The notes beneath the pieces are model-generated. The model made no database searches and was not told the origin of the DNA. It saw only the letters and a program-made list of their open reading frames with translations. Positions 1 to 64,000 of a stretch of 64,000 nucleotides of DNA are shown one piece after another; within the stretch, counting starts at the first letter, position 1, and every line of letters starts with the position of its first letter. A program made the position numbers and the translations under genes. The stretch comes from Comamonadaceae bacterium (GTDB lineage Bacteria > Pseudomonadota > Gammaproteobacteria > Burkholderiales > Burkholderiaceae_C): positions 62,001 through 126,000 of the forward strand of contig JAIYBB010000004.1 of NCBI GenBank assembly GCA_027488735.1, given 5' to 3'.

Positions 1-669
1 GCTGGGCGCGCCCACTTGTAAAAACCGTCCATCGCTCATGACTGCAATACGGTCTGCCATGGTCATGGCTTCATCTTGATCATGCGTCACCATGACACAG
101 GTCACGCCCACTTGTTTGATGATCTTGACTAATTCCACTTGGGTTTCTTCGCGCAATTTTTTATCGAGTGCGCCCAGCGGTTCATCGAGCAGAAGTAATT
201 GCGGCCGCTTGACCAGACTGCGCGCCAAGGCTACGCGCTGTTGCTGGCCGCCTGACAACTGGTGCGGGCTGCGTTTGGCAAATTTTTGCAATTGCACCAG
301 TTGCAACATGTCTTCGACCCGTTGTTGAATTTCAGCTTTGGCAACACCATCGCGCTTCAAGCCAAATGCCACATTTTCCCAGACATTGAGGTGGGGAAAA
401 AGTGCGTAAGACTGAAACATCATGTTCATTGGACGCTCATAGGGCGGCAAATCGGTGACGTCTTTGCCGTCCAGCCAAACGCGTCCGCTGGTGGGCGTTT
501 CAAACCCTGAGAGCACACGCAACAAGGTGGATTTTCCGCAGCCGGAAGAACCCAGCAGCGCAAAAATTTCACCGCGTTCAATGTCCAAACTGACATCGTT
601 GACAGCAAGTGTTTCACCAAAACGCTTGGTGACGTTATCTATGCGCAAGTAAACAGAAGAATCGGTCAC
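1..669 (-). CDS. Polyamine-type ABC transporter ATP-binding protein (PotA/PotG-like), 3' end outside the window
   Basis: ATPase subunit of an ABC importer, cytoplasmic, energising uptake of a small cation such as spermidine or putrescine. The frame is open to the window edge (223 codons visible). Motifs in order: Walker A GSSGCGKST at 40-48, Q-loop Gln86, signature LSGGQQQ at 138-144, Walker B LLLLDEP at 158-164, H-loop His196. The stretch around 77-95 (ERPMNMMFQSYALFPH) is typical of the polyamine/Fe/sulfate ATPase branch. The start is taken as GTG at 669, which gives the usual short N terminus before the first strand; there is no clear ribosome site, so it is not certain. Partner permeases and binding protein would lie beyond the left edge. 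The substrate is inferred from the family only. Confidence 0.88.
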   Translation of the reverse strand, partial: MTDSSVYLRIDNVTKRFGETLAVNDVSLDIERGEIFALLGSSGCGKSTLLRVLSGFETPTSGRVWLDGKDVTDLPPYERPMNMMFQSYALFPHLNVWENVAFGLKRDGVAKAEIQQRVEDMLQLVQLQKFAKRSPHQLSGGQQQRVALARSLVKRPQLLLLDEPLGALDKKLREETQVELVKIIKQVGVTCVMVTHDQDEAMTMADRIAVMSDGRFLQVGAPS

Positions 670-788
670 GGTGTTTGTAAAAAAAAGATGGCCGGGGACA
701 CGCTGGGACCAGCGCAAGGATTTGCTGGGATTTTATGCATTAAGCACATGCGGCTTGTCTTCACAGTATGGGCCAATGGGGCGAGCCC

Positions 789-1235
789 TTATTTGCTCAA
801 TGCCGACTTCACTGCTGCACTGACTTCACCCATGTCTGCTTTGCCTGCCAGTTGTGCTTTGACAGCGCCCATGACCTTGCCCATGTCGCCCGGGCCGCTG
901 GCACCCAACTCGGCAACGATGGCTTCGACTGCCTGCTGCACCTCTTGGGCGCTAAGTCGCTGAGGCAAATAGGCCTGCAGCACTGCAATTTCCGCGGTTT
1001 CCACGTCTGCCAAGTCTTGGCGCTGCGCGGTCACATAAGCGGCGACCGAGTCTTTGCGCTGCTTGATCAGTTTGTCCACGATGGCAATGACCATCACATC
1101 ATCAAGTTCGACCCGCTCGTCCACTTCTTTTTGCTTCATTGCTGCTTGTAACAAGCGGATGGTACCCAGGCGCACGCTGTCTTTGGCGCGCATAGCGGTT
1201 TTCATGTCTTCGGTGATTTGTGCTTTGAGGCTCAT
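789..1235 (-). CDS. YqeY/GatB-domain protein
   Basis: A 148-residue YqeY family protein. The family shares the tRNA-binding tail domain of GatB, the amidotransferase subunit, but its own role is not settled. The sequence has the typical helical N terminus (MSLKAQITEDMKTAMRAKD) and the conserved C-terminal GDMGKVMGAV segment near 116-125; length is normal. A GGAG ribosome site stands about 8 bases before the ATG. The gene lies downstream of rpsU on the same strand, the common rpsU-yqeY pairing, with a terminator-like hairpin between them that should reduce read-through. Confidence 0.93.
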   Translation of the reverse strand: MSLKAQITEDMKTAMRAKDSVRLGTIRLLQAAMKQKEVDERVELDDVMVIAIVDKLIKQRKDSVAAYVTAQRQDLADVETAEIAVLQAYLPQRLSAQEVQQAVEAIVAELGASGPGDMGKVMGAVKAQLAGKADMGEVSAAVKSALSK

Positions 1236-1248
1236 GGGGTGTCTCCGG

Positions 1249-1283
1249 AAAAAAGAAAAAGGCCCGCACGGTCATGGCCGGGC
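1249..1283 (-). terminator. Rho-independent terminator between rpsU and yqeY
   Basis: On the minus strand a GC stem (arms 1279-1283 and 1262-1266, GCCCG/CGGGC) is followed directly by a T-rich run of 11 T with one C (1249-1260). It lies 30 bases after the rpsU stop and a few bases before the yqeY ribosome site, so it probably works as a partial terminator or attenuator within the pair. A second palindrome, GCCTGATCAGGC, lies at 1286-1297. Confidence 0.7.
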
Positions 1284-1312
1284 GAGCCTGATCAGGCAAA
1301 GGCCTGTGGAAA

Positions 1313-1525
1313 TCAGTACAGTTTTTTGGGCAACTGCATGCTGCGAACGCGCTTGTAGTGGCGTTTGACAGCAGCGGATTTTTTGCGCTTGCGTTCTGTG
1401 GTTGGTTTTTCGTAGAACTCACGGGCACGCAAGTCGGTGAGCAAGCCCAGTTTTTCGATGGTGCGCTTGAAACGGCGTAAAGCTACGTCAAAAGGTTCGT
1501 TTTCTTTTACACGGATGGTGGTCAT
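1313..1525 (-). CDS. rpsU: 30S ribosomal protein S21
   Basis: A 70-residue basic protein of the small ribosomal subunit, near the platform and mRNA exit region, needed for efficient initiation. It shows the family signature [20 protein letters not shown] and the Arg/Lys-rich tail. The start is the ATG at 1525; a TTG nine bases upstream in the same frame is less likely. No good Shine-Dalgarno sequence precedes it. A strong sigma-70-type promoter lies about 120 bases upstream, leaving a leader of roughly 115 nt. Followed by a terminator and yqeY. Confidence 0.97.
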
Positions 1526-1645
1526 TGACAACAATTTTCAAAATGTGCTCGCCAAGTATCTGAAGAAGATCGGGCTTCAAAACCGGGCAGCGGTGTTACG
1601 AGGGGTAGGGGAGTCAGCTCTCAGGCCAAATTCGCCAAACGGGAA

Positions 1646-1673
1646 ATTATAGCGGTTTCAGCCGGGCTGCCAA
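1646..1673 (-). promoter_or_regulatory. Sigma-70 promoter for rpsU
   Basis: Reading on the minus strand: -35 TTGGCA (1673-1668), 16-base spacer, -10 TATAAT (1651-1646), a near-perfect consensus. The -10 overlaps the TAA stop codon of the flavoprotein gene upstream, so rpsU can be transcribed on its own. The predicted transcript start is near 1639. Confidence 0.7.
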
Positions 1674-2888
1674 GGCTTTCGCGCAGGCGTGGGCACTGGC
1701 CCAGGCCCATTGGAAGTTATAGCCACCCAACCAACCCGTGATATCAACGACTTCACCAATGAAATAAAGCCCTGGTTGTTTGGACTCCATGGTTTGTTGG
1801 GCCAAATCCCGTGTGTCTACCCCGCCAGCCGTGACCTCGGCCTTGGCATAGCCTTCGGTACCGGAGGGCGTCAGCGCCCAGGCTTGCAGGGAGGCCGCCA
1901 GCCGCTGCAAGGATTTGTCTGGGGTGTCAGGCAGGCTTTTTTGCCAGTCGCTGTGGCTTGCGGTCCAGGTGTCGGCCAAACGCGACGGCAGCCAAGCGGC
2001 CAAAGCGTTGCTCAAGGATTTTTTGCTGGATTGCTTAGCGTCTAACAGGGTTTGCGCCAAATCGGTATCAGGCAACAGGTTCAGGCGAATGGACTTGCCG
2101 GTTTGCCAGTAGCTGGAAATTTGCAGCACCGCCGGACCCGACAAACCCCGGTGTGTGAACAACAGGTCTTCGTTAAACAACACGGGCTTTTTGCCTTCGC
2201 CAGTTTGCATGGCTACCGGCAAAGACAGTCCGGCCAACGCCGCGTAGGGCTGCCAGTCTGCGGCGGAAAAAGTGAGTGGCACAAGAGCGGGGCGCGGCTC
2301 GACCATTCGCAGGCCGAATTGTTTGGCCAACCGGTAACCGATGTCGGTGGCACCTATCTTGGGGATGGACAAGCCGCCGCTGGCGACCACCACAGCCTTG
2401 GCTTGAACTTGCCCCTGACTGGTGTCAGCCACATAGTGCGGCTCGGGCGCATCGCTGTATGTCAAACCCGAAATGCTGCAAGGCTGCCAGCGGGTGACTT
2501 TGCCGCCCATGGCACCGGCTTCACATTCGCGCAAAAGCATGTCGATCAGGTCTTGCGCACTGCGGTCGCAAAACAACTGGCCTTTGTGTTTTTCATGGAA
2601 GGGTATGCCATGTTTTTGCACCAAGGTGATGAAATCCTGCGCCGTGTAACGACTGAGTGCGCTGCGCGCGAACATGGGGTTGTCGCCCAGAAAATGCGTG
2701 TGCGGCGCGCGCGGGTCTATGTCTTTGTTGGTGAAGTTACTGCGCCCGCCGCCGGAGATGCGGATTTTTTCCGCCACTTTGGGGTAATGGTCAATCAGCA
2801 GCACATTCAAACCTTGTTGTGCTGCCACGCCTGCACAAAACAAACCGGCTGCGCCCGCACCGATGATCAGCACATCGACCTGGGTCAT
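1647..2888 (-). CDS. BaiN/YhiN-like FAD-dependent flavoprotein
   Basis: A 413-residue NAD(P)/FAD-dependent oxidoreductase of the HI0933/YhiN family, cytoplasmic. The dinucleotide-binding motif GAGAAG is at 10-15 and the family hallmark GGGRSN at 46-51. A C-terminal GEVVDITGWLGGYNFQWAW segment closes the FAD site. Members have been called BaiN or aminoacetone oxidase, but the physiological substrate is uncertain in most bacteria. The ATG overlaps the stop of the alpha/beta hydrolase gene upstream by four bases, so the two are translationally coupled. Confidence 0.9.
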   Translation of the reverse strand: MTQVDVLIIGAGAAGLFCAGVAAQQGLNVLLIDHYPKVAEKIRISGGGRSNFTNKDIDPRAPHTHFLGDNPMFARSALSRYTAQDFITLVQKHGIPFHEKHKGQLFCDRSAQDLIDMLLRECEAGAMGGKVTRWQPCSISGLTYSDAPEPHYVADTSQGQVQAKAVVVASGGLSIPKIGATDIGYRLAKQFGLRMVEPRPALVPLTFSAADWQPYAALAGLSLPVAMQTGEGKKPVLFNEDLLFTHRGLSGPAVLQISSYWQTGKSIRLNLLPDTDLAQTLLDAKQSSKKSLSNALAAWLPSRLADTWTASHSDWQKSLPDTPDKSLQRLAASLQAWALTPSGTEGYAKAEVTAGGVDTRDLAQQTMESKQPGLYFIGEVVDITGWLGGYNFQWAWASAHACAKALAARLKPL

Positions 2889-3793
2889 GGCTGCTGCAAA
2901 AACGCCTCGATGTGTTGCGCCAGTATTTGCGGTTGGTCGTGGTGCATCATGTGACCGGCATCTTGTATGGTGACGCTGTGAAGATCTTTGATGTGCTTTA
3001 AGCGCTCGTGAAATTCATCCAGCTTGTACTTGCCTTGCCACCATTTTTCAAGATCGTTTTGGCTGGCTTCGACGTTGAGCACAGGCGCGCTGATGCTTTG
3101 GTAGATGGCCAGCATTTCTTCCACGCGAAACAAATACGGGTTGATCACTTTGTGTGCAGGGTGACCCAAAATCTCCCATTCACCGTTGCTGTTTTGTTGA
3201 GCCCAGTGCTGCGCGAGCCATTGCGCTTTGTCCAAACTCAAACGCGAATTGGTTTTGATCAAGCGTTGCGCCACAGCCTCGCTGTCGGGATAGGTGCGTA
3301 AATTCATCTCGCCTTGACGCGCTGCTTTGACTTCGTTCAACCATTTCGCATAGCGCCCAGGTGCTTGCGAAGGCTTAGTCGCGGCCAGACCAAAACCTTC
3401 CAGATTGATCAAGCGACGGATGCGCTCGGGTCTTGCACCGGCAAACATGGACACAACGGTGCCGCCCATGCTGTGGCCTAGCAAATCGATGTGCCCTTCA
3501 GGCTGGAAATGGTCAATCAAAGCATCCAGATCGGCCAGGTAATCTGGGTACCAGAAGGTGTCGACTTTGCCCACGTCGGTGAGCCCAAAGCCGCGCCAGT
3601 CCGGTGCAATGATGTGACGGTCTTCTTTCATGGCGTCCACCACGAACTGAAAAGAAGCGCTGACATCCATCCAGCCGTGCACCATGAACAGCGGCAATTG
3701 GCCGGGGCGTGGGGTTCCCCATTCACGCACGTGGTAGTTGAGTTGGCGCAATCTGATGAAGCTGGTGCGCGAAGCTTTTTGAACTTGGTACAT
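2885..3793 (-). CDS. Alpha/beta hydrolase
   Basis: A 302-residue hydrolase of the alpha/beta fold, probably cytoplasmic. It has the oxyanion HGW motif at 39-41, the nucleophile elbow GHSMG at 106-110 (Ser108), and a late DAGHMMHHD segment holding the catalytic His. The substrate cannot be read from the sequence. I start it at the ATG at 3793 (MYQVQKAS); an ATG at 3820 would overlap the divergent gene. Its end overlaps the flavoprotein start by four bases. Only 25 bases separate it from the divergent acyl-CoA synthetase. Confidence 0.87.
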   Translation of the reverse strand: MYQVQKASRTSFIRLRQLNYHVREWGTPRPGQLPLFMVHGWMDVSASFQFVVDAMKEDRHIIAPDWRGFGLTDVGKVDTFWYPDYLADLDALIDHFQPEGHIDLLGHSMGGTVVSMFAGARPERIRRLINLEGFGLAATKPSQAPGRYAKWLNEVKAARQGEMNLRTYPDSEAVAQRLIKTNSRLSLDKAQWLAQHWAQQNSNGEWEILGHPAHKVINPYLFRVEEMLAIYQSISAPVLNVEASQNDLEKWWQGKYKLDEFHERLKHIKDLHSVTIQDAGHMMHHDQPQILAQHIEAFLQQP

Positions 3794-3818
3794 TCGCCCA
3801 ATCATAAGGATGTATCGC

Positions 3819-5552
3819 ATGTCCCCCGGTCACTTATCAGACAATCACGCTCAGATGCACCGCAGCTTTCGCTGGTCGGTGCCCGCGAATTTCAATATCG
3901 CCGATGTGTGTTCACGCCGTTGGGCGGCTTCGTCGCCACACGGTTTGCAGACTGCCATCGTTACTCACCATGAAGATCCGCTTTTGCAAACCACGCATTC
4001 TTATGTGCAATTGCAACAGGCTGCGGATGCATTGAGTCATGTGTTATCCCAACAAGGCGTTAAACGCGGCGACCGCGTGGCGGTGGTTTTGGCGCAGCGT
4101 TTTGAAACAGCAGTGGCTTACATGGCGGTGTTGCAAATGGGCGTGGTGGTCATGCCGCTGTCGCAGTTGTTCGGCCCCGAAGCCTTGCTTTACCGCTTAC
4201 AAGATTCAGGCGCAGTGGTTGCCGTGGTGGACGCGGTGTCAGCAACGGTGGTGTCCGGTTTGAAAAATGAATGCCCTGCTTTGCGCGTTTGTATCGGTGT
4301 GGACATTCAAAGCGGTGATGTTTTTTTTGATGCGCAAACTTTGCAGCATGCACAAGCATGGCCCATGGCCAACACGCTGGCCACTGACGCTGCGGTGTTG
4401 ATTTACACCAGCGGCACCACTGGCCCACCTAAGGGCGCGTTGATTCCGCACCACGCGCTGATCGGCAATCTCAGCGGTTTTGTGTGCAGCCAAAACTGGT
4501 TTGGTTTTTCAACTTCGTCTGCGGCTTCAACAGGGCATGGTGATTTACCTGCGGGCAGTCACGCTGTCTTCTGGTCACCCGCCGACTGGACTTGGACCGG
4601 CGGTTTGATGGACGCTTTGCTGCCAACACTGTATTTCGGTCGGCCCATCGTCGCCTGGGCGGGGCGTTTCTCGGCAGACTTGGCGTTTGAGTTGATGCAA
4701 CAGCACCGCGTGACGCACACGTTTTTATTTCCCACGGCATTGAAGGCCATGATGAAAGCCTATCCTTCGCCGCAAGCGCGTTTTCAACTCGACTTGCAAG
4801 CCATCATGAGTGCAGGGGAAGCCGTGGGCGACGCGGTGTTTGCGTACTGCCGCGATGAACTCGGCGTCACGGTGAATGAAATGTTCGGGCAAACCGAGAT
4901 CAATTACATCGTCGGCAACTGCGCCATGAATGGCGACACCAGCGACGGCGTTGGCTGGCCGGCCAAACCGGGCAGCATGGGCCGCGCCTACCCCGGACAC
5001 CGCGTGGCGGTGATTGATGAAGACGGTCGTGAATGCGCCGACGGCGTACCCGGCGATGTAGCCTTACATCGATGCGATGTGCACGGCAAACCCGACCCGA
5101 TTTTCTTTTTAGGCTATTGGAACCAGCCCGATGCGACCGAGCGTAAATTCACAGGCGACTGGTGCCGCACCGGCGACTTGGCTACGCGCGACGCTGATGG
5201 TTACCTTTGGTATCAGGGCCGCGCCGACGATGTGTTCAAAGCCGCCGGTTACCGCATAGGCCCCAGCGAAATTGAAAATTGTTTGGTGAAACACCCGGCC
5301 GTGGCCAATGCCGCTGTCGTGCCCAAGCCCGATGCCGAGCGCGGTAACTTGGTGAAAGCGTATGTGGTGTTGTCTGCGGGCTTTGCGCCTTCAGATGAAT
5401 TGGTGACGCAGTTGCAACAACATGTGCGCGGTTTGCTCGCGCCTTATGAATACCCGAAGGAGATTGAGTTCATCGATCAATTGCCGATGACCACGACGGG
5501 GAAGGTGCAGAGGAGGGTGTTGAGGTTGAGGGAAATAGAACGCGCTAAATGA
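3819..5552 (+). CDS. AMP-binding acyl-CoA synthetase
   Basis: A 577-residue member of the ANL superfamily, activating a carboxylic acid to acyl-AMP and then acyl-CoA. The nucleotide loop YTSGTTGPPKG is at about 196-206, the FGQTEIN motif (A5) lies in the middle, and the tail has the hinge and the catalytic lysine region (PMTTTGKVQRR). It resembles acetyl-CoA synthetase-like or medium-chain ligases. The substrate is unknown. The start at 3819 is preferred because AAGGA lies 8 bases upstream; ATGs at 3810 and 3855 are alternatives. Converges with the helicase gene, six bases away. Confidence 0.88.
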   Translation: MSPGHLSDNHAQMHRSFRWSVPANFNIADVCSRRWAASSPHGLQTAIVTHHEDPLLQTTHSYVQLQQAADALSHVLSQQGVKRGDRVAVVLAQRFETAVAYMAVLQMGVVVMPLSQLFGPEALLYRLQDSGAVVAVVDAVSATVVSGLKNECPALRVCIGVDIQSGDVFFDAQTLQHAQAWPMANTLATDAAVLIYTSGTTGPPKGALIPHHALIGNLSGFVCSQNWFGFSTSSAASTGHGDLPAGSHAVFWSPADWTWTGGLMDALLPTLYFGRPIVAWAGRFSADLAFELMQQHRVTHTFLFPTALKAMMKAYPSPQARFQLDLQAIMSAGEAVGDAVFAYCRDELGVTVNEMFGQTEINYIVGNCAMNGDTSDGVGWPAKPGSMGRAYPGHRVAVIDEDGRECADGVPGDVALHRCDVHGKPDPIFFLGYWNQPDATERKFTGDWCRTGDLATRDADGYLWYQGRADDVFKAAGYRIGPSEIENCLVKHPAVANAAVVPKPDAERGNLVKAYVVLSAGFAPSDELVTQLQQHVRGLLAPYEYPKEIEFIDQLPMTTTGKVQRRVLRLREIERAK

Positions 5553-5558
5553 ACTTGA

Positions 5559-6788
5559 TTAACCAAGCCCCGCCGCCGCCCTCAGCTTATCCTTCTTGCT
5601 CGGCCGCTTGCCCTTAATGCCACCATTGCCCTGCGGCGCAGGCGGTTCATCCACCGGTTCAAAGCCTGGCACGTGCTCTAAATCAAGCGCGAGGCTTTCG
5701 CGTTTTTGTATCAGCTTCCAATGCGCCAAAGCATGGGCGGTGACAAAGCTGATCGCGTCGCCATGCGCACCTGCGCGGCCGGTGCGGCCAATGCGGTGTG
5801 TGTAGTCGGTGGCTGAGCGCGGCAAGTCGTAATTGACCACCACGGGCAGCATGGCGATGTCTATGCCACGCGAAGCGAGGTCGGTGGTCACCATCACATG
5901 GCAGAGCCCGGTTTTGAAATCGCGCAGCACATCCTGACGTGCGCCTTGGCTCATCTCGCCATGAAAAGGCGCGGCGTTGATGCCTGCCTTGCACAATTTG
6001 TTCGCCACATGCTCGCAGGCGTAGCGCGTGGCCACAAACACCAGCACTTGCTTCCAACTGTGTTCTGCGATCAAGTGCCGCAGCAAAGCAGTGCGCTTTT
6101 TGTCGTCTATTGCAATAACGCGTTGGCTGATGTCTGGTTTGTGGCCCTCAAACGCTTCCACGGTGATGCGTACCGGGTCCCGCAACAAGTTCGCGGCAAG
6201 CACCTCCACCTCTGGCGCAAATGTGGCCGAGAACAACAAAGTTTGACGCTGCGCAGGCAACAGCGCCAACACGCGTTGCAGTTCATCGGCAAAGCCCAAG
6301 TCCAGCAGCCTATCGGCCTCGTCCAGCACCAAGTGTTTCACTTCGCCCAAATGCACCGCGTTTTGATCTGCCAGATCCAGCAATCGCCCCGGCGTGGCCA
6401 CCAATATGTCGGCACCGCCGCGCAAGTCCATCATTTGCGGATTGATAGACACACCGCCGAACACGACAGCAACTTTCAGCCCTGGCTTGTAGGAAAGATG
6501 TGTGAGCACATTGCCGACCTGCACCGCTAACTCGCGTGTGGGCACCAACACCAAGCTTCGAATCGGGCGGCGGAAATTCGTCTGACGCGGTTGCAGCAAA
6601 TGCATTTGCACCAGTGGTAATCCAAACGCCAGCGTCTTGCCCGAACCAGTGGGCGCGGTGGCCCACAGGTCACGGCCCTGCAGCGCAGGGGGAATGGCTT
6701 GGGCTTGTATGGGCGTGGGCGCGTACAAGCCCATGTCGGCCACAGTCTGTTGCAGCGCGGGGGTAAGGGTCAGGTTAGAAAAGTTCAA
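5559..6788 (-). CDS. DEAD-box ATP-dependent RNA helicase
   Basis: A 409-residue DEAD-box helicase that unwinds structured RNA in ribosome assembly or mRNA decay. Motifs: Q motif with TPIQAQ at 25-30, motif I APTGSGKT at 45-52, PTRELA at 83-88, DEAD at 156-159, SAT at 187-189, HRIGRTGR at 331-338. The short basic tail (GIKGKRPSKKDKLRAA) is RhlE-like. No ATG fits the N terminus: the frame opens after a TGA and the best start is TTG at 6788, which matches the family start (xFSNLxLxPAL). The alternative ATG at residue 19 would cut the Q-motif region. Stands alone, converging with the synthetase gene. Confidence 0.93.
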   Translation of the reverse strand: MNFSNLTLTPALQQTVADMGLYAPTPIQAQAIPPALQGRDLWATAPTGSGKTLAFGLPLVQMHLLQPRQTNFRRPIRSLVLVPTRELAVQVGNVLTHLSYKPGLKVAVVFGGVSINPQMMDLRGGADILVATPGRLLDLADQNAVHLGEVKHLVLDEADRLLDLGFADELQRVLALLPAQRQTLLFSATFAPEVEVLAANLLRDPVRITVEAFEGHKPDISQRVIAIDDKKRTALLRHLIAEHSWKQVLVFVATRYACEHVANKLCKAGINAAPFHGEMSQGARQDVLRDFKTGLCHVMVTTDLASRGIDIAMLPVVVNYDLPRSATDYTHRIGRTGRAGAHGDAISFVTAHALAHWKLIQKRESLALDLEHVPGFEPVDEPPAPQGNGGIKGKRPSKKDKLRAAAGLG

Positions 6789-6881
6789 ACGGATGTGCAG
6801 CAGGTTGTTTTTTTGTAAGAGTGGTCAGCTTAACCTGTGGAGTTTGTGTGCAGTCCAAGTCATAGTTAGACAAATTCGAGT

Positions 6882-7226
6882 TCATGTGTCTTGGGATGGA
6901 GAGACGTGCCTGATCAAATCCATGTTGTCATGTATTAATCGGAGAACGTCCATCGTTTGCTCGGGCGCTGCTCTGAACACCAAAAAATGTCGGCCTTTTC
7001 TTCCTTGGCGCGCCACATGCAATATACGAATACCCGGACCCATATCTTCGCGAGCGATAGCCCCCACAATTTCAGGGCCACCCTCCAATGCCTCAATCGC
7101 AAGTGAAAGTGTCTCGGCGTATTTTTGCGCCTGCTGATCGCCAAAGTTTTCAAGCGTCCAGACCGTGATACCAAACAGATCCAACTCAGCCTGTTCAGCC
7201 AGACGGATACGCCAGACAGGGTTCAT
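6882..7226 (-). CDS. parE: RelE/ParE-family toxin
   Basis: A 114-residue toxin of the ParE/RelE superfamily. ParE members poison DNA gyrase; RelE members cut mRNA on the ribosome. The N terminus WRIRLAEQAELDLFGI and the C-terminal IRILHVARQGRKGRHFLVFR match the ParE-like core. The tail (about 25 residues after the core) is a little longer than usual. The ATG overlaps the antitoxin stop by four bases (7223-7226), the normal antitoxin-first order. The exact target is not visible from sequence. This gene is not the topoisomerase IV subunit also named parE. Confidence 0.87.
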   Translation of the reverse strand: MNPVWRIRLAEQAELDLFGITVWTLENFGDQQAQKYAETLSLAIEALEGGPEIVGAIAREDMGPGIRILHVARQGRKGRHFLVFRAAPEQTMDVLRLIHDNMDLIRHVSPSQDT

Positions 7227-7504
7227 GCAGCGGAAAGTGCTTTTGTGGTGATTGATTGGAGGTGTAAACGCAAGGCATCCTTGGAGTCAAGGGTTTTGGA
7301 TCGCCCCGATTCAATATCCGCAATGCCTACCTGCACAGCATTACGCAAGGCTGCCAGACGGTAAGCATCTTCAGCTTCACGGTTCTCTAAAAGTCGAAGT
7401 CCTTCACGTAGCACTTCGCTGGCGTTTTGATAGCGACCCTTGGTCACCAATTGCTCCACCAGATTGGCCTGATGGTCCGTCAGTACAACATTGCGGGTGG
7501 GCAT
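7223..7504 (-). CDS. parD: ParD-family antitoxin
   Basis: A 93-residue antitoxin. The N-terminal half (NVVLTDHQANLVEQLVTKG, then YQNASEVLREGLRLLE) is a ribbon-helix-helix DNA-binding domain of the ParD/CC2985 type; the C-terminal half would wrap the toxin. It lies directly before the toxin with a four-base overlap. A perfect 17-base palindrome over its own -10 box shows it is very likely autoregulated. An AAGGGA ribosome site precedes the ATG. Confidence 0.9.
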   Translation of the reverse strand: MPTRNVVLTDHQANLVEQLVTKGRYQNASEVLREGLRLLENREAEDAYRLAALRNAVQVGIADIESGRSKTLDSKDALRLHLQSITTKALSAA

Positions 7505-7526
7505 GGCAGATTCCCTTATTGAATGA

Positions 7527-7562
7527 TTGGCATATTATGCCAACGCCAGCAAAAGCATGCAA
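7527..7562 (-). promoter_or_regulatory. parDE promoter with palindromic operator
   Basis: On the minus strand: -35 TTGCAT (7562-7557), a 17-base spacer, -10 CATAAT (7539-7534). The perfect inverted repeat TTGGCATA-T-TATGCCAA at 7527-7543 covers the -10. It starts 23 bases before the parD ATG. This is the expected arrangement for repression by the ParD/ParE complex; binding is inferred. Confidence 0.75.
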
Positions 7563-7578
7563 TTGCGGCGTAAGTTGC

Positions 7579-8340
7579 TCAACCCCTCAAAGCAGGCAAG
7601 CCCACCCCTGTCGCATCAAACCCGCCATCCACCGCAATCATTTGCCCGGTCAAATAACTGGCCTCGGCAGACGCCAGAAACACAATCACTCTCGCAATTT
7701 CTTCTTCACTGCCGTAGCGGTTCAGCGGAATGGCATCGTGGTAGGCGCTCACGATGGCGGGCGTATGCACTGCCGCCGCGAGTTTGGTGTTGACCGGCCC
7801 CGGAGACACGCAATTCACGCGTATGCCCCACTCGCCGAGTTCAGCGGCTTGTTGCTTGGTCAAATGAATGACTGCGGCTTTGGAGGTGCCGTAAGCCACG
7901 CGCAGTGTGGACGCGCGCAGGCCGGAGATGGACGCGATATTGATGATGCAGCCTTTGCTTTCGCGCAGCGCGGGCAGGGCGGCCTGCGAGCATAAAAACA
8001 CGCCATCGAGGTTGGTGCGCATCACGGTTTGCCAGCGCGCAAACGTGGTCTCTTGTATCGGTCCGAAATCAGCCACACCTGCGTTGTTCACCAACACATC
8101 GACCCGCCCTGACCATTGCATCACGCTGTGCATCATGGCGTTGACTTGGTCTTCTTGTGACACATCGCAGTTCACCGGCAGCACATGATCCAAGCCTTGT
8201 GAGGCATTTTGAAGTTCATGCAGATCTCGGTCGACCATGGCCACCCGCATGCCTTTGCTTAAAAACAATCGGGTGGTCGCCAAACCTATGCCGCGTGCTG
8301 CGCCGGTCACGATAGCGGTCGGCTGAGTTGTCTGTGTCAT
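7579..8340 (-). CDS. SDR-family oxidoreductase
   Basis: A 253-residue classical short-chain dehydrogenase/reductase. NAD(P)-binding TGAARGIG at 12-19, NNAG at 85-88, catalytic Ser near 137-139, Tyr150 and Lys154 in YGTSK, and the C-terminal YLTGQMIAVDGG typical of FabG-like SDRs. Asp37 after the second strand suggests NAD rather than NADP, an inference. The substrate is unknown. Divergent from the aldo-keto reductase gene across 188 bases in which I see no convincing promoter. Confidence 0.9.
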   Translation of the reverse strand: MTQTTQPTAIVTGAARGIGLATTRLFLSKGMRVAMVDRDLHELQNASQGLDHVLPVNCDVSQEDQVNAMMHSVMQWSGRVDVLVNNAGVADFGPIQETTFARWQTVMRTNLDGVFLCSQAALPALRESKGCIINIASISGLRASTLRVAYGTSKAAVIHLTKQQAAELGEWGIRVNCVSPGPVNTKLAAAVHTPAIVSAYHDAIPLNRYGSEEEIARVIVFLASAEASYLTGQMIAVDGGFDATGVGLPALRG

Positions 8341-8528
8341 GGTTTCTGGAATGAATGGATTGATTTTTGTAAGCCAAATGGATGGAGTTTTCCTCGCAAC
8401 AAGTGGGCTTGCGAAGGTCTAGACTTTAATTCACTTCATGCGATCTACCTCAGGCAATCCCTGCCCTGTGGGCGTGCAGGAACGTAGTAAATTCAATTCA
8501 TTCAACGCGCACACTTAAACTCCCACCT

Positions 8529-9605
8529 ATGAATAAACTCGACCTCACTCCTGTTCGCTTGGGTCAAAGCGATTTGCACGTCACTCCTATTTCTTTGGGT
8601 ACCATGACTTTCGGTCAGCAGGTGGACGAGCCAACTTCGCACACCATCATGGACCACAGCATTGCGCGCGGTGTCAATTTCTTCGATACCGCTGAGATTT
8701 ACGCCGTGCCTCCCACCGCTGAGTCTTATGGAAAAACAGAGCATTACATCGGTAACTGGTTGTCAAAGCGTCCGGGCATGCGCCAAAAAATCGTGCTGGC
8801 TTCCAAGGTGGCAGGACCATCACGCGGCATGCCTTGGGTGCGCACAGGCGAGGGCATGACCGCAGCGGAAATACAAACCTCATGTGATGCCAGTTTGAAG
8901 CGGTTGCAAACCGATGTGATCGACCTGTACCAAATTCACTGGCCCGAGCGCCACGTGCCCATGTTCGGTGGCATGTATTACGACCCGAAGAATGAAAAAA
9001 CAGCCACATCTATCCACGAACAATTAGAAGCCTTGTCGAGTTTGATCAAACAAGGCAAGGTGCGCTACATTGGTTTGTCGAATGAAACGCCATATGGCGT
9101 GCACGAGTTTGTGCGTTTGGCCGAGCAACATAACTTGCCGCGCATTGTCAGTGTGCAAAACGCCTACTGCTTGGTCAACCGCGTGCCGGAAAACGGTTTG
9201 GATGAAACCATGCACCGTTTGAATGTGTCTTTGTTGGCGTATTCGCCGCTGGCGTTCGGTCTGCTCACCGGCAAATACGACGATTCCGGTTTCTTGGGTG
9301 ACAACGCTCCCAAAGAAGGCCGCATCTCCAAGTACGAAAGCGTGCGTAAGCAACGCTGGGCCAGACCGGATGCCCTGGCTGCAGCCAAGCGCTACAACCA
9401 ACTCGCGCGCGACAACGGCATGACACCGACCGACATGGCGCTCGCGTTTTGCTACACGCAGTGGCGCGTGGCCAGCACCATCATCGGTGTCACTTCTGTG
9501 CAGCAACTTGATGAAGATTTGGATGCCTGGGGCAAAACGCTTACCCCCGAGATGCTCAAAGCCATTGACGACATCCGCTGGGAAATGCGCGACCCCGCGA
9601 TCTGA
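8529..9605 (+). CDS. Tas-like NADP(H)-dependent aldo-keto reductase
   Basis: A 358-residue aldo-keto reductase, (beta/alpha)8 barrel. Catalytic tetrad Asp53, Tyr58, Lys93 and His137 are all present. The motifs LGTMTFG (24-30), [15 protein letters not shown] (52-66) and IHWPER are close to Escherichia coli Tas, a protein found as a suppressor of tyrosine auxotrophy whose true substrate is unclear. Its stop overlaps the plsY start (TGATG), so plsY is translationally coupled to it. Confidence 0.9.
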
Positions 9606-10246
9606 TGCTTATGGAATTCTTGATAACTCTTGGCTATACGCTGGCGGCTGCCTTGGCCGCCTATTTGATCGGGTCGCTGTCGTTTGCGGTGTTGGTCAGC
9701 CGCGTCATGGGGTTGGCAGATCCGCGTTCCTACGGCAGCCAAAACCCCGGCGCTACCAACGTGCTGCGCTCGGGCAACAAAGCCGCCGCAGCTTTGACCT
9801 TGTTGCTAGATGCCGTCAAAGGTTGGCTACCCGTCTGGGCTTTAGGTCGTTACGGCAGCGCTTGGGGCTTGGCTGAAGGCACTTTGGCCATGGTGGCACT
9901 GGCTGCATTTGTCGGTCATGTTTGGCCTGTGTTTTTTCGTTTCAAAGGTGGCAAAGGCGTGGCTACGGCAGCAGGTGTGTTGTTTGGTATTGACCCATGG
10001 CTGGGCTTGGCCACTTTGGCCACTTGGTTGATCGTGGCGTTTTTCACGCGTTATTCTTCATTGGCTGCATTGGCCAGCGCGCTGTTTGCACCGGCGTATT
10101 ATTTTTTAGGCCACCGGGTGGTCTGGTATGTGGACAACCGAGTGTTGTTGGCTGCAGTGGTTATGAGCGCAGTGTTGATCTGGCGTCACCAGTCCAATAT
10201 TGCCAAGTTGATGCGCGGCGAAGAAAGCCGTATCGGTAAAAACTGA
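9605..10246 (+). CDS. plsY: Glycerol-3-phosphate acyltransferase PlsY
   Basis: A 213-residue inner-membrane enzyme that moves an acyl group from acyl-phosphate to glycerol-3-phosphate, the first step of phospholipid synthesis. Conserved motifs: YLIGSLSFA near 19-27, the [12 protein letters not shown] block near 44-55, and [12 protein letters not shown] near 115-126. Several hydrophobic membrane spans alternate with these loops. The alternative ATG two codons later (MEFLITLG) would also give a good protein. Length is normal. Coupled to the upstream reductase by a TGATG overlap. Confidence 0.95.
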
Positions 10247-10293
10247 GTGCATTCACTCATAGAAGACACGCTTGGCCGAACCATCCGGTGCGC

Positions 10294-10322
10294 TTTTTTT
10301 CTGCGCTTTCGCTCGAAAAAAA
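10294..10322. repeat. Hairpin with A/T outer arms
   Basis: TTTTTTTC (10294-10301) pairs with GAAAAAAA (10315-10322), enclosing a GCG-CTTT-CGC inner stem-loop. Both flanking genes read into it. The T run comes before the stem and the A run after it on either strand, so it does not have the usual layout of an intrinsic terminator, where the T run follows the stem. Confidence 0.5.
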
Positions 10323-10437
10323 CGCCCCCTCCGATTCTGCCTGAGTTGGTGTTTTGGCGCTACGTAATGTTTCGTTACCTCGATGGCTCATTTATCTAAA
10401 CGCAGAAATGCTCTCGGCGAAAACTGCGAGTGGACAA

Positions 10438-10506
10438 ACGACATGGCGGGCGGGCCGACGCGAACGTTGCCGTAGGCGGTGAGCGGCGACCGACCCGCCA
10501 TGGCGT
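10438..10506. repeat. Long imperfect palindrome
   Basis: Arms 10438-10450 (ACGACATGGCGGG) and 10494-10506 (CCCGCCATGGCGT) are inverted repeats of 13 bases with one mismatch, 43 bases apart. The loop is itself able to pair (GCCG 10453-10456 with CGGC 10484-10487). The whole could fold as one long GC-rich hairpin in RNA or act as a repeat element. Function unknown. Confidence 0.6.
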
Positions 10507-10555
10507 GAAGGTTTCACTCAGTATTTATCGGTGTCTGACCCCAATTAACGATCAA

Positions 10556-11041
10556 TCAATCGCGGAAATTGTCAAAGCTCAGCGGCAAATCCGGCATTTC
10601 TTTGCGAATCAGCGCCATCGCCGCTTGCAAATCATCCCGCTTGGCCCCGGTAATTCGAACAGCCTCCCCTTGGATGGCAGCCTGTACTTTCATCTTGCTG
10701 TCTTTGATCACGCGCTGAATTTTCTTTGCATCTTCACTGGCAATGCCATTGCGCACCTTGATGATTTGTTTGACCTTGTCGCCGCCCATCTTTTGCACAT
10801 CGCCTTTGTCCAAAAAACGGATGTCCACATTGCGCTTGGTCAGTTTGTTGCGCAAGATGTCGTCAATTTGCGCCAATTGAAAATCGCTGTCACCGATCAG
10901 CGTGATTTCTTTGTCCTTAAACTCAATGGCGGCAGATGTGCCTTTGAAATCAAAACGGGTGGTGATTTCCTTGGCCGTGTTCTCAACGCCGTTTTTCACT
11001 TCCACCACGTCGGCTTCACACACAGTATCAAAAGAGGGCAT
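10556..11041 (-). CDS. yajQ: YajQ-family nucleotide-binding protein
   Basis: A 161-residue protein of the YajQ/UPF0234 family, two ferredoxin-like domains. Some members bind cyclic di-GMP and modulate transcription factors in Xanthomonas; others were reported to bind nucleic acid. Recognised by the start [18 protein letters not shown], the middle [13 protein letters not shown] (28-40) and the end [13 protein letters not shown]. Length is typical. Divergent from murB with a 38-base spacer. Confidence 0.95.
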
Positions 11042-11079
11042 GGTCGGTACTTCAGAAGTTCAGATGCGACAATTCTCAC

Positions 11080-12129
11080 ATGATTATTGAGCCCCAGGTT
11101 CCCCTGCAAGCCCACAACACCTTCGGCATCGCCGCCAAAGCCGAGCGCCTGCTGCGCTTGCGCAGCATGGAGGATGTCGCCGCGTTGCTGTGCGACCCTA
11201 TACGCTTGGAGCCACATTTTGTGCTCGGTGGCGGCAGCAACATCGTCATCACCGGCGACATCAAACCCTTGGTGATCAAGGTAGAACTGCAAGGCAAACA
11301 GTTGGTGTCCGAAGACGACAAGGCCTGGATTGTGCAAGCCGCCGCCGGGGAAGACTGGCACGAATTCGTTGCATGGACCTTGCAACAAGGCTGGCCGGGG
11401 CTGGAAAACCTGGCCATGATTCCCGGTTTGGTCGGCGCCTCGCCTGTGCAAAACATTGGCGCTTATGGCGTTGAGTTACAAGACCGGTTCGAGTCTTTGG
11501 ACGCGGTGGATTTACACACCGGTCAGCATTTCACGCTAAACGCCGCCCAATGCGCTTTCGGATACCGCGATTCGATCTTCAAACACCAGGCCAGCGACAA
11601 ACGCGATTTGGGTTTGCTCGGCCGCGCACTCATCACGCAAGTGCGATTTCGTTTGCCCAAAAAATGGCGTGCCGATATCGGCTACGCCGACTTGGAAAAA
11701 AAGCAAGCGCAAACCGGCATTAGCGACCCCACAGCGCAGCAAGTGTTTGACTGGGTCTGCGAGATCCGTCGCGCGAAATTGCCTAACCCGCAAGTGGTGG
11801 GCAACGCAGGCAGCTTCTTCAAAAACCCGACCGTGTCTCCCGAACAATGCGCGGACATCATTGCGCGCGAACCGCGTCTGGTGCATTACCACCTTAGCGA
11901 CGGACGCATCAAACTCGCGGCTGCATGGTTGATAGACGCCTGCGGCTGGCGCGGCAAGTCGGTGGGTAACGCGGCGGTGTACGACAAACAGGCACTGGTC
12001 ATCATCAACAAAGGCGGTCGTGACAGTCCGTGCACAGGCGGCGAAGTAGTGACCTTGGCCAAAGCGATTCAAACCAGTGTGTACGAGCGTTTTGGCATAC
12101 AGCTCGAACCCGAACCGGTGGTGGTCTGA
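11080..12129 (+). CDS. murB: UDP-N-acetylenolpyruvoylglucosamine reductase
   Basis: A 349-residue FAD enzyme that reduces the enolpyruvyl group to give UDP-N-acetylmuramate, the second committed step of peptidoglycan synthesis, cytoplasmic. It shows the N-terminal HNTFG, the FAD-binding GGGSN near 49-53, the substrate motif IPGLVGASPVQNIGAYG near 113-129 and GNAGSFFKNP near 242-251. The length and the inserted C-terminal domain make it a type I MurB as in E. coli. The stop overlaps the next ATG (TGATG). Confidence 0.96.
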   Translation: MIIEPQVPLQAHNTFGIAAKAERLLRLRSMEDVAALLCDPIRLEPHFVLGGGSNIVITGDIKPLVIKVELQGKQLVSEDDKAWIVQAAAGEDWHEFVAWTLQQGWPGLENLAMIPGLVGASPVQNIGAYGVELQDRFESLDAVDLHTGQHFTLNAAQCAFGYRDSIFKHQASDKRDLGLLGRALITQVRFRLPKKWRADIGYADLEKKQAQTGISDPTAQQVFDWVCEIRRAKLPNPQVVGNAGSFFKNPTVSPEQCADIIAREPRLVHYHLSDGRIKLAAAWLIDACGWRGKSVGNAAVYDKQALVIINKGGRDSPCTGGEVVTLAKAIQTSVYERFGIQLEPEPVVV

Positions 12130-13097
12130 TGAAAACTATTTTTCTGAAATTATTTTTCACATCGCTCTGTATCTTCGCTGGGATGGCGAATGCACAAACT
12201 TACCCCGCCAAACCCATTCGGTTGGTCGTGCCGTTCGCGCCGGGCGGCAGCACCGATTTGATTGCACGCATCGTGGCCGAGCCACTTGGGAAATTGCTTG
12301 GCCAGTCGGTGATTGTCGATAACAAAGCCGGTGGCGGCGGCACCGTGGGCGCATTGGAAGTGGCGCGTGCCGCGCCTGATGGCTACACCTTAGGTTTGAC
12401 CACAGCATCCAGCGCGGCGACCAACCCGGCTATCAATCCTGCTATTGCGTATAAACCGCTCACCGATTTCACGCCCATCATCAACATGGTCGCGTCTCCA
12501 AATGTGCTGGCGATTCATCCCTTATTTCCAGCCAAAGACATGGCCGGTTTTTTGAAAGAGTTGCGCGCTCAACCGGGTAAATACGATTACGCATCTTCGG
12601 GCACAGGCGGCATCGGGCATTTGCAAATGGAGTTGTTCAAAAACCTCACCAAAACATTTGTGGTTCATATTCCTTATGCCGGTTCCGGCCCGGCACTGCG
12701 CGACACGGTGGGCGGCCAGGTGCCTATCATTTTTGACAACCTGCCATCGACCATGCCGCACATCAAGGACAAACGTTTGATCGCTCTGGCGGTGGCTTCG
12801 CCTGAGCGTGTGGCCGAGTTGCCCGATGTGCCCACATTCAAAGAATTGGGACTAGAGCCGGTGAACCGCCCGGCGCTCTACGGTATCTGGGCACCCAAAG
12901 GTTTGCCTGCACCTTTGGTGGCGCAATTGAATGCCGCTGTGCGCCGGGTGTTGCAAGACCCGGCGGTGATCAAGCGGCTTGAAGCCACGGGCTCTCGTGT
13001 GGTGGCGAACAGTCCGGTTGAGTTTGCGGCGCAATTGAAAGCCGAATACGAGATTTACAAAAAGGTGGTGGATGCGCAAAAACTCAAGCTCGACTGA
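12129..13097 (+). CDS. Bug-family (tripartite tricarboxylate) substrate-binding protein
   Basis: A 322-residue periplasmic solute receptor of the Bug family, greatly expanded in Burkholderiales. The N terminus is a Sec signal peptide (MKTIFLKLFFTSLCIFAGMA, then NAQ), followed by YPAKPIRLVVPFAPGGSTD, the family opening. The pocket motif GTVGALEVARAAPDGYTLG follows near 72-90. The ligand is likely a carboxylate but is not predictable. No TctA/TctB membrane genes are nearby, so it is an orphan receptor. Starts inside the murB stop and overlaps xerD by 26 bases. Confidence 0.92.
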   Translation: MKTIFLKLFFTSLCIFAGMANAQTYPAKPIRLVVPFAPGGSTDLIARIVAEPLGKLLGQSVIVDNKAGGGGTVGALEVARAAPDGYTLGLTTASSAATNPAINPAIAYKPLTDFTPIINMVASPNVLAIHPLFPAKDMAGFLKELRAQPGKYDYASSGTGGIGHLQMELFKNLTKTFVVHIPYAGSGPALRDTVGGQVPIIFDNLPSTMPHIKDKRLIALAVASPERVAELPDVPTFKELGLEPVNRPALYGIWAPKGLPAPLVAQLNAAVRRVLQDPAVIKRLEATGSRVVANSPVEFAAQLKAEYEIYKKVVDAQKLKLD

Positions 13098-13983
13098 CAC
13101 GCCAGATCCGCTGATCGATGCTTTCATCGACAGCATCTGGTTGGAGGACGGTTTGTCTGCGCTCACGCTGGCCGCATACCGGCGCGATTTGAATGCGTTG
13201 GCGATTTGGCTGCATACCCATCACAGTTCTTTGAGCGCGGCAGTGGAGGCTGATTTACAAGCTTATTTTGCGCACCGGCATACGGACACCAAAGCCACAT
13301 CCGCCAACCGGCGCATGACGGTGTTCAGGCGTTTTTACCGCTGGACTTTGCGCGACAACCGCTTGCTGGCTGACCCCACATTGAAATTGTTGTCAGCCAA
13401 ACAACCTTTGCGTCTGCCGAAAAGCCTGAGCGAAGCGCAAGTCGAGGCTTTGCTGAACGCGCCCGACACCGACACGGCTTTGGGTTTGCGCGACCGCGCC
13501 ATGCTGGAGTTGCTTTACGCCAGCGGCTTGCGCGTCAGCGAATTGGTGAACCTGCCGCTGTTGTCATTGAACATGCGCGAAGGCGTGTTGCGCATCACGG
13601 GCAAAGGCGACAAAGAGCGATTGGTGCCGTTCGGCGAAGAAGCAGGCGATTGGATGCAGCGTTACTTGGACACAGCGCGCGGCGAATTGCTTGCCTCAAA
13701 AAACAGCTCGGCAGTGTTTGTGACCCAGCGCGGCGTGGCCATGAGCCGGGTGATGTTTTGGATGCTGATCAAAAAATACGCTTTGCTGGCGGATATCCAT
13801 GTGCCGCTGTCGCCACACACTTTGCGGCATGCGTTCGCCACGCATTTGCTGAACCACGGCGCAGACTTGCGCGCGGTGCAAATGCTGCTTGGACACGCGG
13901 ACATCTCTACGACGACGATTTACACGCACGTGGCCAGGGAGCGCTTAAAGCAGTTGCATGCGCAACACCATCCTAGGGGCTAA
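13072..13983 (+). CDS. xerD: Site-specific tyrosine recombinase XerD
   Basis: A 303-residue tyrosine recombinase that, with XerC, resolves chromosome dimers at dif. The N-terminal SAM-like DNA-binding domain spans about 12-100. The catalytic residues are visible: Arg154 (SGLRVSEL), Lys178, His249 and Arg252 (HTLRHAFATHLL), His275 (LLGHADIS) and nucleophile Tyr284 (TTIYTHV). XerD is preferred over XerC from overall similarity. The 26-base overlap with the Bug gene is unusual but the N terminus fits the family. Converges with the DUF455 gene. Confidence 0.92.
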   Translation: MRKNSSSTDTPDPLIDAFIDSIWLEDGLSALTLAAYRRDLNALAIWLHTHHSSLSAAVEADLQAYFAHRHTDTKATSANRRMTVFRRFYRWTLRDNRLLADPTLKLLSAKQPLRLPKSLSEAQVEALLNAPDTDTALGLRDRAMLELLYASGLRVSELVNLPLLSLNMREGVLRITGKGDKERLVPFGEEAGDWMQRYLDTARGELLASKNSSAVFVTQRGVAMSRVMFWMLIKKYALLADIHVPLSPHTLRHAFATHLLNHGADLRAVQMLLGHADISTTTIYTHVARERLKQLHAQHHPRG

Positions 13984-14011
13984 TGCCTTCAGCGTTTGGG
14001 GCATTCAAAAA

Positions 14012-14821
14012 TCAAACTAAACGCTGCGCCAACAACCAATCTATTTCTTCCTGCGTGAACCCGGCTTGCAGTCGCGCCTCGTTATTGAAAGGTGGCTTGA
14101 GGCGTGGCGCGGCGTGGCGTTGTACCAGCAGCGGGTAATGCGTCAAGGGGTCGAGTCCATGTTGTTCGCACAGCCAGCGAAACCAATGGTTGCCGATCGC
14201 CACATGACCAATCTCATCGCGCAAAATAATTTTCAATATAGGTTGCAACGCAAGCGCATGCGGTGAATCGCTTAAGGGCAATTTGGCTTGTATCAAAGGT
14301 GTGGCGTCCAGCCCGCGGGCTTCCAAGGTGCGCGGCACCAGCGCCATGCGGGCAATCACATCGTCAGCGGTTTTCTCGCACATCTGCCACAGACCGTCGT
14401 GCGCCGCGAAGTCGCCGTAGCTGTAACCCATGTCGCTCAGCAATCCGCAGAGCAATTCAAAGTGGGTCGATTCTTCATACGCCACTTTCAACCAGTCGCG
14501 GTAATAAGCCTCAGGCAAACCGGCAAAACGCCAGATCGCGTCCAGCGCCAAATGGATGGCGTTGTATTCGATATGGCAAATCGAGTGCACCAGACCTGCC
14601 AGCCCCTGCGGTGTGTAAACCGAGCGCGATGGCACGTGCTGAGGCGGTTTGAGTTCAGGCTTGGCGGGGCGGCCTGGCAGCGGTACATCCGGGGTTGGCA
14701 GCCAGGCTTGCGTGTCCAGAGTCAACTGTTCGCGCTCACGCCACAGCGCATGCACCGCCTGCACCTGGGTGTGCGGCTTGGCATCGCACAAGACCTTGAG
14801 GGCAGCGCTTCGTAATTCCAT
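14012..14821 (-). CDS. DUF455 ferritin-like protein
   Basis: A 269-residue ferritin-like helical protein of the DUF455 family. Pairs of metal ligands fit a di-iron centre: [22 protein letters not shown] and [14 protein letters not shown] hold the Glu and Glu-x-x-His residues expected. A distant link to the tRNA hydroxylase MiaE has been noted for the family; the substrate is unknown. The start at the ATG at 14821 (MELRSAAL) leaves 34 bases to the divergent carbonic anhydrase gene. Confidence 0.9.
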
Positions 14822-14823
14822 CC

Positions 14824-14835
14824 CTACAATTGTAG
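14824..14835. promoter_or_regulatory. Perfect palindrome between divergent genes
   Basis: CTACAATTGTAG, a 12-base perfect palindrome in the 34-base divergent spacer. It contains TACAAT on both strands, a possible -10 box for each direction (14825-14830 plus, 14835-14830 minus). No matching -35 boxes were found. It could be overlapping divergent promoters, an operator, or chance. Confidence 0.4.
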
Positions 14836-14855
14836 AAAAACACAGGAATACGTTC

Positions 14856-15380
14856 ATGGCCATTTACCAACTCGACGATCACACCCCCGCTATTCACGAA
14901 AGCAGCTGGATAGCCGACAGCGCGCAGGTCATGGGCGCGGTCAGTTTGCATGCCAACACCAGCGTCTGGTTCAACGCCGTCATCCGCGGTGACACCGAAA
15001 CCATCACCATCGGCGAGGGCAGCAACATCCAAGACTTGGCTGTGATTCACGCGGACAACGGTTTGCCCGTGGTCGTCGGCAAACATGTGACGGTCGGGCA
15101 TCAAGTGATGTTGCACGGTTGCACGATTGGCGACGAAAGCCTGATAGGCATTGCCGCTGTGGTCTTGAACGGTGCGCGCATCGGGCGCAACTGCGTGGTT
15201 GGTGCAGGCTCGGTGGTCACCGAGGGCAAAGAATTTCCTGATGGCAGTTTGATCATGGGCACACCGGCCAAGGTGGTGCGCGAACTCACTCCGGAGCAAA
15301 TCGAAGGTTTGCGCATGAGTGCCAAACATTACATGAAAAACTCGCTGCGTTTCAAAAACGGATTGAAAAAAATCGCATGA
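14856..15380 (+). CDS. Gamma-class carbonic anhydrase family protein
   Basis: A 174-residue left-handed beta-helix protein of the gamma carbonic anhydrase/PaaY/YrdA group, forming trimers with metal at the interface. Hexapeptide-like repeats run through the middle. The three metal-binding histidines are His65, His82 and His87 (VIHADNG and [10 protein letters not shown]), and the N-terminal [10 protein letters not shown] (37-46) is typical. Carbonic anhydrase activity is not certain, since YrdA-type members can be inactive. Its stop overlaps the hslO start by four bases. Confidence 0.92.
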
Positions 15381-16366
15381 GTGAACTGCACAAATTCATG
15401 TTCGAAGGCCTGCCGGTGCGCGGCCTGCTCGTGCGCTTGACCGACACTTGGCAAGATATTTTGAAACGCCGTGCAGACAACTTAGAAACCGGACCTTACC
15501 CTGAGGCAGTCCGGCATTTGCTGGGCGAGATGACGGCTGCAGCGGTGCTGATGCAAGCCAATATTAAATTTGACGGCGCATTGATTTTGCAATTGCATGG
15601 CGAAGGCCCGCTCAAACTTGCCGTGGTCGAGGTGCAGTCCGATTTGCGTTTGCGCTCGACTGCCAAAACCACCGGCGAGGTGACAGACGGCATGCTGTTT
15701 GAAGACATGGCCAACCAAAACAACCTGGGTCGCTGCGCCATCACCTTAGACCCTGTGGGCAGGCGTGCGGGTCAGCAGCCTTACCAAGGCGTGGTGTCGC
15801 TGTATGACGATCACAAACAACCTTTGAAAAAATTCAGCGACGTGCTGGCTCATTACATGCTGCAAAGCGAGCAACTCGACACCACGCTAGTGCTTGCTGC
15901 CAATGACAAAGTAGCCGCCGGTTTGCTGATACAGCGATTGCCCATGGGCGGCATTGCCAACTTGGGCGGCAGCAAAACCATGGCCGAAGAAGATGCTATC
16001 GGACAAAGCGAAGACTACAACCGAATCGCTATTTTGGCCAACAGCCTCACCTCGGATGAGTTATTGAATCTCACGCCCGACAAGGTGTTGCACCGTTTGT
16101 TCTGGCAAGAGCAAGTCCGGCATTTCGCCCCTGAACCGGGGCAGGATTCGCCACGCTTTGTGTGCTCATGCAACCGAGAGCGTGTCAGCAACATGATTCG
16201 CAGTTTGGGTCGCGAAGAGGCCGACAGCATATTGTCAGAGCGCGAATTGATTGAAGTGGGCTGTGATTTTTGCGGCCAGCAATACCGCTACGACGCGATC
16301 GATGCCGCGCAGTTGTTCATACAAGGGCAACCGCCCGTGCCACCCGCCAGCTCAGCTTTGCAATAG
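15377..16366 (+). CDS. hslO: Hsp33 redox-regulated chaperone
   Basis: A 329-residue cytoplasmic holdase activated by oxidative stress. The redox-switch zinc cysteines are present as CSC (263, 265) and CDFC (296, 299): disulfide formation releases zinc and exposes the binding surface. The N-terminal domain carries the typical RGLLVRL (15-21) start. Translationally coupled to the carbonic anhydrase gene by an ATGA overlap. Its last 15 bases overlap the 3' end of the convergent small gene. Confidence 0.95.
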
Positions 16367-16786
16367 TCGACCAAAGAGGCGTTGCTCACAGGAAGGGTCA
16401 GCGCAACATTCACACAGGTCCTGCCAGCGGCTGGCTAACTGTGGCCTGGAAAGTGTGCTGTCTTTGCCATTAACCAATGCAAAAACCGCTTGCTGCAACA
16501 CTTGCTCGCTGTCAGCATGCAAGGTTTGGTAGGGACGCTGTAATTCATGCAACTGACGGCGCCAGTCGTCTTGGTCAGTTTGTGCCGAGGCTTTGGTGGG
16601 ATTCTTCCATAGCAAATATTTGGCTTGCGAGGGCATGTCTACCAAAGCCAAAGGCGATTGCGGGCACAGAAAGTCAAACGACAAGGACTGGCTCCAGAGC
16701 GTGTTTTGTAACTTTGCAATCAACGATTGCCTGTCGCTGACGCTTTCGCCCGCAAGCACGACGGTAGGCTGTGCGGTTAGGCTCAC
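16352..16786 (-). CDS. Unknown protein coupled to ftsB
   Basis: A 144-residue protein I do not recognise. There is no signal peptide or membrane span. The C terminus is rich in cysteine (Cys125, 127, 128 and 133: CECCADPSC), possibly a metal or redox site. It starts with GTG at 16786, whose four bases overlap the ftsB stop (GTGA), so it is co-translated with the divisome gene. Its end overlaps hslO by 15 bases tail to tail. It is very likely expressed given the coupling, but its role is unknown. Confidence 0.7.
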   Translation of the reverse strand: MSLTAQPTVVLAGESVSDRQSLIAKLQNTLWSQSLSFDFLCPQSPLALVDMPSQAKYLLWKNPTKASAQTDQDDWRRQLHELQRPYQTLHADSEQVLQQAVFALVNGKDSTLSRPQLASRWQDLCECCADPSCEQRLFGRLLQS

Positions 16787-17064
16787 TTAGAAGATTTGGC
16801 CAGTTGTACAAATATTTCGTTGGGTTTGACCATGCCTATTTCAGAGCGGGCGCGTTCTTCCACCATTTCCAAGCCATCACGCAGATCGCGCAGTTCGGCG
16901 CGAAGCCTGCCGATGTCTTGCTCGGAACGCATATTGGCGTCGAGTTGTTGCTGGTGTTGCTGACGCAGTCGCCAAACGTCTGGGATACTGCCGCGCCCAA
17001 ACCATAACTGCAATTGCAAAACAACCAGTAAACCTAACAATATCAGTGGAACAGGACGACGCAT
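16783..17064 (-). CDS. ftsB: Cell division protein FtsB
   Basis: A 93-residue bitopic inner-membrane protein of the divisome. It forms the FtsQ-FtsB-FtsL complex that licenses septal peptidoglycan synthesis. A single membrane span covers about residues 6-22 (LILLGLLVVLQLQLWFG), followed by GRGSIPDVWRL and a heptad-rich coiled coil (about 32-75). It lies directly downstream of eno, the conserved eno-ftsB order of many proteobacteria. Confidence 0.94.
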   Translation of the reverse strand: MRRPVPLILLGLLVVLQLQLWFGRGSIPDVWRLRQQHQQQLDANMRSEQDIGRLRAELRDLRDGLEMVEERARSEIGMVKPNEIFVQLAKSSK

Positions 17065-17082
17065 GTGTACAGCTTTGTTGTG

Positions 17083-18402
<1,320 letters not shown>

Positions 18403-18426
18403 CTATAGCTTGCAAGACACATTCAT

Positions 18427-20981
<2,555 letters not shown>

Positions 20982-21020
20982 TTAATTCCAAATTATAGGC
21001 GCTCTGCTACATTGCGCCCC

Positions 21021-22250
21021 ATGAGTGAACTCGACAACAAACATATTGTTCTTGGCTTGAGCGGCGGCGTGGCTTGTTACAAGGCCGCAGAATTGTGCCG
21101 CGCACTGACCAAGCAGGGCGCAACGGTGCAAGTGGTGATGACCGAGGCAGCCGCCCAATTCATCACACCTGTGACCATGCAGGCGCTATCCAACCGACCC
21201 GTATTCGTGTCGCAATGGGATGCGCGTGAACCCAACAACATGGCGCACATCAACTTGAGTCGCGAAGCTGACTTGATTTTGGTGGCTCCGGCCAGTGCTG
21301 ATTTCATGGCCAAACTTTTGCACGGCCGCGCCGATGATTTGCTAAGCCTGATGTGTCTGGCCAGACCGATCGACAAGGTGCCGTTGTTATTGGCTCCTGC
21401 CATGAACCGAGAGATGTGGTCGCATCCCGCCACGCAGCGCAACATGGCGCAATTGCGTACCGATGGTGCCCATGTGCTTGGCGTTGGGCAAGGCGAGCAG
21501 GCTTGCGGTGAAAGCGGGGACGGCCGCATGCTCGAACCCGATGAGTTGATGCAAGAAGTGGTGCGGCTTTTTCAGCCCAAAGTCTTGCAAGGCAAACATG
21601 TGCTGGTGTCTGCTGGGCCCACTTTTGAAGCCATTGATCCGGTCAGAGGCATCACCAATCTGTCCAGCGGCAAAATGGGTTTTGCGCTGGCGCATGCCGC
21701 CCATCAGGCGGGCGCGAGTGTCACCTTGGTGGCTGGCCCAGTTGGTTTGGCCACTCCATATGGTGTCAAGCGAATCGACGTTCGTTCAGCCCTAGACATG
21801 CATGCTGCTGTGATGTCGCAGTTGGACCATGCCGATGTGTTCATCGCCACTGCCGCTGTGGCTGATTGGCGACCCGAGAAGACAGCGTTAGAAAAAATCA
21901 AAAAAGAGTCATCCGGCCAGATGCCTGCAATGGCATGGACGGAAAACCCAGATATTTTGGCGCTTGCTGCGCAGTCTGCGAGAGCGCTTAACAGTGAATT
22001 GTTTTGCGTCGGGTTTGCTGCAGAAAGCCATGATTTGAAAACACATGCGCAGGCCAAACTGGCGCGCAAAAAGGTACCGCTGATCGTCGGCAACATAGGT
22101 GCCGACACCTTTGGCGCGGATGACAACGCATTGCTGTTGGTGGATGAGTACAGCGCCGTTGAATGGCCCAAAGACTCCAAATTGGTACTGGCCCGCAAAC
22201 TCGTGGCGGAGATCGCTGCACGCTTGCCAACTTTTAGGAAATCCGTATGA
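21021..22250 (+). CDS. coaBC: Bifunctional phosphopantothenoylcysteine decarboxylase/phosphopantothenate-cysteine ligase
   Basis: A 409-residue two-domain enzyme of coenzyme A synthesis. The N-terminal CoaC flavoprotein domain has [12 protein letters not shown] (11-22), the PAMNREM motif and the redox-active cysteine segment [13 protein letters not shown]. The C-terminal CoaB ligase domain starts near [18 protein letters not shown]-type residues around 200 and carries the late KxKKxxxPLIVGN-like lysine loop ([13 protein letters not shown]). The start at 21021 (MSELDNKH) fits the family. The end overlaps dut by four bases. Confidence 0.96.
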
Positions 22251-22696
22251 AATTGGACGTCAAGATTTTGGATGCGCGTTTGCGCGATGCGATGCCAGCC
22301 TACGCCACGCCGGGCAGCGCCGGTTTGGATTTGCGCGCTTGTCTGGACGCGCCTTTGATACTTCAGCCCAATGCCTGGCAACTGGTGCCCACCGGTATGG
22401 CCATGCATTTGAAAGACCCTGCATATGCAGCTTTGATATTGCCGCGTTCAGGTCTGGGCCACAAGCACGGCATCGTGTTGGGTAATTTGGTGGGTTTGAT
22501 TGACAGCGATTACCAAGGGCAGTTGATGGTCAGCGCATGGAACCGCAGCGATGTGGCGTTCACCATCGAGCCCATGGAGCGCATCGCGCAATTGGTGATC
22601 GTGCCGGTGGTACAAGCGCAATTCAATCTCGTCGATGAATTTGCCGCCGCCAGCGAGCGTGGCGAGGGCGGTTACGGCTCTACCGGCAAGCGTTAA
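22247..22696 (+). CDS. dut: dUTP diphosphatase
   Basis: A 149-residue trimeric enzyme hydrolysing dUTP to dUMP, which keeps uracil out of DNA and feeds thymidylate synthesis. The five family motifs are visible: AGLDLRAC near 26-33, [29 protein letters not shown] and the C-terminal GGYGSTGKR that closes over the substrate. coaBC-dut is a conserved pair. Converges directly with the FKBP gene, no spacer. Confidence 0.97.
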
Positions 22697-23218
22697 TCAA
22701 TGCAATAAATCGCTGCCGGGCGTGGGCGGCAGGCTGAAGAATCCAAAGCCGCAGGTGCCGTGTTTTTTCTCCTCGCTGCTGGCCTGTCTGACCCCAGTTA
22801 CCGTGATCGATATGCGCAGCGCCATCCCAGACAGCGGATGGTTACCATCAATCACCACATGTTCGGGGTAAATGTCCGTGATGGTGTAGATGACATCTTT
22901 AGGCGCTTCCAAGCTGCAACCAACTGGCAGTGCGTGACCTTCAATGGTCATGCCTTCTTCAATTTCAGCAGGGAATAATGCACGGGGCTCTAAAAACACC
23001 AGCAGTTCATCAAAATCACCGAAGGCTTCCTCGGGTTCTAGGTGTAAGTCAATATGGTCGCCAACCACATGGTTTTGCAAGACTTGCTGGATCTTTTCCA
23101 GCAAATCGTGTCCGCCCAAGTAAAACTCGACCGGATCATCCAGTTCATCGAGAAGCTCGCCTTGGGCATCTTTCAGTACCCATGTCAGGGCAACAACGCA
23201 GTCATTAGTGATGTTCAT
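22697..23218 (-). CDS. SlyD-like FKBP-type peptidyl-prolyl isomerase
   Basis: A 173-residue FKBP of the SlyD group, a prolyl isomerase and folding helper. The FKBP half-motifs (GELLDELDDPVEFYLGG near 21-37 and GNHPLSGMALRI near 124-135) flank an insert-in-flap domain, where the chaperone activity resides in SlyD. Unlike E. coli SlyD there is no long His/Cys metal-binding tail: the end is short (CGFGFFSLPPTPGSDLLH). The start at 23218 (MNITNDCV) is 31 bases from the divergent hydroxylase gene. Confidence 0.88.
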   Translation of the reverse strand: MNITNDCVVALTWVLKDAQGELLDELDDPVEFYLGGHDLLEKIQQVLQNHVVGDHIDLHLEPEEAFGDFDELLVFLEPRALFPAEIEEGMTIEGHALPVGCSLEAPKDVIYTITDIYPEHVVIDGNHPLSGMALRISITVTGVRQASSEEKKHGTCGFGFFSLPPTPGSDLLH

Positions 23219-23249
23219 GGGGCAGAATTGTCGCAGTTTGGAGAAGCGC

Positions 23250-24413
23250 ATGAAAAACACCGATTTGCCCGACCTGCTCGCAGGCATGAGTCCGCGAACT
23301 TTTATGAGGGACTACTGGCAAAAAAAACCCTTGCTGATTCGCCAAGCCATTCCCAAGATGCAGGCTTTGTTGTCGCGCCAGGCTTTGTTTGCATTGGCAG
23401 CGCAAGAGGAGGTGGAATCGCGATTGGTCATAGGCGACGGGGTTCGCCAACCGTGGCAGATGCGCACGGGTCCGTTTAAGCCCAGACAATTGCCGGCTTT
23501 GAAGCAACCGAACTGGACCTTGTTGGTACAAGGCGCAGATCTTCACAGCGATGCGTTGGCGAATTTGCGTGCGGGCTTTCGATTTATTGCGGACGCTCGT
23601 CTTGATGATGTGATGGTCAGTTACGCCAGCGATGGCGGAGGTGTGGGGCCGCACTTCGACAGCTACGATGTGTTTTTATTGCAGGCACATGGGCAACGGC
23701 GCTGGCGAATTGGCGCGCAAAAAAAATTGCAATTGCGCGACGATGTGCCTTTGAAAATACTTTCGCATTTCAAACCCACACAAACCCTGTTGCTTGAACC
23801 CGGCGACATGCTGTACTTGCCGCCGCACTATGCCCATGAAGGTGTCGCGGTGGGCGAGTGCATGACCTATTCCATCGGCTTCAAAGCAGACACCGACCAC
23901 ACATTGGGATCGGTATTGATGGGTCGTTTGGCAGATTTCGAGCCATCGCGTCGAGCTGTCAATTACAGCGACCCTGATCAAATGCCCACCCGCCAACCGG
24001 CCCGCATTCCCTCTGCGCTGCAAGCTTTTGCTCGTCAAAGTGTTTTGCAAATGTTGCAACGGGATGCCGATATTCGATGTGCGCTAGGGGAATGGTTGAG
24101 CGAACCCAAATCACAGGTGTGGTTTGAAAGCCGTGCCCGGCCACGCCACTTATCCGCTGTACGCTTGGACCGCAAAACCCAAATGCTGTACGACCAAGAT
24201 CACGTGTTTGTCAATGGGGAAAGCTGGCGATGCTCTGGCCAAGATGCCCGCTTATTGCGCACTTTGGCTGACCGCAGATGCTTAGAAATGACTGATATGA
24301 AGCTTGCCTCACCAAAGGTTCGAGCGCTGTTGGTGGAATGGTGGGAGGCGGGTTGGCTGAATTCCCTTCCTCTAAAGAGGTTAAAAAATGAGGCCTCGGG
24401 AAATCACCTATAA
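23250..24413 (+). CDS. JmjC/cupin ribosomal oxygenase, RoxA/YcfD-like
   Basis: A 387-residue Fe(II)/2-oxoglutarate oxygenase. E. coli YcfD (RoxA) hydroxylates an arginine of ribosomal protein uL16. The iron triad is His135 and Asp137 (GPHFDSYDVF) and His196 (PPHYAHEG). The flanking segments WTLLVQGADLH (89-99) and LEPGDMLYLPPHYAHEG (182-198) are the YcfD hallmark, and a C-terminal winged-helix-like domain follows. A GGAG ribosome site precedes the ATG at 23250. Its TAA stop overlaps a perfect TATAAT box. Confidence 0.93.
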   Translation: MKNTDLPDLLAGMSPRTFMRDYWQKKPLLIRQAIPKMQALLSRQALFALAAQEEVESRLVIGDGVRQPWQMRTGPFKPRQLPALKQPNWTLLVQGADLHSDALANLRAGFRFIADARLDDVMVSYASDGGGVGPHFDSYDVFLLQAHGQRRWRIGAQKKLQLRDDVPLKILSHFKPTQTLLLEPGDMLYLPPHYAHEGVAVGECMTYSIGFKADTDHTLGSVLMGRLADFEPSRRAVNYSDPDQMPTRQPARIPSALQAFARQSVLQMLQRDADIRCALGEWLSEPKSQVWFESRARPRHLSAVRLDRKTQMLYDQDHVFVNGESWRCSGQDARLLRTLADRRCLEMTDMKLASPKVRALLVEWWEAGWLNSLPLKRLKNEASGNHL

Positions 24414-24414
24414 T
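24409..24414 (+). promoter_or_regulatory. -10 box for the small lipoprotein gene
   Basis: TATAAT, a perfect -10 consensus, overlapping the TAA stop of the upstream oxygenase gene. No good -35 lies at the right distance. The predicted leader is about 107 nt before the ATG at 24528. Together with the downstream terminator it delimits a single-gene transcript. Confidence 0.5.
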
Positions 24415-24527
24415 ACTAGGCTGAGTTGAAGGCATTTGAGTCCGTTCGCTCGGTCACATGTTTGAATTTATTCTGGCATCTGGCACCCCTTGAAACGTTT
24501 TTTGTCTCTATTAAAGGAAATTAACCC

Positions 24528-24716
24528 ATGAAAAAATCACTCCTCTTGGCAACGTTGTTGGCCGCTGCTTTAGTCGCTTGTGGCAAAAAAGAAACGCCAG
24601 CTCCTGCTGCAGAAGCTCCTGCTGCTGCTGCACCTGCTGCAGAAGCTCCTGCTGCTGCTCCTGCTGAAGCCCCAGCCGCTGCACCTGCTGCTGCTCCTGC
24701 TGAAGAGAAGAAGTAA
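24528..24716 (+). CDS. Small Ala/Pro-rich lipoprotein
   Basis: A 62-residue predicted lipoprotein. A short signal peptide ends in the lipobox LVAC at 15-18, so the mature form would be 45 residues anchored by Cys18. After CGKKE the sequence is almost only Ala, Pro and Glu, made of near-repeats of PAAEAPAAA, and ends EEKK. The repeated DNA (about 24600-24705) comes from duplication of a unit of about 30 bases. A strong AAGGAA ribosome site, a TATAAT box and a strong terminator indicate a real, probably highly expressed gene. It may act as a periplasmic spacer; no known function. Confidence 0.82.
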   Translation: MKKSLLLATLLAAALVACGKKETPAPAAEAPAAAAPAAEAPAAAPAEAPAAAPAAAPAEEKK

Positions 24717-24737
24717 TTTTTTCTGCTTCCCAAAAAC

Positions 24738-24761
24738 GCCACCTTCGGGTGGCTTTTTTTT
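24738..24761 (+). terminator. Rho-independent terminator of the lipoprotein gene
   Basis: Perfect stem GCCACC (24738-24743), tetraloop TTCG, GGTGGC (24748-24753), then eight T. It lies 21 bases after the stop codon. A textbook intrinsic terminator. Confidence 0.95.
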
Positions 24762-24806
24762 GGTCGATAGTTATTCACAGAACCTCAGTTGCCAGCGGGC
24801 CGGCAG

Positions 24807-25595
24807 TCAATGCACCGAATGCCAAGGTGTACCGTTGAGAGGATCCGCCACAGGGATATCTGCAGCCGCGCAGCCTGTGGCCTGCGCCAAGATGTCTTGT
24901 GCCAATTCGGGTCGGTTATTTCTTTCGCTCAAATGCGCAGCCACGATCAAATTTAACTGCGGATGTACCAAGGCTTTGGCAAGCTCGGCTGATTCCTCGT
25001 TAGACAAATGCCCTTGAGGCCCAGCAATGCGTTTTTTTAAAAACGGGGGATATGTGGAATTTGCCAGTAATTCGCGGTCATGGTTGCATTCCAGTAGCAA
25101 CGCGTGGCAGCGTTGCAGCGCTTGCACCACATGTGCACTGCCGTGGCCGAGATCGGTCAGTACGCCCATGTGATGCGACCCATCGGTGCAACGCAATTGC
25201 AAAGGTTCGCGGGCGTCATGGGGGACGGTAAACGGCGTGATTTGCAAGCAGCCCAGCTCAAATACTTGGCTGTCTCTGGCAATATGGCATTGTGATGGCG
25301 ACAAGCCCCAGTCGAAAAATTGGCTGGCCAATGCGGTGCCGCGGCTCATCCACACCGGTTTTCCTGTGCGCAATGCAAACGATTTGGCATGTCCGATATG
25401 GTCGGCATGTTCATGGGTGATGAATACAGCGTCAACATCTTCAAGCGTTAAATCGGCCGCCAAAAGTCGGCGGTTGAGTTCGCGCACACTGAGCCCGCAG
25501 TCCACCAGCAATCTAGAAACCTGCAAACCGCAAGTGGCTTCTATCAGAGTGGCATTTCCCGCACTGCCACTGCCGAGATTTTTAAACCGAAGCAC
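24807..25595 (-). CDS. MBL-fold metallo-hydrolase (YycJ/WalJ-like)
   Basis: A 262-residue metallo-beta-lactamase-fold hydrolase with the metal motif THEHADHIGH (about 59-68) and a late AAHLSERNN segment holding another ligand. The N terminus MLRFKNLGSGSAGNATLIEA is the YycJ/ExoVII-like family opening. Related proteins act as nucleases or phosphodiesterases; the substrate here is not known. Third gene of the run dapA-bamC-MBL, three bases after bamC, an order conserved in Burkholderiales. Confidence 0.9.
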   Translation of the reverse strand: MLRFKNLGSGSAGNATLIEATCGLQVSRLLVDCGLSVRELNRRLLAADLTLEDVDAVFITHEHADHIGHAKSFALRTGKPVWMSRGTALASQFFDWGLSPSQCHIARDSQVFELGCLQITPFTVPHDAREPLQLRCTDGSHHMGVLTDLGHGSAHVVQALQRCHALLLECNHDRELLANSTYPPFLKKRIAGPQGHLSNEESAELAKALVHPQLNLIVAAHLSERNNRPELAQDILAQATGCAAADIPVADPLNGTPWHSVH

Positions 25596-25598
25596 AAA

Positions 25599-26714
25599 TC
25601 ATTGCAATTCGTTGACAAGTAGTTGAGCGATTTTTTTCGCAGTGTCTGAACCGTCCGGTTTTCCGGAGGAATTCAAAATGACGATGGTGGATTGCTGCTC
25701 TTGGGTGCTGTCGATTTTGATGCGGAATTGCTGAGGCTCTTTGACCGGGGTGGCTTTGCTGAAAATACGGCTGAAAAAGCCTGGCTCTCCATCTGCATTT
25801 TCTTCTACATAACGAACAAAATATATTCCAAGTTTGCGGTCCCGGTCTTCTACGGTGAACCCGTTGCGGTCAAGGGTAACGCCAACGCGTCGCCAAGTGA
25901 TGTCAAAGCCTTGGTTGAAAGACACCGCAGGTTTTCCGTCGATACTGATCAGACTGCTGGCGCTGGGCTTGGTAGGCGCGGTGGCTTCAGCCACTTTATC
26001 GTTGCCTGCCAAAGTCGGGTCTAAGTGGATCATGAGGCGACGCAGAAACTCTTTTTCAAGTTCTGGGTCGCTAGGCCGCGGTTGCCATACGGTTTTACGC
26101 GCCATGCTGTCGGCATAAACCTCTATCATGCCGCGGTGGGTGATATAAATTTCTGTTTTATTGTCTGTGGTGCGCTCTAGACTGATGCGAAATTTGTCGC
26201 GCTCACCGGTAGAGTAAAGCGAATCTAAGACTTTTCCGATGCTGCGACGAATAAAGTCCTGCGGCAGTTTGGCGCGGTTTTCAGCCCAATCAGTTTCCAT
26301 CAAGCCCAGTTTTTGTTCGTCACGGGCAAAGGTAAAGCCCGAATCTGTCCAAAACGATTTCACTTGTGGCCAAAGAATTTCGGGGGATCTTCCAACCTCG
26401 AGCCAAGTTTGCCCACCGCTTCTCTTGATTTGTAAATCGCCAATTCGCAAGGGACTGGTGGTGTCCGGCTCAGAGGAAGGTGCCTCACCGCCGAGGGTTT
26501 TTGCACTGATACTGCCGCCGGGTAATTCGTATTTCTTGTTGCGAGACATTTTCGTGAGGTCAGGGGGGACCTCCAGTGGTGCCGCATTTTTGGCATCACT
26601 TTCAGATTTGTAGTTAACTTTGTCTGATTCCAGCACCGAAGCGCATGCAGTCAAAAAAATAACCAAGGCGATCAGACTGCTTGACCGAATGGTGGAAATT
26701 GCAATAGGCAACAT
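25599..26714 (-). CDS. bamC: Outer membrane assembly factor BamC
   Basis: A 371-residue lipoprotein of the BAM complex that inserts beta-barrel proteins into the outer membrane. Signal peptide with lipobox LTAC (about residues 21-24), then a long unstructured stretch containing PLEVPPDL and KKYELPG typical of BamC, and two helix-grip domains (about 95-210 and 245-370). The start at 26714 (MLPIAIST) gives a normal signal peptide. The gene is immediately downstream of dapA, as in E. coli. Confidence 0.93.
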   Translation of the reverse strand: MLPIAISTIRSSSLIALVIFLTACASVLESDKVNYKSESDAKNAAPLEVPPDLTKMSRNKKYELPGGSISAKTLGGEAPSSEPDTTSPLRIGDLQIKRSGGQTWLEVGRSPEILWPQVKSFWTDSGFTFARDEQKLGLMETDWAENRAKLPQDFIRRSIGKVLDSLYSTGERDKFRISLERTTDNKTEIYITHRGMIEVYADSMARKTVWQPRPSDPELEKEFLRRLMIHLDPTLAGNDKVAEATAPTKPSASSLISIDGKPAVSFNQGFDITWRRVGVTLDRNGFTVEDRDRKLGIYFVRYVEENADGEPGFFSRIFSKATPVKEPQQFRIKIDSTQEQQSTIVILNSSGKPDGSDTAKKIAQLLVNELQ

Positions 26715-26737
26715 GTAAACAGTCCTCAGAGGAAAAT

Positions 26738-27619
26738 TCAAATCAAGCCGCAATCACGCATCGCAGCTTCTAACGCTGGTTGGTGTGTTGCAGACAAAGG
26801 TGTCATGGGTAAACGCATAGTGCTGCCACACAAGCCCATGCGCGCCGCTGCCCATTTCACTGGGATCGGGTTGGCTTCTGTGAACATGTGTTTGTGTAAA
26901 TTCAATAGTTTGTATTGGATGGCCATGGCTTCGGGCGCATTGCCGGCGATGGCGGCCATGCACAGTTCGTGCATCTGATTGGGGGCAACGTTGGCAGTCA
27001 CACTGACATTGCCTTGCCCACCGCACAACATCAAAGCCACTGCTGTGCCATCGTCTCCCGAATACACCGCAAAACCCTCAGGGGCTTCATGTATCAACCA
27101 TTGTGCGCGTTCCAAATTGCCAGTGGCTTCTTTGATACCAACGATGCCGTCGACCTGTGACAAACGCATGACGGTGTCGTGTTGAAGATCTGCCACGGTG
27201 CGACCGGGTACGTTGTAGAGCACCAATGGCAAATCGACCGCTTCAGCAATGGCGCGGAAGTGTTGGTACTGGCCTTCTTGCGTCGGTTTGTTGTAGTAGG
27301 GCACTACTTGCAATTGACAATCGGCACCGACTTGGTGGGCAAAGCGCGCCAATTCGATGGCCTCTGCGGTGGAATTGGCGCCACAACCGGCCATGATGGG
27401 CACACGTCCTGCGGATTGTTCGACGGACACGCGAATGATTTCGCAATGCTCTTCAACCGTGACAGTGGGTGATTCGCCAGTTGTGCCCACCACACCAATG
27501 CAATCGGTGCCTTGGGTGATGTGCCAATCAATCAGTTTTCTGAGGTGCGTGTAATCGATGCTACCGTCTTCGAGCATCGGAGTGACCAAGGCCACGATAC
27601 TGCCTGTGATAGGTGCCAT
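26738..27619 (-). CDS. dapA: 4-hydroxy-tetrahydrodipicolinate synthase
   Basis: A 293-residue (beta/alpha)8 aldolase that condenses pyruvate with aspartate semialdehyde, the first step of lysine and diaminopimelate synthesis. Visible are GTTGESPTV (45-53), the YYNKPTQEG segment with the catalytic tyrosine (about 107-115), YNVPGRT (134-140) and GIKEATGN holding the Schiff-base lysine near 162. Length is standard. First gene of dapA-bamC-MBL. Confidence 0.97.
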
Positions 27620-27649
27620 GGATTTCAGTGTGTTCGTGACAAAAGAGCC

Positions 27650-27676
27650 ATTCTAGCTTTAGGCACGTCGGTGCAA
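27650..27676 (-). promoter_or_regulatory. Possible dapA promoter
   Basis: On the minus strand TTGCAC (27676-27671), a 15-base spacer and TAGAAT (27655-27650). The boxes are fair but the spacer is shorter than ideal. Placed 31 bases before the dapA ATG. Confidence 0.35.
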
Positions 27677-27692
27677 GGAAGCAGCAATTGAT

Positions 27693-28250
27693 TCAGTCGT
27701 TTAGCAAATAACGGGTGAGCTGCATGTCAGCCTCAGTTTCGCGCACGGCAACGATGCGTTGTATGAAACGCTCAGGGCCATTGGCGAAACCGTCTTCGTA
27801 CGCAATCACTCGCCAACCCTGACAAAGGCTTAACAATTCGCCAGGTCTCAGCAGAAAATCAGGGTTCGATGGCTTGCCAACCGATGCGTTGCCTGCGGCG
27901 AAGGTCTCATAAATCAGGACACCGGATTCGGCCACAGCGTTGAGCAAATCCGGCCAAAGCGCACGCCATAGGTAGTGAGTGACCACCACGCCTGCAAACT
28001 GTTGACCAGCCAATGGCCACGCATGGTTTTCCAGATCGGCTTGCATCACTTCGCCAAACGCTTGGGCCGTCGCCAATGCTTGCGCGTCCCGGTCTACGCC
28101 CAAGCAGTCAAAGCCTTGTTGCCCCAGCCATTGCATGTGCCGGCCGTGGCCACAGGCCAAGTCCAAGACCTTTGCGCCACGGGGTATCAGATGCGACCAG
28201 CGCATGACCCAAGCCGAAGCATTGGTTGATTGGTGCGGATGGGCGCTCAC
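27693..28250 (-). CDS. SAM-dependent methyltransferase
   Basis: A 185-residue class I methyltransferase with the SAM-binding motif VLDLACGHGRHMQWL, followed by the acidic GVDRD (motif II) and a DLE motif. The acceptor is unknown. I choose the GTG at 28250, whose bases overlap the stop of the SDR upstream (GTGA); an ATG at 28328 would need an 80-base overlap and an ATG at 28205 would remove conserved N-terminal residues. Last gene of a tightly coupled operon. Confidence 0.82.
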   Translation of the reverse strand: MSAHPHQSTNASAWVMRWSHLIPRGAKVLDLACGHGRHMQWLGQQGFDCLGVDRDAQALATAQAFGEVMQADLENHAWPLAGQQFAGVVVTHYLWRALWPDLLNAVAESGVLIYETFAAGNASVGKPSNPDFLLRPGELLSLCQGWRVIAYEDGFANGPERFIQRIVAVRETEADMQLTRYLLND

Positions 28251-29062
28251 GGGCGTGGACGGAAATCCGCCTTGACAGCAGCCAGTGCCAAGCGGTCCAC
28301 AAAACCAGGGAGAAGAAGTTTGAGCCATCTGCCGATCTTGCCTTTTGCCGTCATGACGACTTCGCGTCGCCGCCTGACCATGGCATAAATAATGAGTCTG
28401 GCGCATTCTTGCGTCGACATGGCGTTTTCTTCGTCTAAGCCGCTCACCCCAGCAGGCTCTCCTTGCGCGTTCCATCCATGGGTACGTATGTGGGTACTGA
28501 CAACACCTGGGTAGGCAATCGTCACGCTCACACCACTGTCTTTGAGTTCGGTGCGCAAGGCTTCAAAAAAACCGGTCATGGCAAATTTACTGGCGCTGTA
28601 GGCTGTGCGCCCGGGTACGCCTACCAGCCCCGCCAGCGACGATACGGCGACGATACGGCCATGGCTGTGTTTCAAATGCGGTAAAGCAGCATGCGTGCAA
28701 TACACACTGCCCCACAGGTTCACGCGCATGAGTTGTTCATACCAAGCTAATTTGTCAGCAGGAACGTCTTCAAGCAAGGCGTGCGCCGAGATACCTGCGT
28801 TGTTAATGAGTATGTCCAAACTGCCGCATTCGCGCACGGTGGTGTCTATCAAATGAACGCATTGGCTGGCATCTGTCACGTCGGTTGGCATGATCAGTGT
28901 GCGCGCACCAAGTGCCTTGCATTCGGCAGCCACCGATTGCAGCTTATTGGCGTTGCGCGCCGCCAGAACCAGCATGGCTTGCAACCCGTGGCGTCTGGCA
29001 AGTTGCCTGGCCATTTCCGCGCCTATACCGTCAGACGCACCGGTGATGATGATGTTCGGCAT
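28247..29062 (-). CDS. SDR-family oxidoreductase
   Basis: A 271-residue short-chain dehydrogenase. NAD(P)-binding TGASDGIG at 7-14, NNAG motif, catalytic serine in VAVSSLAG and YSASK (Tyr and Lys). The extended C-terminal tail with an Arg-rich hydrophobic segment (RLIIYAMVRRRREVVMTAKG) suggests membrane contact, as in DltE/SadH-like SDRs acting on lipids. The start at 29062 leaves one base to the stop of the 46-residue membrane protein gene. Confidence 0.88.
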   Translation of the reverse strand: MPNIIITGASDGIGAEMARQLARRHGLQAMLVLAARNANKLQSVAAECKALGARTLIMPTDVTDASQCVHLIDTTVRECGSLDILINNAGISAHALLEDVPADKLAWYEQLMRVNLWGSVYCTHAALPHLKHSHGRIVAVSSLAGLVGVPGRTAYSASKFAMTGFFEALRTELKDSGVSVTIAYPGVVSTHIRTHGWNAQGEPAGVSGLDEENAMSTQECARLIIYAMVRRRREVVMTAKGKIGRWLKLLLPGFVDRLALAAVKADFRPRP

Positions 29063-29063
29063 G

Positions 29064-29204
29064 TCAGAAGCACCCCCAGAATAAATCGGACAACGGAACC
29101 ACAAATTCGGGCTGCTGATACAGCAGAAAAACCCCTGTCAACACTGCAGCCAAGAGCAAAGCCAGCAAACCTTGAAATGCTTGAAAGCGCAGCTTTTTCA
29201 TCAT
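29064..29204 (-). CDS. 46-residue membrane protein
   Basis: A tiny ORF between the MFS and SDR genes. It starts MMKKLRFQAFQ and then has one hydrophobic span (about residues 12-31, GLLALLLAAVLTGVFLLYQQ), ending PEFVVPLSDLFWGCF. Its ATG overlaps the MFS stop by four bases (29201-29204) and its stop is one base from the SDR start, so it is inside the coupled operon. No known family recognised. Spacing on both sides and the clean membrane profile argue that it is real. Confidence 0.72.
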   Translation of the reverse strand: MMKKLRFQAFQGLLALLLAAVLTGVFLLYQQPEFVVPLSDLFWGCF

Positions 29205-30415
29205 GCAACCACTGAGCGGCGCAAGATGGGGTCTTCGCGCACGGGTAAATTGATCAAGGCCGCAAACACGCTCAAACCTATGCACAAATACCAGACCAAG
29301 TCATAGCTGCCGGTGCGGTCATACACCCAACCGCCTAGCCAAACGCCCAAATAACTGCCCATCTGATGGCTCATGAACACAAAACCACTGAGCATGGACA
29401 AATGTGAAATACCAAAAATCTGTGCAATGACCGCATTGGTGACAGGTACTGTCGACAGCCACAACAAACCCATGGCTGCTGAGAACAAATACACCGACCC
29501 AGGTGTGATGGGCATGCTGATAAATAAGCAGATGAACACACCACGGGCCACATAAATTCCTGTGAGTATCAAATTTTTGGGCAGGTATTGCCCCAAGCTG
29601 CCAGCCGCATAGGTCCCGAATATGTTGAACAAACCGATCAAAGCCAACGCTGTCCCAGCCACTTGCGGTTCAAGTCCTTGGTCTTTGAGGAAACTCGGCA
29701 TGTGCACACCGATGAACACCACTTGGAACCCGCACACAAAATAACCCAGCATGAGCAATTGAAAGCTGCGGTAGCCAAAGGCTTCACGCAAGGCTTGCAG
29801 AATGCTTTGTTGTCGCACGGGAGCCTTCCCGTCGGCAAACGCGGGCTCGCGCAAACCAAGCATCAGTGGCATCACCATCAACATGGCGATGGCCAAAATC
29901 ACCAAGGCTTGTTGCCAACCAAATTCTTGAATCAGATAGGAAGAACTGGGCACCAACAGGAATTGACCGAACGAGCCGGCGGATGACACCACGCCCATGG
30001 CCCAGGACCTTTTTTCGGCAGGAATATTGCGACCAATGATGCCAAACACAATGGCAAATGTGGTGCCAGCTTGCGAAGCACCGATCATCAGTCCAGCTGT
30101 GACCACCAACCAAGTGGGTGAGGTGGCATTGGCCATGCCCCATAAACCTGCGGCATAGAGCAGGGCACTGACCACCATCACGCGAAAGGCCCCGAAGCGA
30201 TCGGCCAACATGCCAGAAAAAATACCAAAAAGCCCCCAGCAAATATTTTGAATACCGATGGCGGTGGCAAAGTCTTCCCGACCCCAACCCATCTCCTGAG
30301 TCATTGGCTGTAGCCACAATCCGAACCCATGGCGAATACCCATCGCCATTGTGACGATGGCGGCGCCACAAAACAGCACTTGCCAAAGGGGGAGCGTTTT
30401 GGGACTTGTATTCAT
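29201..30415 (-). CDS. MFS transporter
   Basis: A 404-residue major facilitator with about 12 hydrophobic spans. The motif between spans 2 and 3 (GMLADRFGAFRVM) matches the MFS signature GxLaDrxGrkrvl. Members with similar openings (VTMAMGIRHGFGLWLQPM) are annotated as oxalate/formate- or monocarboxylate-type carriers; the substrate is not predictable. The start at 30415 (MNTSPKTL) is preferred. First gene of the operon MFS / 46-residue protein / SDR / methyltransferase, and divergent from topoisomerase IV. Confidence 0.9.
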   Translation of the reverse strand: MNTSPKTLPLWQVLFCGAAIVTMAMGIRHGFGLWLQPMTQEMGWGREDFATAIGIQNICWGLFGIFSGMLADRFGAFRVMVVSALLYAAGLWGMANATSPTWLVVTAGLMIGASQAGTTFAIVFGIIGRNIPAEKRSWAMGVVSSAGSFGQFLLVPSSSYLIQEFGWQQALVILAIAMLMVMPLMLGLREPAFADGKAPVRQQSILQALREAFGYRSFQLLMLGYFVCGFQVVFIGVHMPSFLKDQGLEPQVAGTALALIGLFNIFGTYAAGSLGQYLPKNLILTGIYVARGVFICLFISMPITPGSVYLFSAAMGLLWLSTVPVTNAVIAQIFGISHLSMLSGFVFMSHQMGSYLGVWLGGWVYDRTGSYDLVWYLCIGLSVFAALINLPVREDPILRRSVVA

Positions 30416-30525
30416 TCGGACAACTGTAACGATTTTGAAAGCCAAGGGCTGAGCCAACTGATTGATGACGACCCACTGTGCATTTATCCAGTGCGCCATC
30501 GACTCTCTGTCTACAATCTCTTTCC

Positions 30526-32493
30526 ATGGCAACCAAACAAACCGAATATTCCGAAGGGTCGATACGCGTTCTCAAAGGACTCGAGCCGGTCAAGCAGCGA
30601 CCCGGCATGTACACCCGCACCGACAACCCGCTGCACATCATCCAAGAAGTTATCGACAACGCTGCCGATGAAGCGCTGGCCGGTCACGGCAAAAAAATCA
30701 CCGTCACGCTGTTCGCCGATGGCTCTATCGGCATTGACGACGACGGGCGCGGTATTCCGTTCGGCATGCACCCGGAGGAAAAAGCCCCGGTCATCGAATT
30801 GGTGTTCACCCGTTTGCACGCCGGTGGCAAGTTCGACAAAGGCAGCGGCGGTGCCTACAGCTTTTCCGGCGGCTTGCACGGCGTGGGTGTCAGCGTCACC
30901 AATGCGCTGTCCAAGCGCATGGAAGTCACCTCTTACCGCGAAGGGCAGGCGGCGCATCTGGTGTTTCAAGGCGGGGACGTCACTGACAAACTGAAACTGC
31001 GCAAAGCCGAAAGCGGTGACCGCAAACAGGGTACGTGTGTGCGCGTCTGGCCAGATGCCAAATATTTCGAATCATCTGCTTTACCGTTGAATGAGTTGGT
31101 GCATTTGTTGCGTAGCAAAGCCGTGCTCATGCCCGGCGTCAGTGTCACGCTGGTGCAGGAAAAGGCCAAAGAAACACAGACCTGGTTGTACAAAGGCGGT
31201 TTGCGTGATTACCTCATGCAGACCTTGCATGCTGACCCGTTCATTCCTTTGTTTGATGGCGAAGGTTTCGCTGATGGTGGTCATGAAAGTTTTGCCGAAG
31301 GCGAGGGCGCGCAATGGTGTTTGGCATTCACCGAAGACGGTGCGCCGGTGCGTGAAAGTTATGTCAATTTGATTCCGACCAGCGCGGGTGGCACGCACGA
31401 AAGCGGCTTGCGCGACGGTTTGTTCAACGCGGTGAAAAGCTTCATCGATTTGCACGCTTTGCTACCCAAAGGCGTCAAGCTGTTGCCCGAAGACGTGTTT
31501 GCGCGCGCCAGTTTTGTGCTGAGCGCCAAGGTGCTGGATCCACAGTTTCAAGGCCAGATCAAAGAGCGTTTGAACTCGCGGGACGCGGTGCGTTTGGTGT
31601 CGAGCTTTGTGCGTCCGGCTTTGGATTTGTGGTTGAACCAGCACGTGGACTACGGCAAAAAACTCGCCGAGTTGGTGATTCGTGCGGCGCAGTTGCGCCA
31701 AAAAGCCGGTCAAAAAGTGGAAAAGCGCAAAGGCTCTGGCGTGGCCGTGTTGCCCGGCAAGCTCACCGATTGCGAAAGCCGCGATCTGGCGCACAACGAG
31801 ATATTTCTGGTCGAAGGCGACAGTGCAGGCGGCAGCGCCAAAATGGGCCGCGACAAAGAATCCCAAGCCATTCTTCCTTTGCGCGGCAAAGTGCTTAACA
31901 CCTGGGAGGTCGAGCGCGACCGCTTGTTTGCCAACAACGAGGTGCACGACATCGCTGTGGCCATCGGTGTGGATCCGCATGGCCCAAATGACACGCCGGA
32001 TTTATCCGGTTTGCGCTACGGCAAGGTGTGCATATTGAGCGACGCGGATGTGGACGGCTCGCATATTCAAGTGTTGCTGCTCACACTCTTTTTCCGCCAC
32101 TTCCCTAAATTGATTGAAGCCGGTCATGTGTTTGTGGCGCGCCCGCCTTTGTTTCGTGTGGACATTCCTGCACGCGGCAAAAAACCGGCGGCCAAGGTGT
32201 ATGCCTTGGACGAAGGCGAGCTCATTGCCATCTTGGACAAAAGCGCCAAAGACGGCGTGCCACGTGAGAAATGCAGCATCAGCCGTTTCAAAGGTTTGGG
32301 CGAAATGAACGCAGAGCAGTTGTGGGACACCACGCTCAACCCGGACACACGTCGCTTATTGCCGGTGCAACTCGGCATTTTGGATTTCGCGCAAACGGAA
32401 GGCATGATCACCCAATTGATGGGCAAAGGCGAGGCTGCAGCGCGTCGTGAGTTGATGGAGTTGCATGGCGACTCTATAGATATTGATGTTTGA
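30526..32493 (+). CDS. parE: DNA topoisomerase IV subunit B
   Basis: A 655-residue ATPase subunit of topoisomerase IV, which unlinks daughter chromosomes. GHKL ATPase motifs: [18 protein letters not shown] and [10 protein letters not shown]. The TOPRIM domain shows [15 protein letters not shown] and DADVDGSHI, and the C terminus ends with the gyrase-B tail. It lacks the gyrase insert, and the partner directly downstream is ParC-like, so it is ParE rather than GyrB. The start at 30526 ([10 protein letters not shown]) fits the family. Five bases separate it from parC. Confidence 0.95.
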
Positions 32494-32498
32494 AAAAA

Positions 32499-34850
32499 AT
32501 GACTGAACAAACCTCACTTGATTTGAATGCGTCTGAATCCGACGACGGCATCGCCTTAGGCCATTACGCCCAACGCGCTTACCTTGAATACGCTTTGAGC
32601 GTCGTCAAAGGCCGGGCCTTGCCCGATGTTTGCGACGGCCAAAAACCGGTGCAGCGGCGCATTTTGTATTCGATGTCGCGCATGGGCCTGGGCTTTGGCG
32701 GTGCGAATGGCGCAGTAGGTGCGCGTCCCGTTAAAAGTGCACGCGTGGTCGGCGATGTATTGGGCCGCTATCACCCGCACGGCGACAGCGCGGCGTATGA
32801 CGCGTTGGTGCGCATGGCGCAAGATTTTTCCCAGCGTTATCCGTTGATCGACGGCCAAGGCAATTTCGGTTCGCGGGACGGCGACGGTGCTGCCGCGATG
32901 CGTTACACCGAGGCGCGGTTGGCGCGTATCACCAGTTTGCTGCTGGATGAAATCGACGAAGGCACGGTCGACTTTCAACCCAACTACGACGGCTCCACCG
33001 AAGAGCCGCGTCAATTGCCTGCCCGACTGCCGTTTGCCTTGCTCAATGGCGCGAGCGGCATTGCGGTCGGCATGGCGACAGAAATCCCCAGCCACAATTT
33101 GCGCGAAGTCGCTGACGCTTGCGTGGCGCTGATCAAAAACCCCAAGCTGTCCCACGAGGAACTGGTGCAACTCATGCCCGGTCCGGATTACCCCGGCGGC
33201 GGTCAAATCATCAGCAGCGCGGCCGATATTTCAGATGCTTACGCCACCGGTCGCGGTTCACTCAAAGTGCGTGCGCGTTGGGTCATCGAGGACTTGGCAC
33301 GCGGTCAATGGCAATTGGTGGTCAACGAATTGCCGCCAAATGTCAGCTCACAAAAAGTGCTGGAAGAAATTGAAGAGCTGACCAACCCCAAGGTCAAAAC
33401 CGGTAAAAAAGCGTTGACGCCTGAGCAAACGCAATTGAAAGCCACGGTCTTGTCGGTGCTGGATCTGGTGCGCGACGAGTCGTCCAAAGACGCGCCAGTG
33501 CGACTGGTTTTCGAGCCCAAGACCCGCACCATCGAGCAACAAGAACTCATCACCACCTTGCTAGCGCACACCAGTTTGGAAAGCTCGTCATCCATCAACC
33601 TGACCATGGTCGGTTTGGATGGCAGGCCAGTGCCCAAGTCCATGCGCCAAATGCTGGAGGAGTGGATCAGTTTCCGCCAGACCACGGTGCAGCGCCGTTC
33701 GCAATTCCGCTTGGACAAAGTGCTGGCGCGCATTCATATTTTGGAAGGCCGTCAGTTGGTGTTACTCAACATCGACGAAGTCATTCGCATCATTCGCCAC
33801 AGCGACGAGCCCAAGCCTGCGTTGATGGAGCGCTTCAAATTGTCAGACCGCCAAGCCGACGATATTTTGGATATCCGCTTGCGCCAGTTGGCGCGATTGG
33901 AAGCCATCAAGATTGAGCAGGAATTGAAAGAGTTGCGCGAAGAGCAGGGCAAGCTCGAGGACATTTTGGGCAGCGCCACTTCATTGCGCCGTTTGATGGT
34001 CAAAGAAATCGAAGCCGATGCCAAAGTGTTTGCCGATGACCGTCGCACTTTGATACAGGCCGAGAAAAAAGCCGTGGCCGAAGTCAAAGTGGTGGACGAA
34101 CCAGTGACCGTGGTGGTGTCTGAAAAAGGTTGGGTGCGTGCGCGCCAAGGCCACGGCCACGAACCCGGCAGTTTCGCGTTCAAAGCAGGCGACGGTTTGT
34201 ACGACACCTTCGAATGCCGCACCGTGGATCTGTTGATTGCCTTCGGCTCCAACGGGCGCGTGTATTCGGTGCCGGTGGCGGCATTGCCCGGTGCGCGTGG
34301 TGACGGCCAGCCTGTCACCACCTTGGTGGATGTGGAAGCTGGTACCCAGTTGGTGCATTATTTTGCGGGCCCAACCACCATGACTTTGCTGCTCAGCGGT
34401 TCAGGCGGTTATGGTTTTGTGTGTTGCATTGACAACCTGATTTCGCGCAACAAAGGCGGTAAAGCGTTTGTCAATTTGCAAGACGGGGAAACCTTGTGCG
34501 TGCCCTCCATCGTGGGCGGCGGTAACGGTGCCGAACCCTTGCCGATCGCCACGCACGTGGTGTGCGCTTCCGCTGGCGGGCGCATACTCACCTTTGACAT
34601 CACCGAACTCAAGGCCATGGAAAAAGGCGGGCGTGGTTTGATGTTGATGGACTTGGAAGACAAAGACACTTTGGCAGGTGCGGCGGCGTACACACGCTCT
34701 GTGTGTATTTCGGGTGTGGGGCGCGGTGGCAAAGCCCGTGATGAAACGCTGGAAATCAGAAGCTTGAATAATGCCCGTACTGTCCGTGCCAGAAAAGGAA
34801 AAATGGCGGACTTGGGCTTCAAGCCAACGCACGTGTTGAGGGTGTTGTAA
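32499..34850 (+). CDS. parC: DNA topoisomerase IV subunit A
   Basis: A 783-residue DNA-cleaving subunit. The catalytic tyrosine is Tyr136 (AAMRYTEAR). The quinolone-resistance region reads [12 protein letters not shown], with Ser97 and Asp101 at the positions of E. coli ParC Ser80 and Glu84, so the serine is intact. The C-terminal domain carries repeated beta-pinwheel blades but no GyrA box that I can see, which supports ParC. The start at 32499 is preferred to a TTG nine bases upstream. Confidence 0.95.
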
Positions 34851-34888
34851 GTACCTCGCGTTTTTTTTATCTGTTCAAAGGCAGAAAT

Positions 34889-35983
34889 ATGCAATCCAAA
34901 CAGCGACGAACAATGCTTCGTCTGACGGGGTGTTGGGCAATGTGTACGGCGGCGTTCATCGTCTCAGCGCAGCAACCGGATAGCAAATCGGCGGCACCTA
35001 AACCCGCCTTGACGGTGACAGTGGCGCAACCGCAAAGCCAGCAACTCTCGCAGCGTTTGAGTGCCAACGGCAGCGTGGCCGCGTGGCAAGAGGCCAGCGT
35101 TGGCGCAGAAATTGGTGGCCTTCGATTGACACAAGTGCGAGTCAACGTCGGCGATCAAGTCAAAGCTGGCCAAGTGTTGGCGGTGTTTGCCAACGATTCG
35201 GTGCTGGCAGAAATCAACCAAGTCAAGGCTGCGCTCAACGAAGCCCGCGCCGTGGCTTCAGAAGCGCAAGCCAATGCCGACCGCGCCCGCGCCTTGCAGC
35301 CCAGCGGCGTCATCAGCGCGCAGCAGTACAACAAAGACGTGACCGCCGAAGCCACAGCCAAGGCCCGTGTCGAGTCTGCACAGGCCAACTTGGCGGTCAG
35401 TGAATTGCGTTTGCAGCAAACACAGGTGCGTGCCCCTGACAGCGGTGTCATCTCGTCGCGCACAGCCAGTGTCGGCTCGGTGGTGGGATTGGGCAGTGAA
35501 TTGTTCCGCTTGATTCGCGGCAACCGCTTAGAGTGGCGCGCTGACTTGGTGTCAAGCGAATTATTCAAAATCAAACCCGGTCAAAAAGTGCGCATCACTG
35601 TAGCCAGCGGTGCCGAAGTCAGCGGCCAAGTGCGCATGCTCGCACCGACGGTAGATGCACAAAACCGCACGGGCATGGTGTATGTGGATTTGCCGGCATC
35701 GGCACAAGGCTTGCTCAAGCCCGGCATGTTTGTGCGCGGTGAATTCGAGTTCGGCAGCACCAAAGCATTATTGGTGCCGCAACAGTCCTTGGTGGTGCGC
35801 GATGGGTTTCAAAAAGTGTATGTGGTGGGTCCCGACCAGCGTGTCAAATTGTTCAAGGTGAGTGTCGGTCGCCGGCAAGGTGACATGATTGAAATCACGT
35901 CAGGTTTGCCATTGGATGCCAATGTAGTGGTGCGCGGTGCCGGTTTTTTGACCGTGGGTGACTTGGTGAAAGTCGTGCCATGA
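34889..35983 (+). CDS. RND efflux periplasmic adaptor
   Basis: A 364-residue membrane-fusion protein linking an inner-membrane RND pump to an outer-membrane channel. An N-terminal hydrophobic signal (ends near VSAQQPDS) has no clear lipobox. Then a lipoyl half-motif (ASVGAEIGGLRLTQVRVNVGDQVKAGQ, about 69-95), an alpha-helical hairpin (about 105-170), a second lipoyl half and beta-barrel and membrane-proximal domains. Its stop overlaps the pump start by four bases. No outer-membrane factor gene is nearby. Confidence 0.92.
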   Translation: MQSKQRRTMLRLTGCWAMCTAAFIVSAQQPDSKSAAPKPALTVTVAQPQSQQLSQRLSANGSVAAWQEASVGAEIGGLRLTQVRVNVGDQVKAGQVLAVFANDSVLAEINQVKAALNEARAVASEAQANADRARALQPSGVISAQQYNKDVTAEATAKARVESAQANLAVSELRLQQTQVRAPDSGVISSRTASVGSVVGLGSELFRLIRGNRLEWRADLVSSELFKIKPGQKVRITVASGAEVSGQVRMLAPTVDAQNRTGMVYVDLPASAQGLLKPGMFVRGEFEFGSTKALLVPQQSLVVRDGFQKVYVVGPDQRVKLFKVSVGRRQGDMIEITSGLPLDANVVVRGAGFLTVGDLVKVVP

Positions 35984-38900
35984 ATGTGTCCGCCTGGTCG
36001 ATCCGCAACCCGGTACCCGGCGTGGTACTTTTTGTATTGCTGAGTTTTGCAGGTTTGTTGTCCTTCAACAGCATGAAGGTACAAAATTTCCCCGACCTTG
36101 ATTTGCCCACCATTGTCATCACCGCATCTTTGCCTGGGGCATCGCCCGGACAAATGGAAACCGAGGTGGCGCGCAAAATTGAAAATGCCGTGGTTTCAGC
36201 CCAAGGCTTGAAAAATATTTACACCAAGGTGCAAGATGGCTCGGTGTTGATCACCTGTGAATTCAGGATTGAGAAGCCCATACAAGAGGCATTGGACGAA
36301 ATTCGTTCAGCGGTTAACTTGGCGCGCAGCGACTTGCCAAGTGACTTGCTAGAGCCGATTGTCAAAAAGCTTGACTTCACCGGTGGACCGGTGTTGGCGT
36401 TCACCATCACGTCGCCTAATTTTGATGAAGAAGGTTTGAGTTGGTTTGTCGACCAAACAGTTGTCAGGCGACTGCTCTCTATCAAAGGGGTGGGTGCTGT
36501 CAATCGGGTTGGCGGCGTGCAGCGACAAGTTGAAATCGCACTCGACCCAGTTCGCATGCAAGCCTTGCGTATTTCTGCAACCGATGTGTCGCGCCAATTG
36601 CGCCAAGTGCAAAGCGAAAGCGCCGGAGGACGCACCGATTTGGGTGGCAGTGAACAGCCTTTGCGTACCTTGGCCACTGTGAGTTCTGCTGCTGAATTGG
36701 CAGACCTTGAGATCGCAGTTGGGGAAGGGGGGCGGGTTCGATTGAGTGACATCGCAACAGTGACCGACACCTTTGCAGAAAAGCGCTCGGCGGCTTATTT
36801 GAATGGCAAACAGGTGGTTGGTTTCGAGGTGGCGCGCAGCCGAGGTGCCAGCGAAGTTGATGTCGGGGACCGGGTATTCAAAGCTTTGGAAGAGTTACGC
36901 GCTACCCATCCGGATGTGACCATCACCACAGCGTTTGACTTTGTCACCCCGGTCAAGGACGAGTACAACGCATCCTTGATTTTGTTGTACGAAGGCGCTT
37001 TGCTGGCAGTGCTGGTGGTGTGGTTGTTTTTGCGCGATTTGCGCGCCACGTTTGTATCTGCGGTGGCCTTGCCCTTGTCAGTGTTGCCCGCCTTCATTGG
37101 CATGTGGTATTTGGGTTTTTCTATCAACGTCATCAGCTTGTTGGCCTTGTCGTTGGTGGTGGGCATTTTGGTGGATGACGCCATCGTTGAGGTGGAGAAT
37201 ATCGAGCGGCATTTGCACATGGGCAAAACGCCTTTCGTTGCGGCGATGGAAGCGGCCGATGAAATCGGCTTGGCAGTGATTGCCACCACCTTCACTTTGG
37301 TGGCGGTGTTCTTGCCCACAGCATTCATGAGTGGTGTGCCGGGTAAATTTTTTGTGCAATTTGGTTGGACTGCTGCGTTGGCGGTGTTCGCTTCCTTGGT
37401 GGTGGCGCGTATTCTCACGCCCATGATGGCCGCCTACATACTCAAGCCATCGAACAAACCGGTCGTGGTGCCGTTTTGGATGCCTACTTATTTGCGCATG
37501 GTGCGCTGGTGTTTGCACCATCGGTTTTGGACAGCCTTGGGCGCTGCCGCTTTTTTCATCGCGTCGCTCAGCCTGATTCCTTTGTTACCCACCGGTTTTA
37601 TTCCGCCCGATGACAACTCGCAAACGCAAGTGGGTATCGAATTGCCGCCTGGTACATCGTTGGCGTTCACCGAAAAAATCGCTGAAGAAGTGCGCCAACG
37701 TGTGATCAGTTTGCCGCAGGTCAAGTCGGTCTACACCACCATCGGTGGCGGCTCCGCGGGGTCAGACCCCAGCATGCCGCAGGCCAGTGCCGAAACCCGC
37801 ATGGCCACGCTCACCATCCAATTGACAGCGCGAGGCGAGAGGCCGCGCAAAGGTGTGATTGAAAAAGAAATACGCCAAATGTTGTCTGACATGCCGGGCA
37901 TGCGGGTCAAGGTCGGGCTGGGTTCTTCGGGCGAAAAATACCTGGTCATGTTGACGGGCGATGACCCCACCGTATTGCAGCAAACCGCCACTGCATTTGA
38001 GCGTGAGTTGCGCGCCATCCCTGGACTGGGGTCAGTCATCTCTAGCGCCAGTTTGGTGCGCCAAGAAATTGCCGTGTTGCCGGACTTTGCGCGGGCCGCA
38101 GATTTAGGCGTGACCAGCGCTGCTATCGGCGAAACATTGCGTATCGCCACCATGGGGGATTACAACGTGGCACTGCCCAAGTTGAACTTGGCGCAACGCC
38201 AAGTGCCCATCATGGTCAAACTGGCAGACAGTGCGCGTCAAGATTTGGAACTGCTGGGGCGCTTGACCGTGCCCGGTGCGCGCGGCCCGGTGTTGCTGGC
38301 TGAAGTGGCGCGCCTAGAGCCCAGCGGCGGCCCGGCGGTGATTGACCGTTACAACCGCGAGCGCAATATCCAATTCCAAATTGAACTCTCGGGTGTGGGC
38401 TTGGGCGACGCCAAAGAAGCGTTGAAAAATTTGTCTTCGGTCAAAGAACTGCCGCCTGGTATCAAGCTGGTTGAAGTGGGTGATGCCGAGGTGATGGAGG
38501 AGTTGTTTGCCAGTTTTGCGGTGGCCATGCTGACGGGTATCTTGTGTATTTACTTGGTGCTCGTGTTGTTATTCAAAAGCGTGTTGCACCCGGTCACTAT
38601 TTTGGCGGCCTTGCCGCTGTCTATCGGCGGCGCGTTTGTGGCTTTGTTATTGACGGGCAAGAGTTTTTCCATGCCGTCACTCATTGGTTTGATCATGCTC
38701 ATGGGCGTGGCCACCAAAAATTCTATTTTGCTGGTGGAGTACGCCATTGTGGCGGAGCGGGACTTGGGCTTTAGCCGTTTTGACGCCCTCATGGACGCCT
38801 GTGAAAAACGGGCTCGCCCCATCATCATGACCACCATTGCCATGGGCGCTGGCATGTTTCCGATTGCCGCCGGTTGGGGCAGTTCCGATTCAAGCTTTCG

Positions 38901-39039
38901 CTCGCCCATGGCGGTGTCAGTGATCGGCGGCTTGATCACTTCCACCTTCCTCAGTTTGCTGGTGATTCCGGCGGTGTATTTGTATGTAGATGACTTGGGT
39001 CAGTTTTTCAGCAGATTGTGGGCACGATTGAAACGCTGA
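35980..39039 (+). CDS. RND efflux permease (AcrB/HAE1 family)
   Basis: A 1019-residue inner-membrane proton antiporter. The N terminus (NVSAWSIRNPVPGVVLF) is a first-helix signature. The proton-relay aspartates in TM4 are Asp399 and Asp400 (GILVDDAIVEVEN). Two large periplasmic loops and a second half with GVATKNSILLVEYA (TM10) follow. Substrate range is unknown; drugs, bile-like compounds or metabolites are possible. Cotranscribed with the adaptor. Converges with the RidA gene two bases away. Confidence 0.94.
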   Translation: MNVSAWSIRNPVPGVVLFVLLSFAGLLSFNSMKVQNFPDLDLPTIVITASLPGASPGQMETEVARKIENAVVSAQGLKNIYTKVQDGSVLITCEFRIEKPIQEALDEIRSAVNLARSDLPSDLLEPIVKKLDFTGGPVLAFTITSPNFDEEGLSWFVDQTVVRRLLSIKGVGAVNRVGGVQRQVEIALDPVRMQALRISATDVSRQLRQVQSESAGGRTDLGGSEQPLRTLATVSSAAELADLEIAVGEGGRVRLSDIATVTDTFAEKRSAAYLNGKQVVGFEVARSRGASEVDVGDRVFKALEELRATHPDVTITTAFDFVTPVKDEYNASLILLYEGALLAVLVVWLFLRDLRATFVSAVALPLSVLPAFIGMWYLGFSINVISLLALSLVVGILVDDAIVEVENIERHLHMGKTPFVAAMEAADEIGLAVIATTFTLVAVFLPTAFMSGVPGKFFVQFGWTAALAVFASLVVARILTPMMAAYILKPSNKPVVVPFWMPTYLRMVRWCLHHRFWTALGAAAFFIASLSLIPLLPTGFIPPDDNSQTQVGIELPPGTSLAFTEKIAEEVRQRVISLPQVKSVYTTIGGGSAGSDPSMPQASAETRMATLTIQLTARGERPRKGVIEKEIRQMLSDMPGMRVKVGLGSSGEKYLVMLTGDDPTVLQQTATAFERELRAIPGLGSVISSASLVRQEIAVLPDFARAADLGVTSAAIGETLRIATMGDYNVALPKLNLAQRQVPIMVKLADSARQDLELLGRLTVPGARGPVLLAEVARLEPSGGPAVIDRYNRERNIQFQIELSGVGLGDAKEALKNLSSVKELPPGIKLVEVGDAEVMEELFASFAVAMLTGILCIYLVLVLLFKSVLHPVTILAALPLSIGGAFVALLLTGKSFSMPSLIGLIMLMGVATKNSILLVEYAIVAERDLGFSRFDALMDACEKRARPIIMTTIAMGAGMFPIAAGWGSSDSSFRSPMAVSVIGGLITSTFLSLLVIPAVYLYVDDLGQFFSRLWARLKR

Positions 39040-39041
39040 AT

Positions 39042-39506
39042 TCAACCCGGATGTAATTCAGCTATCAATTCAATTTCTACACAGGCACCCATTGGTAATT
39101 GCGCCACACCGAACGCACTGCGTGCATGTGCGCCTGCCTCACCAAGGATGTACACCAACAGTTCGCTGCAACCATTGGTAACCAAATGGTGTTCGGTGTA
39201 ACTGCTGCTGGAATTGACCAGGCTGACCACTTTGACAATGCGTCTGATGCGGTTGAGGTCGCCAGCACAAGCCGCTTGCAGCGTGCCCAATAAATCTACG
39301 GCGATGGACTCGGCCGCTTGCCGGCCGATGTCGGTATCCATGTTGGTGCCGAGTTGACCCACCCAAGGCTTGCCATCTTTTTTGGCAATATGGCCGCTGA
39401 TAAACAGCAAGTTGCCGGTTTGAACATAGGGCACATAAGCCGCAGCGGGCACAGAAACATCGGGCAATTGGATGTTTCGTTCTTTCAGTCGTTGGTGAAT
39501 CGCCAT
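39042..39506 (-). CDS. RidA-family protein
   Basis: A 154-residue YjgF/YER057c/UK114 protein. RidA hydrolyses reactive enamine/imine intermediates from PLP enzymes. The C-terminal HARSAFGVAQLPMGACVEIELIAEL holds the conserved arginine and the GACVEIE motif. It is about 25 residues longer than RidA itself, with an N-terminal NIQLPDVSVPAAAYVPYV-type extension, so it belongs to another Rid subgroup; deaminase activity is not proven. Single gene, divergent from the small exported protein. Confidence 0.88.
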   Translation of the reverse strand: MAIHQRLKERNIQLPDVSVPAAAYVPYVQTGNLLFISGHIAKKDGKPWVGQLGTNMDTDIGRQAAESIAVDLLGTLQAACAGDLNRIRRIVKVVSLVNSSSSYTEHHLVTNGCSELLVYILGEAGAHARSAFGVAQLPMGACVEIELIAELHPG

Positions 39507-39662
39507 GGGAGTCCTTTAAAAATGAATCAAAAAGAATGCGCATTGCATTGTCATGCCATTCGGTGGGGTGTTTAGGGCATTTTGCACTTGCTTGGCTCAA
39601 GTATTGGCTGAACAATCCGATCGAAGAACGCCGATATGGTTTATCGAACAGGCATGCACACC

Positions 39663-40088
39663 ATGAAAACATATTTAATTCACTTTCGCCATCTTGCGAT
39701 GTTCTTGGCTTTATGGGCAGCGTTTGCGTCAAACATCACACTGGCCAATGATGTGGATGACCAAGGGCGCTTGATTGCCGGACCCTTGGAAACAGATTTG
39801 GTAGAGCGTGGCTATTTGTTTTATCCATTGCGCGTTTTGCCGTTGCAAACTGCACCGGTCAGCCCAAACGTTTCCTTACCCGCTGTGCCTTTGCCGCAAG
39901 ACGTGTCGCCTGCACCTGTACCTGTACCTGCACCAGTTGCCATGTCGACAACAACCCCTGCGCCTGCCATCATGGCCCCTCAAGCAGCCAAACCCACGGC
40001 AGCATCGGTTCTGGTGCATCGCATTGAGCCGATCAAAGCAGCACCCTTGCCCCCGGCCAAAAGCTTGCCCGCCGCAACTGACCAGTAA
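39663..40088 (+). CDS. Small exported Pro-rich protein of unknown function
   Basis: A 141-residue protein beginning with a likely signal peptide (MKTYLIHFRHLAMFLALWAA, then FASNITLA; cleavage probably after LANA-like LAN). The mature part has a DVDDQGRLIAGP segment and a long Pro/Ala-rich, probably unstructured region (about 70-140) with PAPVPVPAPV. I do not recognise a family. The start at 39663 is chosen over an in-frame ATG at 39636. It precedes the adhesin-E-like gene on the same strand by 46 bases. Confidence 0.6.
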   Translation: MKTYLIHFRHLAMFLALWAAFASNITLANDVDDQGRLIAGPLETDLVERGYLFYPLRVLPLQTAPVSPNVSLPAVPLPQDVSPAPVPVPAPVAMSTTTPAPAIMAPQAAKPTAASVLVHRIEPIKAAPLPPAKSLPAATDQ

Positions 40089-40134
40089 CCGCTGCTGGCA
40101 TCAAGTTTCTTCGGTCCGGGTCGATGTATCAGTC

Positions 40135-40563
40135 ATGCAATTATTTTCATTCATACGAAGCGTTGTGACAGTTGTTTGGCTGAGCGGCATGGCCGTTGGC
40201 AGTGCGCAGGCCGAATGGACTGAATTGATGAAAGACGATGACATCACCTATGTGTGGGACAAGGACTCGGTGCGTGCAGTTCATGTGAGCCGTATCGCTT
40301 GGACCATGACCCTATTGACCGCCAAAGGCGTCAAAGCGCCGAATGGCGAGGAATACCAGTCGTCCATGGCGCGTTGGCGCGTCAATTGCAAAACTGATTC
40401 GTTCGTCAAGCTCTCTGAGAGCTTTTACGCCAAGGCAGATGGCAAAGGCCGCGAGGTGGCTTTTTACGAAGCTGCGGACTGGCGTCCACGCGACGCGGCG
40501 ATTCGTCCGGGCTCGTACCTGTCACTCTTGAAAAAACAGATTTGTACTAGCGCTCAATCCTGA
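40135..40563 (+). CDS. Exported surface-adhesin-E-like protein
   Basis: A 142-residue protein with a Sec signal peptide ending near SAQA (residues 22-25). The mature part WTELMKDDDITYVWDKDSVR resembles the surface-adhesin E family (Haemophilus protein E) and its many small betaproteobacterial relatives, with a pair of cysteines (near 81 and 137) that could form a disulfide. A role in adhesion is not implied by sequence alone. The start is at 40135. Located 34 bases before comEC. Confidence 0.75.
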   Translation: MQLFSFIRSVVTVVWLSGMAVGSAQAEWTELMKDDDITYVWDKDSVRAVHVSRIAWTMTLLTAKGVKAPNGEEYQSSMARWRVNCKTDSFVKLSESFYAKADGKGREVAFYEAADWRPRDAAIRPGSYLSLLKKQICTSAQS

Positions 40564-40597
40564 CCTTCACTATTAGAGTGACATGTCTGTGCGGTAA

Positions 40598-43042
40598 ATG
40601 CCCGGCAGACATGAAAGGATGAGTTTGCACGCACTCGGCGGTCCGGCACCTGGTTTGCTCGCGTGGGCGGCCGGTACATTTATCCAACTGTTTCAACCCC
40701 TACTGTGGCCGCTGGGTCATTACGCAGCGATAGGTGTTGTCAGCGCAAGCGCTTGGTTGGTGAGCCACTTTCTGATCAGTCTGCGCTTGGTTTATCCCGC
40801 ACACCATGTGTGCTTGCGCATGGTGTGCGTTGCGTGCGTGGCATTTGCCCTCACGGGTTGGCGTGCGGTGAATTTTCAACAGCAATCGTTGTTGCCGGCG
40901 CTCGAAGGGGTTGACCTGTGGGTCACTGGTGTGGTGGCAGAGATGCCGCAGAGCAGGGCGGATGGCGTTCGCTTCAAGTTCAAGGTTGAGCAAGCCTTGC
41001 GACACGACGATGGCAATCCAGTTCAATTGCCAGATTCGCTCAGTCTGGGTTGGTACAGCGGCAGCTTCGATAGCGAGGCCAAGGCGTTGCCTGCACTTCG
41101 GGCCGGAGAGCGCTGGCGCATGCCCGTGCGACTCAAACGCCCTCATGGTTTGGTCAACCCGGCTGGGTTTGATGCCGAATTGTGGATGTGGTCGCAAGGC
41201 TTGCAAGCCAGCGGCCATGTGCGCGAGGTCCACATACCGCAGCGCTTGGGCAGCACATGGCATGCCTTGGTGGAGCAATGGCGTCAGTCCACCCGCGAGG
41301 CTATGTACCGTGCGGTCGGCGACAGCCGTTGGGCAGGGCAAATGGCAGCCTTGCTGATAGGTGATCAGTCCAGTATCAACACCAAAGACTGGGAGGTGTT
41401 TCAGCGCACAGGCATTGCCCATTTGATGAGTATTTCGGGCTTGCACATTACCGTGTGGGCGTTGATCGCGCGCCGTTTGGTCAGCGTGATTTGGCGACAC
41501 AGCGATCTGCTGGGTCGTTCGTGGTGTTTGCGTTATCCGGCAGTGCTGGCGGGCTTATGGGGCGGTTTGTGTTTTGCTTGGGCGTATGCATTGTTCAGCG
41601 GTTGGGGCGTGCCTGCGCAACGTACCGTGTGCATGTTGACTGTGGTCAGTTTGTTGCAATGGCGAGCTTGTCGCTGGCCGGTGTGGGAGTGCTGGTTTTT
41701 GGCGGCAGCAGCGGTAGGTGTGTGGGACCCGTGGGCGTTGTTGCAGCCCGGGTTTTGGTTGAGCTTTGTGGCGGTAGGTGTGTTGTTTTTAATACCGCAA
41801 CAGTCGCAAATTTCGCTGGCGAGCAGCTTAGTTTTGGCTTCAATGTGGCAACGTGTCAAAGGCCATTTGCAACAACTGTGGCGCGAACAATGGTGGTTGA
41901 CACTCGCCCTGACACCGCTGACCTTGTGGTTGTTTCAACAGGTCAGTGTGGTGGGCCTAGGGGTCAATTTGTTGGCTATTCCTTGGGTCACGCTGGTGGT
42001 CATACCTTTGGCCTTTGCCGGTCTGCTGTGGTCGCCGTTGTGGCAAGTCGGTGGTTTGGCGTTGCAAGCGCTGATGTCCATGCTGGAGCCCTTGTCTTCT
42101 TTGCCATGGGCGGTCTGGCGCAGTGCCGCTCCCCCTTGGTGGCTAGGTTTGTTGGGTCTGGTGGGTGGTGTGGTGTGGATTCGTTATCGGCAGCTTGTTG
42201 CGCGGGCTGTCGCATTGGTGTGTTGGTTACCCATGTTGCTGTGGCAATCGCCACGGCCCGTACCTGGCGCGGTTCAATTGTTGTTTGCAGATGTCGGACA
42301 AGGCAACGCAGTACTGGTGCGAACCGCGCAACACAGTTTGATGTTCGATACCGGCCCACGTTTTGGTGTGGACAGCGACGCGGGACAACGTGTGTTGTTG
42401 CCTGTGTTGCAGCACATGGACGAGCGCATTGACGCTTTGGTACTGAGCCACCAAGACAGCGACCACACAGGTGGCGTTTTAAGCCTGAAGGCACAGCATT
42501 CACAGGCCTTGGTCTGGTCTTCCATCACACAAGACCATTGGTTGTCGCAACGACTTGACATGCAGCAATGCAGCGCTGGACAACGCTGGCAATGGGATGG
42601 CGTGTTGTTTGAATTTATCCACCCCTTGGCCAGCGATTACGACAAACCATTCAGCCCGAACGCGCGCAGTTGTGTGTTGCGCATACAAGCCCAAGGCCAA
42701 ACGGTGTTGCTGACGGCAGACATTGAAGCGCTGCAGGAGCAGGCCTTGTTGCAACGCATGGGTGTGGCACTCAAGGCCGATGTGTTGCTGGTGCCGCACC
42801 ACGGCAGCAAAACTTCATCCACGCAAGGTTTCATCGACACGGTGCAACCGCGTTGGGCCTTGTTCCAACATGGGTACCGCAATCGCTACGGCCACCCCGC
42901 TCCAGAGGTGGTGCAACGCTATGCGTCACGCGGCATTCGCATGTTGCATTCCCCGTCTTGCGGCGCCATGCATTGGAGCAGTGATCAACCGCAAGAGGTA
43001 CTGTGTCAACGGGATTTAGATAAGCGGTATTGGCGCTTCTGA
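40598..43042 (+). CDS. comEC: DNA-uptake channel protein ComEC/Rec2
   Basis: An 814-residue inner-membrane protein that conducts single-stranded DNA into the cytoplasm during natural transformation. N-terminal hydrophobic segments and the extracellular DUF4131 region (about 60-225), the competence-domain spans with HLMSISGLHITVWA (about 275-290), and a C-terminal metallo-beta-lactamase-like domain from DVGQGNAVLV (about 565) with LSHQDSDHTGG and PHHGSKTSS. All parts appear intact. The start may instead be the ATG at 40619 (MSLHALGG). Other competence genes are not in view. Confidence 0.93.
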   Translation: MPGRHERMSLHALGGPAPGLLAWAAGTFIQLFQPLLWPLGHYAAIGVVSASAWLVSHFLISLRLVYPAHHVCLRMVCVACVAFALTGWRAVNFQQQSLLPALEGVDLWVTGVVAEMPQSRADGVRFKFKVEQALRHDDGNPVQLPDSLSLGWYSGSFDSEAKALPALRAGERWRMPVRLKRPHGLVNPAGFDAELWMWSQGLQASGHVREVHIPQRLGSTWHALVEQWRQSTREAMYRAVGDSRWAGQMAALLIGDQSSINTKDWEVFQRTGIAHLMSISGLHITVWALIARRLVSVIWRHSDLLGRSWCLRYPAVLAGLWGGLCFAWAYALFSGWGVPAQRTVCMLTVVSLLQWRACRWPVWECWFLAAAAVGVWDPWALLQPGFWLSFVAVGVLFLIPQQSQISLASSLVLASMWQRVKGHLQQLWREQWWLTLALTPLTLWLFQQVSVVGLGVNLLAIPWVTLVVIPLAFAGLLWSPLWQVGGLALQALMSMLEPLSSLPWAVWRSAAPPWWLGLLGLVGGVVWIRYRQLVARAVALVCWLPMLLWQSPRPVPGAVQLLFADVGQGNAVLVRTAQHSLMFDTGPRFGVDSDAGQRVLLPVLQHMDERIDALVLSHQDSDHTGGVLSLKAQHSQALVWSSITQDHWLSQRLDMQQCSAGQRWQWDGVLFEFIHPLASDYDKPFSPNARSCVLRIQAQGQTVLLTADIEALQEQALLQRMGVALKADVLLVPHHGSKTSSTQGFIDTVQPRWALFQHGYRNRYGHPAPEVVQRYASRGIRMLHSPSCGAMHWSSDQPQEVLCQRDLDKRYWRF

Positions 43043-43064
43043 TTTATTTGCAGCAACAGGTTGT

Positions 43065-44156
43065 TCAGCCTTTTCTGCCCGTTGCCATCAAACTGTCAAA
43101 CGGCATTTCACAGAACTGCGACCACAGCACATACTCGTCTCTGAACTTGGACCATGGGCCGTGAATCTTTTTAAACGCCGGACTGGTGTCGATCATCTCG
43201 GTCATGAATTGCTGGTTGGCTTTGTAGCAAGCCTGCAATATTTCAGGTGAAAAACGTTTGAGCTGCGCGCCGTTGCTGATGAGCCGGCGCAAGGCGGCAG
43301 GGTTGGTGGCATCGTACTTGGCGGTAGACCACTGGTTGGCCTCGGCGGCTGCGATTTTCAACACCGCTTTGTATTCGGCAGGCAAAGCATTAAACGCTTT
43401 TTGGTTGACGAACAAGGACAGCGTGGCCGAGCCTTCCCACCATCCAGGGTAGTAATAGTATTTCGCCACTTTGTTCAGGCTGAGATGTTCGTCATCAGCC
43501 GGACCGACAAATTCGGCAGCATCAATCACACCTTTTTCCAGCGCTTGGTACAAGTCGCCGGGTGGTAACTGTTGTGCCACTACACCGAGCTTGGCCAATA
43601 CTTTGCCCGCCAGACCACCCACGCGCATTTTCAAACCATTGAAGTCGGCTGCGGTCTTTATTTCCTTGCGGTACCAACCCGCCATTTGTGCCCCGGTATT
43701 GCCCACAGGCATGGCGGTGACGCCGTAGTTGGCATAAAACTCATTCAGCAATTCAATGCCGCCACCCACATACATCCACGCGTTTTGCGCGCGTGTACCC
43801 ATGCCGAAGGGGAGGGCAGTGCCAAAGCCAAACGCCGGGTCTTTGCCGATATAAAAATAGCTGGCACTGTGACCTGCCTCGACGGTGCCGTTTTGCACAC
43901 CGTCCAACACTTGCAACGCGGGCAGCAATTCGCCAGCCGCATGCAGACTGATTCTGAAACGTCCTCCGGTCAGTTCGCCTACGCGTTTGCACATCATGTC
44001 GACCGCGCCGTAAATCGTGTCCAAAGATTTTGGATAGCTAGAGGCCAGCCGCCAGCGGATTTCAGGCCGTGAGGATTGCGCGATGGCCGGGGCGGCGAGG
44101 GCAGTTGCGGCTGTCGCGCCGATCGCGCTGCGGGTGAGAAAGTTTCTGCGTTGCAT
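43065..44156 (-). CDS. TRAP-transporter periplasmic binding protein (DctP/TakP-like)
   Basis: A 363-residue solute receptor. The N terminus has a twin-arginine signal: QRRNFLTRSAIGATAATALA, then AAPAIA. The mature part starts IRWRLASSYPKSLDTIYG, as in the TakP group that binds alpha-keto acids, and ends with FCEMPFDSL. The start at 44156 (MQRRNFL) fits. No TRAP membrane genes are near, so it is an orphan. It lies 65 bases downstream of cphA on the same strand and may be transcribed with it. Confidence 0.9.
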   Translation of the reverse strand: MQRRNFLTRSAIGATAATALAAPAIAQSSRPEIRWRLASSYPKSLDTIYGAVDMMCKRVGELTGGRFRISLHAAGELLPALQVLDGVQNGTVEAGHSASYFYIGKDPAFGFGTALPFGMGTRAQNAWMYVGGGIELLNEFYANYGVTAMPVGNTGAQMAGWYRKEIKTAADFNGLKMRVGGLAGKVLAKLGVVAQQLPPGDLYQALEKGVIDAAEFVGPADDEHLSLNKVAKYYYYPGWWEGSATLSLFVNQKAFNALPAEYKAVLKIAAAEANQWSTAKYDATNPAALRRLISNGAQLKRFSPEILQACYKANQQFMTEMIDTSPAFKKIHGPWSKFRDEYVLWSQFCEMPFDSLMATGRKG

Positions 44157-44221
44157 TGTTTTTGTCTCCTTGTTTGGCGGCGCTGGCATCTGGTCAAAGA
44201 GCAGCCCAAGATAAATATCTG

Positions 44222-46801
44222 CTATGCCTGCTCCGCCACCCGCTTGCTGATATGCGCCAGTGCTTCTTCCACTTGGTCTATCAATATCAAACACAAATCG
44301 CCGGGGTTTAATTTGTCAAGCGCATAGTCGATGGCGATGAACTCACCTTGTATTTCCGCAATGTCGCGGGTCAGCGTGGCGTCTTTCAAACCCTGGCGTA
44401 ACAGCGCGATCACTTCGCCATTAGCACGCCCCCTTTGGCAGGCGTCCTCAAACAGCACCACGCGTTCAAATGCATCCCCGATCACCCGGGTTTGCTCGCG
44501 AATATCTTCATCGCGCCGGTCACCGGCACCACTGATGACCACGCTGCGTTCTTTGGCCGGTAAGTTGGTGACGGCTTGCACCAATGCTTTGATGGCGTCA
44601 GGGTTGTGTCCATAGTCGGCAATGATGGTGGCACCCTTGTAGCTGAACATATTGAAGCGACCAGGGACCGCCTCAGTATCACTGACAAAAGTGGACAAGC
44701 CTTGACAAATAGTGGTCCACGGCAAATGGATGGCCCATGCGGCACCGATAGCAGCCATGGCGTTTTCCACCTGAAAACCGATGGCGCCGTTTTGTGTCAA
44801 TGGCACTTCTTGCAAAGTCATACGCACTTGCTGTGCACCTTCTTGCGCGACGATATGTCCGTCTTGCACACACAGCACGCGCTTGCCTTGGGCGCGGTGC
44901 GTGGCCAACACCGGATGGTGCGGGTCAACTGCAAAAAACGTGACTTGCCCCGGGCAACTCGACGCCATGGCAGCGACCATCGGGTCGCTGGCGTTCAACA
45001 CGGCCATGCCATTGGGCGCGACGTTTTGCACGATGACGCGCTTGAGCACTGCCAAGTCTTCCACGGTGCTGATGTAGTTCAAACCCAGGTGATCGCCTGC
45101 GCCTATATTAGTGACGACAGCCACCTGACAGCGGTCAAACGCCAAGCCTTCGCGCAACATGCCGCCGCGCGCGGTCTCAAGCACCGCTGCGTCCACGTCC
45201 GGATGCATGAGCACGCTGCGTGCGCTGCGCGGGCCACTGCAGTCGCCGGTGTCGAGTTGCAAACCGTTGACAAACACGCCATCGGTGTTGGTCATGCCGG
45301 TGCGTAAACCGCTGGTGCGCAAGAGGTGCGCGCACAAACGCACTGTGGTGGTTTTGCCGTTGGTGCCGGTGACGGCAATCAACGGAATACGACCGTCTTG
45401 CCCGTTGGCAAACATGGTGTCGATGATGGCGCTGCCGACATCGCGGCCCTTGCCGAAGGAGGGTTGCAAATGCATGCGCAAACCGGGTGCGGCGTTCACC
45501 TCAACGATGCCGCCATTTTGTTCTTCCAAAGGCTTGATGACTGATTCACACACCACGTCCACACCACACACATCCAGGCCGACCATTTGCGCGGCCATGA
45601 CCGCACGCGCTGCCACCTCGGGGTGCACGTCGTCGGTCACGTCGGTGGCAGTGCCGCCGGTAGACAAATTGGCGTTGTTGCGCAACACCACCCGTGTCCC
45701 TTTGAGCGGCACGCTGTCGGCATCAAAGCCTTGCTCTTTCAAGCGCGCCACGGCAATGTCGTCAAAGCGGATTTTGGTGAGCGATGTGGCGTGACCGTCG
45801 CCACGGCGTGGGTCTGCATTGACTTTCTCAACCAATTGACGCACGGAGGATGTGCCGTCGCCCACCACCAACGGCGGTTCACGGCGTGCAGCGGCGACCA
45901 TGCGGTCACCGACCACCAGCAAACGGTAATCGCTGCCCGGCAAAAAACTCTCGACCATGATGTCGTCGCGGTATTCCAACGCGTTGTTGAATGCCTGCAT
46001 CACTTCTTCGCGGGTGCGGATGTTGACCACCACCCCTTTGCCTTGGTTGCCGTCGCGCGGTTTGACCACCACAGGCAGGCCAATGTCTTGTGCTGCCGCC
46101 CACGCGTCTTCTGCGCTGTGCACAGGACGGCCGCGCGGCACGGGGACGCCTGCGGCCATCAACAGTTTTTTGCTGAGTTCTTTGTCTTGCGCGATGGATT
46201 CGGCGATGGCGCTGCTCGCATCTGTTTCCGCAGCTTGTATGCGACGTAGTTTGCTGCCCCAACCGAATTGCACCAAGCTGGCATCGGTGAGTCTGCGAAA
46301 TGGAATACCACGGGCCAATGCAGCGTTCACGATGGCTCCAGTGGAGGGTCCAAGGCGAATGTCTTCGTCTAGTTCGCGCAAGGTGTTCAATGCTGCGTCC
46401 ACATCAAAGTTGCCAGATGTGAAGGCGGCTGTGCAAAGTTTCTCAGCCAGTTGCATCGCAAGCTTGCCAACATGCTCTACCGAGTACTCGACCACCACTT
46501 GAAACAATCCTGCCTCAGGAGTGGGTGTGGTGCGGCTGAATGTCACTGGGCATCCAGCTTGTATTTGCAAATGCAATACCGTGGCCTCTAGTGCATGGGC
46601 CATGCCCAACTGTGCGTCGCTTTCGGTTGGTTGTAAACGACCTAAACCAGGGAACATGTGTCGCAGGCGTTTTTCGTAGGCTTGCTGATCTGCACTCAGA
46701 TCACTCTCAAGACCGGGCGTGCAGCGCACCATGGCTTCGATGGCGGTATGGCGCGTCCACAAATTGGGGCCGCGCAGTGCGCGAATGCGGGTGACTTCCA
46801 T
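44222..46801 (-). CDS. cphA: Cyanophycin synthetase (CphA1-type)
   Basis: An 859-residue enzyme polymerising Asp and Arg into cyanophycin, a nitrogen and carbon store. Three parts: an N domain (1-160), an ATP-grasp domain (about 165-465; VVVKPRDGNQGKGV at 244-257) that adds Asp, and a Mur-ligase-like domain with the P-loop GTNGKT at 479-484 and a late VPGRFNMF and YGHNPDA that adds Arg. Both ATP sites look intact. The N-domain metal motif HxxEH is HALEA here (His69, Glu72, Ala73), one His short. The ATG overlaps the upstream synthetase stop (TGATG). Confidence 0.95.
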   Translation of the reverse strand: MEVTRIRALRGPNLWTRHTAIEAMVRCTPGLESDLSADQQAYEKRLRHMFPGLGRLQPTESDAQLGMAHALEATVLHLQIQAGCPVTFSRTTPTPEAGLFQVVVEYSVEHVGKLAMQLAEKLCTAAFTSGNFDVDAALNTLRELDEDIRLGPSTGAIVNAALARGIPFRRLTDASLVQFGWGSKLRRIQAAETDASSAIAESIAQDKELSKKLLMAAGVPVPRGRPVHSAEDAWAAAQDIGLPVVVKPRDGNQGKGVVVNIRTREEVMQAFNNALEYRDDIMVESFLPGSDYRLLVVGDRMVAAARREPPLVVGDGTSSVRQLVEKVNADPRRGDGHATSLTKIRFDDIAVARLKEQGFDADSVPLKGTRVVLRNNANLSTGGTATDVTDDVHPEVAARAVMAAQMVGLDVCGVDVVCESVIKPLEEQNGGIVEVNAAPGLRMHLQPSFGKGRDVGSAIIDTMFANGQDGRIPLIAVTGTNGKTTTVRLCAHLLRTSGLRTGMTNTDGVFVNGLQLDTGDCSGPRSARSVLMHPDVDAAVLETARGGMLREGLAFDRCQVAVVTNIGAGDHLGLNYISTVEDLAVLKRVIVQNVAPNGMAVLNASDPMVAAMASSCPGQVTFFAVDPHHPVLATHRAQGKRVLCVQDGHIVAQEGAQQVRMTLQEVPLTQNGAIGFQVENAMAAIGAAWAIHLPWTTICQGLSTFVSDTEAVPGRFNMFSYKGATIIADYGHNPDAIKALVQAVTNLPAKERSVVISGAGDRRDEDIREQTRVIGDAFERVVLFEDACQRGRANGEVIALLRQGLKDATLTRDIAEIQGEFIAIDYALDKLNPGDLCLILIDQVEEALAHISKRVAEQA

Positions 46802-49005
46802 CAGGCGTTTTTCCTTGCTAGGTCAATATTGGCGATGGCCGCGGGTTGCCCGTAGTTTTTCAAACCAGCGCGAATCAAGTCGGGTGTCATGTCCAGCGCC
46901 CAAGCCACTGCCACTGAAGCAAGCAGATTGTGCGTGCTTAGCTTGCCGTCGCTCAGGTGTTTGGCGATGGCCGGAAAATCCAGTTGCAGCAAACTGTGTT
47001 CATGTGTGCCGCGAGACATCATCACCTGGCCGTTTGAAAAATACACAGCGCGTCCTTGTTTTGCCAAATGTGCTTGTATGCAGGCGTTGTGCGCATCGTT
47101 GGCGTAATAAATGACTTCTCCATCGCACAAATCGGCCAGTTCAACCACGGCTTCATCTTCGGCGTTTAGCACGGCAGCGCCCTCGGGCAACACCAGGTCA
47201 ATTTGGGTGCGCACCACGCTACGCACTTGCTCGGGCGTGAGGATGTCGTGGTCTTGCAAGCCGATGTGGTCCGGCATGTCGGTGAGCACCCCGACATGGC
47301 AGCGGTCATAAGGCAAGCCTTCTTCTAACACTTGCAGTGGCGTGTTTTCAAACACGGCTGCGTCCAACGAGCGGTTGATCAGCAAACGCTGACTGGCTTC
47401 AAACACCCGTGCGTCTTTCGGATCAACCAAGCGTTGGTTCATGAAAAGACCACGCGATGACGCCAACCCCGTGCGCTTGCCGGACAAATGGATCAGCCAA
47501 TTGACCAGATGCGCCAGTTCTGTGGTGTGGTTGCGCCCCATGATGCCCACCACCGGAATGCGCGTGGGTTGTTTGGCGTCAAATAAATGCGCAACGATGT
47601 CTTTGCCTACCGGTCTTGGTTTGCCAATGGCAGGTTTCAAATGCATGAGCAAGCCCGGGCCTGCGTTAACCTCAACCACCGCGCCACCTTGCTCGTGCAA
47701 GGGTTTGCCAATGTCTTGTGCCACCAAGTCAATGCCAGCGATATCTAAACCGACCACACGTGCTGCCAGCACCACCAGAGCAGCGACTTGCGGGTGTACG
47801 TTGTCGGTGACATCAATGCCCATGTTGCCGGTGCGCTGCACCACAACCACACGGTCTTTTGCGGGAATGCTTTGAGCCCCTAGTCCCTGGCGTTGCAATT
47901 CAAGCACGGCAGTGGGGAGGTCATTTAATCGAATGGTGTCCAGCGGATAGTCTTCTTCTTCGCCGCGTCTTGGGTCAGAGTTGATTTGCAATTCAATCAA
48001 TGCTTCAACCGTGTGCAAGCCGTCACCAACAATGCGCGCGGTTTCGCCGCGTGAGGCTGCCACGACTTGGTTGCCGACCACCAGCAGCCGGTGCTCATCA
48101 CCCGGAATAAAGCGCTCGACCATGACATCGGTGCCTTCGCGTTGCGCCACCAAAAACGCGGCCTCAATGTCTTCACGTTGGCGCAAGTCCAGCGCCACGC
48201 CACGGCCATGGTTGGCGTCGGTGGGTTTGACCACCACCGGCAGACCGATGTCTTGCGCCACTTCCCATGCCTCATGCGAAGAATTCACCACCTCGCCTGC
48301 GGGAATAGGAACACCGCATTGGCTGAGTAACGATTTGGTCAGGTCTTTGTCGCTAGAAATACTTTCAGCAATGGCACTGGTGCGATCGGTTTCAGCGGTC
48401 CAAATGCGCCGCTGGAACGACCCGTAGCCGAGTTGCACCAAATTGCCCGAGGTCAGCCTGATGGAGGGGATGCGAAGGTCGGTGGCGGCATCCACAATGC
48501 ATGCAGTGCTTGGCCCCAAGCACAGGCGGTCGACCAAACCTTTGAGTTTGCTGACAGTGTCTTTGAGGTCAAACGCGGTGTTGTTGATGGCCGCCATCAC
48601 CAAGTCGCGGGCAGCGAGCATGCTTTCTTTGCCCACTTCCTCCTGACGGGTGCGTATCACGACTTTGTAGACACCGCGTTGACTGGTCTCACGCGCTTTG
48701 CCAAAACCCACTTGCATGCCCGCCAAGGTTTGCAATTCAATCGCCACGTGTTCCATGATGTGTCCGCACCATGTGCCTTCGTTGAGACGTTGTAAAAATC
48801 CGCCGCGCTCACCTATGCCGCATCGGTGCTCGACCATGCCGGGCAACCAAGCATTTAAACGTTCGACAAAACCGGGCAGTGTGTGTGAGGGGTGGTCTTC
48901 CAACTTACCTAAGTCGACCCAAGCTTCTATGACAGGTCGGTAGGTCCATACATTGGGGCCGCGCAAATAACGCATGCGCAAGATGGCGATATCAGGAAAT
49001 GTCAT
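46801..49005 (-). CDS. Short cyanophycin synthetase (CphA2-like)
   Basis: A 734-residue relative of the downstream CphA1. The N domain keeps the metal motif HIMEH (His82, Glu85, His86; GHIMEHVAIELQ). The ATP-grasp domain is intact (VVVKPTDANHGRGV at 257-270). The Mur-type P-loop is degraded to GIMGRNHTTE (487-496), lacking the Lys, and the protein ends about 125 residues early, without the C-terminal Mur domain. CphA2 of cyanobacteria, which lacks the C-terminal domain, is known to join preformed beta-Asp-Arg dipeptides; that this protein does the same is inferred. Confidence 0.9.
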   Translation of the reverse strand: MTFPDIAILRMRYLRGPNVWTYRPVIEAWVDLGKLEDHPSHTLPGFVERLNAWLPGMVEHRCGIGERGGFLQRLNEGTWCGHIMEHVAIELQTLAGMQVGFGKARETSQRGVYKVVIRTRQEEVGKESMLAARDLVMAAINNTAFDLKDTVSKLKGLVDRLCLGPSTACIVDAATDLRIPSIRLTSGNLVQLGYGSFQRRIWTAETDRTSAIAESISSDKDLTKSLLSQCGVPIPAGEVVNSSHEAWEVAQDIGLPVVVKPTDANHGRGVALDLRQREDIEAAFLVAQREGTDVMVERFIPGDEHRLLVVGNQVVAASRGETARIVGDGLHTVEALIELQINSDPRRGEEEDYPLDTIRLNDLPTAVLELQRQGLGAQSIPAKDRVVVVQRTGNMGIDVTDNVHPQVAALVVLAARVVGLDIAGIDLVAQDIGKPLHEQGGAVVEVNAGPGLLMHLKPAIGKPRPVGKDIVAHLFDAKQPTRIPVVGIMGRNHTTELAHLVNWLIHLSGKRTGLASSRGLFMNQRLVDPKDARVFEASQRLLINRSLDAAVFENTPLQVLEEGLPYDRCHVGVLTDMPDHIGLQDHDILTPEQVRSVVRTQIDLVLPEGAAVLNAEDEAVVELADLCDGEVIYYANDAHNACIQAHLAKQGRAVYFSNGQVMMSRGTHEHSLLQLDFPAIAKHLSDGKLSTHNLLASVAVAWALDMTPDLIRAGLKNYGQPAAIANIDLARKNA

Positions 49006-49089
49006 GAGGGTAAGACTTGTGTGTGCGGAGCAAGAAACTGGGAGTGAGGCAGGGTTAGAATGGTTTCACTGTAGGTCATCATAAAAAGA

Positions 49090-51378
49090 ATGAATATTCC
49101 CTCTCAAGTTGCGCCAGTGCTGCTGGATGTGCCAGCCTTGTGGCGTCGGGAACTGCAGCTTCAATTGACATCAGAAGAAAACGTTCTAGCTTGGCTGGAG
49201 GTTGACCTCGACGCCCGATTGTATTTCGCTAACAGCTTGCTGGTTCTGACGGCTGAACGGCTGATTTGGTGTGTTTCTGATGTGCAAGATGTTTGGCACA
49301 GTTTGCCTTTGCTTGCGACATGCCGCATGGAATTGTCTGACCATGCAGGCGTGGGACATTTGCGGTTGCTCGATTCACAGCAGCAACTGGCTGATTGGCG
49401 CTTTACCTTGGGCCGCAACCTGCAAGCCAGTGCATTGCTGACCCGCTTTAACCAACGCATGTCGGGACAAACTGAAGGTGTGGCGCTTACTTGGTGTGAG
49501 GCATGTCATGCGCCATTGGACAGCGCAGATGCAAGCTGTCGCAGCTGCGAGCTGGCGCAAGAAGAGACACCGGTATCGACTTGGAGTTTGTTTCGCTTGT
49601 GGCGCTTTGCCAAGCCTTACCAAGGCCAGTTATTTTTGGGTTTTTGCTTGACATTGGCTTCAACCGCTGCCACCTTGGTTCCGCCCTATCTGACCATGCC
49701 TCTCATGGACGATGTATTGATTCCATTTCAAAACGGACAGCAGATCGATACCTCTTTGGTCACCATGTATTTGGGGGGCTTGTTGGGCGCGGCATTGTTT
49801 GCATGGGGATTGGGCTGGTTCAAAACCTACGTGCTGGCTTTGGCGTCAGAGCGTATCGGTGCCGACTTGCGGTCCACCGCCTATGAGCATTTGTTGAAGC
49901 TTTCTTTGGAATATTTTGGCGGTCGCCGCACGGGCGACTTGATGACGCGTATTGGCAGTGAGACCGACCGCTTGTGCGTGTTCTTGTCTTTGCATCTACT
50001 CGACTTCGCCACCGACGTGTTGATGATTTTGATGACGGCCATTATCTTGTTCAGCATCGACCCGTGGCTGGCTTGTGCCACCTTGCTGCCGTTGCCATTC
50101 ATTGCGTGGTTGATACATATCGTGCGTGACCGCTTGCGAACTGGTTTTGAAAAAATAGATCGGGTTTGGTCTGAATTGACCAATGTCTTGGCCGACACCA
50201 TCCCGGGTATCCGCGTGGTCAAAGCATTTGCCCAAGAGCAACGCGAAGCACAGCGATTTCAAGAGGCCAACAAGCACAACCTGGCGGTCAATGACCGCCT
50301 CAATTTTTTATGGTCATTGTTTTCTCCAACCGTAACCTTGGTCACTGAAATCGGTTTGTTGGTGGTGTGGGCATTTGGTGTTTGGCAAGTCGCGAATCAC
50401 CAAGTCACGGTAGGTGTATTGACCGCATTTCTCGCCTACAGCACACGGTTTTATGCCCGGCTTGACGCCATGAGTCGCATCGTGTCACACACACAAAAAG
50501 CCGTTGCAGGAACCAAGCGCATCTTTGAAATTTTGGACCATGTCTCCAGCGTGCCCGAGCCTGTCAACCCGGTGGCCTTGCCTGAAGTGGTGGGTCGCAT
50601 ACAAATCAGCAACGCCGGTTTTCGCTATGGCAACCGTGCGGTGATCAAAGACCTGACGCTAGACATTGCCCCTGGCGAAATGATTGGTTTGGTGGGACAA
50701 AGCGGTTCAGGTAAAAGCACTTTGGTGAATTTGATATGCCGCTTTTACGACCTGAGTGAAGGAGCGATCCGCATAGACGGTATCGACATCAGAGACATAC
50801 GCATTGCAGATTACAGGCGCCATATTGGTTTGGTATTGCAAGAACCTTTTTTATTTTTTGGCACCATCGCTGACAACATCGCTTATGGAAAACTTGGGGC
50901 TTCGCGTCAAGAGATTGTCGCCGCGGCCAGGGCTGCGCATGCCCACGAATTTATTTTGCGCCTGCCGCAGGGCTACGACTCATTGGTGGGCGAACGCGGA
51001 CAAGGGCTGTCGGGTGGAGAGCGTCAGCGCATCTCCATCGCGCGCGCTTTGCTGATTGACCCTCGCATATTGATCATGGACGAAGCGACATCCTCGGTGG
51101 ACACTGAGACCGAGCAAGAAATTCAAAAGGCGCTAGACAATTTGGTGCGTGGGCGCACCACCATCGCGATTGCCCACCGTTTGTCCACCTTGCGCCGCGC
51201 CGATCGATTGGTGGTTATGGAGCATGGTCAATTGGTAGAGCAAGGGCAGCACGATGAACTGCTGGCCAGTCAAGGCGCTTACTGGCGTTTGTACGAAGCG
51301 CAGGCGCGCCAAAAGCAAGCCGAAGAAATGGGTTTGACACTCGGCACGCTCAAGGAGCATAAGGAGCACAAGGTATGA
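49090..51378 (+). CDS. ABC exporter with N-terminal zinc ribbon, cyanophycin-associated
   Basis: A 762-residue half-transporter (TMD plus NBD). Residues 1-130 form an extra cytosolic domain with a pattern (LVLTAERLIWCV at 51-62) like bacterial PH-type domains. Four cysteines in CEAC (136-139) and CRSC (150-153) make a likely zinc ribbon. The membrane domain runs about 175-490. NBD: Walker A GQSGSGKST (about 537-545), signature LSGGERQ near 640, Walker B ILIMDEATS near 660, H-loop near 693. It is divergent from cphA genes and overlaps the DUF1854 gene by four bases. The substrate is unknown; the link to cyanophycin rests on position and on such genes being recurrent beside cphA pairs. Confidence 0.9.
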   Translation: MNIPSQVAPVLLDVPALWRRELQLQLTSEENVLAWLEVDLDARLYFANSLLVLTAERLIWCVSDVQDVWHSLPLLATCRMELSDHAGVGHLRLLDSQQQLADWRFTLGRNLQASALLTRFNQRMSGQTEGVALTWCEACHAPLDSADASCRSCELAQEETPVSTWSLFRLWRFAKPYQGQLFLGFCLTLASTAATLVPPYLTMPLMDDVLIPFQNGQQIDTSLVTMYLGGLLGAALFAWGLGWFKTYVLALASERIGADLRSTAYEHLLKLSLEYFGGRRTGDLMTRIGSETDRLCVFLSLHLLDFATDVLMILMTAIILFSIDPWLACATLLPLPFIAWLIHIVRDRLRTGFEKIDRVWSELTNVLADTIPGIRVVKAFAQEQREAQRFQEANKHNLAVNDRLNFLWSLFSPTVTLVTEIGLLVVWAFGVWQVANHQVTVGVLTAFLAYSTRFYARLDAMSRIVSHTQKAVAGTKRIFEILDHVSSVPEPVNPVALPEVVGRIQISNAGFRYGNRAVIKDLTLDIAPGEMIGLVGQSGSGKSTLVNLICRFYDLSEGAIRIDGIDIRDIRIADYRRHIGLVLQEPFLFFGTIADNIAYGKLGASRQEIVAAARAAHAHEFILRLPQGYDSLVGERGQGLSGGERQRISIARALLIDPRILIMDEATSSVDTETEQEIQKALDNLVRGRTTIAIAHRLSTLRRADRLVVMEHGQLVEQGQHDELLASQGAYWRLYEAQARQKQAEEMGLTLGTLKEHKEHKV

Positions 51379-51842
51379 GCCGCGAGGCATTCGAGCTGAG
51401 TTTGTCCGAGCAAGGCCATTGGCAATTGCGTTTGCATCAGGTGTTGTACCAACCCGTGGTGGTGGTGCGCGCATTCCCGATTGGGGCGCCCGATGAAGCG
51501 GTGTCTATTTTGGACACAGACGGGCATGAGCTATTGTGGTTGGCCGAGCCTTTGACCTTGCCCGAAGCACAAAAACAATCGGTTTTTGCTGCGCTGCAAG
51601 CCCGTGAATTCATGCCTGAAATTCAACGCGTGGACTGTGTCAGCAGTTTTTCAACCCCATCGATTTGGACAGTGCAAACCCACCGTGGTGTGACGCAGTT
51701 TGTGTTGCGTGGCGAAGAAGATATTCGCCGTATCAGTGCCAAAACGCTGATCGTGGCCGATGAGCACGGCGTGCAGTTTTTGATTCGTGATTTACCTGCG
51801 CTAGACCGCTACAGCCGCAAGTTACTGGATCGCTTTTTATAA
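51375..51842 (+). CDS. DUF1854 protein, cyanophycin-associated
   Basis: A 155-residue cytosolic protein matching DUF1854: the middle reads HELLWLAEPLTLPEAQK, the C terminus RRISAKTLIVADEHGVQFLIRDLPALDRYSRKLLDRF-like (about 118-155). The function is unknown. It is translationally coupled to the ABC exporter (ATGA overlap), so it is probably its regulator or partner. I recall DUF1854 proteins as recurrent neighbours of cphA genes. Ends 32 bases from the convergent capA-like gene. Confidence 0.85.
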   Translation: MSREAFELSLSEQGHWQLRLHQVLYQPVVVVRAFPIGAPDEAVSILDTDGHELLWLAEPLTLPEAQKQSVFAALQAREFMPEIQRVDCVSSFSTPSIWTVQTHRGVTQFVLRGEEDIRRISAKTLIVADEHGVQFLIRDLPALDRYSRKLLDRFL

Positions 51843-51874
51843 ATAGCTAAACCTTTGATGGCCAGCAGGTGTCA

Positions 51875-52861
51875 TCATTTATTTGACACGCACGCACGAG
51901 AAATTTTTTCACCGCGCGTCCAGCAAGGACTTTTTGTATCGTTGTCCACAGAAGGCAAGCCTTCCATATCGATACGAACAGGCAAGGTGTCAAAACGGGT
52001 GACGCCACGTTTGTCCAAATACAGTTTTAACAACCAAGCTTGACGCTGAAATTCATTGTCGGTTTCTTTCATGACAAAGTTGCCAACGCTGAAGATCACT
52101 GGCTTGCCTTTGTAAATTGAAATATCTTGCGTGACATGCGGATGACCACCGATGACCGCATCGGCACCTGCGTCAATCATGCGTTGTGCAAGCAAACGTT
52201 GTCTGGCATTGGCTTGTCTTTCATTCTCCCAACCCCAGTGCATGATGGGTATGACCACATCTGCACGATGAAATTTTCTGGCCGCTTTGATGTCAGCCTC
52301 TACTTGCTGGTCCTCGCTCCAAGCCACACCGGGCGTGTTGTGACCGGCCTCAAAACTGCGCGGGTGAAATTCGTTGTAGCTCAGTACAGCGATACGCAAG
52401 CCGTGCCGCTGGAACACCAATGGCGTGTGTGCTTGTTTCAAGTTCATGCCGCCACCGACTTGTTCAAGACCGGAGCGCTCTATCAGTTGCAGCATGTCTG
52501 CAAATGCCTCGGGTCCAAAGTCGCCACTGTGGTTGTTGGCCAAGGCAACCGCATCAAAATGTTTTTTGACAACAGCAAGCACACGTGGATGTGCTTTGAA
52601 CGTGTATACCTTGTCCCCGGCTTGCCCCAAAGTTGACACCACACATTCAAGGTTGGCGATGCGAATATCCCCGTTCTTCAAGTACGTCTCAAATTCAGCA
52701 AACGGGTCACCACCTTGCGCAATCAGTTCTCCTGCGGAGTCGTCCAACACGGTGTCTCCCGCAAACACCAAACTAACTTCTTGCGTGGCATGTGCGCCCA
52801 AGGCAACACCCATCGAAACGATCAAGCCCCATACCCATACCCATGGATGGCGTTTTTTCAT
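51875..52861 (-). CDS. CapA-family protein (PgsA-like)
   Basis: A 328-residue exported protein of the CapA/PgsA family, whose best-known member takes part in poly-gamma-glutamate capsule synthesis. The fold is calcineurin-like phosphoesterase: FAGDTVLDD, NLECVVS, LANNHSGDFG and GGHPHVTQD supply the metal ligands. A signal peptide of about 25 residues (after MKKRHPW) precedes EVSLVFAGD. The start at 52861 overlaps the upstream gene's stop by four bases. Whether it acts on a polymer is not shown. Confidence 0.88.
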   Translation of the reverse strand: MKKRHPWVWVWGLIVSMGVALGAHATQEVSLVFAGDTVLDDSAGELIAQGGDPFAEFETYLKNGDIRIANLECVVSTLGQAGDKVYTFKAHPRVLAVVKKHFDAVALANNHSGDFGPEAFADMLQLIERSGLEQVGGGMNLKQAHTPLVFQRHGLRIAVLSYNEFHPRSFEAGHNTPGVAWSEDQQVEADIKAARKFHRADVVIPIMHWGWENERQANARQRLLAQRMIDAGADAVIGGHPHVTQDISIYKGKPVIFSVGNFVMKETDNEFQRQAWLLKLYLDKRGVTRFDTLPVRIDMEGLPSVDNDTKSPCWTRGEKISRACVSNK

Positions 52862-53283
52862 GGCTTGATACCTCCCAACCAACAACGGTACATCAGTTCA
52901 CGCTCAATCGGACCGCCATAAATATGTTGCTCACCCGTCAGCAGTACAGCGTGGCGACTGGGCTTGAAGGGAGAAAAATACTTGGCCTCTTGCAGCAGCA
53001 CTGGGCGCGGCTCCTGTTGCAGATAGGTATAAATCAGCACGTGGTCCAATTTGCCGCGTGTGGCCGACATGACCACTTTGAACAAAAAGCGCTCGGCAAT
53101 GTCGACGGGCACCACCTCATAGGGCTCCGCCACCGGTGTGGCGTGCACCACCTGTGTGGAGCCCGCATACGTCACTTCGCAACGCAAAAAAGGGCTGGCA
53201 TAGGCCATGTGCGCTGCCATGAAACACCCCGCTAAACCGTAACGAAGCATGCGACTGGACCGCAGTGGTTTGTGGGTTTGCAT
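52858..53283 (-). CDS. Small exported protein preceding capA
   Basis: A 141-residue protein with a probable signal peptide ending near AYA-SPF (residues about 25-30), then a single domain with two cysteines (Cys35 in LRCEV, Cys134 in YRCWLGG) that could form a disulfide. I recognise no family. ATG at 53283; a start at 53250 (MLRYG) is possible. Its stop overlaps the CapA start by four bases, indicating a two-gene operon and probable functional pairing. Confidence 0.72.
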   Translation of the reverse strand: MQTHKPLRSSRMLRYGLAGCFMAAHMAYASPFLRCEVTYAGSTQVVHATPVAEPYEVVPVDIAERFLFKVVMSATRGKLDHVLIYTYLQQEPRPVLLQEAKYFSPFKPSRHAVLLTGEQHIYGGPIERELMYRCWLGGIKP

Positions 53284-53307
53284 GGCAGTCGCTGTGTGAG
53301 CAGTGGC

Positions 53308-54444
53308 TTAGCTGAACAGGTTTTTCAGCTTGTCTGCCCAGCCCGCTTCAGACGGCGAATGTTTGTCGCCACCTTTTTTCAGCGACTCGTCTAACTCTTT
53401 GAGCAATTTGCGTTGGTGTTCAGTTAACTTGACTGGTGTCTCTACAGTGATGTGGCAATACAGATCACCGGGGAAACTGGAGCGAACTCCTTTGACGCCT
53501 TTGCCACGCAACCTGAATTGCTTGCCTGTCTGTGTGCCTTCTGGCAAGTCAATAGCAGCTTCACCGCTGAGTGTGGGCACTGAGATTTCTCCACCCAAAG
53601 CAGCTGTGGTGAAACTGATCGGGACTGCGCAATGCAAATCGTCGCCGTCGCGCTGAAACACATCGTGTTTCTTGATGCGAATTTCAATGTACAAATCGCC
53701 GGGCGGGCCACCGTTGGTGCCAGGTTCGCCATTGCCGGTGCTGCGTATGCGCATACCGTCGTCGATACCGGCCGGGATTTTGATTTCCAGTGTTTTTTGG
53801 CGCTTGATCTTTCCTTGACCATGGCATGGTGTGCATGGATCGGTAATGATCTTGCCAGTGCCGCGACAGTGGGGACAATTTTGTTGCACACTGAAAAAAC
53901 CTTGGCGCATTTGCACCACGCCTTGGCCCTGACAAGTGCCACAGGTTTTGGGGGAAGTGCCCGCTTTTGCGCCGGTGCCGTGGCAGGTGTCGCATTCGTC
54001 AAAAGACGGAATGCGAATTTCGCTTTCTTTGCCAGCCGCTGCTTCTTCAAGCGTGACTTCCATGGCGTAGCTGAGGTCGTTACCGCGAAACACTTGTCGG
54101 CCACCAGCAGTTTGCTGTCGGCGTGTTTGGCCAAATATGTCGCCAAAAATATCGCCAAAGCTTTCACCGAATCCGCCAAAGCCAGCGCCGCCTGCACCGG
54201 GGCCGCGCATGTTCGGGTCGACACCGGCGTGACCGAACTGGTCGTAGGCTGCACGTTTTTCAGTGTCCGACAACATTTCGTAAGCCTCTTTGGCTTCTTT
54301 GAATTTCACCTCGGCAGAGGCGTCACCTTGGTTGCGGTCCGGATGAAATTTCATCGCCATTTTGCGGTACGACTTTTTGATTTCGTCATCGCTGGCGTTT
54401 TTGGGAACTCCCAAAACTTCGTAAAAGTCGCGTTTAGTGGCCAT
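53308..54444 (-). CDS. dnaJ: Chaperone DnaJ
   Basis: A 378-residue Hsp40 that delivers substrates to DnaK and stimulates its ATPase. N-terminal J domain with HPD (FHPDRN, about 33-38), a Gly/Phe-rich linker (about 76-105), four CxxCxGxG zinc repeats ([32 protein letters not shown]) between about 150 and 220, then the C-terminal substrate-binding domains. Downstream of dnaK with a hairpin between. Confidence 0.98.
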
Positions 54445-54470
54445 ATGTATGCTGCATAAAAAAGTGCCAA

Positions 54471-54504
54471 CGCCGCGTCGATCTTTTCAGACCATGACGC
54501 GGCG
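54471..54504 (-). terminator. Hairpin between dnaK and dnaJ
   Basis: On the minus strand a perfect 9-base stem CGCCGCGTC/GACGCGGCG (arms 54504-54496 and 54479-54471), 16-base loop, with a T6 run about eight bases after it. It lies 18 bases past the dnaK stop. The distance of the T run makes it a weak terminator or a processing/stability element that lowers dnaJ relative to dnaK. Confidence 0.55.
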
Positions 54505-54521
54505 AGGCGGGGGTTGAAAGG

Positions 54522-56450
54522 TCAGGGCTTTTTGACTTCCTTGACCTCGGCATCGACCACATTGTCGTCGTGCGGTTTGTCTGCCCCTGCTTCGGCAGAG
54601 GGTGCGGCCCCGGCAGACTGCTGGGCTTGCATGTTGGCATAGACCATTTCGCCCAATTTTTGCGCGGCGGTCATGAGGGTTTCGGTTTTGGCATCGATTT
54701 CGGCTTTGTCTTCCCCAGTCAATGCTTGTTCCACTTCTTTGACGGCGGCTTCGATTTTTTCTTTCTCACCCGCGTCAAGCTTGTCACCATGCTCAGTCAG
54801 CGATTTTTTCACACTGTGCACAGAGGCTTCGGCTTGGTTGCGCGACTGCACGATTTCCAGTTTTTTCTTGTCTTCGGCTGCGTTGAGTTCCGCGTCCTTG
54901 ACCATTTGCTGGATCTCGGCTTCGCTCAAACCCGAGTTGGCTTTGATGGTGATTTTGTTTTCTTTGCCGGTGGCTTTGTCTTTGGCGCCAACATGCAAAA
55001 TACCGTTGGCATCAATGTCAAAAGTCACTTCAATTTGTGGTGTGCCGCGCGCAGCAGGCGGAATACCTTCGAGGTTGAATTCACCCAGAGATTTATTGCC
55101 ACTGGCCATTTCGCGTTCGCCTTGGAACACCTTGATGGTCACCGCCGGTTGGTTGTCGTCAGCGGTAGAAAAAGTTTGCGCAAACTTGGTGGGTATGGTG
55201 GTGTTCTTGGTGATCATCTTGGTCATGACACCGCCCAAGGTTTCGATGCCCAAAGACAAAGGCGTCACGTCCAACAGCAACACGTCTTTGCGGTCACCTG
55301 ACAACACCTGACCTTGGATGGCCGCGCCAACCGCCACAGCTTCATCGGGGTTGACGTCACGGCGCGGTTCTTTGCCGAAGAATTCTTTGACCTTGTCTTG
55401 CACTTTGGGCATGCGGGTCATGCCGCCGACCATGATCACGTCGTCAATGTCGCCGACCGACACGCCCGCATCTTTGATGGCGGTGCGGCAAGGCGCGATG
55501 GTGCGCTCGATCAAATCGTCCACCAAGCTTTCCAGCTTGGCGCGGTTGAGCTTGATGTTCAAGTGCTTAGGACCGGACGCGTCAGCCGTGACATAGGGCA
55601 GGTTGATGTCGGTGCCGGTGGTTGAAGACAGTTCGATCTTGGCTTTTTCTGCGGCTTCTTTCAAGCGTTGCAGCGCCAGCACGTCTTTGGATAAATCGAC
55701 GCCAGAGTCCTTTTTGAATTCGGCAATGATGAAGTCGATGATGCGCTGGTCAAAGTCTTCACCGCCCAAAAATGTATCGCCGTTGGTGGACAACACTTCG
55801 AATTGTTTTTCGCCGTCAACGTCTGCAATTTCAATGATGGACACGTCGAAAGTGCCGCCGCCCAAGTCGTACACGGCAATTTTGCGGTCGCCTTTTTCTG
55901 TCTTGTCCAAGCCGAAAGCCAGGGCCGCAGCGGTGGGTTCGTTGATGATGCGTTTGACATCCAGACCGGCGATGCGACCGGCATCTTTGGTGGCCTGACG
56001 TTGTGCGTCATTGAAGTAAGCGGGAACGGTGATGACGGCTTCGGTGACTTCTTCGCCCAAGTAGTCCTCAGCGGTTTTCTTCATCTTGCGCAACACTTCA
56101 GCGCTGATTTGCGGTGGCGCCATTTTCTGGCCGCGCACTTCCACCCACGCGTCGCCGTTGTCGGCTTTGGCGATGGTGTAAGGCATCAAGTTGATGTCTT
56201 TTTGCACTTCTTTTTCTTCGAACTTGCGGCCGATCAAACGCTTGACTGCGTACAGCGTGTTGCGCGGGTTGGTGACGGCCTGGCGTTTGGCAGACGCGCC
56301 AACCAGAATTTCTCCGTCTTCTTGGTAAGCAATGATGGACGGCGTGGTGCGCGCGCCTTCGGCGTTTTCAATCACCTTGGTGGTGTTGCCTTCCATGATG
56401 GCCACGCATGAATTGGTGGTGCCGAGGTCAATGCCAATGATTCTTCCCAT
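54522..56450 (-). CDS. dnaK: Chaperone DnaK (Hsp70)
   Basis: A 642-residue Hsp70. The nucleotide-binding domain starts [16 protein letters not shown], with [15 protein letters not shown] and [11 protein letters not shown]; the substrate domain has [16 protein letters not shown] and the lid ends in the EVKEVKKP tail. Length is standard. A sigma-32-type promoter lies upstream (56515-56542) and a GGAG-like ribosome site (AGGAGA) precedes the ATG. Order grpE-dnaK-dnaJ is usual. Confidence 0.99.
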
Positions 56451-56514
56451 TTTTTTCTCCTGTGCGATTCAGCTCCCTAAGGCAGCTGATTCATTTCCTA
56501 AAGTGATGTTGAAC

Positions 56515-56542
56515 AGTTGTGGATAAGTCGGTGGATTTCAAG
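56515..56542 (-). promoter_or_regulatory. Heat-shock (sigma-32) promoter of dnaK, with DnaA-box sequence
   Basis: On the minus strand: -35 CTTGAAA (56542-56536), 13-base spacer, -10 CCACAACT (56522-56515), against the consensus CTTGAAA / CCCCATNT. The element is 65 bases before the dnaK ATG. The sequence TTATCCACA, a perfect DnaA box, spans 56526-56518 on the same strand and overlaps the -10. Confidence 0.7.
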
Positions 56543-56565
56543 TGCGTAATGTGTGCCCTAGCTGT

Positions 56566-57138
56566 TTACTTAGGGGCAGTCACCGTTACCAGTGCCGGGC
56601 GCAACACCCGATCGGAGATCAAGTAGCCTTTTTGCAGCACAGTGACCACGGTGTTGGCTTCTTGCTCGGCAGCAACCACTGAAATAGCTTGGTGGTGGTG
56701 CGGGTCAAATTTGGTGCCAGCTTCCGGATTGATTTCAATCACTTTGTGGCGTTCGAGTGCAGATTTAAGTTGCCGCAATGTGGCCTCTGAACCTTCGCGT
56801 AACTGCTCGGCGCTGGCGTCGGTGATGGCAAGACCAGCAGACAAACTGTCCGCGACAGGCAACAGGCTTTCGGCAAACGCCTCGACAGCAAATTTGCGGG
56901 CTTTGGACACTTCTTCATCGGCGCGGCGGCGGGCGTTTTCCACCTCGGCCTTGGCGCGTAAAAATTGGTCAGCCAAGTCGGTATTGGTGGCTTTAAGGTT
57001 GGCCAGTGCCGCAAGTGCGTCAGCCAATGGGTCTTGTGATTGCGCCTGAGGGTCAGGCACCGGAGTGGAGGTTGCGTCCATGACGGGTTCGGTTTTGCCC
57101 GTGTTTTCAGACGGGTGAGGGTTTTGGGGGTCAGACAT
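56566..57138 (-). CDS. grpE: Nucleotide exchange factor GrpE
   Basis: A 190-residue DnaK co-chaperone that releases ADP. Unstructured N terminus (about 1-35), long coiled coil (about 40-95; [25 protein letters not shown]), four-helix region and a C-terminal beta domain with [11 protein letters not shown] and [14 protein letters not shown], the GrpE signature. Its own heat-shock promoter is visible upstream. Confidence 0.97.
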
Positions 57139-57347
57139 GCTGTTGGATGGTGAACTTTTAAGACAGGCATTTAGTTGGGAGGGTTTTGTCTGAATTCAAG
57201 AGCTGCTTGCGTTGCAGAGGAAAAAATTCACTGAAATGAATCTTATTGTCGGCAATTATTTCTTTAAATGAATATATATTAACTATTAAGTGATTAAATA
57301 TTTCAATAAAGCTTTGATGCAATAAGAAAGGCCGACGGGTACACATC
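57139..57347. other. AT-rich spacer between divergent grpE and a regulator gene
   Basis: 209 bases. The left part holds the grpE heat-shock promoter. From about 57240 to 57330 it is strikingly AT-rich for this chromosome, with small palindromes (AATATATATT 57271-57280, AAATATTT 57296-57303) and repeated ATTAA. It is a probable promoter/operator region for the HTH gene; no ORF or RNA recognised. Confidence 0.6.
57173..57200 (-). promoter_or_regulatory. Heat-shock (sigma-32) promoter of grpE
   Basis: On the minus strand: -35 CTTGAAT (57200-57194), 13-base spacer, -10 TCCCAACT (57180-57173), close to CTTGAAA / CCCCATNT. Same spacer length as at dnaK. It is 35 bases before the grpE ATG. Confidence 0.75.
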
Positions 57348-58085
57348 ATGTCCAGAGAATTCATATTCACCACATTGCAGCGTCAGTTGGAAGCACAGGA
57401 GATCAGCGAATTGCAGCTGGCCACCGAGTTGCAAATGACAGAGTACGCAGTCAAGAACATATTCACCACCCGGGATTGCTCATTCACCGTGCTGGAGAAA
57501 ATCTGTCAAATCGCGGGTTTCAGGCTAGAAGACCTGTTTGTTAGTGTGCCCAGAGAACCGCAATTGCTGGAGCACCTGACTCAGCAGCATGAGATTGAAT
57601 TGCTTACCAACAAAAAATTATTTGCCGTGGCGGTCAGCGCCATGTATTTTTGGACCTATAAAGATATTTTGAACAGGGTCAAGGTGAATAAAACAGAGTT
57701 GGTCACTTTGCTTCAACGGTTAGAGGAAATGGGGATAGTGCAGGTCAGCCCCGGCAACCATTTCAAACTGACCATTTCAAAAAAGTTCAGTTGGATACCC
57801 GATGGCCCCATCATGCGCATGACCCGCAGAGAATCGGCAGATTACTTTGCCTACACCTTTGAAGAGCCCATAGACTTGATCAACTCATTCAATGTCTATG
57901 TGACGCCTGCCACCCACGATAAATTCAAGTCGCAATTGATACAAATAGCAAAGGAATACAAGTTGGCAATGTTGAAAGAAGCGACGCTGCCGATAGATGA
58001 AAAAATTCAGGTGTCACTGTGCTTGGCTGCGCGCAATTGGTTGCCCAGCTTTTTGCAAAGCCAGATGCGCACTGCCGCCAAGTAA
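57348..58085 (+). CDS. Helix-turn-helix regulator-like protein of unknown role
   Basis: A 245-residue cytosolic protein. The N terminus (about 18-60, QLATELQMTEYAVKNIFTT, then CSFTVLEKICQIAGF) looks like a Cro/C1-type HTH. The middle (about 85-150; KTELVTLLQRLEEMGIV) resembles a winged-helix linker, and the rest shows no recognised domain. It is less GC-rich than its neighbours and lies behind an AT-rich spacer, suggesting horizontal gain. A possible ribosome site AAGAAAGG is far (about 15 bases) from the ATG. No partner gene lies near. Confidence 0.7.
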   Translation: MSREFIFTTLQRQLEAQEISELQLATELQMTEYAVKNIFTTRDCSFTVLEKICQIAGFRLEDLFVSVPREPQLLEHLTQQHEIELLTNKKLFAVAVSAMYFWTYKDILNRVKVNKTELVTLLQRLEEMGIVQVSPGNHFKLTISKKFSWIPDGPIMRMTRRESADYFAYTFEEPIDLINSFNVYVTPATHDKFKSQLIQIAKEYKLAMLKEATLPIDEKIQVSLCLAARNWLPSFLQSQMRTAAK

Positions 58086-58151
58086 GGGCACGAACGGGTT
58101 GTTGAATGTGTCAGTCAACTGCGACTGATGCACGTGCTGGTTTGAAAAAAA

Positions 58152-58505
58152 TCAGTCTTCCACACCCAACAGTTCCACTTCAAACACCAGCGTGGCATTG
58201 GGCGGGATGACGCCGCCAGCGCCGTAGGCACCATAGCCCAAGTCTGGCGGTATCAGCAAGGTGCGCTTGCCACCGATTTTCATGCCTTGCACGCCTTCGT
58301 CCCAGCCCTTGATGACCATGCCTTGGCCTAGGCCGAACTCGAAAGGGTCATTGCGGTCGAGGCTGGAGTCAAACTTCTCGCCTTTCTCGCCGTCCACCCA
58401 TAACCAGCCGGTGTAGTGCACGGACACGTACTGACCGGCCACAGCCAGGTCGCCGTCGCCGGTGTGTGTGTCTTCGTATTGCAGGCCGCTGTCGGTGGTA
58501 AACAT
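58152..58505 (-). CDS. FKBP-type peptidyl-prolyl isomerase
   Basis: A 117-residue single-domain FKBP catalysing prolyl cis-trans isomerisation. The hallmark residues are present: VSVHYTGWL (27-35), [65 protein letters not shown]. It is cytosolic (no signal peptide), full length for an FKBP12-type protein. Downstream of the Bug gene on the same strand. Confidence 0.95.
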
Positions 58506-58561
58506 GGGTAAATCCTTGAAAGTGAATAAAACGCTGGAGTGTAGAGGAGTGTGTCAATCCG

Positions 58562-59587
58562 TCATGAGTCTGCTGAAAAGCCAATGCGCTTGACGATCGG
58601 GCCCCAGTAGTCGTACAAGCGGCGTATGTCTTTGGCCATGTCTTCGCTGCTGCCACCCACAGGCAATAAGCCTTGTATCGCCAAGCTGTCTATCAAGCCT
58701 TTGTCTTTGAGCGACTGATTGATGGCGCTGTTGGCCGCCGCAACCACGGAAGCGGGCGTTTTGGCAGGGGCAAAAAAACCAAACCATTCCTCGACCGTCA
58801 GTCCGGCATAGCCTTGTTCGGCAAAGGTGGCAACTTCAGGCACAAAGGGTGAGCGCGCTTTGCCTGAGGTCGCCAGAATGCGCAACTTGCCAGCGCGGTG
58901 GTTGGCCAAAAAATCGCCATGCGGTGTGAACATGGCAGCGATTTGTCCGCCGATGACATCGGTCACACCAGGCACTGAACCCCGGTAAGCCACATGTGTC
59001 ATGGCCACGCCAGTGTTCAAACTGAGCAGCGCGCCCAAAAAATGCGGGGTAGAACCGGCCGCAGGAGACGCATAGTTGGCGCGCTCGGGATTGGCTTTGC
59101 ACCAGGCCAAAAAGTCTTTCACAGTTTTCACTGAAGCCGGCACCATGGGGCCTACCGCCAAGCCATGCGACAACACGGAAGCGGTGCAGACAGGTACAAA
59201 ATCTTTGAACGGGTCATAGCTGAGCGATTTGTAGATGTGCGGGTAAATCAGCATCATGGAATAGGCACTCAACAGCAAGGTGCTGCCATCAGGCACTGCG
59301 TTTTTGACGGCTTCAATGGCGATGCGTCCGCCTGCGCCGGTTTTGTTCTCCACCAACGCAGCATTGCGCGCATAAGCACTGCCAGCCAATTTGTCACCGA
59401 CCCGACGACTAGTGGCGTCAGCAGTTCCTCCTGCAGGAAAACCGCAAATAATTTTGACCTGCTCAATGGGTAAACCACTTGTTTGAGCGAATGTAGAAAA
59501 AGGTGACAGCGCAGCGGTGACAGCAGGTAAGGAAAGCGTTTGCAGCGTTTGGCGGCGGGAACGTGATGTCAGAAGGCTTGTCTTCAT
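58562..59587 (-). CDS. Bug-family substrate-binding protein
   Basis: A 341-residue periplasmic receptor of the tripartite tricarboxylate family. Its N terminus has a possible twin-arginine signal (SRSRRQTLQTLSLPAVTAAL), ending near TFAQ. Typical openings follow: VKIICGFPAGGTADATSRRVGDKL and GAGGRIAIEAVKNAVPDG. It is an orphan receptor. Its position downstream of hydroxycinnamate genes on the same strand suggests an aromatic acid ligand, but that is only an inference. The start at 59587 (MKTSLL) is preferred over a TTG upstream. Confidence 0.9.
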   Translation of the reverse strand: MKTSLLTSRSRRQTLQTLSLPAVTAALSPFSTFAQTSGLPIEQVKIICGFPAGGTADATSRRVGDKLAGSAYARNAALVENKTGAGGRIAIEAVKNAVPDGSTLLLSAYSMMLIYPHIYKSLSYDPFKDFVPVCTASVLSHGLAVGPMVPASVKTVKDFLAWCKANPERANYASPAAGSTPHFLGALLSLNTGVAMTHVAYRGSVPGVTDVIGGQIAAMFTPHGDFLANHRAGKLRILATSGKARSPFVPEVATFAEQGYAGLTVEEWFGFFAPAKTPASVVAAANSAINQSLKDKGLIDSLAIQGLLPVGGSSEDMAKDIRRLYDYWGPIVKRIGFSADS

Positions 59588-59668
59588 GGTGCGTTTTAAC
59601 AATGGTTGATCACAAGGAGATTATGTAAGCAGGCCGCAGCAAAGCACTTGATGACTAACCCTGCACTG

Positions 59669-60025
59669 TCAGGCCAAGGCCAGTGCGTCCATGATGCTGC
59701 GCTCTATCAGGCTGAGGTCTGCGCTGGACAAACTGCCTATGCGTTTGAGCACCCGCGTGGCTTTGTTGATGGTGGTGATCTGGTCGCAAACGGCCACCGA
59801 CTGCGGACCGGCTGACGGCACGGGAACTGCAAACACGGGCACCGGTTGCGGCGAGGTGGACAAGGGCACGACCATGACTGTGCGGCGCACTTTGTTGATG
59901 GCGTCACGCGACAGCACGACGGCAGGTCGGCGTTTCATGATTTCTGAACCAGCTTTGAGTTCAGCGCCTTTGGGCGGGTCGAAGTCGATCAGGTAAATGT
60001 CGCCTCGGCGGATATCCATGTCCAT
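59669..60025 (-). CDS. PemK/MazF-family toxin
   Basis: A 118-residue mRNA-interferase-type toxin. The start MDIRRGDIYLIDFDPPKG and the middle RRPAVVLSRDAINKVRRTVMVVPLST match MazF/PemK (the ribosome-independent endoribonuclease family). The C terminus IGSLSSADLSLIERSIMDAL is also typical. Its ATG overlaps the antitoxin stop (TGATG). The sequence cut by the enzyme cannot be predicted. Confidence 0.9.
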   Translation of the reverse strand: MDMDIRRGDIYLIDFDPPKGAELKAGSEIMKRRPAVVLSRDAINKVRRTVMVVPLSTSPQPVPVFAVPVPSAGPQSVAVCDQITTINKATRVLKRIGSLSSADLSLIERSIMDALALA

Positions 60026-60396
60026 CAGACCGCCTCAGAGGCCAGGCCGTCGGCGGCATCGGACACCGCGCGCACATCTTCAAAACCAGGCTCGGTTTCG
60101 ACCATCTGCGCCCATTGCGCCAGCAACCGGTCTTTTTCACTCTCTGTCGCCAAGCGGTCGTAAACCTGGCCGGACTGAGCCGCGCCCTGAGGCCAAAACA
60201 AGCGAAACGGGTCTTCACGTGCAGTGAGCACTTGCGGTGTGGATAAGCCTGTTTGTGAGTGCGTCAAGTACACCCGGAACGCTTCGCGAAACAGTTCGGA
60301 GCGGTTACGGCCTTCGTCTCGACAGACTTGCTCTATCTGCGAGGCCATGCTGTCAGGCACGGTGATGGTGAAGCGTTGGTAATTGGTTTGGCTCAT
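60025..60396 (-). CDS. Ribbon-helix-helix antitoxin of the MazF module
   Basis: A 123-residue antitoxin. The N terminus (RFTITVPDSMASQIEQVC, then GRNRSELFREAFRVYL) is a CopG-type ribbon-helix-helix DNA-binding domain; the longer C-terminal half would neutralise MazF. The start at 60396 (MSQTNYQRF) follows a strong GAGGTG ribosome site. It overlaps the toxin by one base. The AT-rich promoter with flanking repeats upstream fits autoregulation. Confidence 0.87.
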   Translation of the reverse strand: MSQTNYQRFTITVPDSMASQIEQVCRDEGRNRSELFREAFRVYLTHSQTGLSTPQVLTAREDPFRLFWPQGAAQSGQVYDRLATESEKDRLLAQWAQMVETEPGFEDVRAVSDAADGLASEAV

Positions 60397-60409
60397 GGTT
60401 TTCACCTCA

Positions 60410-60470
60410 AAGTATGATTTTATTTTATTTAAAACTTTAAAATAGTCAATATTTAAGATTAAGTATGATT
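60410..60470 (-). promoter_or_regulatory. mazEF-type promoter flanked by direct repeats
   Basis: On the minus strand: -35 TTGACT (60449-60444), 16-base spacer, -10 TAAAAT (60427-60422). The ten-base repeat AAGTATGATT (plus strand) occurs at 60410-60419 and 60461-60470, one on each side of the promoter, 51 bases apart, close to five helical turns. Likely binding sites for the antitoxin complex; binding is inferred. Confidence 0.65.
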
Positions 60471-60531
60471 CCATGCTGAAGTTTTGATGCAAGCCTTTCC
60501 TGCGTGATTCAAGGTTTCAAAGCCGATTAAT

Positions 60532-62385
60532 TCAACGCGGCGTCAATATGCCCGGCGCACTGCCGTCATGCAAAGCCTGCACCCATGCATCGCGGTGTTT
60601 CAGCACAGCCCTTTGGTTGATCGAGCCCTTGTCAGTCACTTCGCCTTTGTCAATGGATGGCGGGCCACTCAGCAACACCATGCGTGCCACTCTGTTTGCG
60701 CTGCCGGTGGATTGGGCGGCCAAGGCGTTGAGCAGATGCTGGAAATAGGCAAGCACTTTAGGGTGCTGCAACACTTCAATCAGCAGCGCGCTTGCTGGCA
60801 AATCGCAAAGTTCGCGCACACGCGGCGTGGTGAACAACATGGCACCGACTTCCTTCGTGTTTAATCCGGTGATGACAGCATCTTGCACATAAGGCGCAGC
60901 GGCGGCAATGATGCGAGCGCGCAGTGGCCCTACGCTGACGAAAGTTCCCGTGGCAAGTTTGAAATCTTCGGCGATACGGCCATTGAAACGCAAACCCAGG
61001 TTGGGAAGCGCTGGGTCGCGCCAAACCACAGCGTCGCCGCTTTTCAAAAAGCCTTCTTCGTCAAAACTTTCCGCGTTGGCTTCGGGCGCGCGCCAGTAAC
61101 CCGGTGTCACGTTCGGGCCTTTGTAGCGCACTTCAACCTTGTCACCCACAGGCACCAGTTTCAATTGCAGACCCGCCGCAGGCAATCCCAAATCACCTGA
61201 CTCAACTTCGGGGCGCGGCACAAAAATGCCGAACGGCCCGGTCTCGGTCATGCCCAAACCTGTACCCATGACGATGCGCTCGCCCACCTCGCGCTCTTGC
61301 GATGCATGCAAGCTGTCCCAGATAGGTTGCGCCAAGGCCGCACCCGAGTAAAAAAACATGCGCACTTTGCTCAGCAAGTTGCGGCGCAGCAGATCGTCGG
61401 TGTGCATGGCGCTGGCAATGGCTTCAAGACCCGTGGGCACATTGAAATACACCGTCGGTGCAATCTCGCGCAAGTTGCGCAGTGTTTCGTGCATGAGGGC
61501 GGGCACGGGTTTGCCGTCATCGATGTAAAGCGATCCGCCATGGAACAGCACCAAGCCAACATTGTGGTTGCCGCCAAAAGTGTGGTTCCAAGGCAGCCAA
61601 TCGACCAGCACCGGCGGCGACTCGGCCAGCACCGGCATGGACTGCAACATTTGCTGTTGGTTGGCGCACCACATTCGATGTGTGTTGATCACGCCCTTGG
61701 GTAAATTGGTAGAGCCCGAGGTGAATAAAAATTTGACCACGGTGTCGGGACCGGTGGCATGCATGGCTTCATCTACCGCAGGCGTGTCGTTGGTTTGAAG
61801 CAATGCAGAAAAACGTAAGTAGGGGCGGTTAAGTTCACCGTTGATCAACACTACGTCAACATCGTCTGCCACGCAAGCTTCAATGGCCGAGCCATAGCGC
61901 TGCGCATCTGCTGCCATGACCAGTCCTGGGGTGAGCGTGCGCAATATGTGCTTGAGTTTTTCAAAATCTTTGCTGACCGTGGCGTAAGCGGGAGACACAG
62001 GGCAGTATGCAATGCCCACCATCATGCAAGCCAGCGCCATCATGGCGTGCTCCAAGTTGTTTTCGCTCAAGATGACGACAGGCCGATCAACGCTCATTCC
62101 TTTATCTAGCAACGCTTGTCCGATACGCCGCGCCGCAGTCAGCGACTGTGCATAGCTCAGATGTTCCCAGTCACCAGTCGTTCCGTCAGGCTGGCGTTTG
62201 CGCCTGGCAAACAAGGTGCGCTCAGGCGCAACACGCGCCCAATGCAACAACTTGTCTGTCATGCGCTTGGGGTAATCGCCCAGCGCCACATCAGCTTGCG
62301 CATACTGCACGCCATTGTCCTTCGTCTGTACCTGCACGCGGGTGATGCCGTAGCGCATGTCGCGGTAGCGGACAGAGTCGCTCAT
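60532..62385 (-). CDS. Feruloyl-CoA synthetase-like enzyme
   Basis: A 617-residue ANL adenylating enzyme activating hydroxycinnamic acids (ferulate, p-coumarate) to CoA thioesters. The ATP loop FTSGSTNLPKG lies near 221-231, then VDWLPWNHTFGGNHN, GMTETGPFG (A5) and the C-terminal lid with a lysine-containing GEVTDKGSINQRA segment. It resembles feruloyl-CoA synthetase rather than generic acyl-CoA ligases by length and the WLPWNHTFGGN motif. The start overlaps the crotonase stop by four bases. Confidence 0.85.
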   Translation of the reverse strand: MSDSVRYRDMRYGITRVQVQTKDNGVQYAQADVALGDYPKRMTDKLLHWARVAPERTLFARRKRQPDGTTGDWEHLSYAQSLTAARRIGQALLDKGMSVDRPVVILSENNLEHAMMALACMMVGIAYCPVSPAYATVSKDFEKLKHILRTLTPGLVMAADAQRYGSAIEACVADDVDVVLINGELNRPYLRFSALLQTNDTPAVDEAMHATGPDTVVKFLFTSGSTNLPKGVINTHRMWCANQQQMLQSMPVLAESPPVLVDWLPWNHTFGGNHNVGLVLFHGGSLYIDDGKPVPALMHETLRNLREIAPTVYFNVPTGLEAIASAMHTDDLLRRNLLSKVRMFFYSGAALAQPIWDSLHASQEREVGERIVMGTGLGMTETGPFGIFVPRPEVESGDLGLPAAGLQLKLVPVGDKVEVRYKGPNVTPGYWRAPEANAESFDEEGFLKSGDAVVWRDPALPNLGLRFNGRIAEDFKLATGTFVSVGPLRARIIAAAAPYVQDAVITGLNTKEVGAMLFTTPRVRELCDLPASALLIEVLQHPKVLAYFQHLLNALAAQSTGSANRVARMVLLSGPPSIDKGEVTDKGSINQRAVLKHRDAWVQALHDGSAPGILTPR

Positions 62386-63155
62386 GGCTTTGGCGTGACT
62401 TTGTTTGCGCGGCCTTGCAAAAAGGCATCCACACGCGCTTTCGCTTCGGGCGCAGCTTGCGTGATGGAGGACATCAGCGACTCGGTGATGAAACCATGGT
62501 CGGCTGGTTGCTCGGCTATCCGGGGCAGTGCATGCATCAAGGCGTAATTGGTCAATGGTGCATTGCCAGCGATGTGTTTGGCCAATTCCATGGCTTTGTC
62601 AAAAGCAGTTCCAGCGCTCACCAGGTATTGCGCAAACCCGGCGCGTTCGCCATCGACTGCGTTGTAAACGCGACCGGTCATCATCATGTCGGTCATGCGC
62701 GCTACGCCGATCAACTTGGGTATGCGAACTGCACCGCCGCCACCCACAAAAATACCGCGCGAGCCTTCGGGCAGCGCGTAAAAAGTGGTGTCGTCGGCCA
62801 CGCGTATGTGGCAAGACGCAGCCAGTTCCAGCCCGCCGCCAACCACGGCGCCGTGCAAAGCTGCCACCACCGGCACAGATCCAAACTGAATCTGATGAAA
62901 CGCTTGGTGCCACATGCGTGAATGCAACATGCCTTCGCCAGCATCGCGTGACTGCAATTCGCTCAAGTCTAGGCCTGCACAAAAATGCTCACCTCCGCCA
63001 TGCAGCACCGCGGCCCGCACATGGTCTGGCAGTTGCGAGAAAACTTCATGCAAAGACACGATCAATGCATCATTCAAAGCATTGCGTTTGGTGGGACGGT
63101 TCAAGCGAACCACTGCGATGTGGTCGTGTATTTCTAAGTGAAGGTCGGGGTTCAT
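62382..63155 (-). CDS. Enoyl-CoA hydratase/crotonase-family protein
   Basis: A 257-residue crotonase. Oxyanion-hole segments EHFCAGLDLSEL and ALHGAVVGGGLELA are present, and PEGSRGIFVGGGGAVRIPKLIG holds the Glu that often acts in catalysis. Coupling with the feruloyl-CoA synthetase (ATGA overlap) implies hydration of a hydroxycinnamoyl-CoA double bond, or hydration plus retro-aldol cleavage to an aldehyde; which one is not decidable from sequence. It is slightly shorter than typical hydroxycinnamoyl-CoA hydratase-lyases. Confidence 0.88.
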   Translation of the reverse strand: MNPDLHLEIHDHIAVVRLNRPTKRNALNDALIVSLHEVFSQLPDHVRAAVLHGGGEHFCAGLDLSELQSRDAGEGMLHSRMWHQAFHQIQFGSVPVVAALHGAVVGGGLELAASCHIRVADDTTFYALPEGSRGIFVGGGGAVRIPKLIGVARMTDMMMTGRVYNAVDGERAGFAQYLVSAGTAFDKAMELAKHIAGNAPLTNYALMHALPRIAEQPADHGFITESLMSSITQAAPEAKARVDAFLQGRANKVTPKP

Positions 63156-63193
63156 GCGTCTGGTTATAGTTGATCAAACAATCTTAAACGACC

Positions 63194-64000
63194 ATGAAAC
63201 ACCAAGACCTGATCGCCATCGACATTCACACCCACGCAGAGGTGAGCTGCTGGAATCCGTTTGACAACTATGGTGAGGAGTACGACCGCGCCGCTGACAA
63301 GTATTTCGGCTCGGACCGCCGTCCCACCATCGAAGAAACGGTGGCGTACTACCGCGAGCGAAAAATCGGTTTGGTCATGTTCACCGTTGACGCTGAATCA
63401 CACATGGGGCGACGCCGTATACCGAACGAAGAAATCGCCAAAGCTGCGCGGGATAACAGCGACATGATGATTGCGTTCGCCAGCATCGACCCTCACAAAG
63501 GCAAGATGGGTGCGCGTGAAGCCGAACGTTTGATCAAAGAGGAGGGCGTGCGCGGTTTCAAATTTCACCCGACCGTGCAAGGCTGCCACCCCTACGACAA
63601 AATGGCCTGGCCGATTTACGAAGTGATCAACGCACACAAACTGCCCGCGATTTTTCACACGGGTCACAGCGGTATTGGCAGCGGCATGCGTTGCGGTGGT
63701 GGTCTGCGTTTGGCCTACAGCAACCCCATGCACTTGGACGATGTGGCCGCCGATTGGGGAGACATGCAAATTGTCATGGCCCACCCCAGCTTTCCTTGGC
63801 AAGATGAAGCCTTGAGCGTGGCCATGCACAAACCGAACGTCTGGTTAGACCTGTCCGGTTGGAGCCCGAAATACTTTCCCAAAAGCCTTGTCCAGTATTC
63901 CAACACTTTGCTAAAAGACCGCGTGTTGTTCGGCAGCGATTACCCGTTGATCACGCCTGAGCGCTGGATGAAAGACTTTGAGGTAGCGGGTTTCAAGCCT
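63194..64000 (+). CDS. Amidohydrolase-family protein, 3' end cut by the window
   Basis: 269 codons without a stop. A metal-dependent hydrolase: DIHTH (metal-binding HxH, about 10-14), FKFHPTVQG, FHTGHSG, MAHPSFPW and GSDYP (Asp ligand) fit the amidohydrolase_2 fold. Relatives next to feruloyl-CoA synthetases are annotated as 4-hydroxyphenyl-beta-ketoacyl-CoA hydrolases; decarboxylases of the ACMSD type share the fold. Given the neighbours I favour a role in hydroxycinnamate breakdown. Divergent from the crotonase gene, 38 bases away. Confidence 0.82.
   Translation, partial: MKHQDLIAIDIHTHAEVSCWNPFDNYGEEYDRAADKYFGSDRRPTIEETVAYYRERKIGLVMFTVDAESHMGRRRIPNEEIAKAARDNSDMMIAFASIDPHKGKMGAREAERLIKEEGVRGFKFHPTVQGCHPYDKMAWPIYEVINAHKLPAIFHTGHSGIGSGMRCGGGLRLAYSNPMHLDDVAADWGDMQIVMAHPSFPWQDEALSVAMHKPNVWLDLSGWSPKYFPKSLVQYSNTLLKDRVLFGSDYPLITPERWMKDFEVAGFKP

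Follow-up and report, generated by a model that had tools for sequence, protein, structure and literature searches.

The window, by which we mean the whole stretch of 64,000 nucleotides that was analyzed, carries on its minus strand a tandem of two CphA-type genes, a short one (S) followed by a long one (L), with a one-base overlap between the S stop codon and the L ATG. Divergent from S lie genes for an ABC exporter and a DUF1854 protein, both of which bear a cyanophycin-metabolism-associated label in NCBIfam. The features of the locus are as follows.

46801..49005, minus strand: S, short CphA-type protein of 734 amino acids that retains the zinc hydrolase site of the N domain but not the synthetase sites
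44222..46801, minus strand: L, long CphA-type protein of 859 amino acids; G- and M-domain sites intact, N-domain zinc site lost
49006..49089, no strand: gap of 84 bases separating the start codon of S from that of the divergently transcribed ABC transporter gene
49090..51378, plus strand: ABC exporter, NCBIfam NF052233 'cyanophycin metabolism-associated ABC transporter' (1347 bits, cut-off 880)
51375..51842, plus strand: DUF1854 protein, NCBIfam NF052234, co-inherited with S and L

The open reading frame positions, lengths and motif states given for S and L in an initial annotation of this DNA were reproduced on re-reading. The 84-base gap is presumed to be a control region shared by S and the ABC gene, no promoter scan having been made. 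A PGA_cap/CapA neighbor (51875-52885) did not qualify as a fifth member of the module, since 2 of the 80 fetched regions and 1 of the 80 named loci contain it. The genome that contains the window is 2.5 Mb in size, and the nearest named matches of S come from Comamonadaceae MAGs (83% at best) and Limnohabitans. Against the curated CphA models, L exceeds the cut-offs of both TIGR02068 (975.9 bits, cut-off 850) and NF010623 (1232.9 bits, cut-off 877), whereas S falls below the cut-off of the former (717.0 bits) and above that of the latter, broader model (991.6 bits).

CphA1, which as a rule both synthesizes the nitrogen-rich peptide polymer cyanophycin and cleaves it to obtain starters, combines three sites, which are described in the accessible parts of two structural and biochemical studies. 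In the N domain, zinc is bound by C59, H79 and H83 with E82 as the base, and the domain acts as a slow endo-cutter whose products are preferably (beta-Asp-Arg)4 tetramers, not dipeptides (PMC9262961). In the G domain, N394 and R323 contact the beta-carboxylate and R458 the alpha-carboxylate, the S396 pocket takes the incoming Asp, and H267 and R309 handle the acylphosphate (PMC9427784); replacement of H267 by Ala kills G-domain activity (PMC9262961, PMC9427784). For the M domain, D585 and H586 are published (PMC9262961). The other M-site residues used here are those of Synechocystis CphA1 common to at least 95% of L proteins. Among these is K602, which we take to be the carbamylated lysine of Mur enzymes. 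The corresponding features of S are listed below.

48748..48822, minus strand: Cx19HxxEH metal site, S C62 to H86, equivalent to Synechocystis C59, H79, E82 and H83
48046..48048, minus strand: S G320, replacing aspartate-binding R323 (by alignment; role of R323 from PMC9427784)
47820..47829, minus strand: S junction at which the aspartate-pocket loop STGG (396-399) is absent (role of S396 from PMC9427784)
47647..47649, minus strand: S L453, replacing aspartate-binding R458 (by alignment; role of R458 from PMC9427784)
47518..47547, minus strand: degenerate Mur P-loop GIMGRNHTTE, S residues 487-496

C62 and the HIMEH motif of S (residues 82-86) have the published Cx19HxxEH spacing, and the equivalents of C59, H79, E82 and H83 all align, together with the neighboring H57, F67, R70 and E87; HIMEH thus aligns with the published site, as the initial annotation had supposed. 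E82 and these four neighbors are invariant in 70 of 70 S proteins. Three of the four published features of the aspartate pocket are gone from the S of the window (R323 to G, the STGG loop, and R458 to L, in Synechocystis numbering), and N394, which most S proteins retain, is present. The initial annotation missed this loss in a G domain whose ATP-binding residues S has retained; K220, K261, E300, R309 and N452 are conserved in 70 of 72 S proteins and H267 in 67 of 72. The C-terminus of S falls near the start of the last Mur lobe of CphA1. This lobe is whole in six S proteins from six genera and partial in a seventh, and K602 is absent from all of them. Since the S proteins with a whole lobe also lack K602, we infer that the M domain decayed after the split and that the shortening was secondary. 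No Peptidase_S51 domain was found among the Pfam matches of S.

In L, two features define the opposite state.

46583..46597, minus strand: HALEA, L residues 69-73, degenerate remnant of HxxEH, the upstream Cys-ligand stretch being deleted
45350..45367, minus strand: intact Mur P-loop GTNGKT, L residues 479-484

The stretch from C59 to R70 is deleted and position 83 carries no His. The initial annotation would have been refuted had the real zinc ligands lain elsewhere and been intact in L; this is not the case, as C59 and H83 are lost. The G site (R323, N394, S396 and R458) and the M site (the P-loop, D585, H586 and K602) are present in 69 of 69 L proteins. However, H267 of the G-domain phosphate-binding loop is Q in the L of the window and in 67 of the 69, so that the G activity of L itself is not certain. 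Among proteins other than S, H267 accompanies an intact N site in 20 of 20 cases, and Q accompanies a broken one in 76 of 78, although the Tatumella morbirosei enzyme, described as N-dead (PMC9262961), has His.

To what extent the partition is general was surveyed with the N-domain profile PF18921, which also recovered the degenerate N domains of L. Among 399 genomes of the order to which the window belongs, 146 from 64 genera contain an N domain; all 142 genomes with TIGR02068 over its cut-off lie inside this set, and in a control set of 14 named genomes one, Deinobacterium, was positive. A class-wide search outside the order found 7 positives in 229 genomes, with a tandem in two, both of one family. 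We fetched 80 regions, representing all but two of the positive genera, plus 11 non-order or single-copy loci, and aligned 170 proteins: 72 S (from 62 genera), 69 L and 29 single or other CphAs including that of Synechocystis. S and L were sorted by whole-length BLAST to the proteins of the window, not by motif, and a site was called lost when at least one tested catalytic residue was changed or missing. Three loci (L041, L043 and L050) have an S row without an L row, owing to a contig edge, another contig or a split open reading frame, and were counted in S only; the separate class 'other' took in eight second-locus copies from a single genus along with seven single copies.

In all 72 S proteins the N site is intact and both the aspartate site and the M site are lost; in all 69 L proteins the N site is broken and the G and M sites are intact. 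The complementary losses proposed in the initial annotation, S keeping HxxEH and L keeping the Mur P-loop, therefore hold throughout the sample, and a partition repeated in every protein of both kinds indicates that the pattern in the window is not a matter of chance. The S pattern is absent from all 29 single or other CphAs, of which 20 have every site and 9 lack the N site only, the latter being one copy from Chryseobacterium and the eight second-locus copies. Outside the order, two S proteins keep the N site and have a damaged G site; in the one at locus L212 the G domain is ruined too and the N site alone remains. Gene order is fixed, with both genes on one strand and S first in 66 of 66 pairs (median gap 42.5 bases, range -10 to 275). 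A separate scan scored the motif in 80 of 80 S and in 0 of 74 L, counts that were excluded as evidence of frequency because one of the search patterns contained HxxEH. The carriers named in that scan, whose patterns favor the motif, include Limnohabitans, Acidovorax, Cupriavidus, Ralstonia, Achromobacter, Massilia, Collimonas, Thiobacillus, Sideroxydans and Methylotenera.

A quick tree was built from the G domain after removal of the trait columns; its 77 rows comprise 25 S, 23 L and otherwise single or other copies. In it S forms one clade with SH-aLRT support of 100 and L one clade with support of 94 (not starred); one S row has a very long branch. As S and L are each a single clade, the division appears to be ancient and the two genes to have been passed on together. 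Mean identity within S (66 pairs) is 0.635 for the N domain, 0.664 for the G domain and 0.458 for the M core, and within L (66 pairs) it is lowest in the N domain (0.586), with 0.706 for G and 0.677 for the M core. Pooled pN/pS over 24 disjoint pairs gave 0.138 (N), 0.156 (G) and 0.194 (M core) for S, and 0.198, 0.110 and 0.134, respectively, for L. The shift in constraint between S and L is complementary and matches the site losses. These pN/pS values carry no confidence limits, the synonymous sites are strongly diverged, and the pairs came from the scan with the HxxEH pattern, which may have biased them toward conserved N domains in S.

An AlphaFold2 model of S (pLDDT 87.9) has CphA1 (PDB ID: 7WAE) as its best solved match, with a Z score of 43.7 and an rmsd of 3.4 over 709 residues, compared with Z scores of 26.4 and 23.7 for the CphA2 folds 7TA5 and 8FXH; a Foldseek search of the PDB agrees that CphA1 is the nearest fold. 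By sequence, S scores 467 bits against CphA1 and 191 against CphA2. The model of L was of moderate confidence (pLDDT 77.9, pTM 0.56) with a large rmsd over its full-length match, and for these reasons was left out of the site geometry.

For genome-wide comparison we defined the S/L type as the PF18921-positive genomes minus the 11 with one full-length copy; those not fetched have no motif reading, and three of the 135 (G287, G337 and G358) show a single N-domain match in incomplete assemblies. DUF1854 (NF052234) is co-inherited with S/L in a near-absolute manner: 132 of the 135 S/L-type genomes carry it, against none of the 11 single-copy genomes and none of the 253 without CphA (0 of 264 others together), and the three negatives of the S/L type are fragmented or incomplete assemblies. 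In three genomes (G146, G183 and G205) DUF1854 lies hundreds of kilobases away from S, so that linkage alone does not account for the tie. At 69 of 71 other S loci the fetched region includes a homolog of the ABC gene, which at 63 of the loci is located immediately upstream of S in divergent orientation, and all 47 full-length named loci carry both ABC and DUF1854. A sequence search found no solved relative of DUF1854 (best E 0.32).

The cyanophycinase model TIGR02069 exceeds its cut-off in 11 of 11 single-copy CphA1 genomes (on the cphA contig within a few kilobases in eight, on another contig in three) vs 10 of 135 of the S/L type (Fisher p 3e-11, uncorrected for kinship). Four of these ten belong to one genus, where the gene is near a second, different CphA locus, and a fifth (G354) is of the same family; the remaining five have weaker matches (136 to 172 bits), in open frames 325 to 437 codons long and unlinked to S. 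In the genome of the window, searches with PF03575 and TIGR02069 found no cyanophycinase or S51 peptidase, and there was no match for IaaA or IadA and one marginal AstE/AspA-type match (25.1 bits). IaaA was found in 39 of 165 genomes (14 of the S/L type, 4 single-copy and 21 without CphA); totals per type are missing and no rate can be given. Absence of cyanophycinase in beta-proteobacteria is already published (PMC10206079, PMC5178258, PMC5670224): in the available part of one account a recognizable enzyme is present in 2.8% of beta-proteobacterial CphA1 genomes, and 'other, unknown cyanophycinase isozymes' are proposed (PMC10206079). A general rule that a tandem means no cyanophycinase was rejected, as it is contradicted by Tetrasphaera, for which two serial cphA genes with a neighboring cphB are described (PMC10687191).

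A published experiment provides a parallel for the division of sites. According to the accessible parts of Sharon et al. 2022, CphA1 from Tatumella morbirosei (TmCphA1) lacks the N motif and is N-dead; without primer, N-dead CphA1 shows no activity, and it becomes active and primer-independent once a CphA1 inactive in both G and M (G-M-), or a lone N domain, is supplied in trans (PMC9262961). Engineered dimers tested without primer did somewhat less well with the N site on the opposite protomer than with it in cis (PMC9262961). We incline, with some reserve and in the absence of activity data for either protein, to the view that S and L are a natural split CphA1 in which S cuts in trans for the polymerase L. 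A duplicated CphA1 would have given rise to two halves with its activities divided between them. L would be the polymerase, adding Asp through the G domain and Arg through the M domain, and, having lost the N-domain zinc site, should be primer-dependent. S would be a dedicated endo-cyanophycinase that no longer makes polymer and cuts the product of L in trans, the resulting short oligomers priming further synthesis; it is the published trans activation of N-dead CphA1 that leads us to commit to this role. This view rests on the partition seen at each site, the one-clade grouping of S and of L, the constant gene order and the matching shift of selection, and the even expression of both copies in Accumulibacter (PMC10687191) counts in its favor. 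Zinc binding and polymer cleavage by S and Asp/Arg polymerization by L are inferred from sequence, and the catalytic activity of S, the need of L for S and their action on the same polymer are likewise inferences. What the cutting is for, be it priming, degradation or oligomers for export, remains open. To us the residual, conserved ATP-binding G domain of S suggests either a module for structure or partner contact, or a ligase whose acceptor has changed, and we cannot decide between these.

Several observations sit uneasily with the split reading. In S the G domain is under almost the same constraint as the N domain and has kept K220, K261, E300, R309 and N452 in 70 of 72 proteins, although a protein that only cuts would have no use for this; the Q of L at position 267 leaves its G activity in doubt; priming leaves the company that DUF1854 and the exporter keep with the pair unexplained; and homologs from Ralstonia eutropha H16 gave no detectable cyanophycin when overexpressed at home or in E. 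coli (PMC8560796, citing Adames 2013, as far as that account is accessible). The constraint on the G domain (pN/pS 0.156) and the conservation of its residues noted above, including H267, would be accommodated if S were a CphA2-like ligase of beta-Asp-Arg dipeptides or oligomers, working through the ATP-binding G domain that it has kept and an altered acceptor pocket. The truncated, dead Mur part also resembles that of CphA2, and such a pair has previously been named CphA1/CphA2 (in Sideroxydans; PMC5178258). We nevertheless think this improbable: the N motif, which CphA2 lacks (PMC9262961), is kept in every S; CphA1 is nearer in sequence and, less decisively, in fold; the two S proteins from outside the order keep the N site despite a damaged G site; and the whole last Mur lobe in S of six genera makes the truncation look secondary. 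The same evidence bears on the suggestion in the initial annotation that one protein polymerizes while the other cuts, primes or recycles. The first part is supported by the sites of all pairs, by the constraint shift and by the published trans experiment; recycling in the manner of CphA2 is not. A G fold conserved without its aspartate-pocket residues, and the fixed order of the two genes, would also suit a pseudoenzyme or scaffold that folds or assembles L, with a merely structural zinc in the N site. This seems to us an equally poor prospect, given that the base E82 and H57, F67, R70 and E87 are invariant in addition to the ligands, and that none of the 69 L proteins, which share the fold, retains the site.

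Whether S is instead the missing cyanophycinase, mainly mobilizing stored polymer rather than priming, is a question compatible with the split reading. The distribution of TIGR02069, the published 2.8% puzzle and the lack of any cyanophycinase in the genome of the window all point that way. On the other hand, the CphA1 N domain is slow and yields mainly tetramers, not dipeptides (PMC9262961, in the part available); the known downstream dipeptide step is missing too from the genome of the window, IaaA and IadA being absent and the marginal AstE/AspA-type match the sole exception; and the single apparent operon with L would switch cutting and making on together. We regard this role as unlikely, though not to be dismissed. 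Similarly tentative, and to be entertained rather than believed, is the idea that the S-L-ABC-DUF1854 set does not serve storage at all: L would build chains, S would trim them to oligomers of set length, and the exporter and DUF1854 would secrete them. Export would jointly explain why the pair is so tightly coupled to DUF1854 and the exporter, why cyanophycinase is usually absent and why cyanophycin reportedly went undetected in R. eutropha (PMC11362209, PMC8560796), and would also cover the absence of IaaA and IadA from the genome of the window.

Returning to the split reading, comparison with known systems indicates what is shared and what is new. CphA1 of Synechocystis UTEX2470 (7LG5, 7TXV) and Trichodesmium (7WAE) has the same fold, and S and L together hold all three of its published sites; unlike in CphA1, these are divided over two proteins, neither of which has all three, and L carries Q at 267. 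Closest in logic is the pair of Sharon et al. 2022, N-dead TmCphA1 with G-M- SuCphA1 or the lone SuCphA1 N domain, which like S/L joins an N-dead polymerase to a synthetase-dead, N-active partner (PMC9262961, from the accessible text); that pair was combined in the laboratory, whereas S/L was fixed by evolution and is encoded side by side. T. morbirosei CphA1 (7LGN) resembles L in lacking the N motif while keeping G and M. It and the Acinetobacter baylyi enzyme (AbCphA1, 7LGM) differ from L in having His at 267, and no S partner is mentioned for either in the portions of the literature available to us. CphA2 (7TA5, 8FXH) is like S in its shortened Mur part and ATP-binding G domain; unlike S, it has no N-domain metal motif, is cyanobacterial and repolymerizes dipeptides (PMC9262961, PMC10206079, both available in part).

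Tandem cphA genes and the missing cyanophycinase were already known. Group 1 clusters have been described as tandem cphA with an ABC transporter and no cphB (PMC10687191), Herminiimonas as having two cphA copies (PMC5670224), and Accumulibacter as expressing both copies evenly (PMC10687191). To judge from these descriptions, without sequence alignment, the Group 1, Sideroxydans and Herminiimonas clusters are evidently the S/L cluster; in the available parts of these accounts neither complementary site loss nor co-inheritance of DUF1854 is mentioned. We found no statement of the partition or of the DUF1854 tie in the literature searched, where DUF1854 is mentioned nowhere, and cannot exclude a remark in Adames 2013.

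S genes annotated as cyanophycin synthetase are, by inference, probably not synthetases, and expression of a single copy may fail. If the split reading is true, polymerase and primer-making hydrolase site have been naturally split into two genes in about sixty genera, mirroring a laboratory experiment, and with the two-gene set the making and cutting of chains may be controlled independently in polymer production. The pair is a candidate answer to two stated puzzles, namely the role of the second CphA copy and the handling of cyanophycin by beta-proteobacteria without a recognizable cyanophycinase, and the apparent split makes testable the so far unexplained fate of the polymer in these bacteria.

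Among 98 aligned CphA proteins other than the short, zinc-site-intact type (S), the state of the N-domain site was tracked by the G-domain residue at position 267 (Synechocystis numbering), with His267 present in 20/20 N-intact proteins, whereas Gln267 was found in 76 of the 78 N-broken ones, one Chryseobacterium copy among them. This pattern does not hold for the T. morbirosei enzyme, whose structure has been solved.

In the compared locus L043, the gene for the long protein (L) is split, for which either a frameshift or an assembly error could account:
L043 10932-13746, L gene as a pair of ORFs that overlap, 547 aa and 474 aa long

The ABC transporter of the window carries a CxxC...CxxC stretch within its first 157 residues (49090-49560), and this region, which precedes the membrane domain, gave no Pfam family match. 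The module is adjoined by a further gene:
window 51875-52885, minus strand, PGA_cap (CapA/PgsA-type) protein
Such a protein also lies near the module in L053, L082 and L177, and none was seen there in the other loci checked.

A CapA/poly-gamma-glutamate-type domain is fused to a CphA-like protein that lacks both the N motif and the Mur P-loop:
L193 2279-5293, CphA-like protein, Microvirga ossetica plasmid
An HlyD-family gene lies nearby.

Four genomes of one genus (g63), each also with a normal S/L tandem, contain a second CphA locus (L066, L068, L109 and L111). Each second locus lies close to a strong cyanophycinase match and encodes two extra CphA copies; in each copy the G and M sites are intact and the N site is broken.
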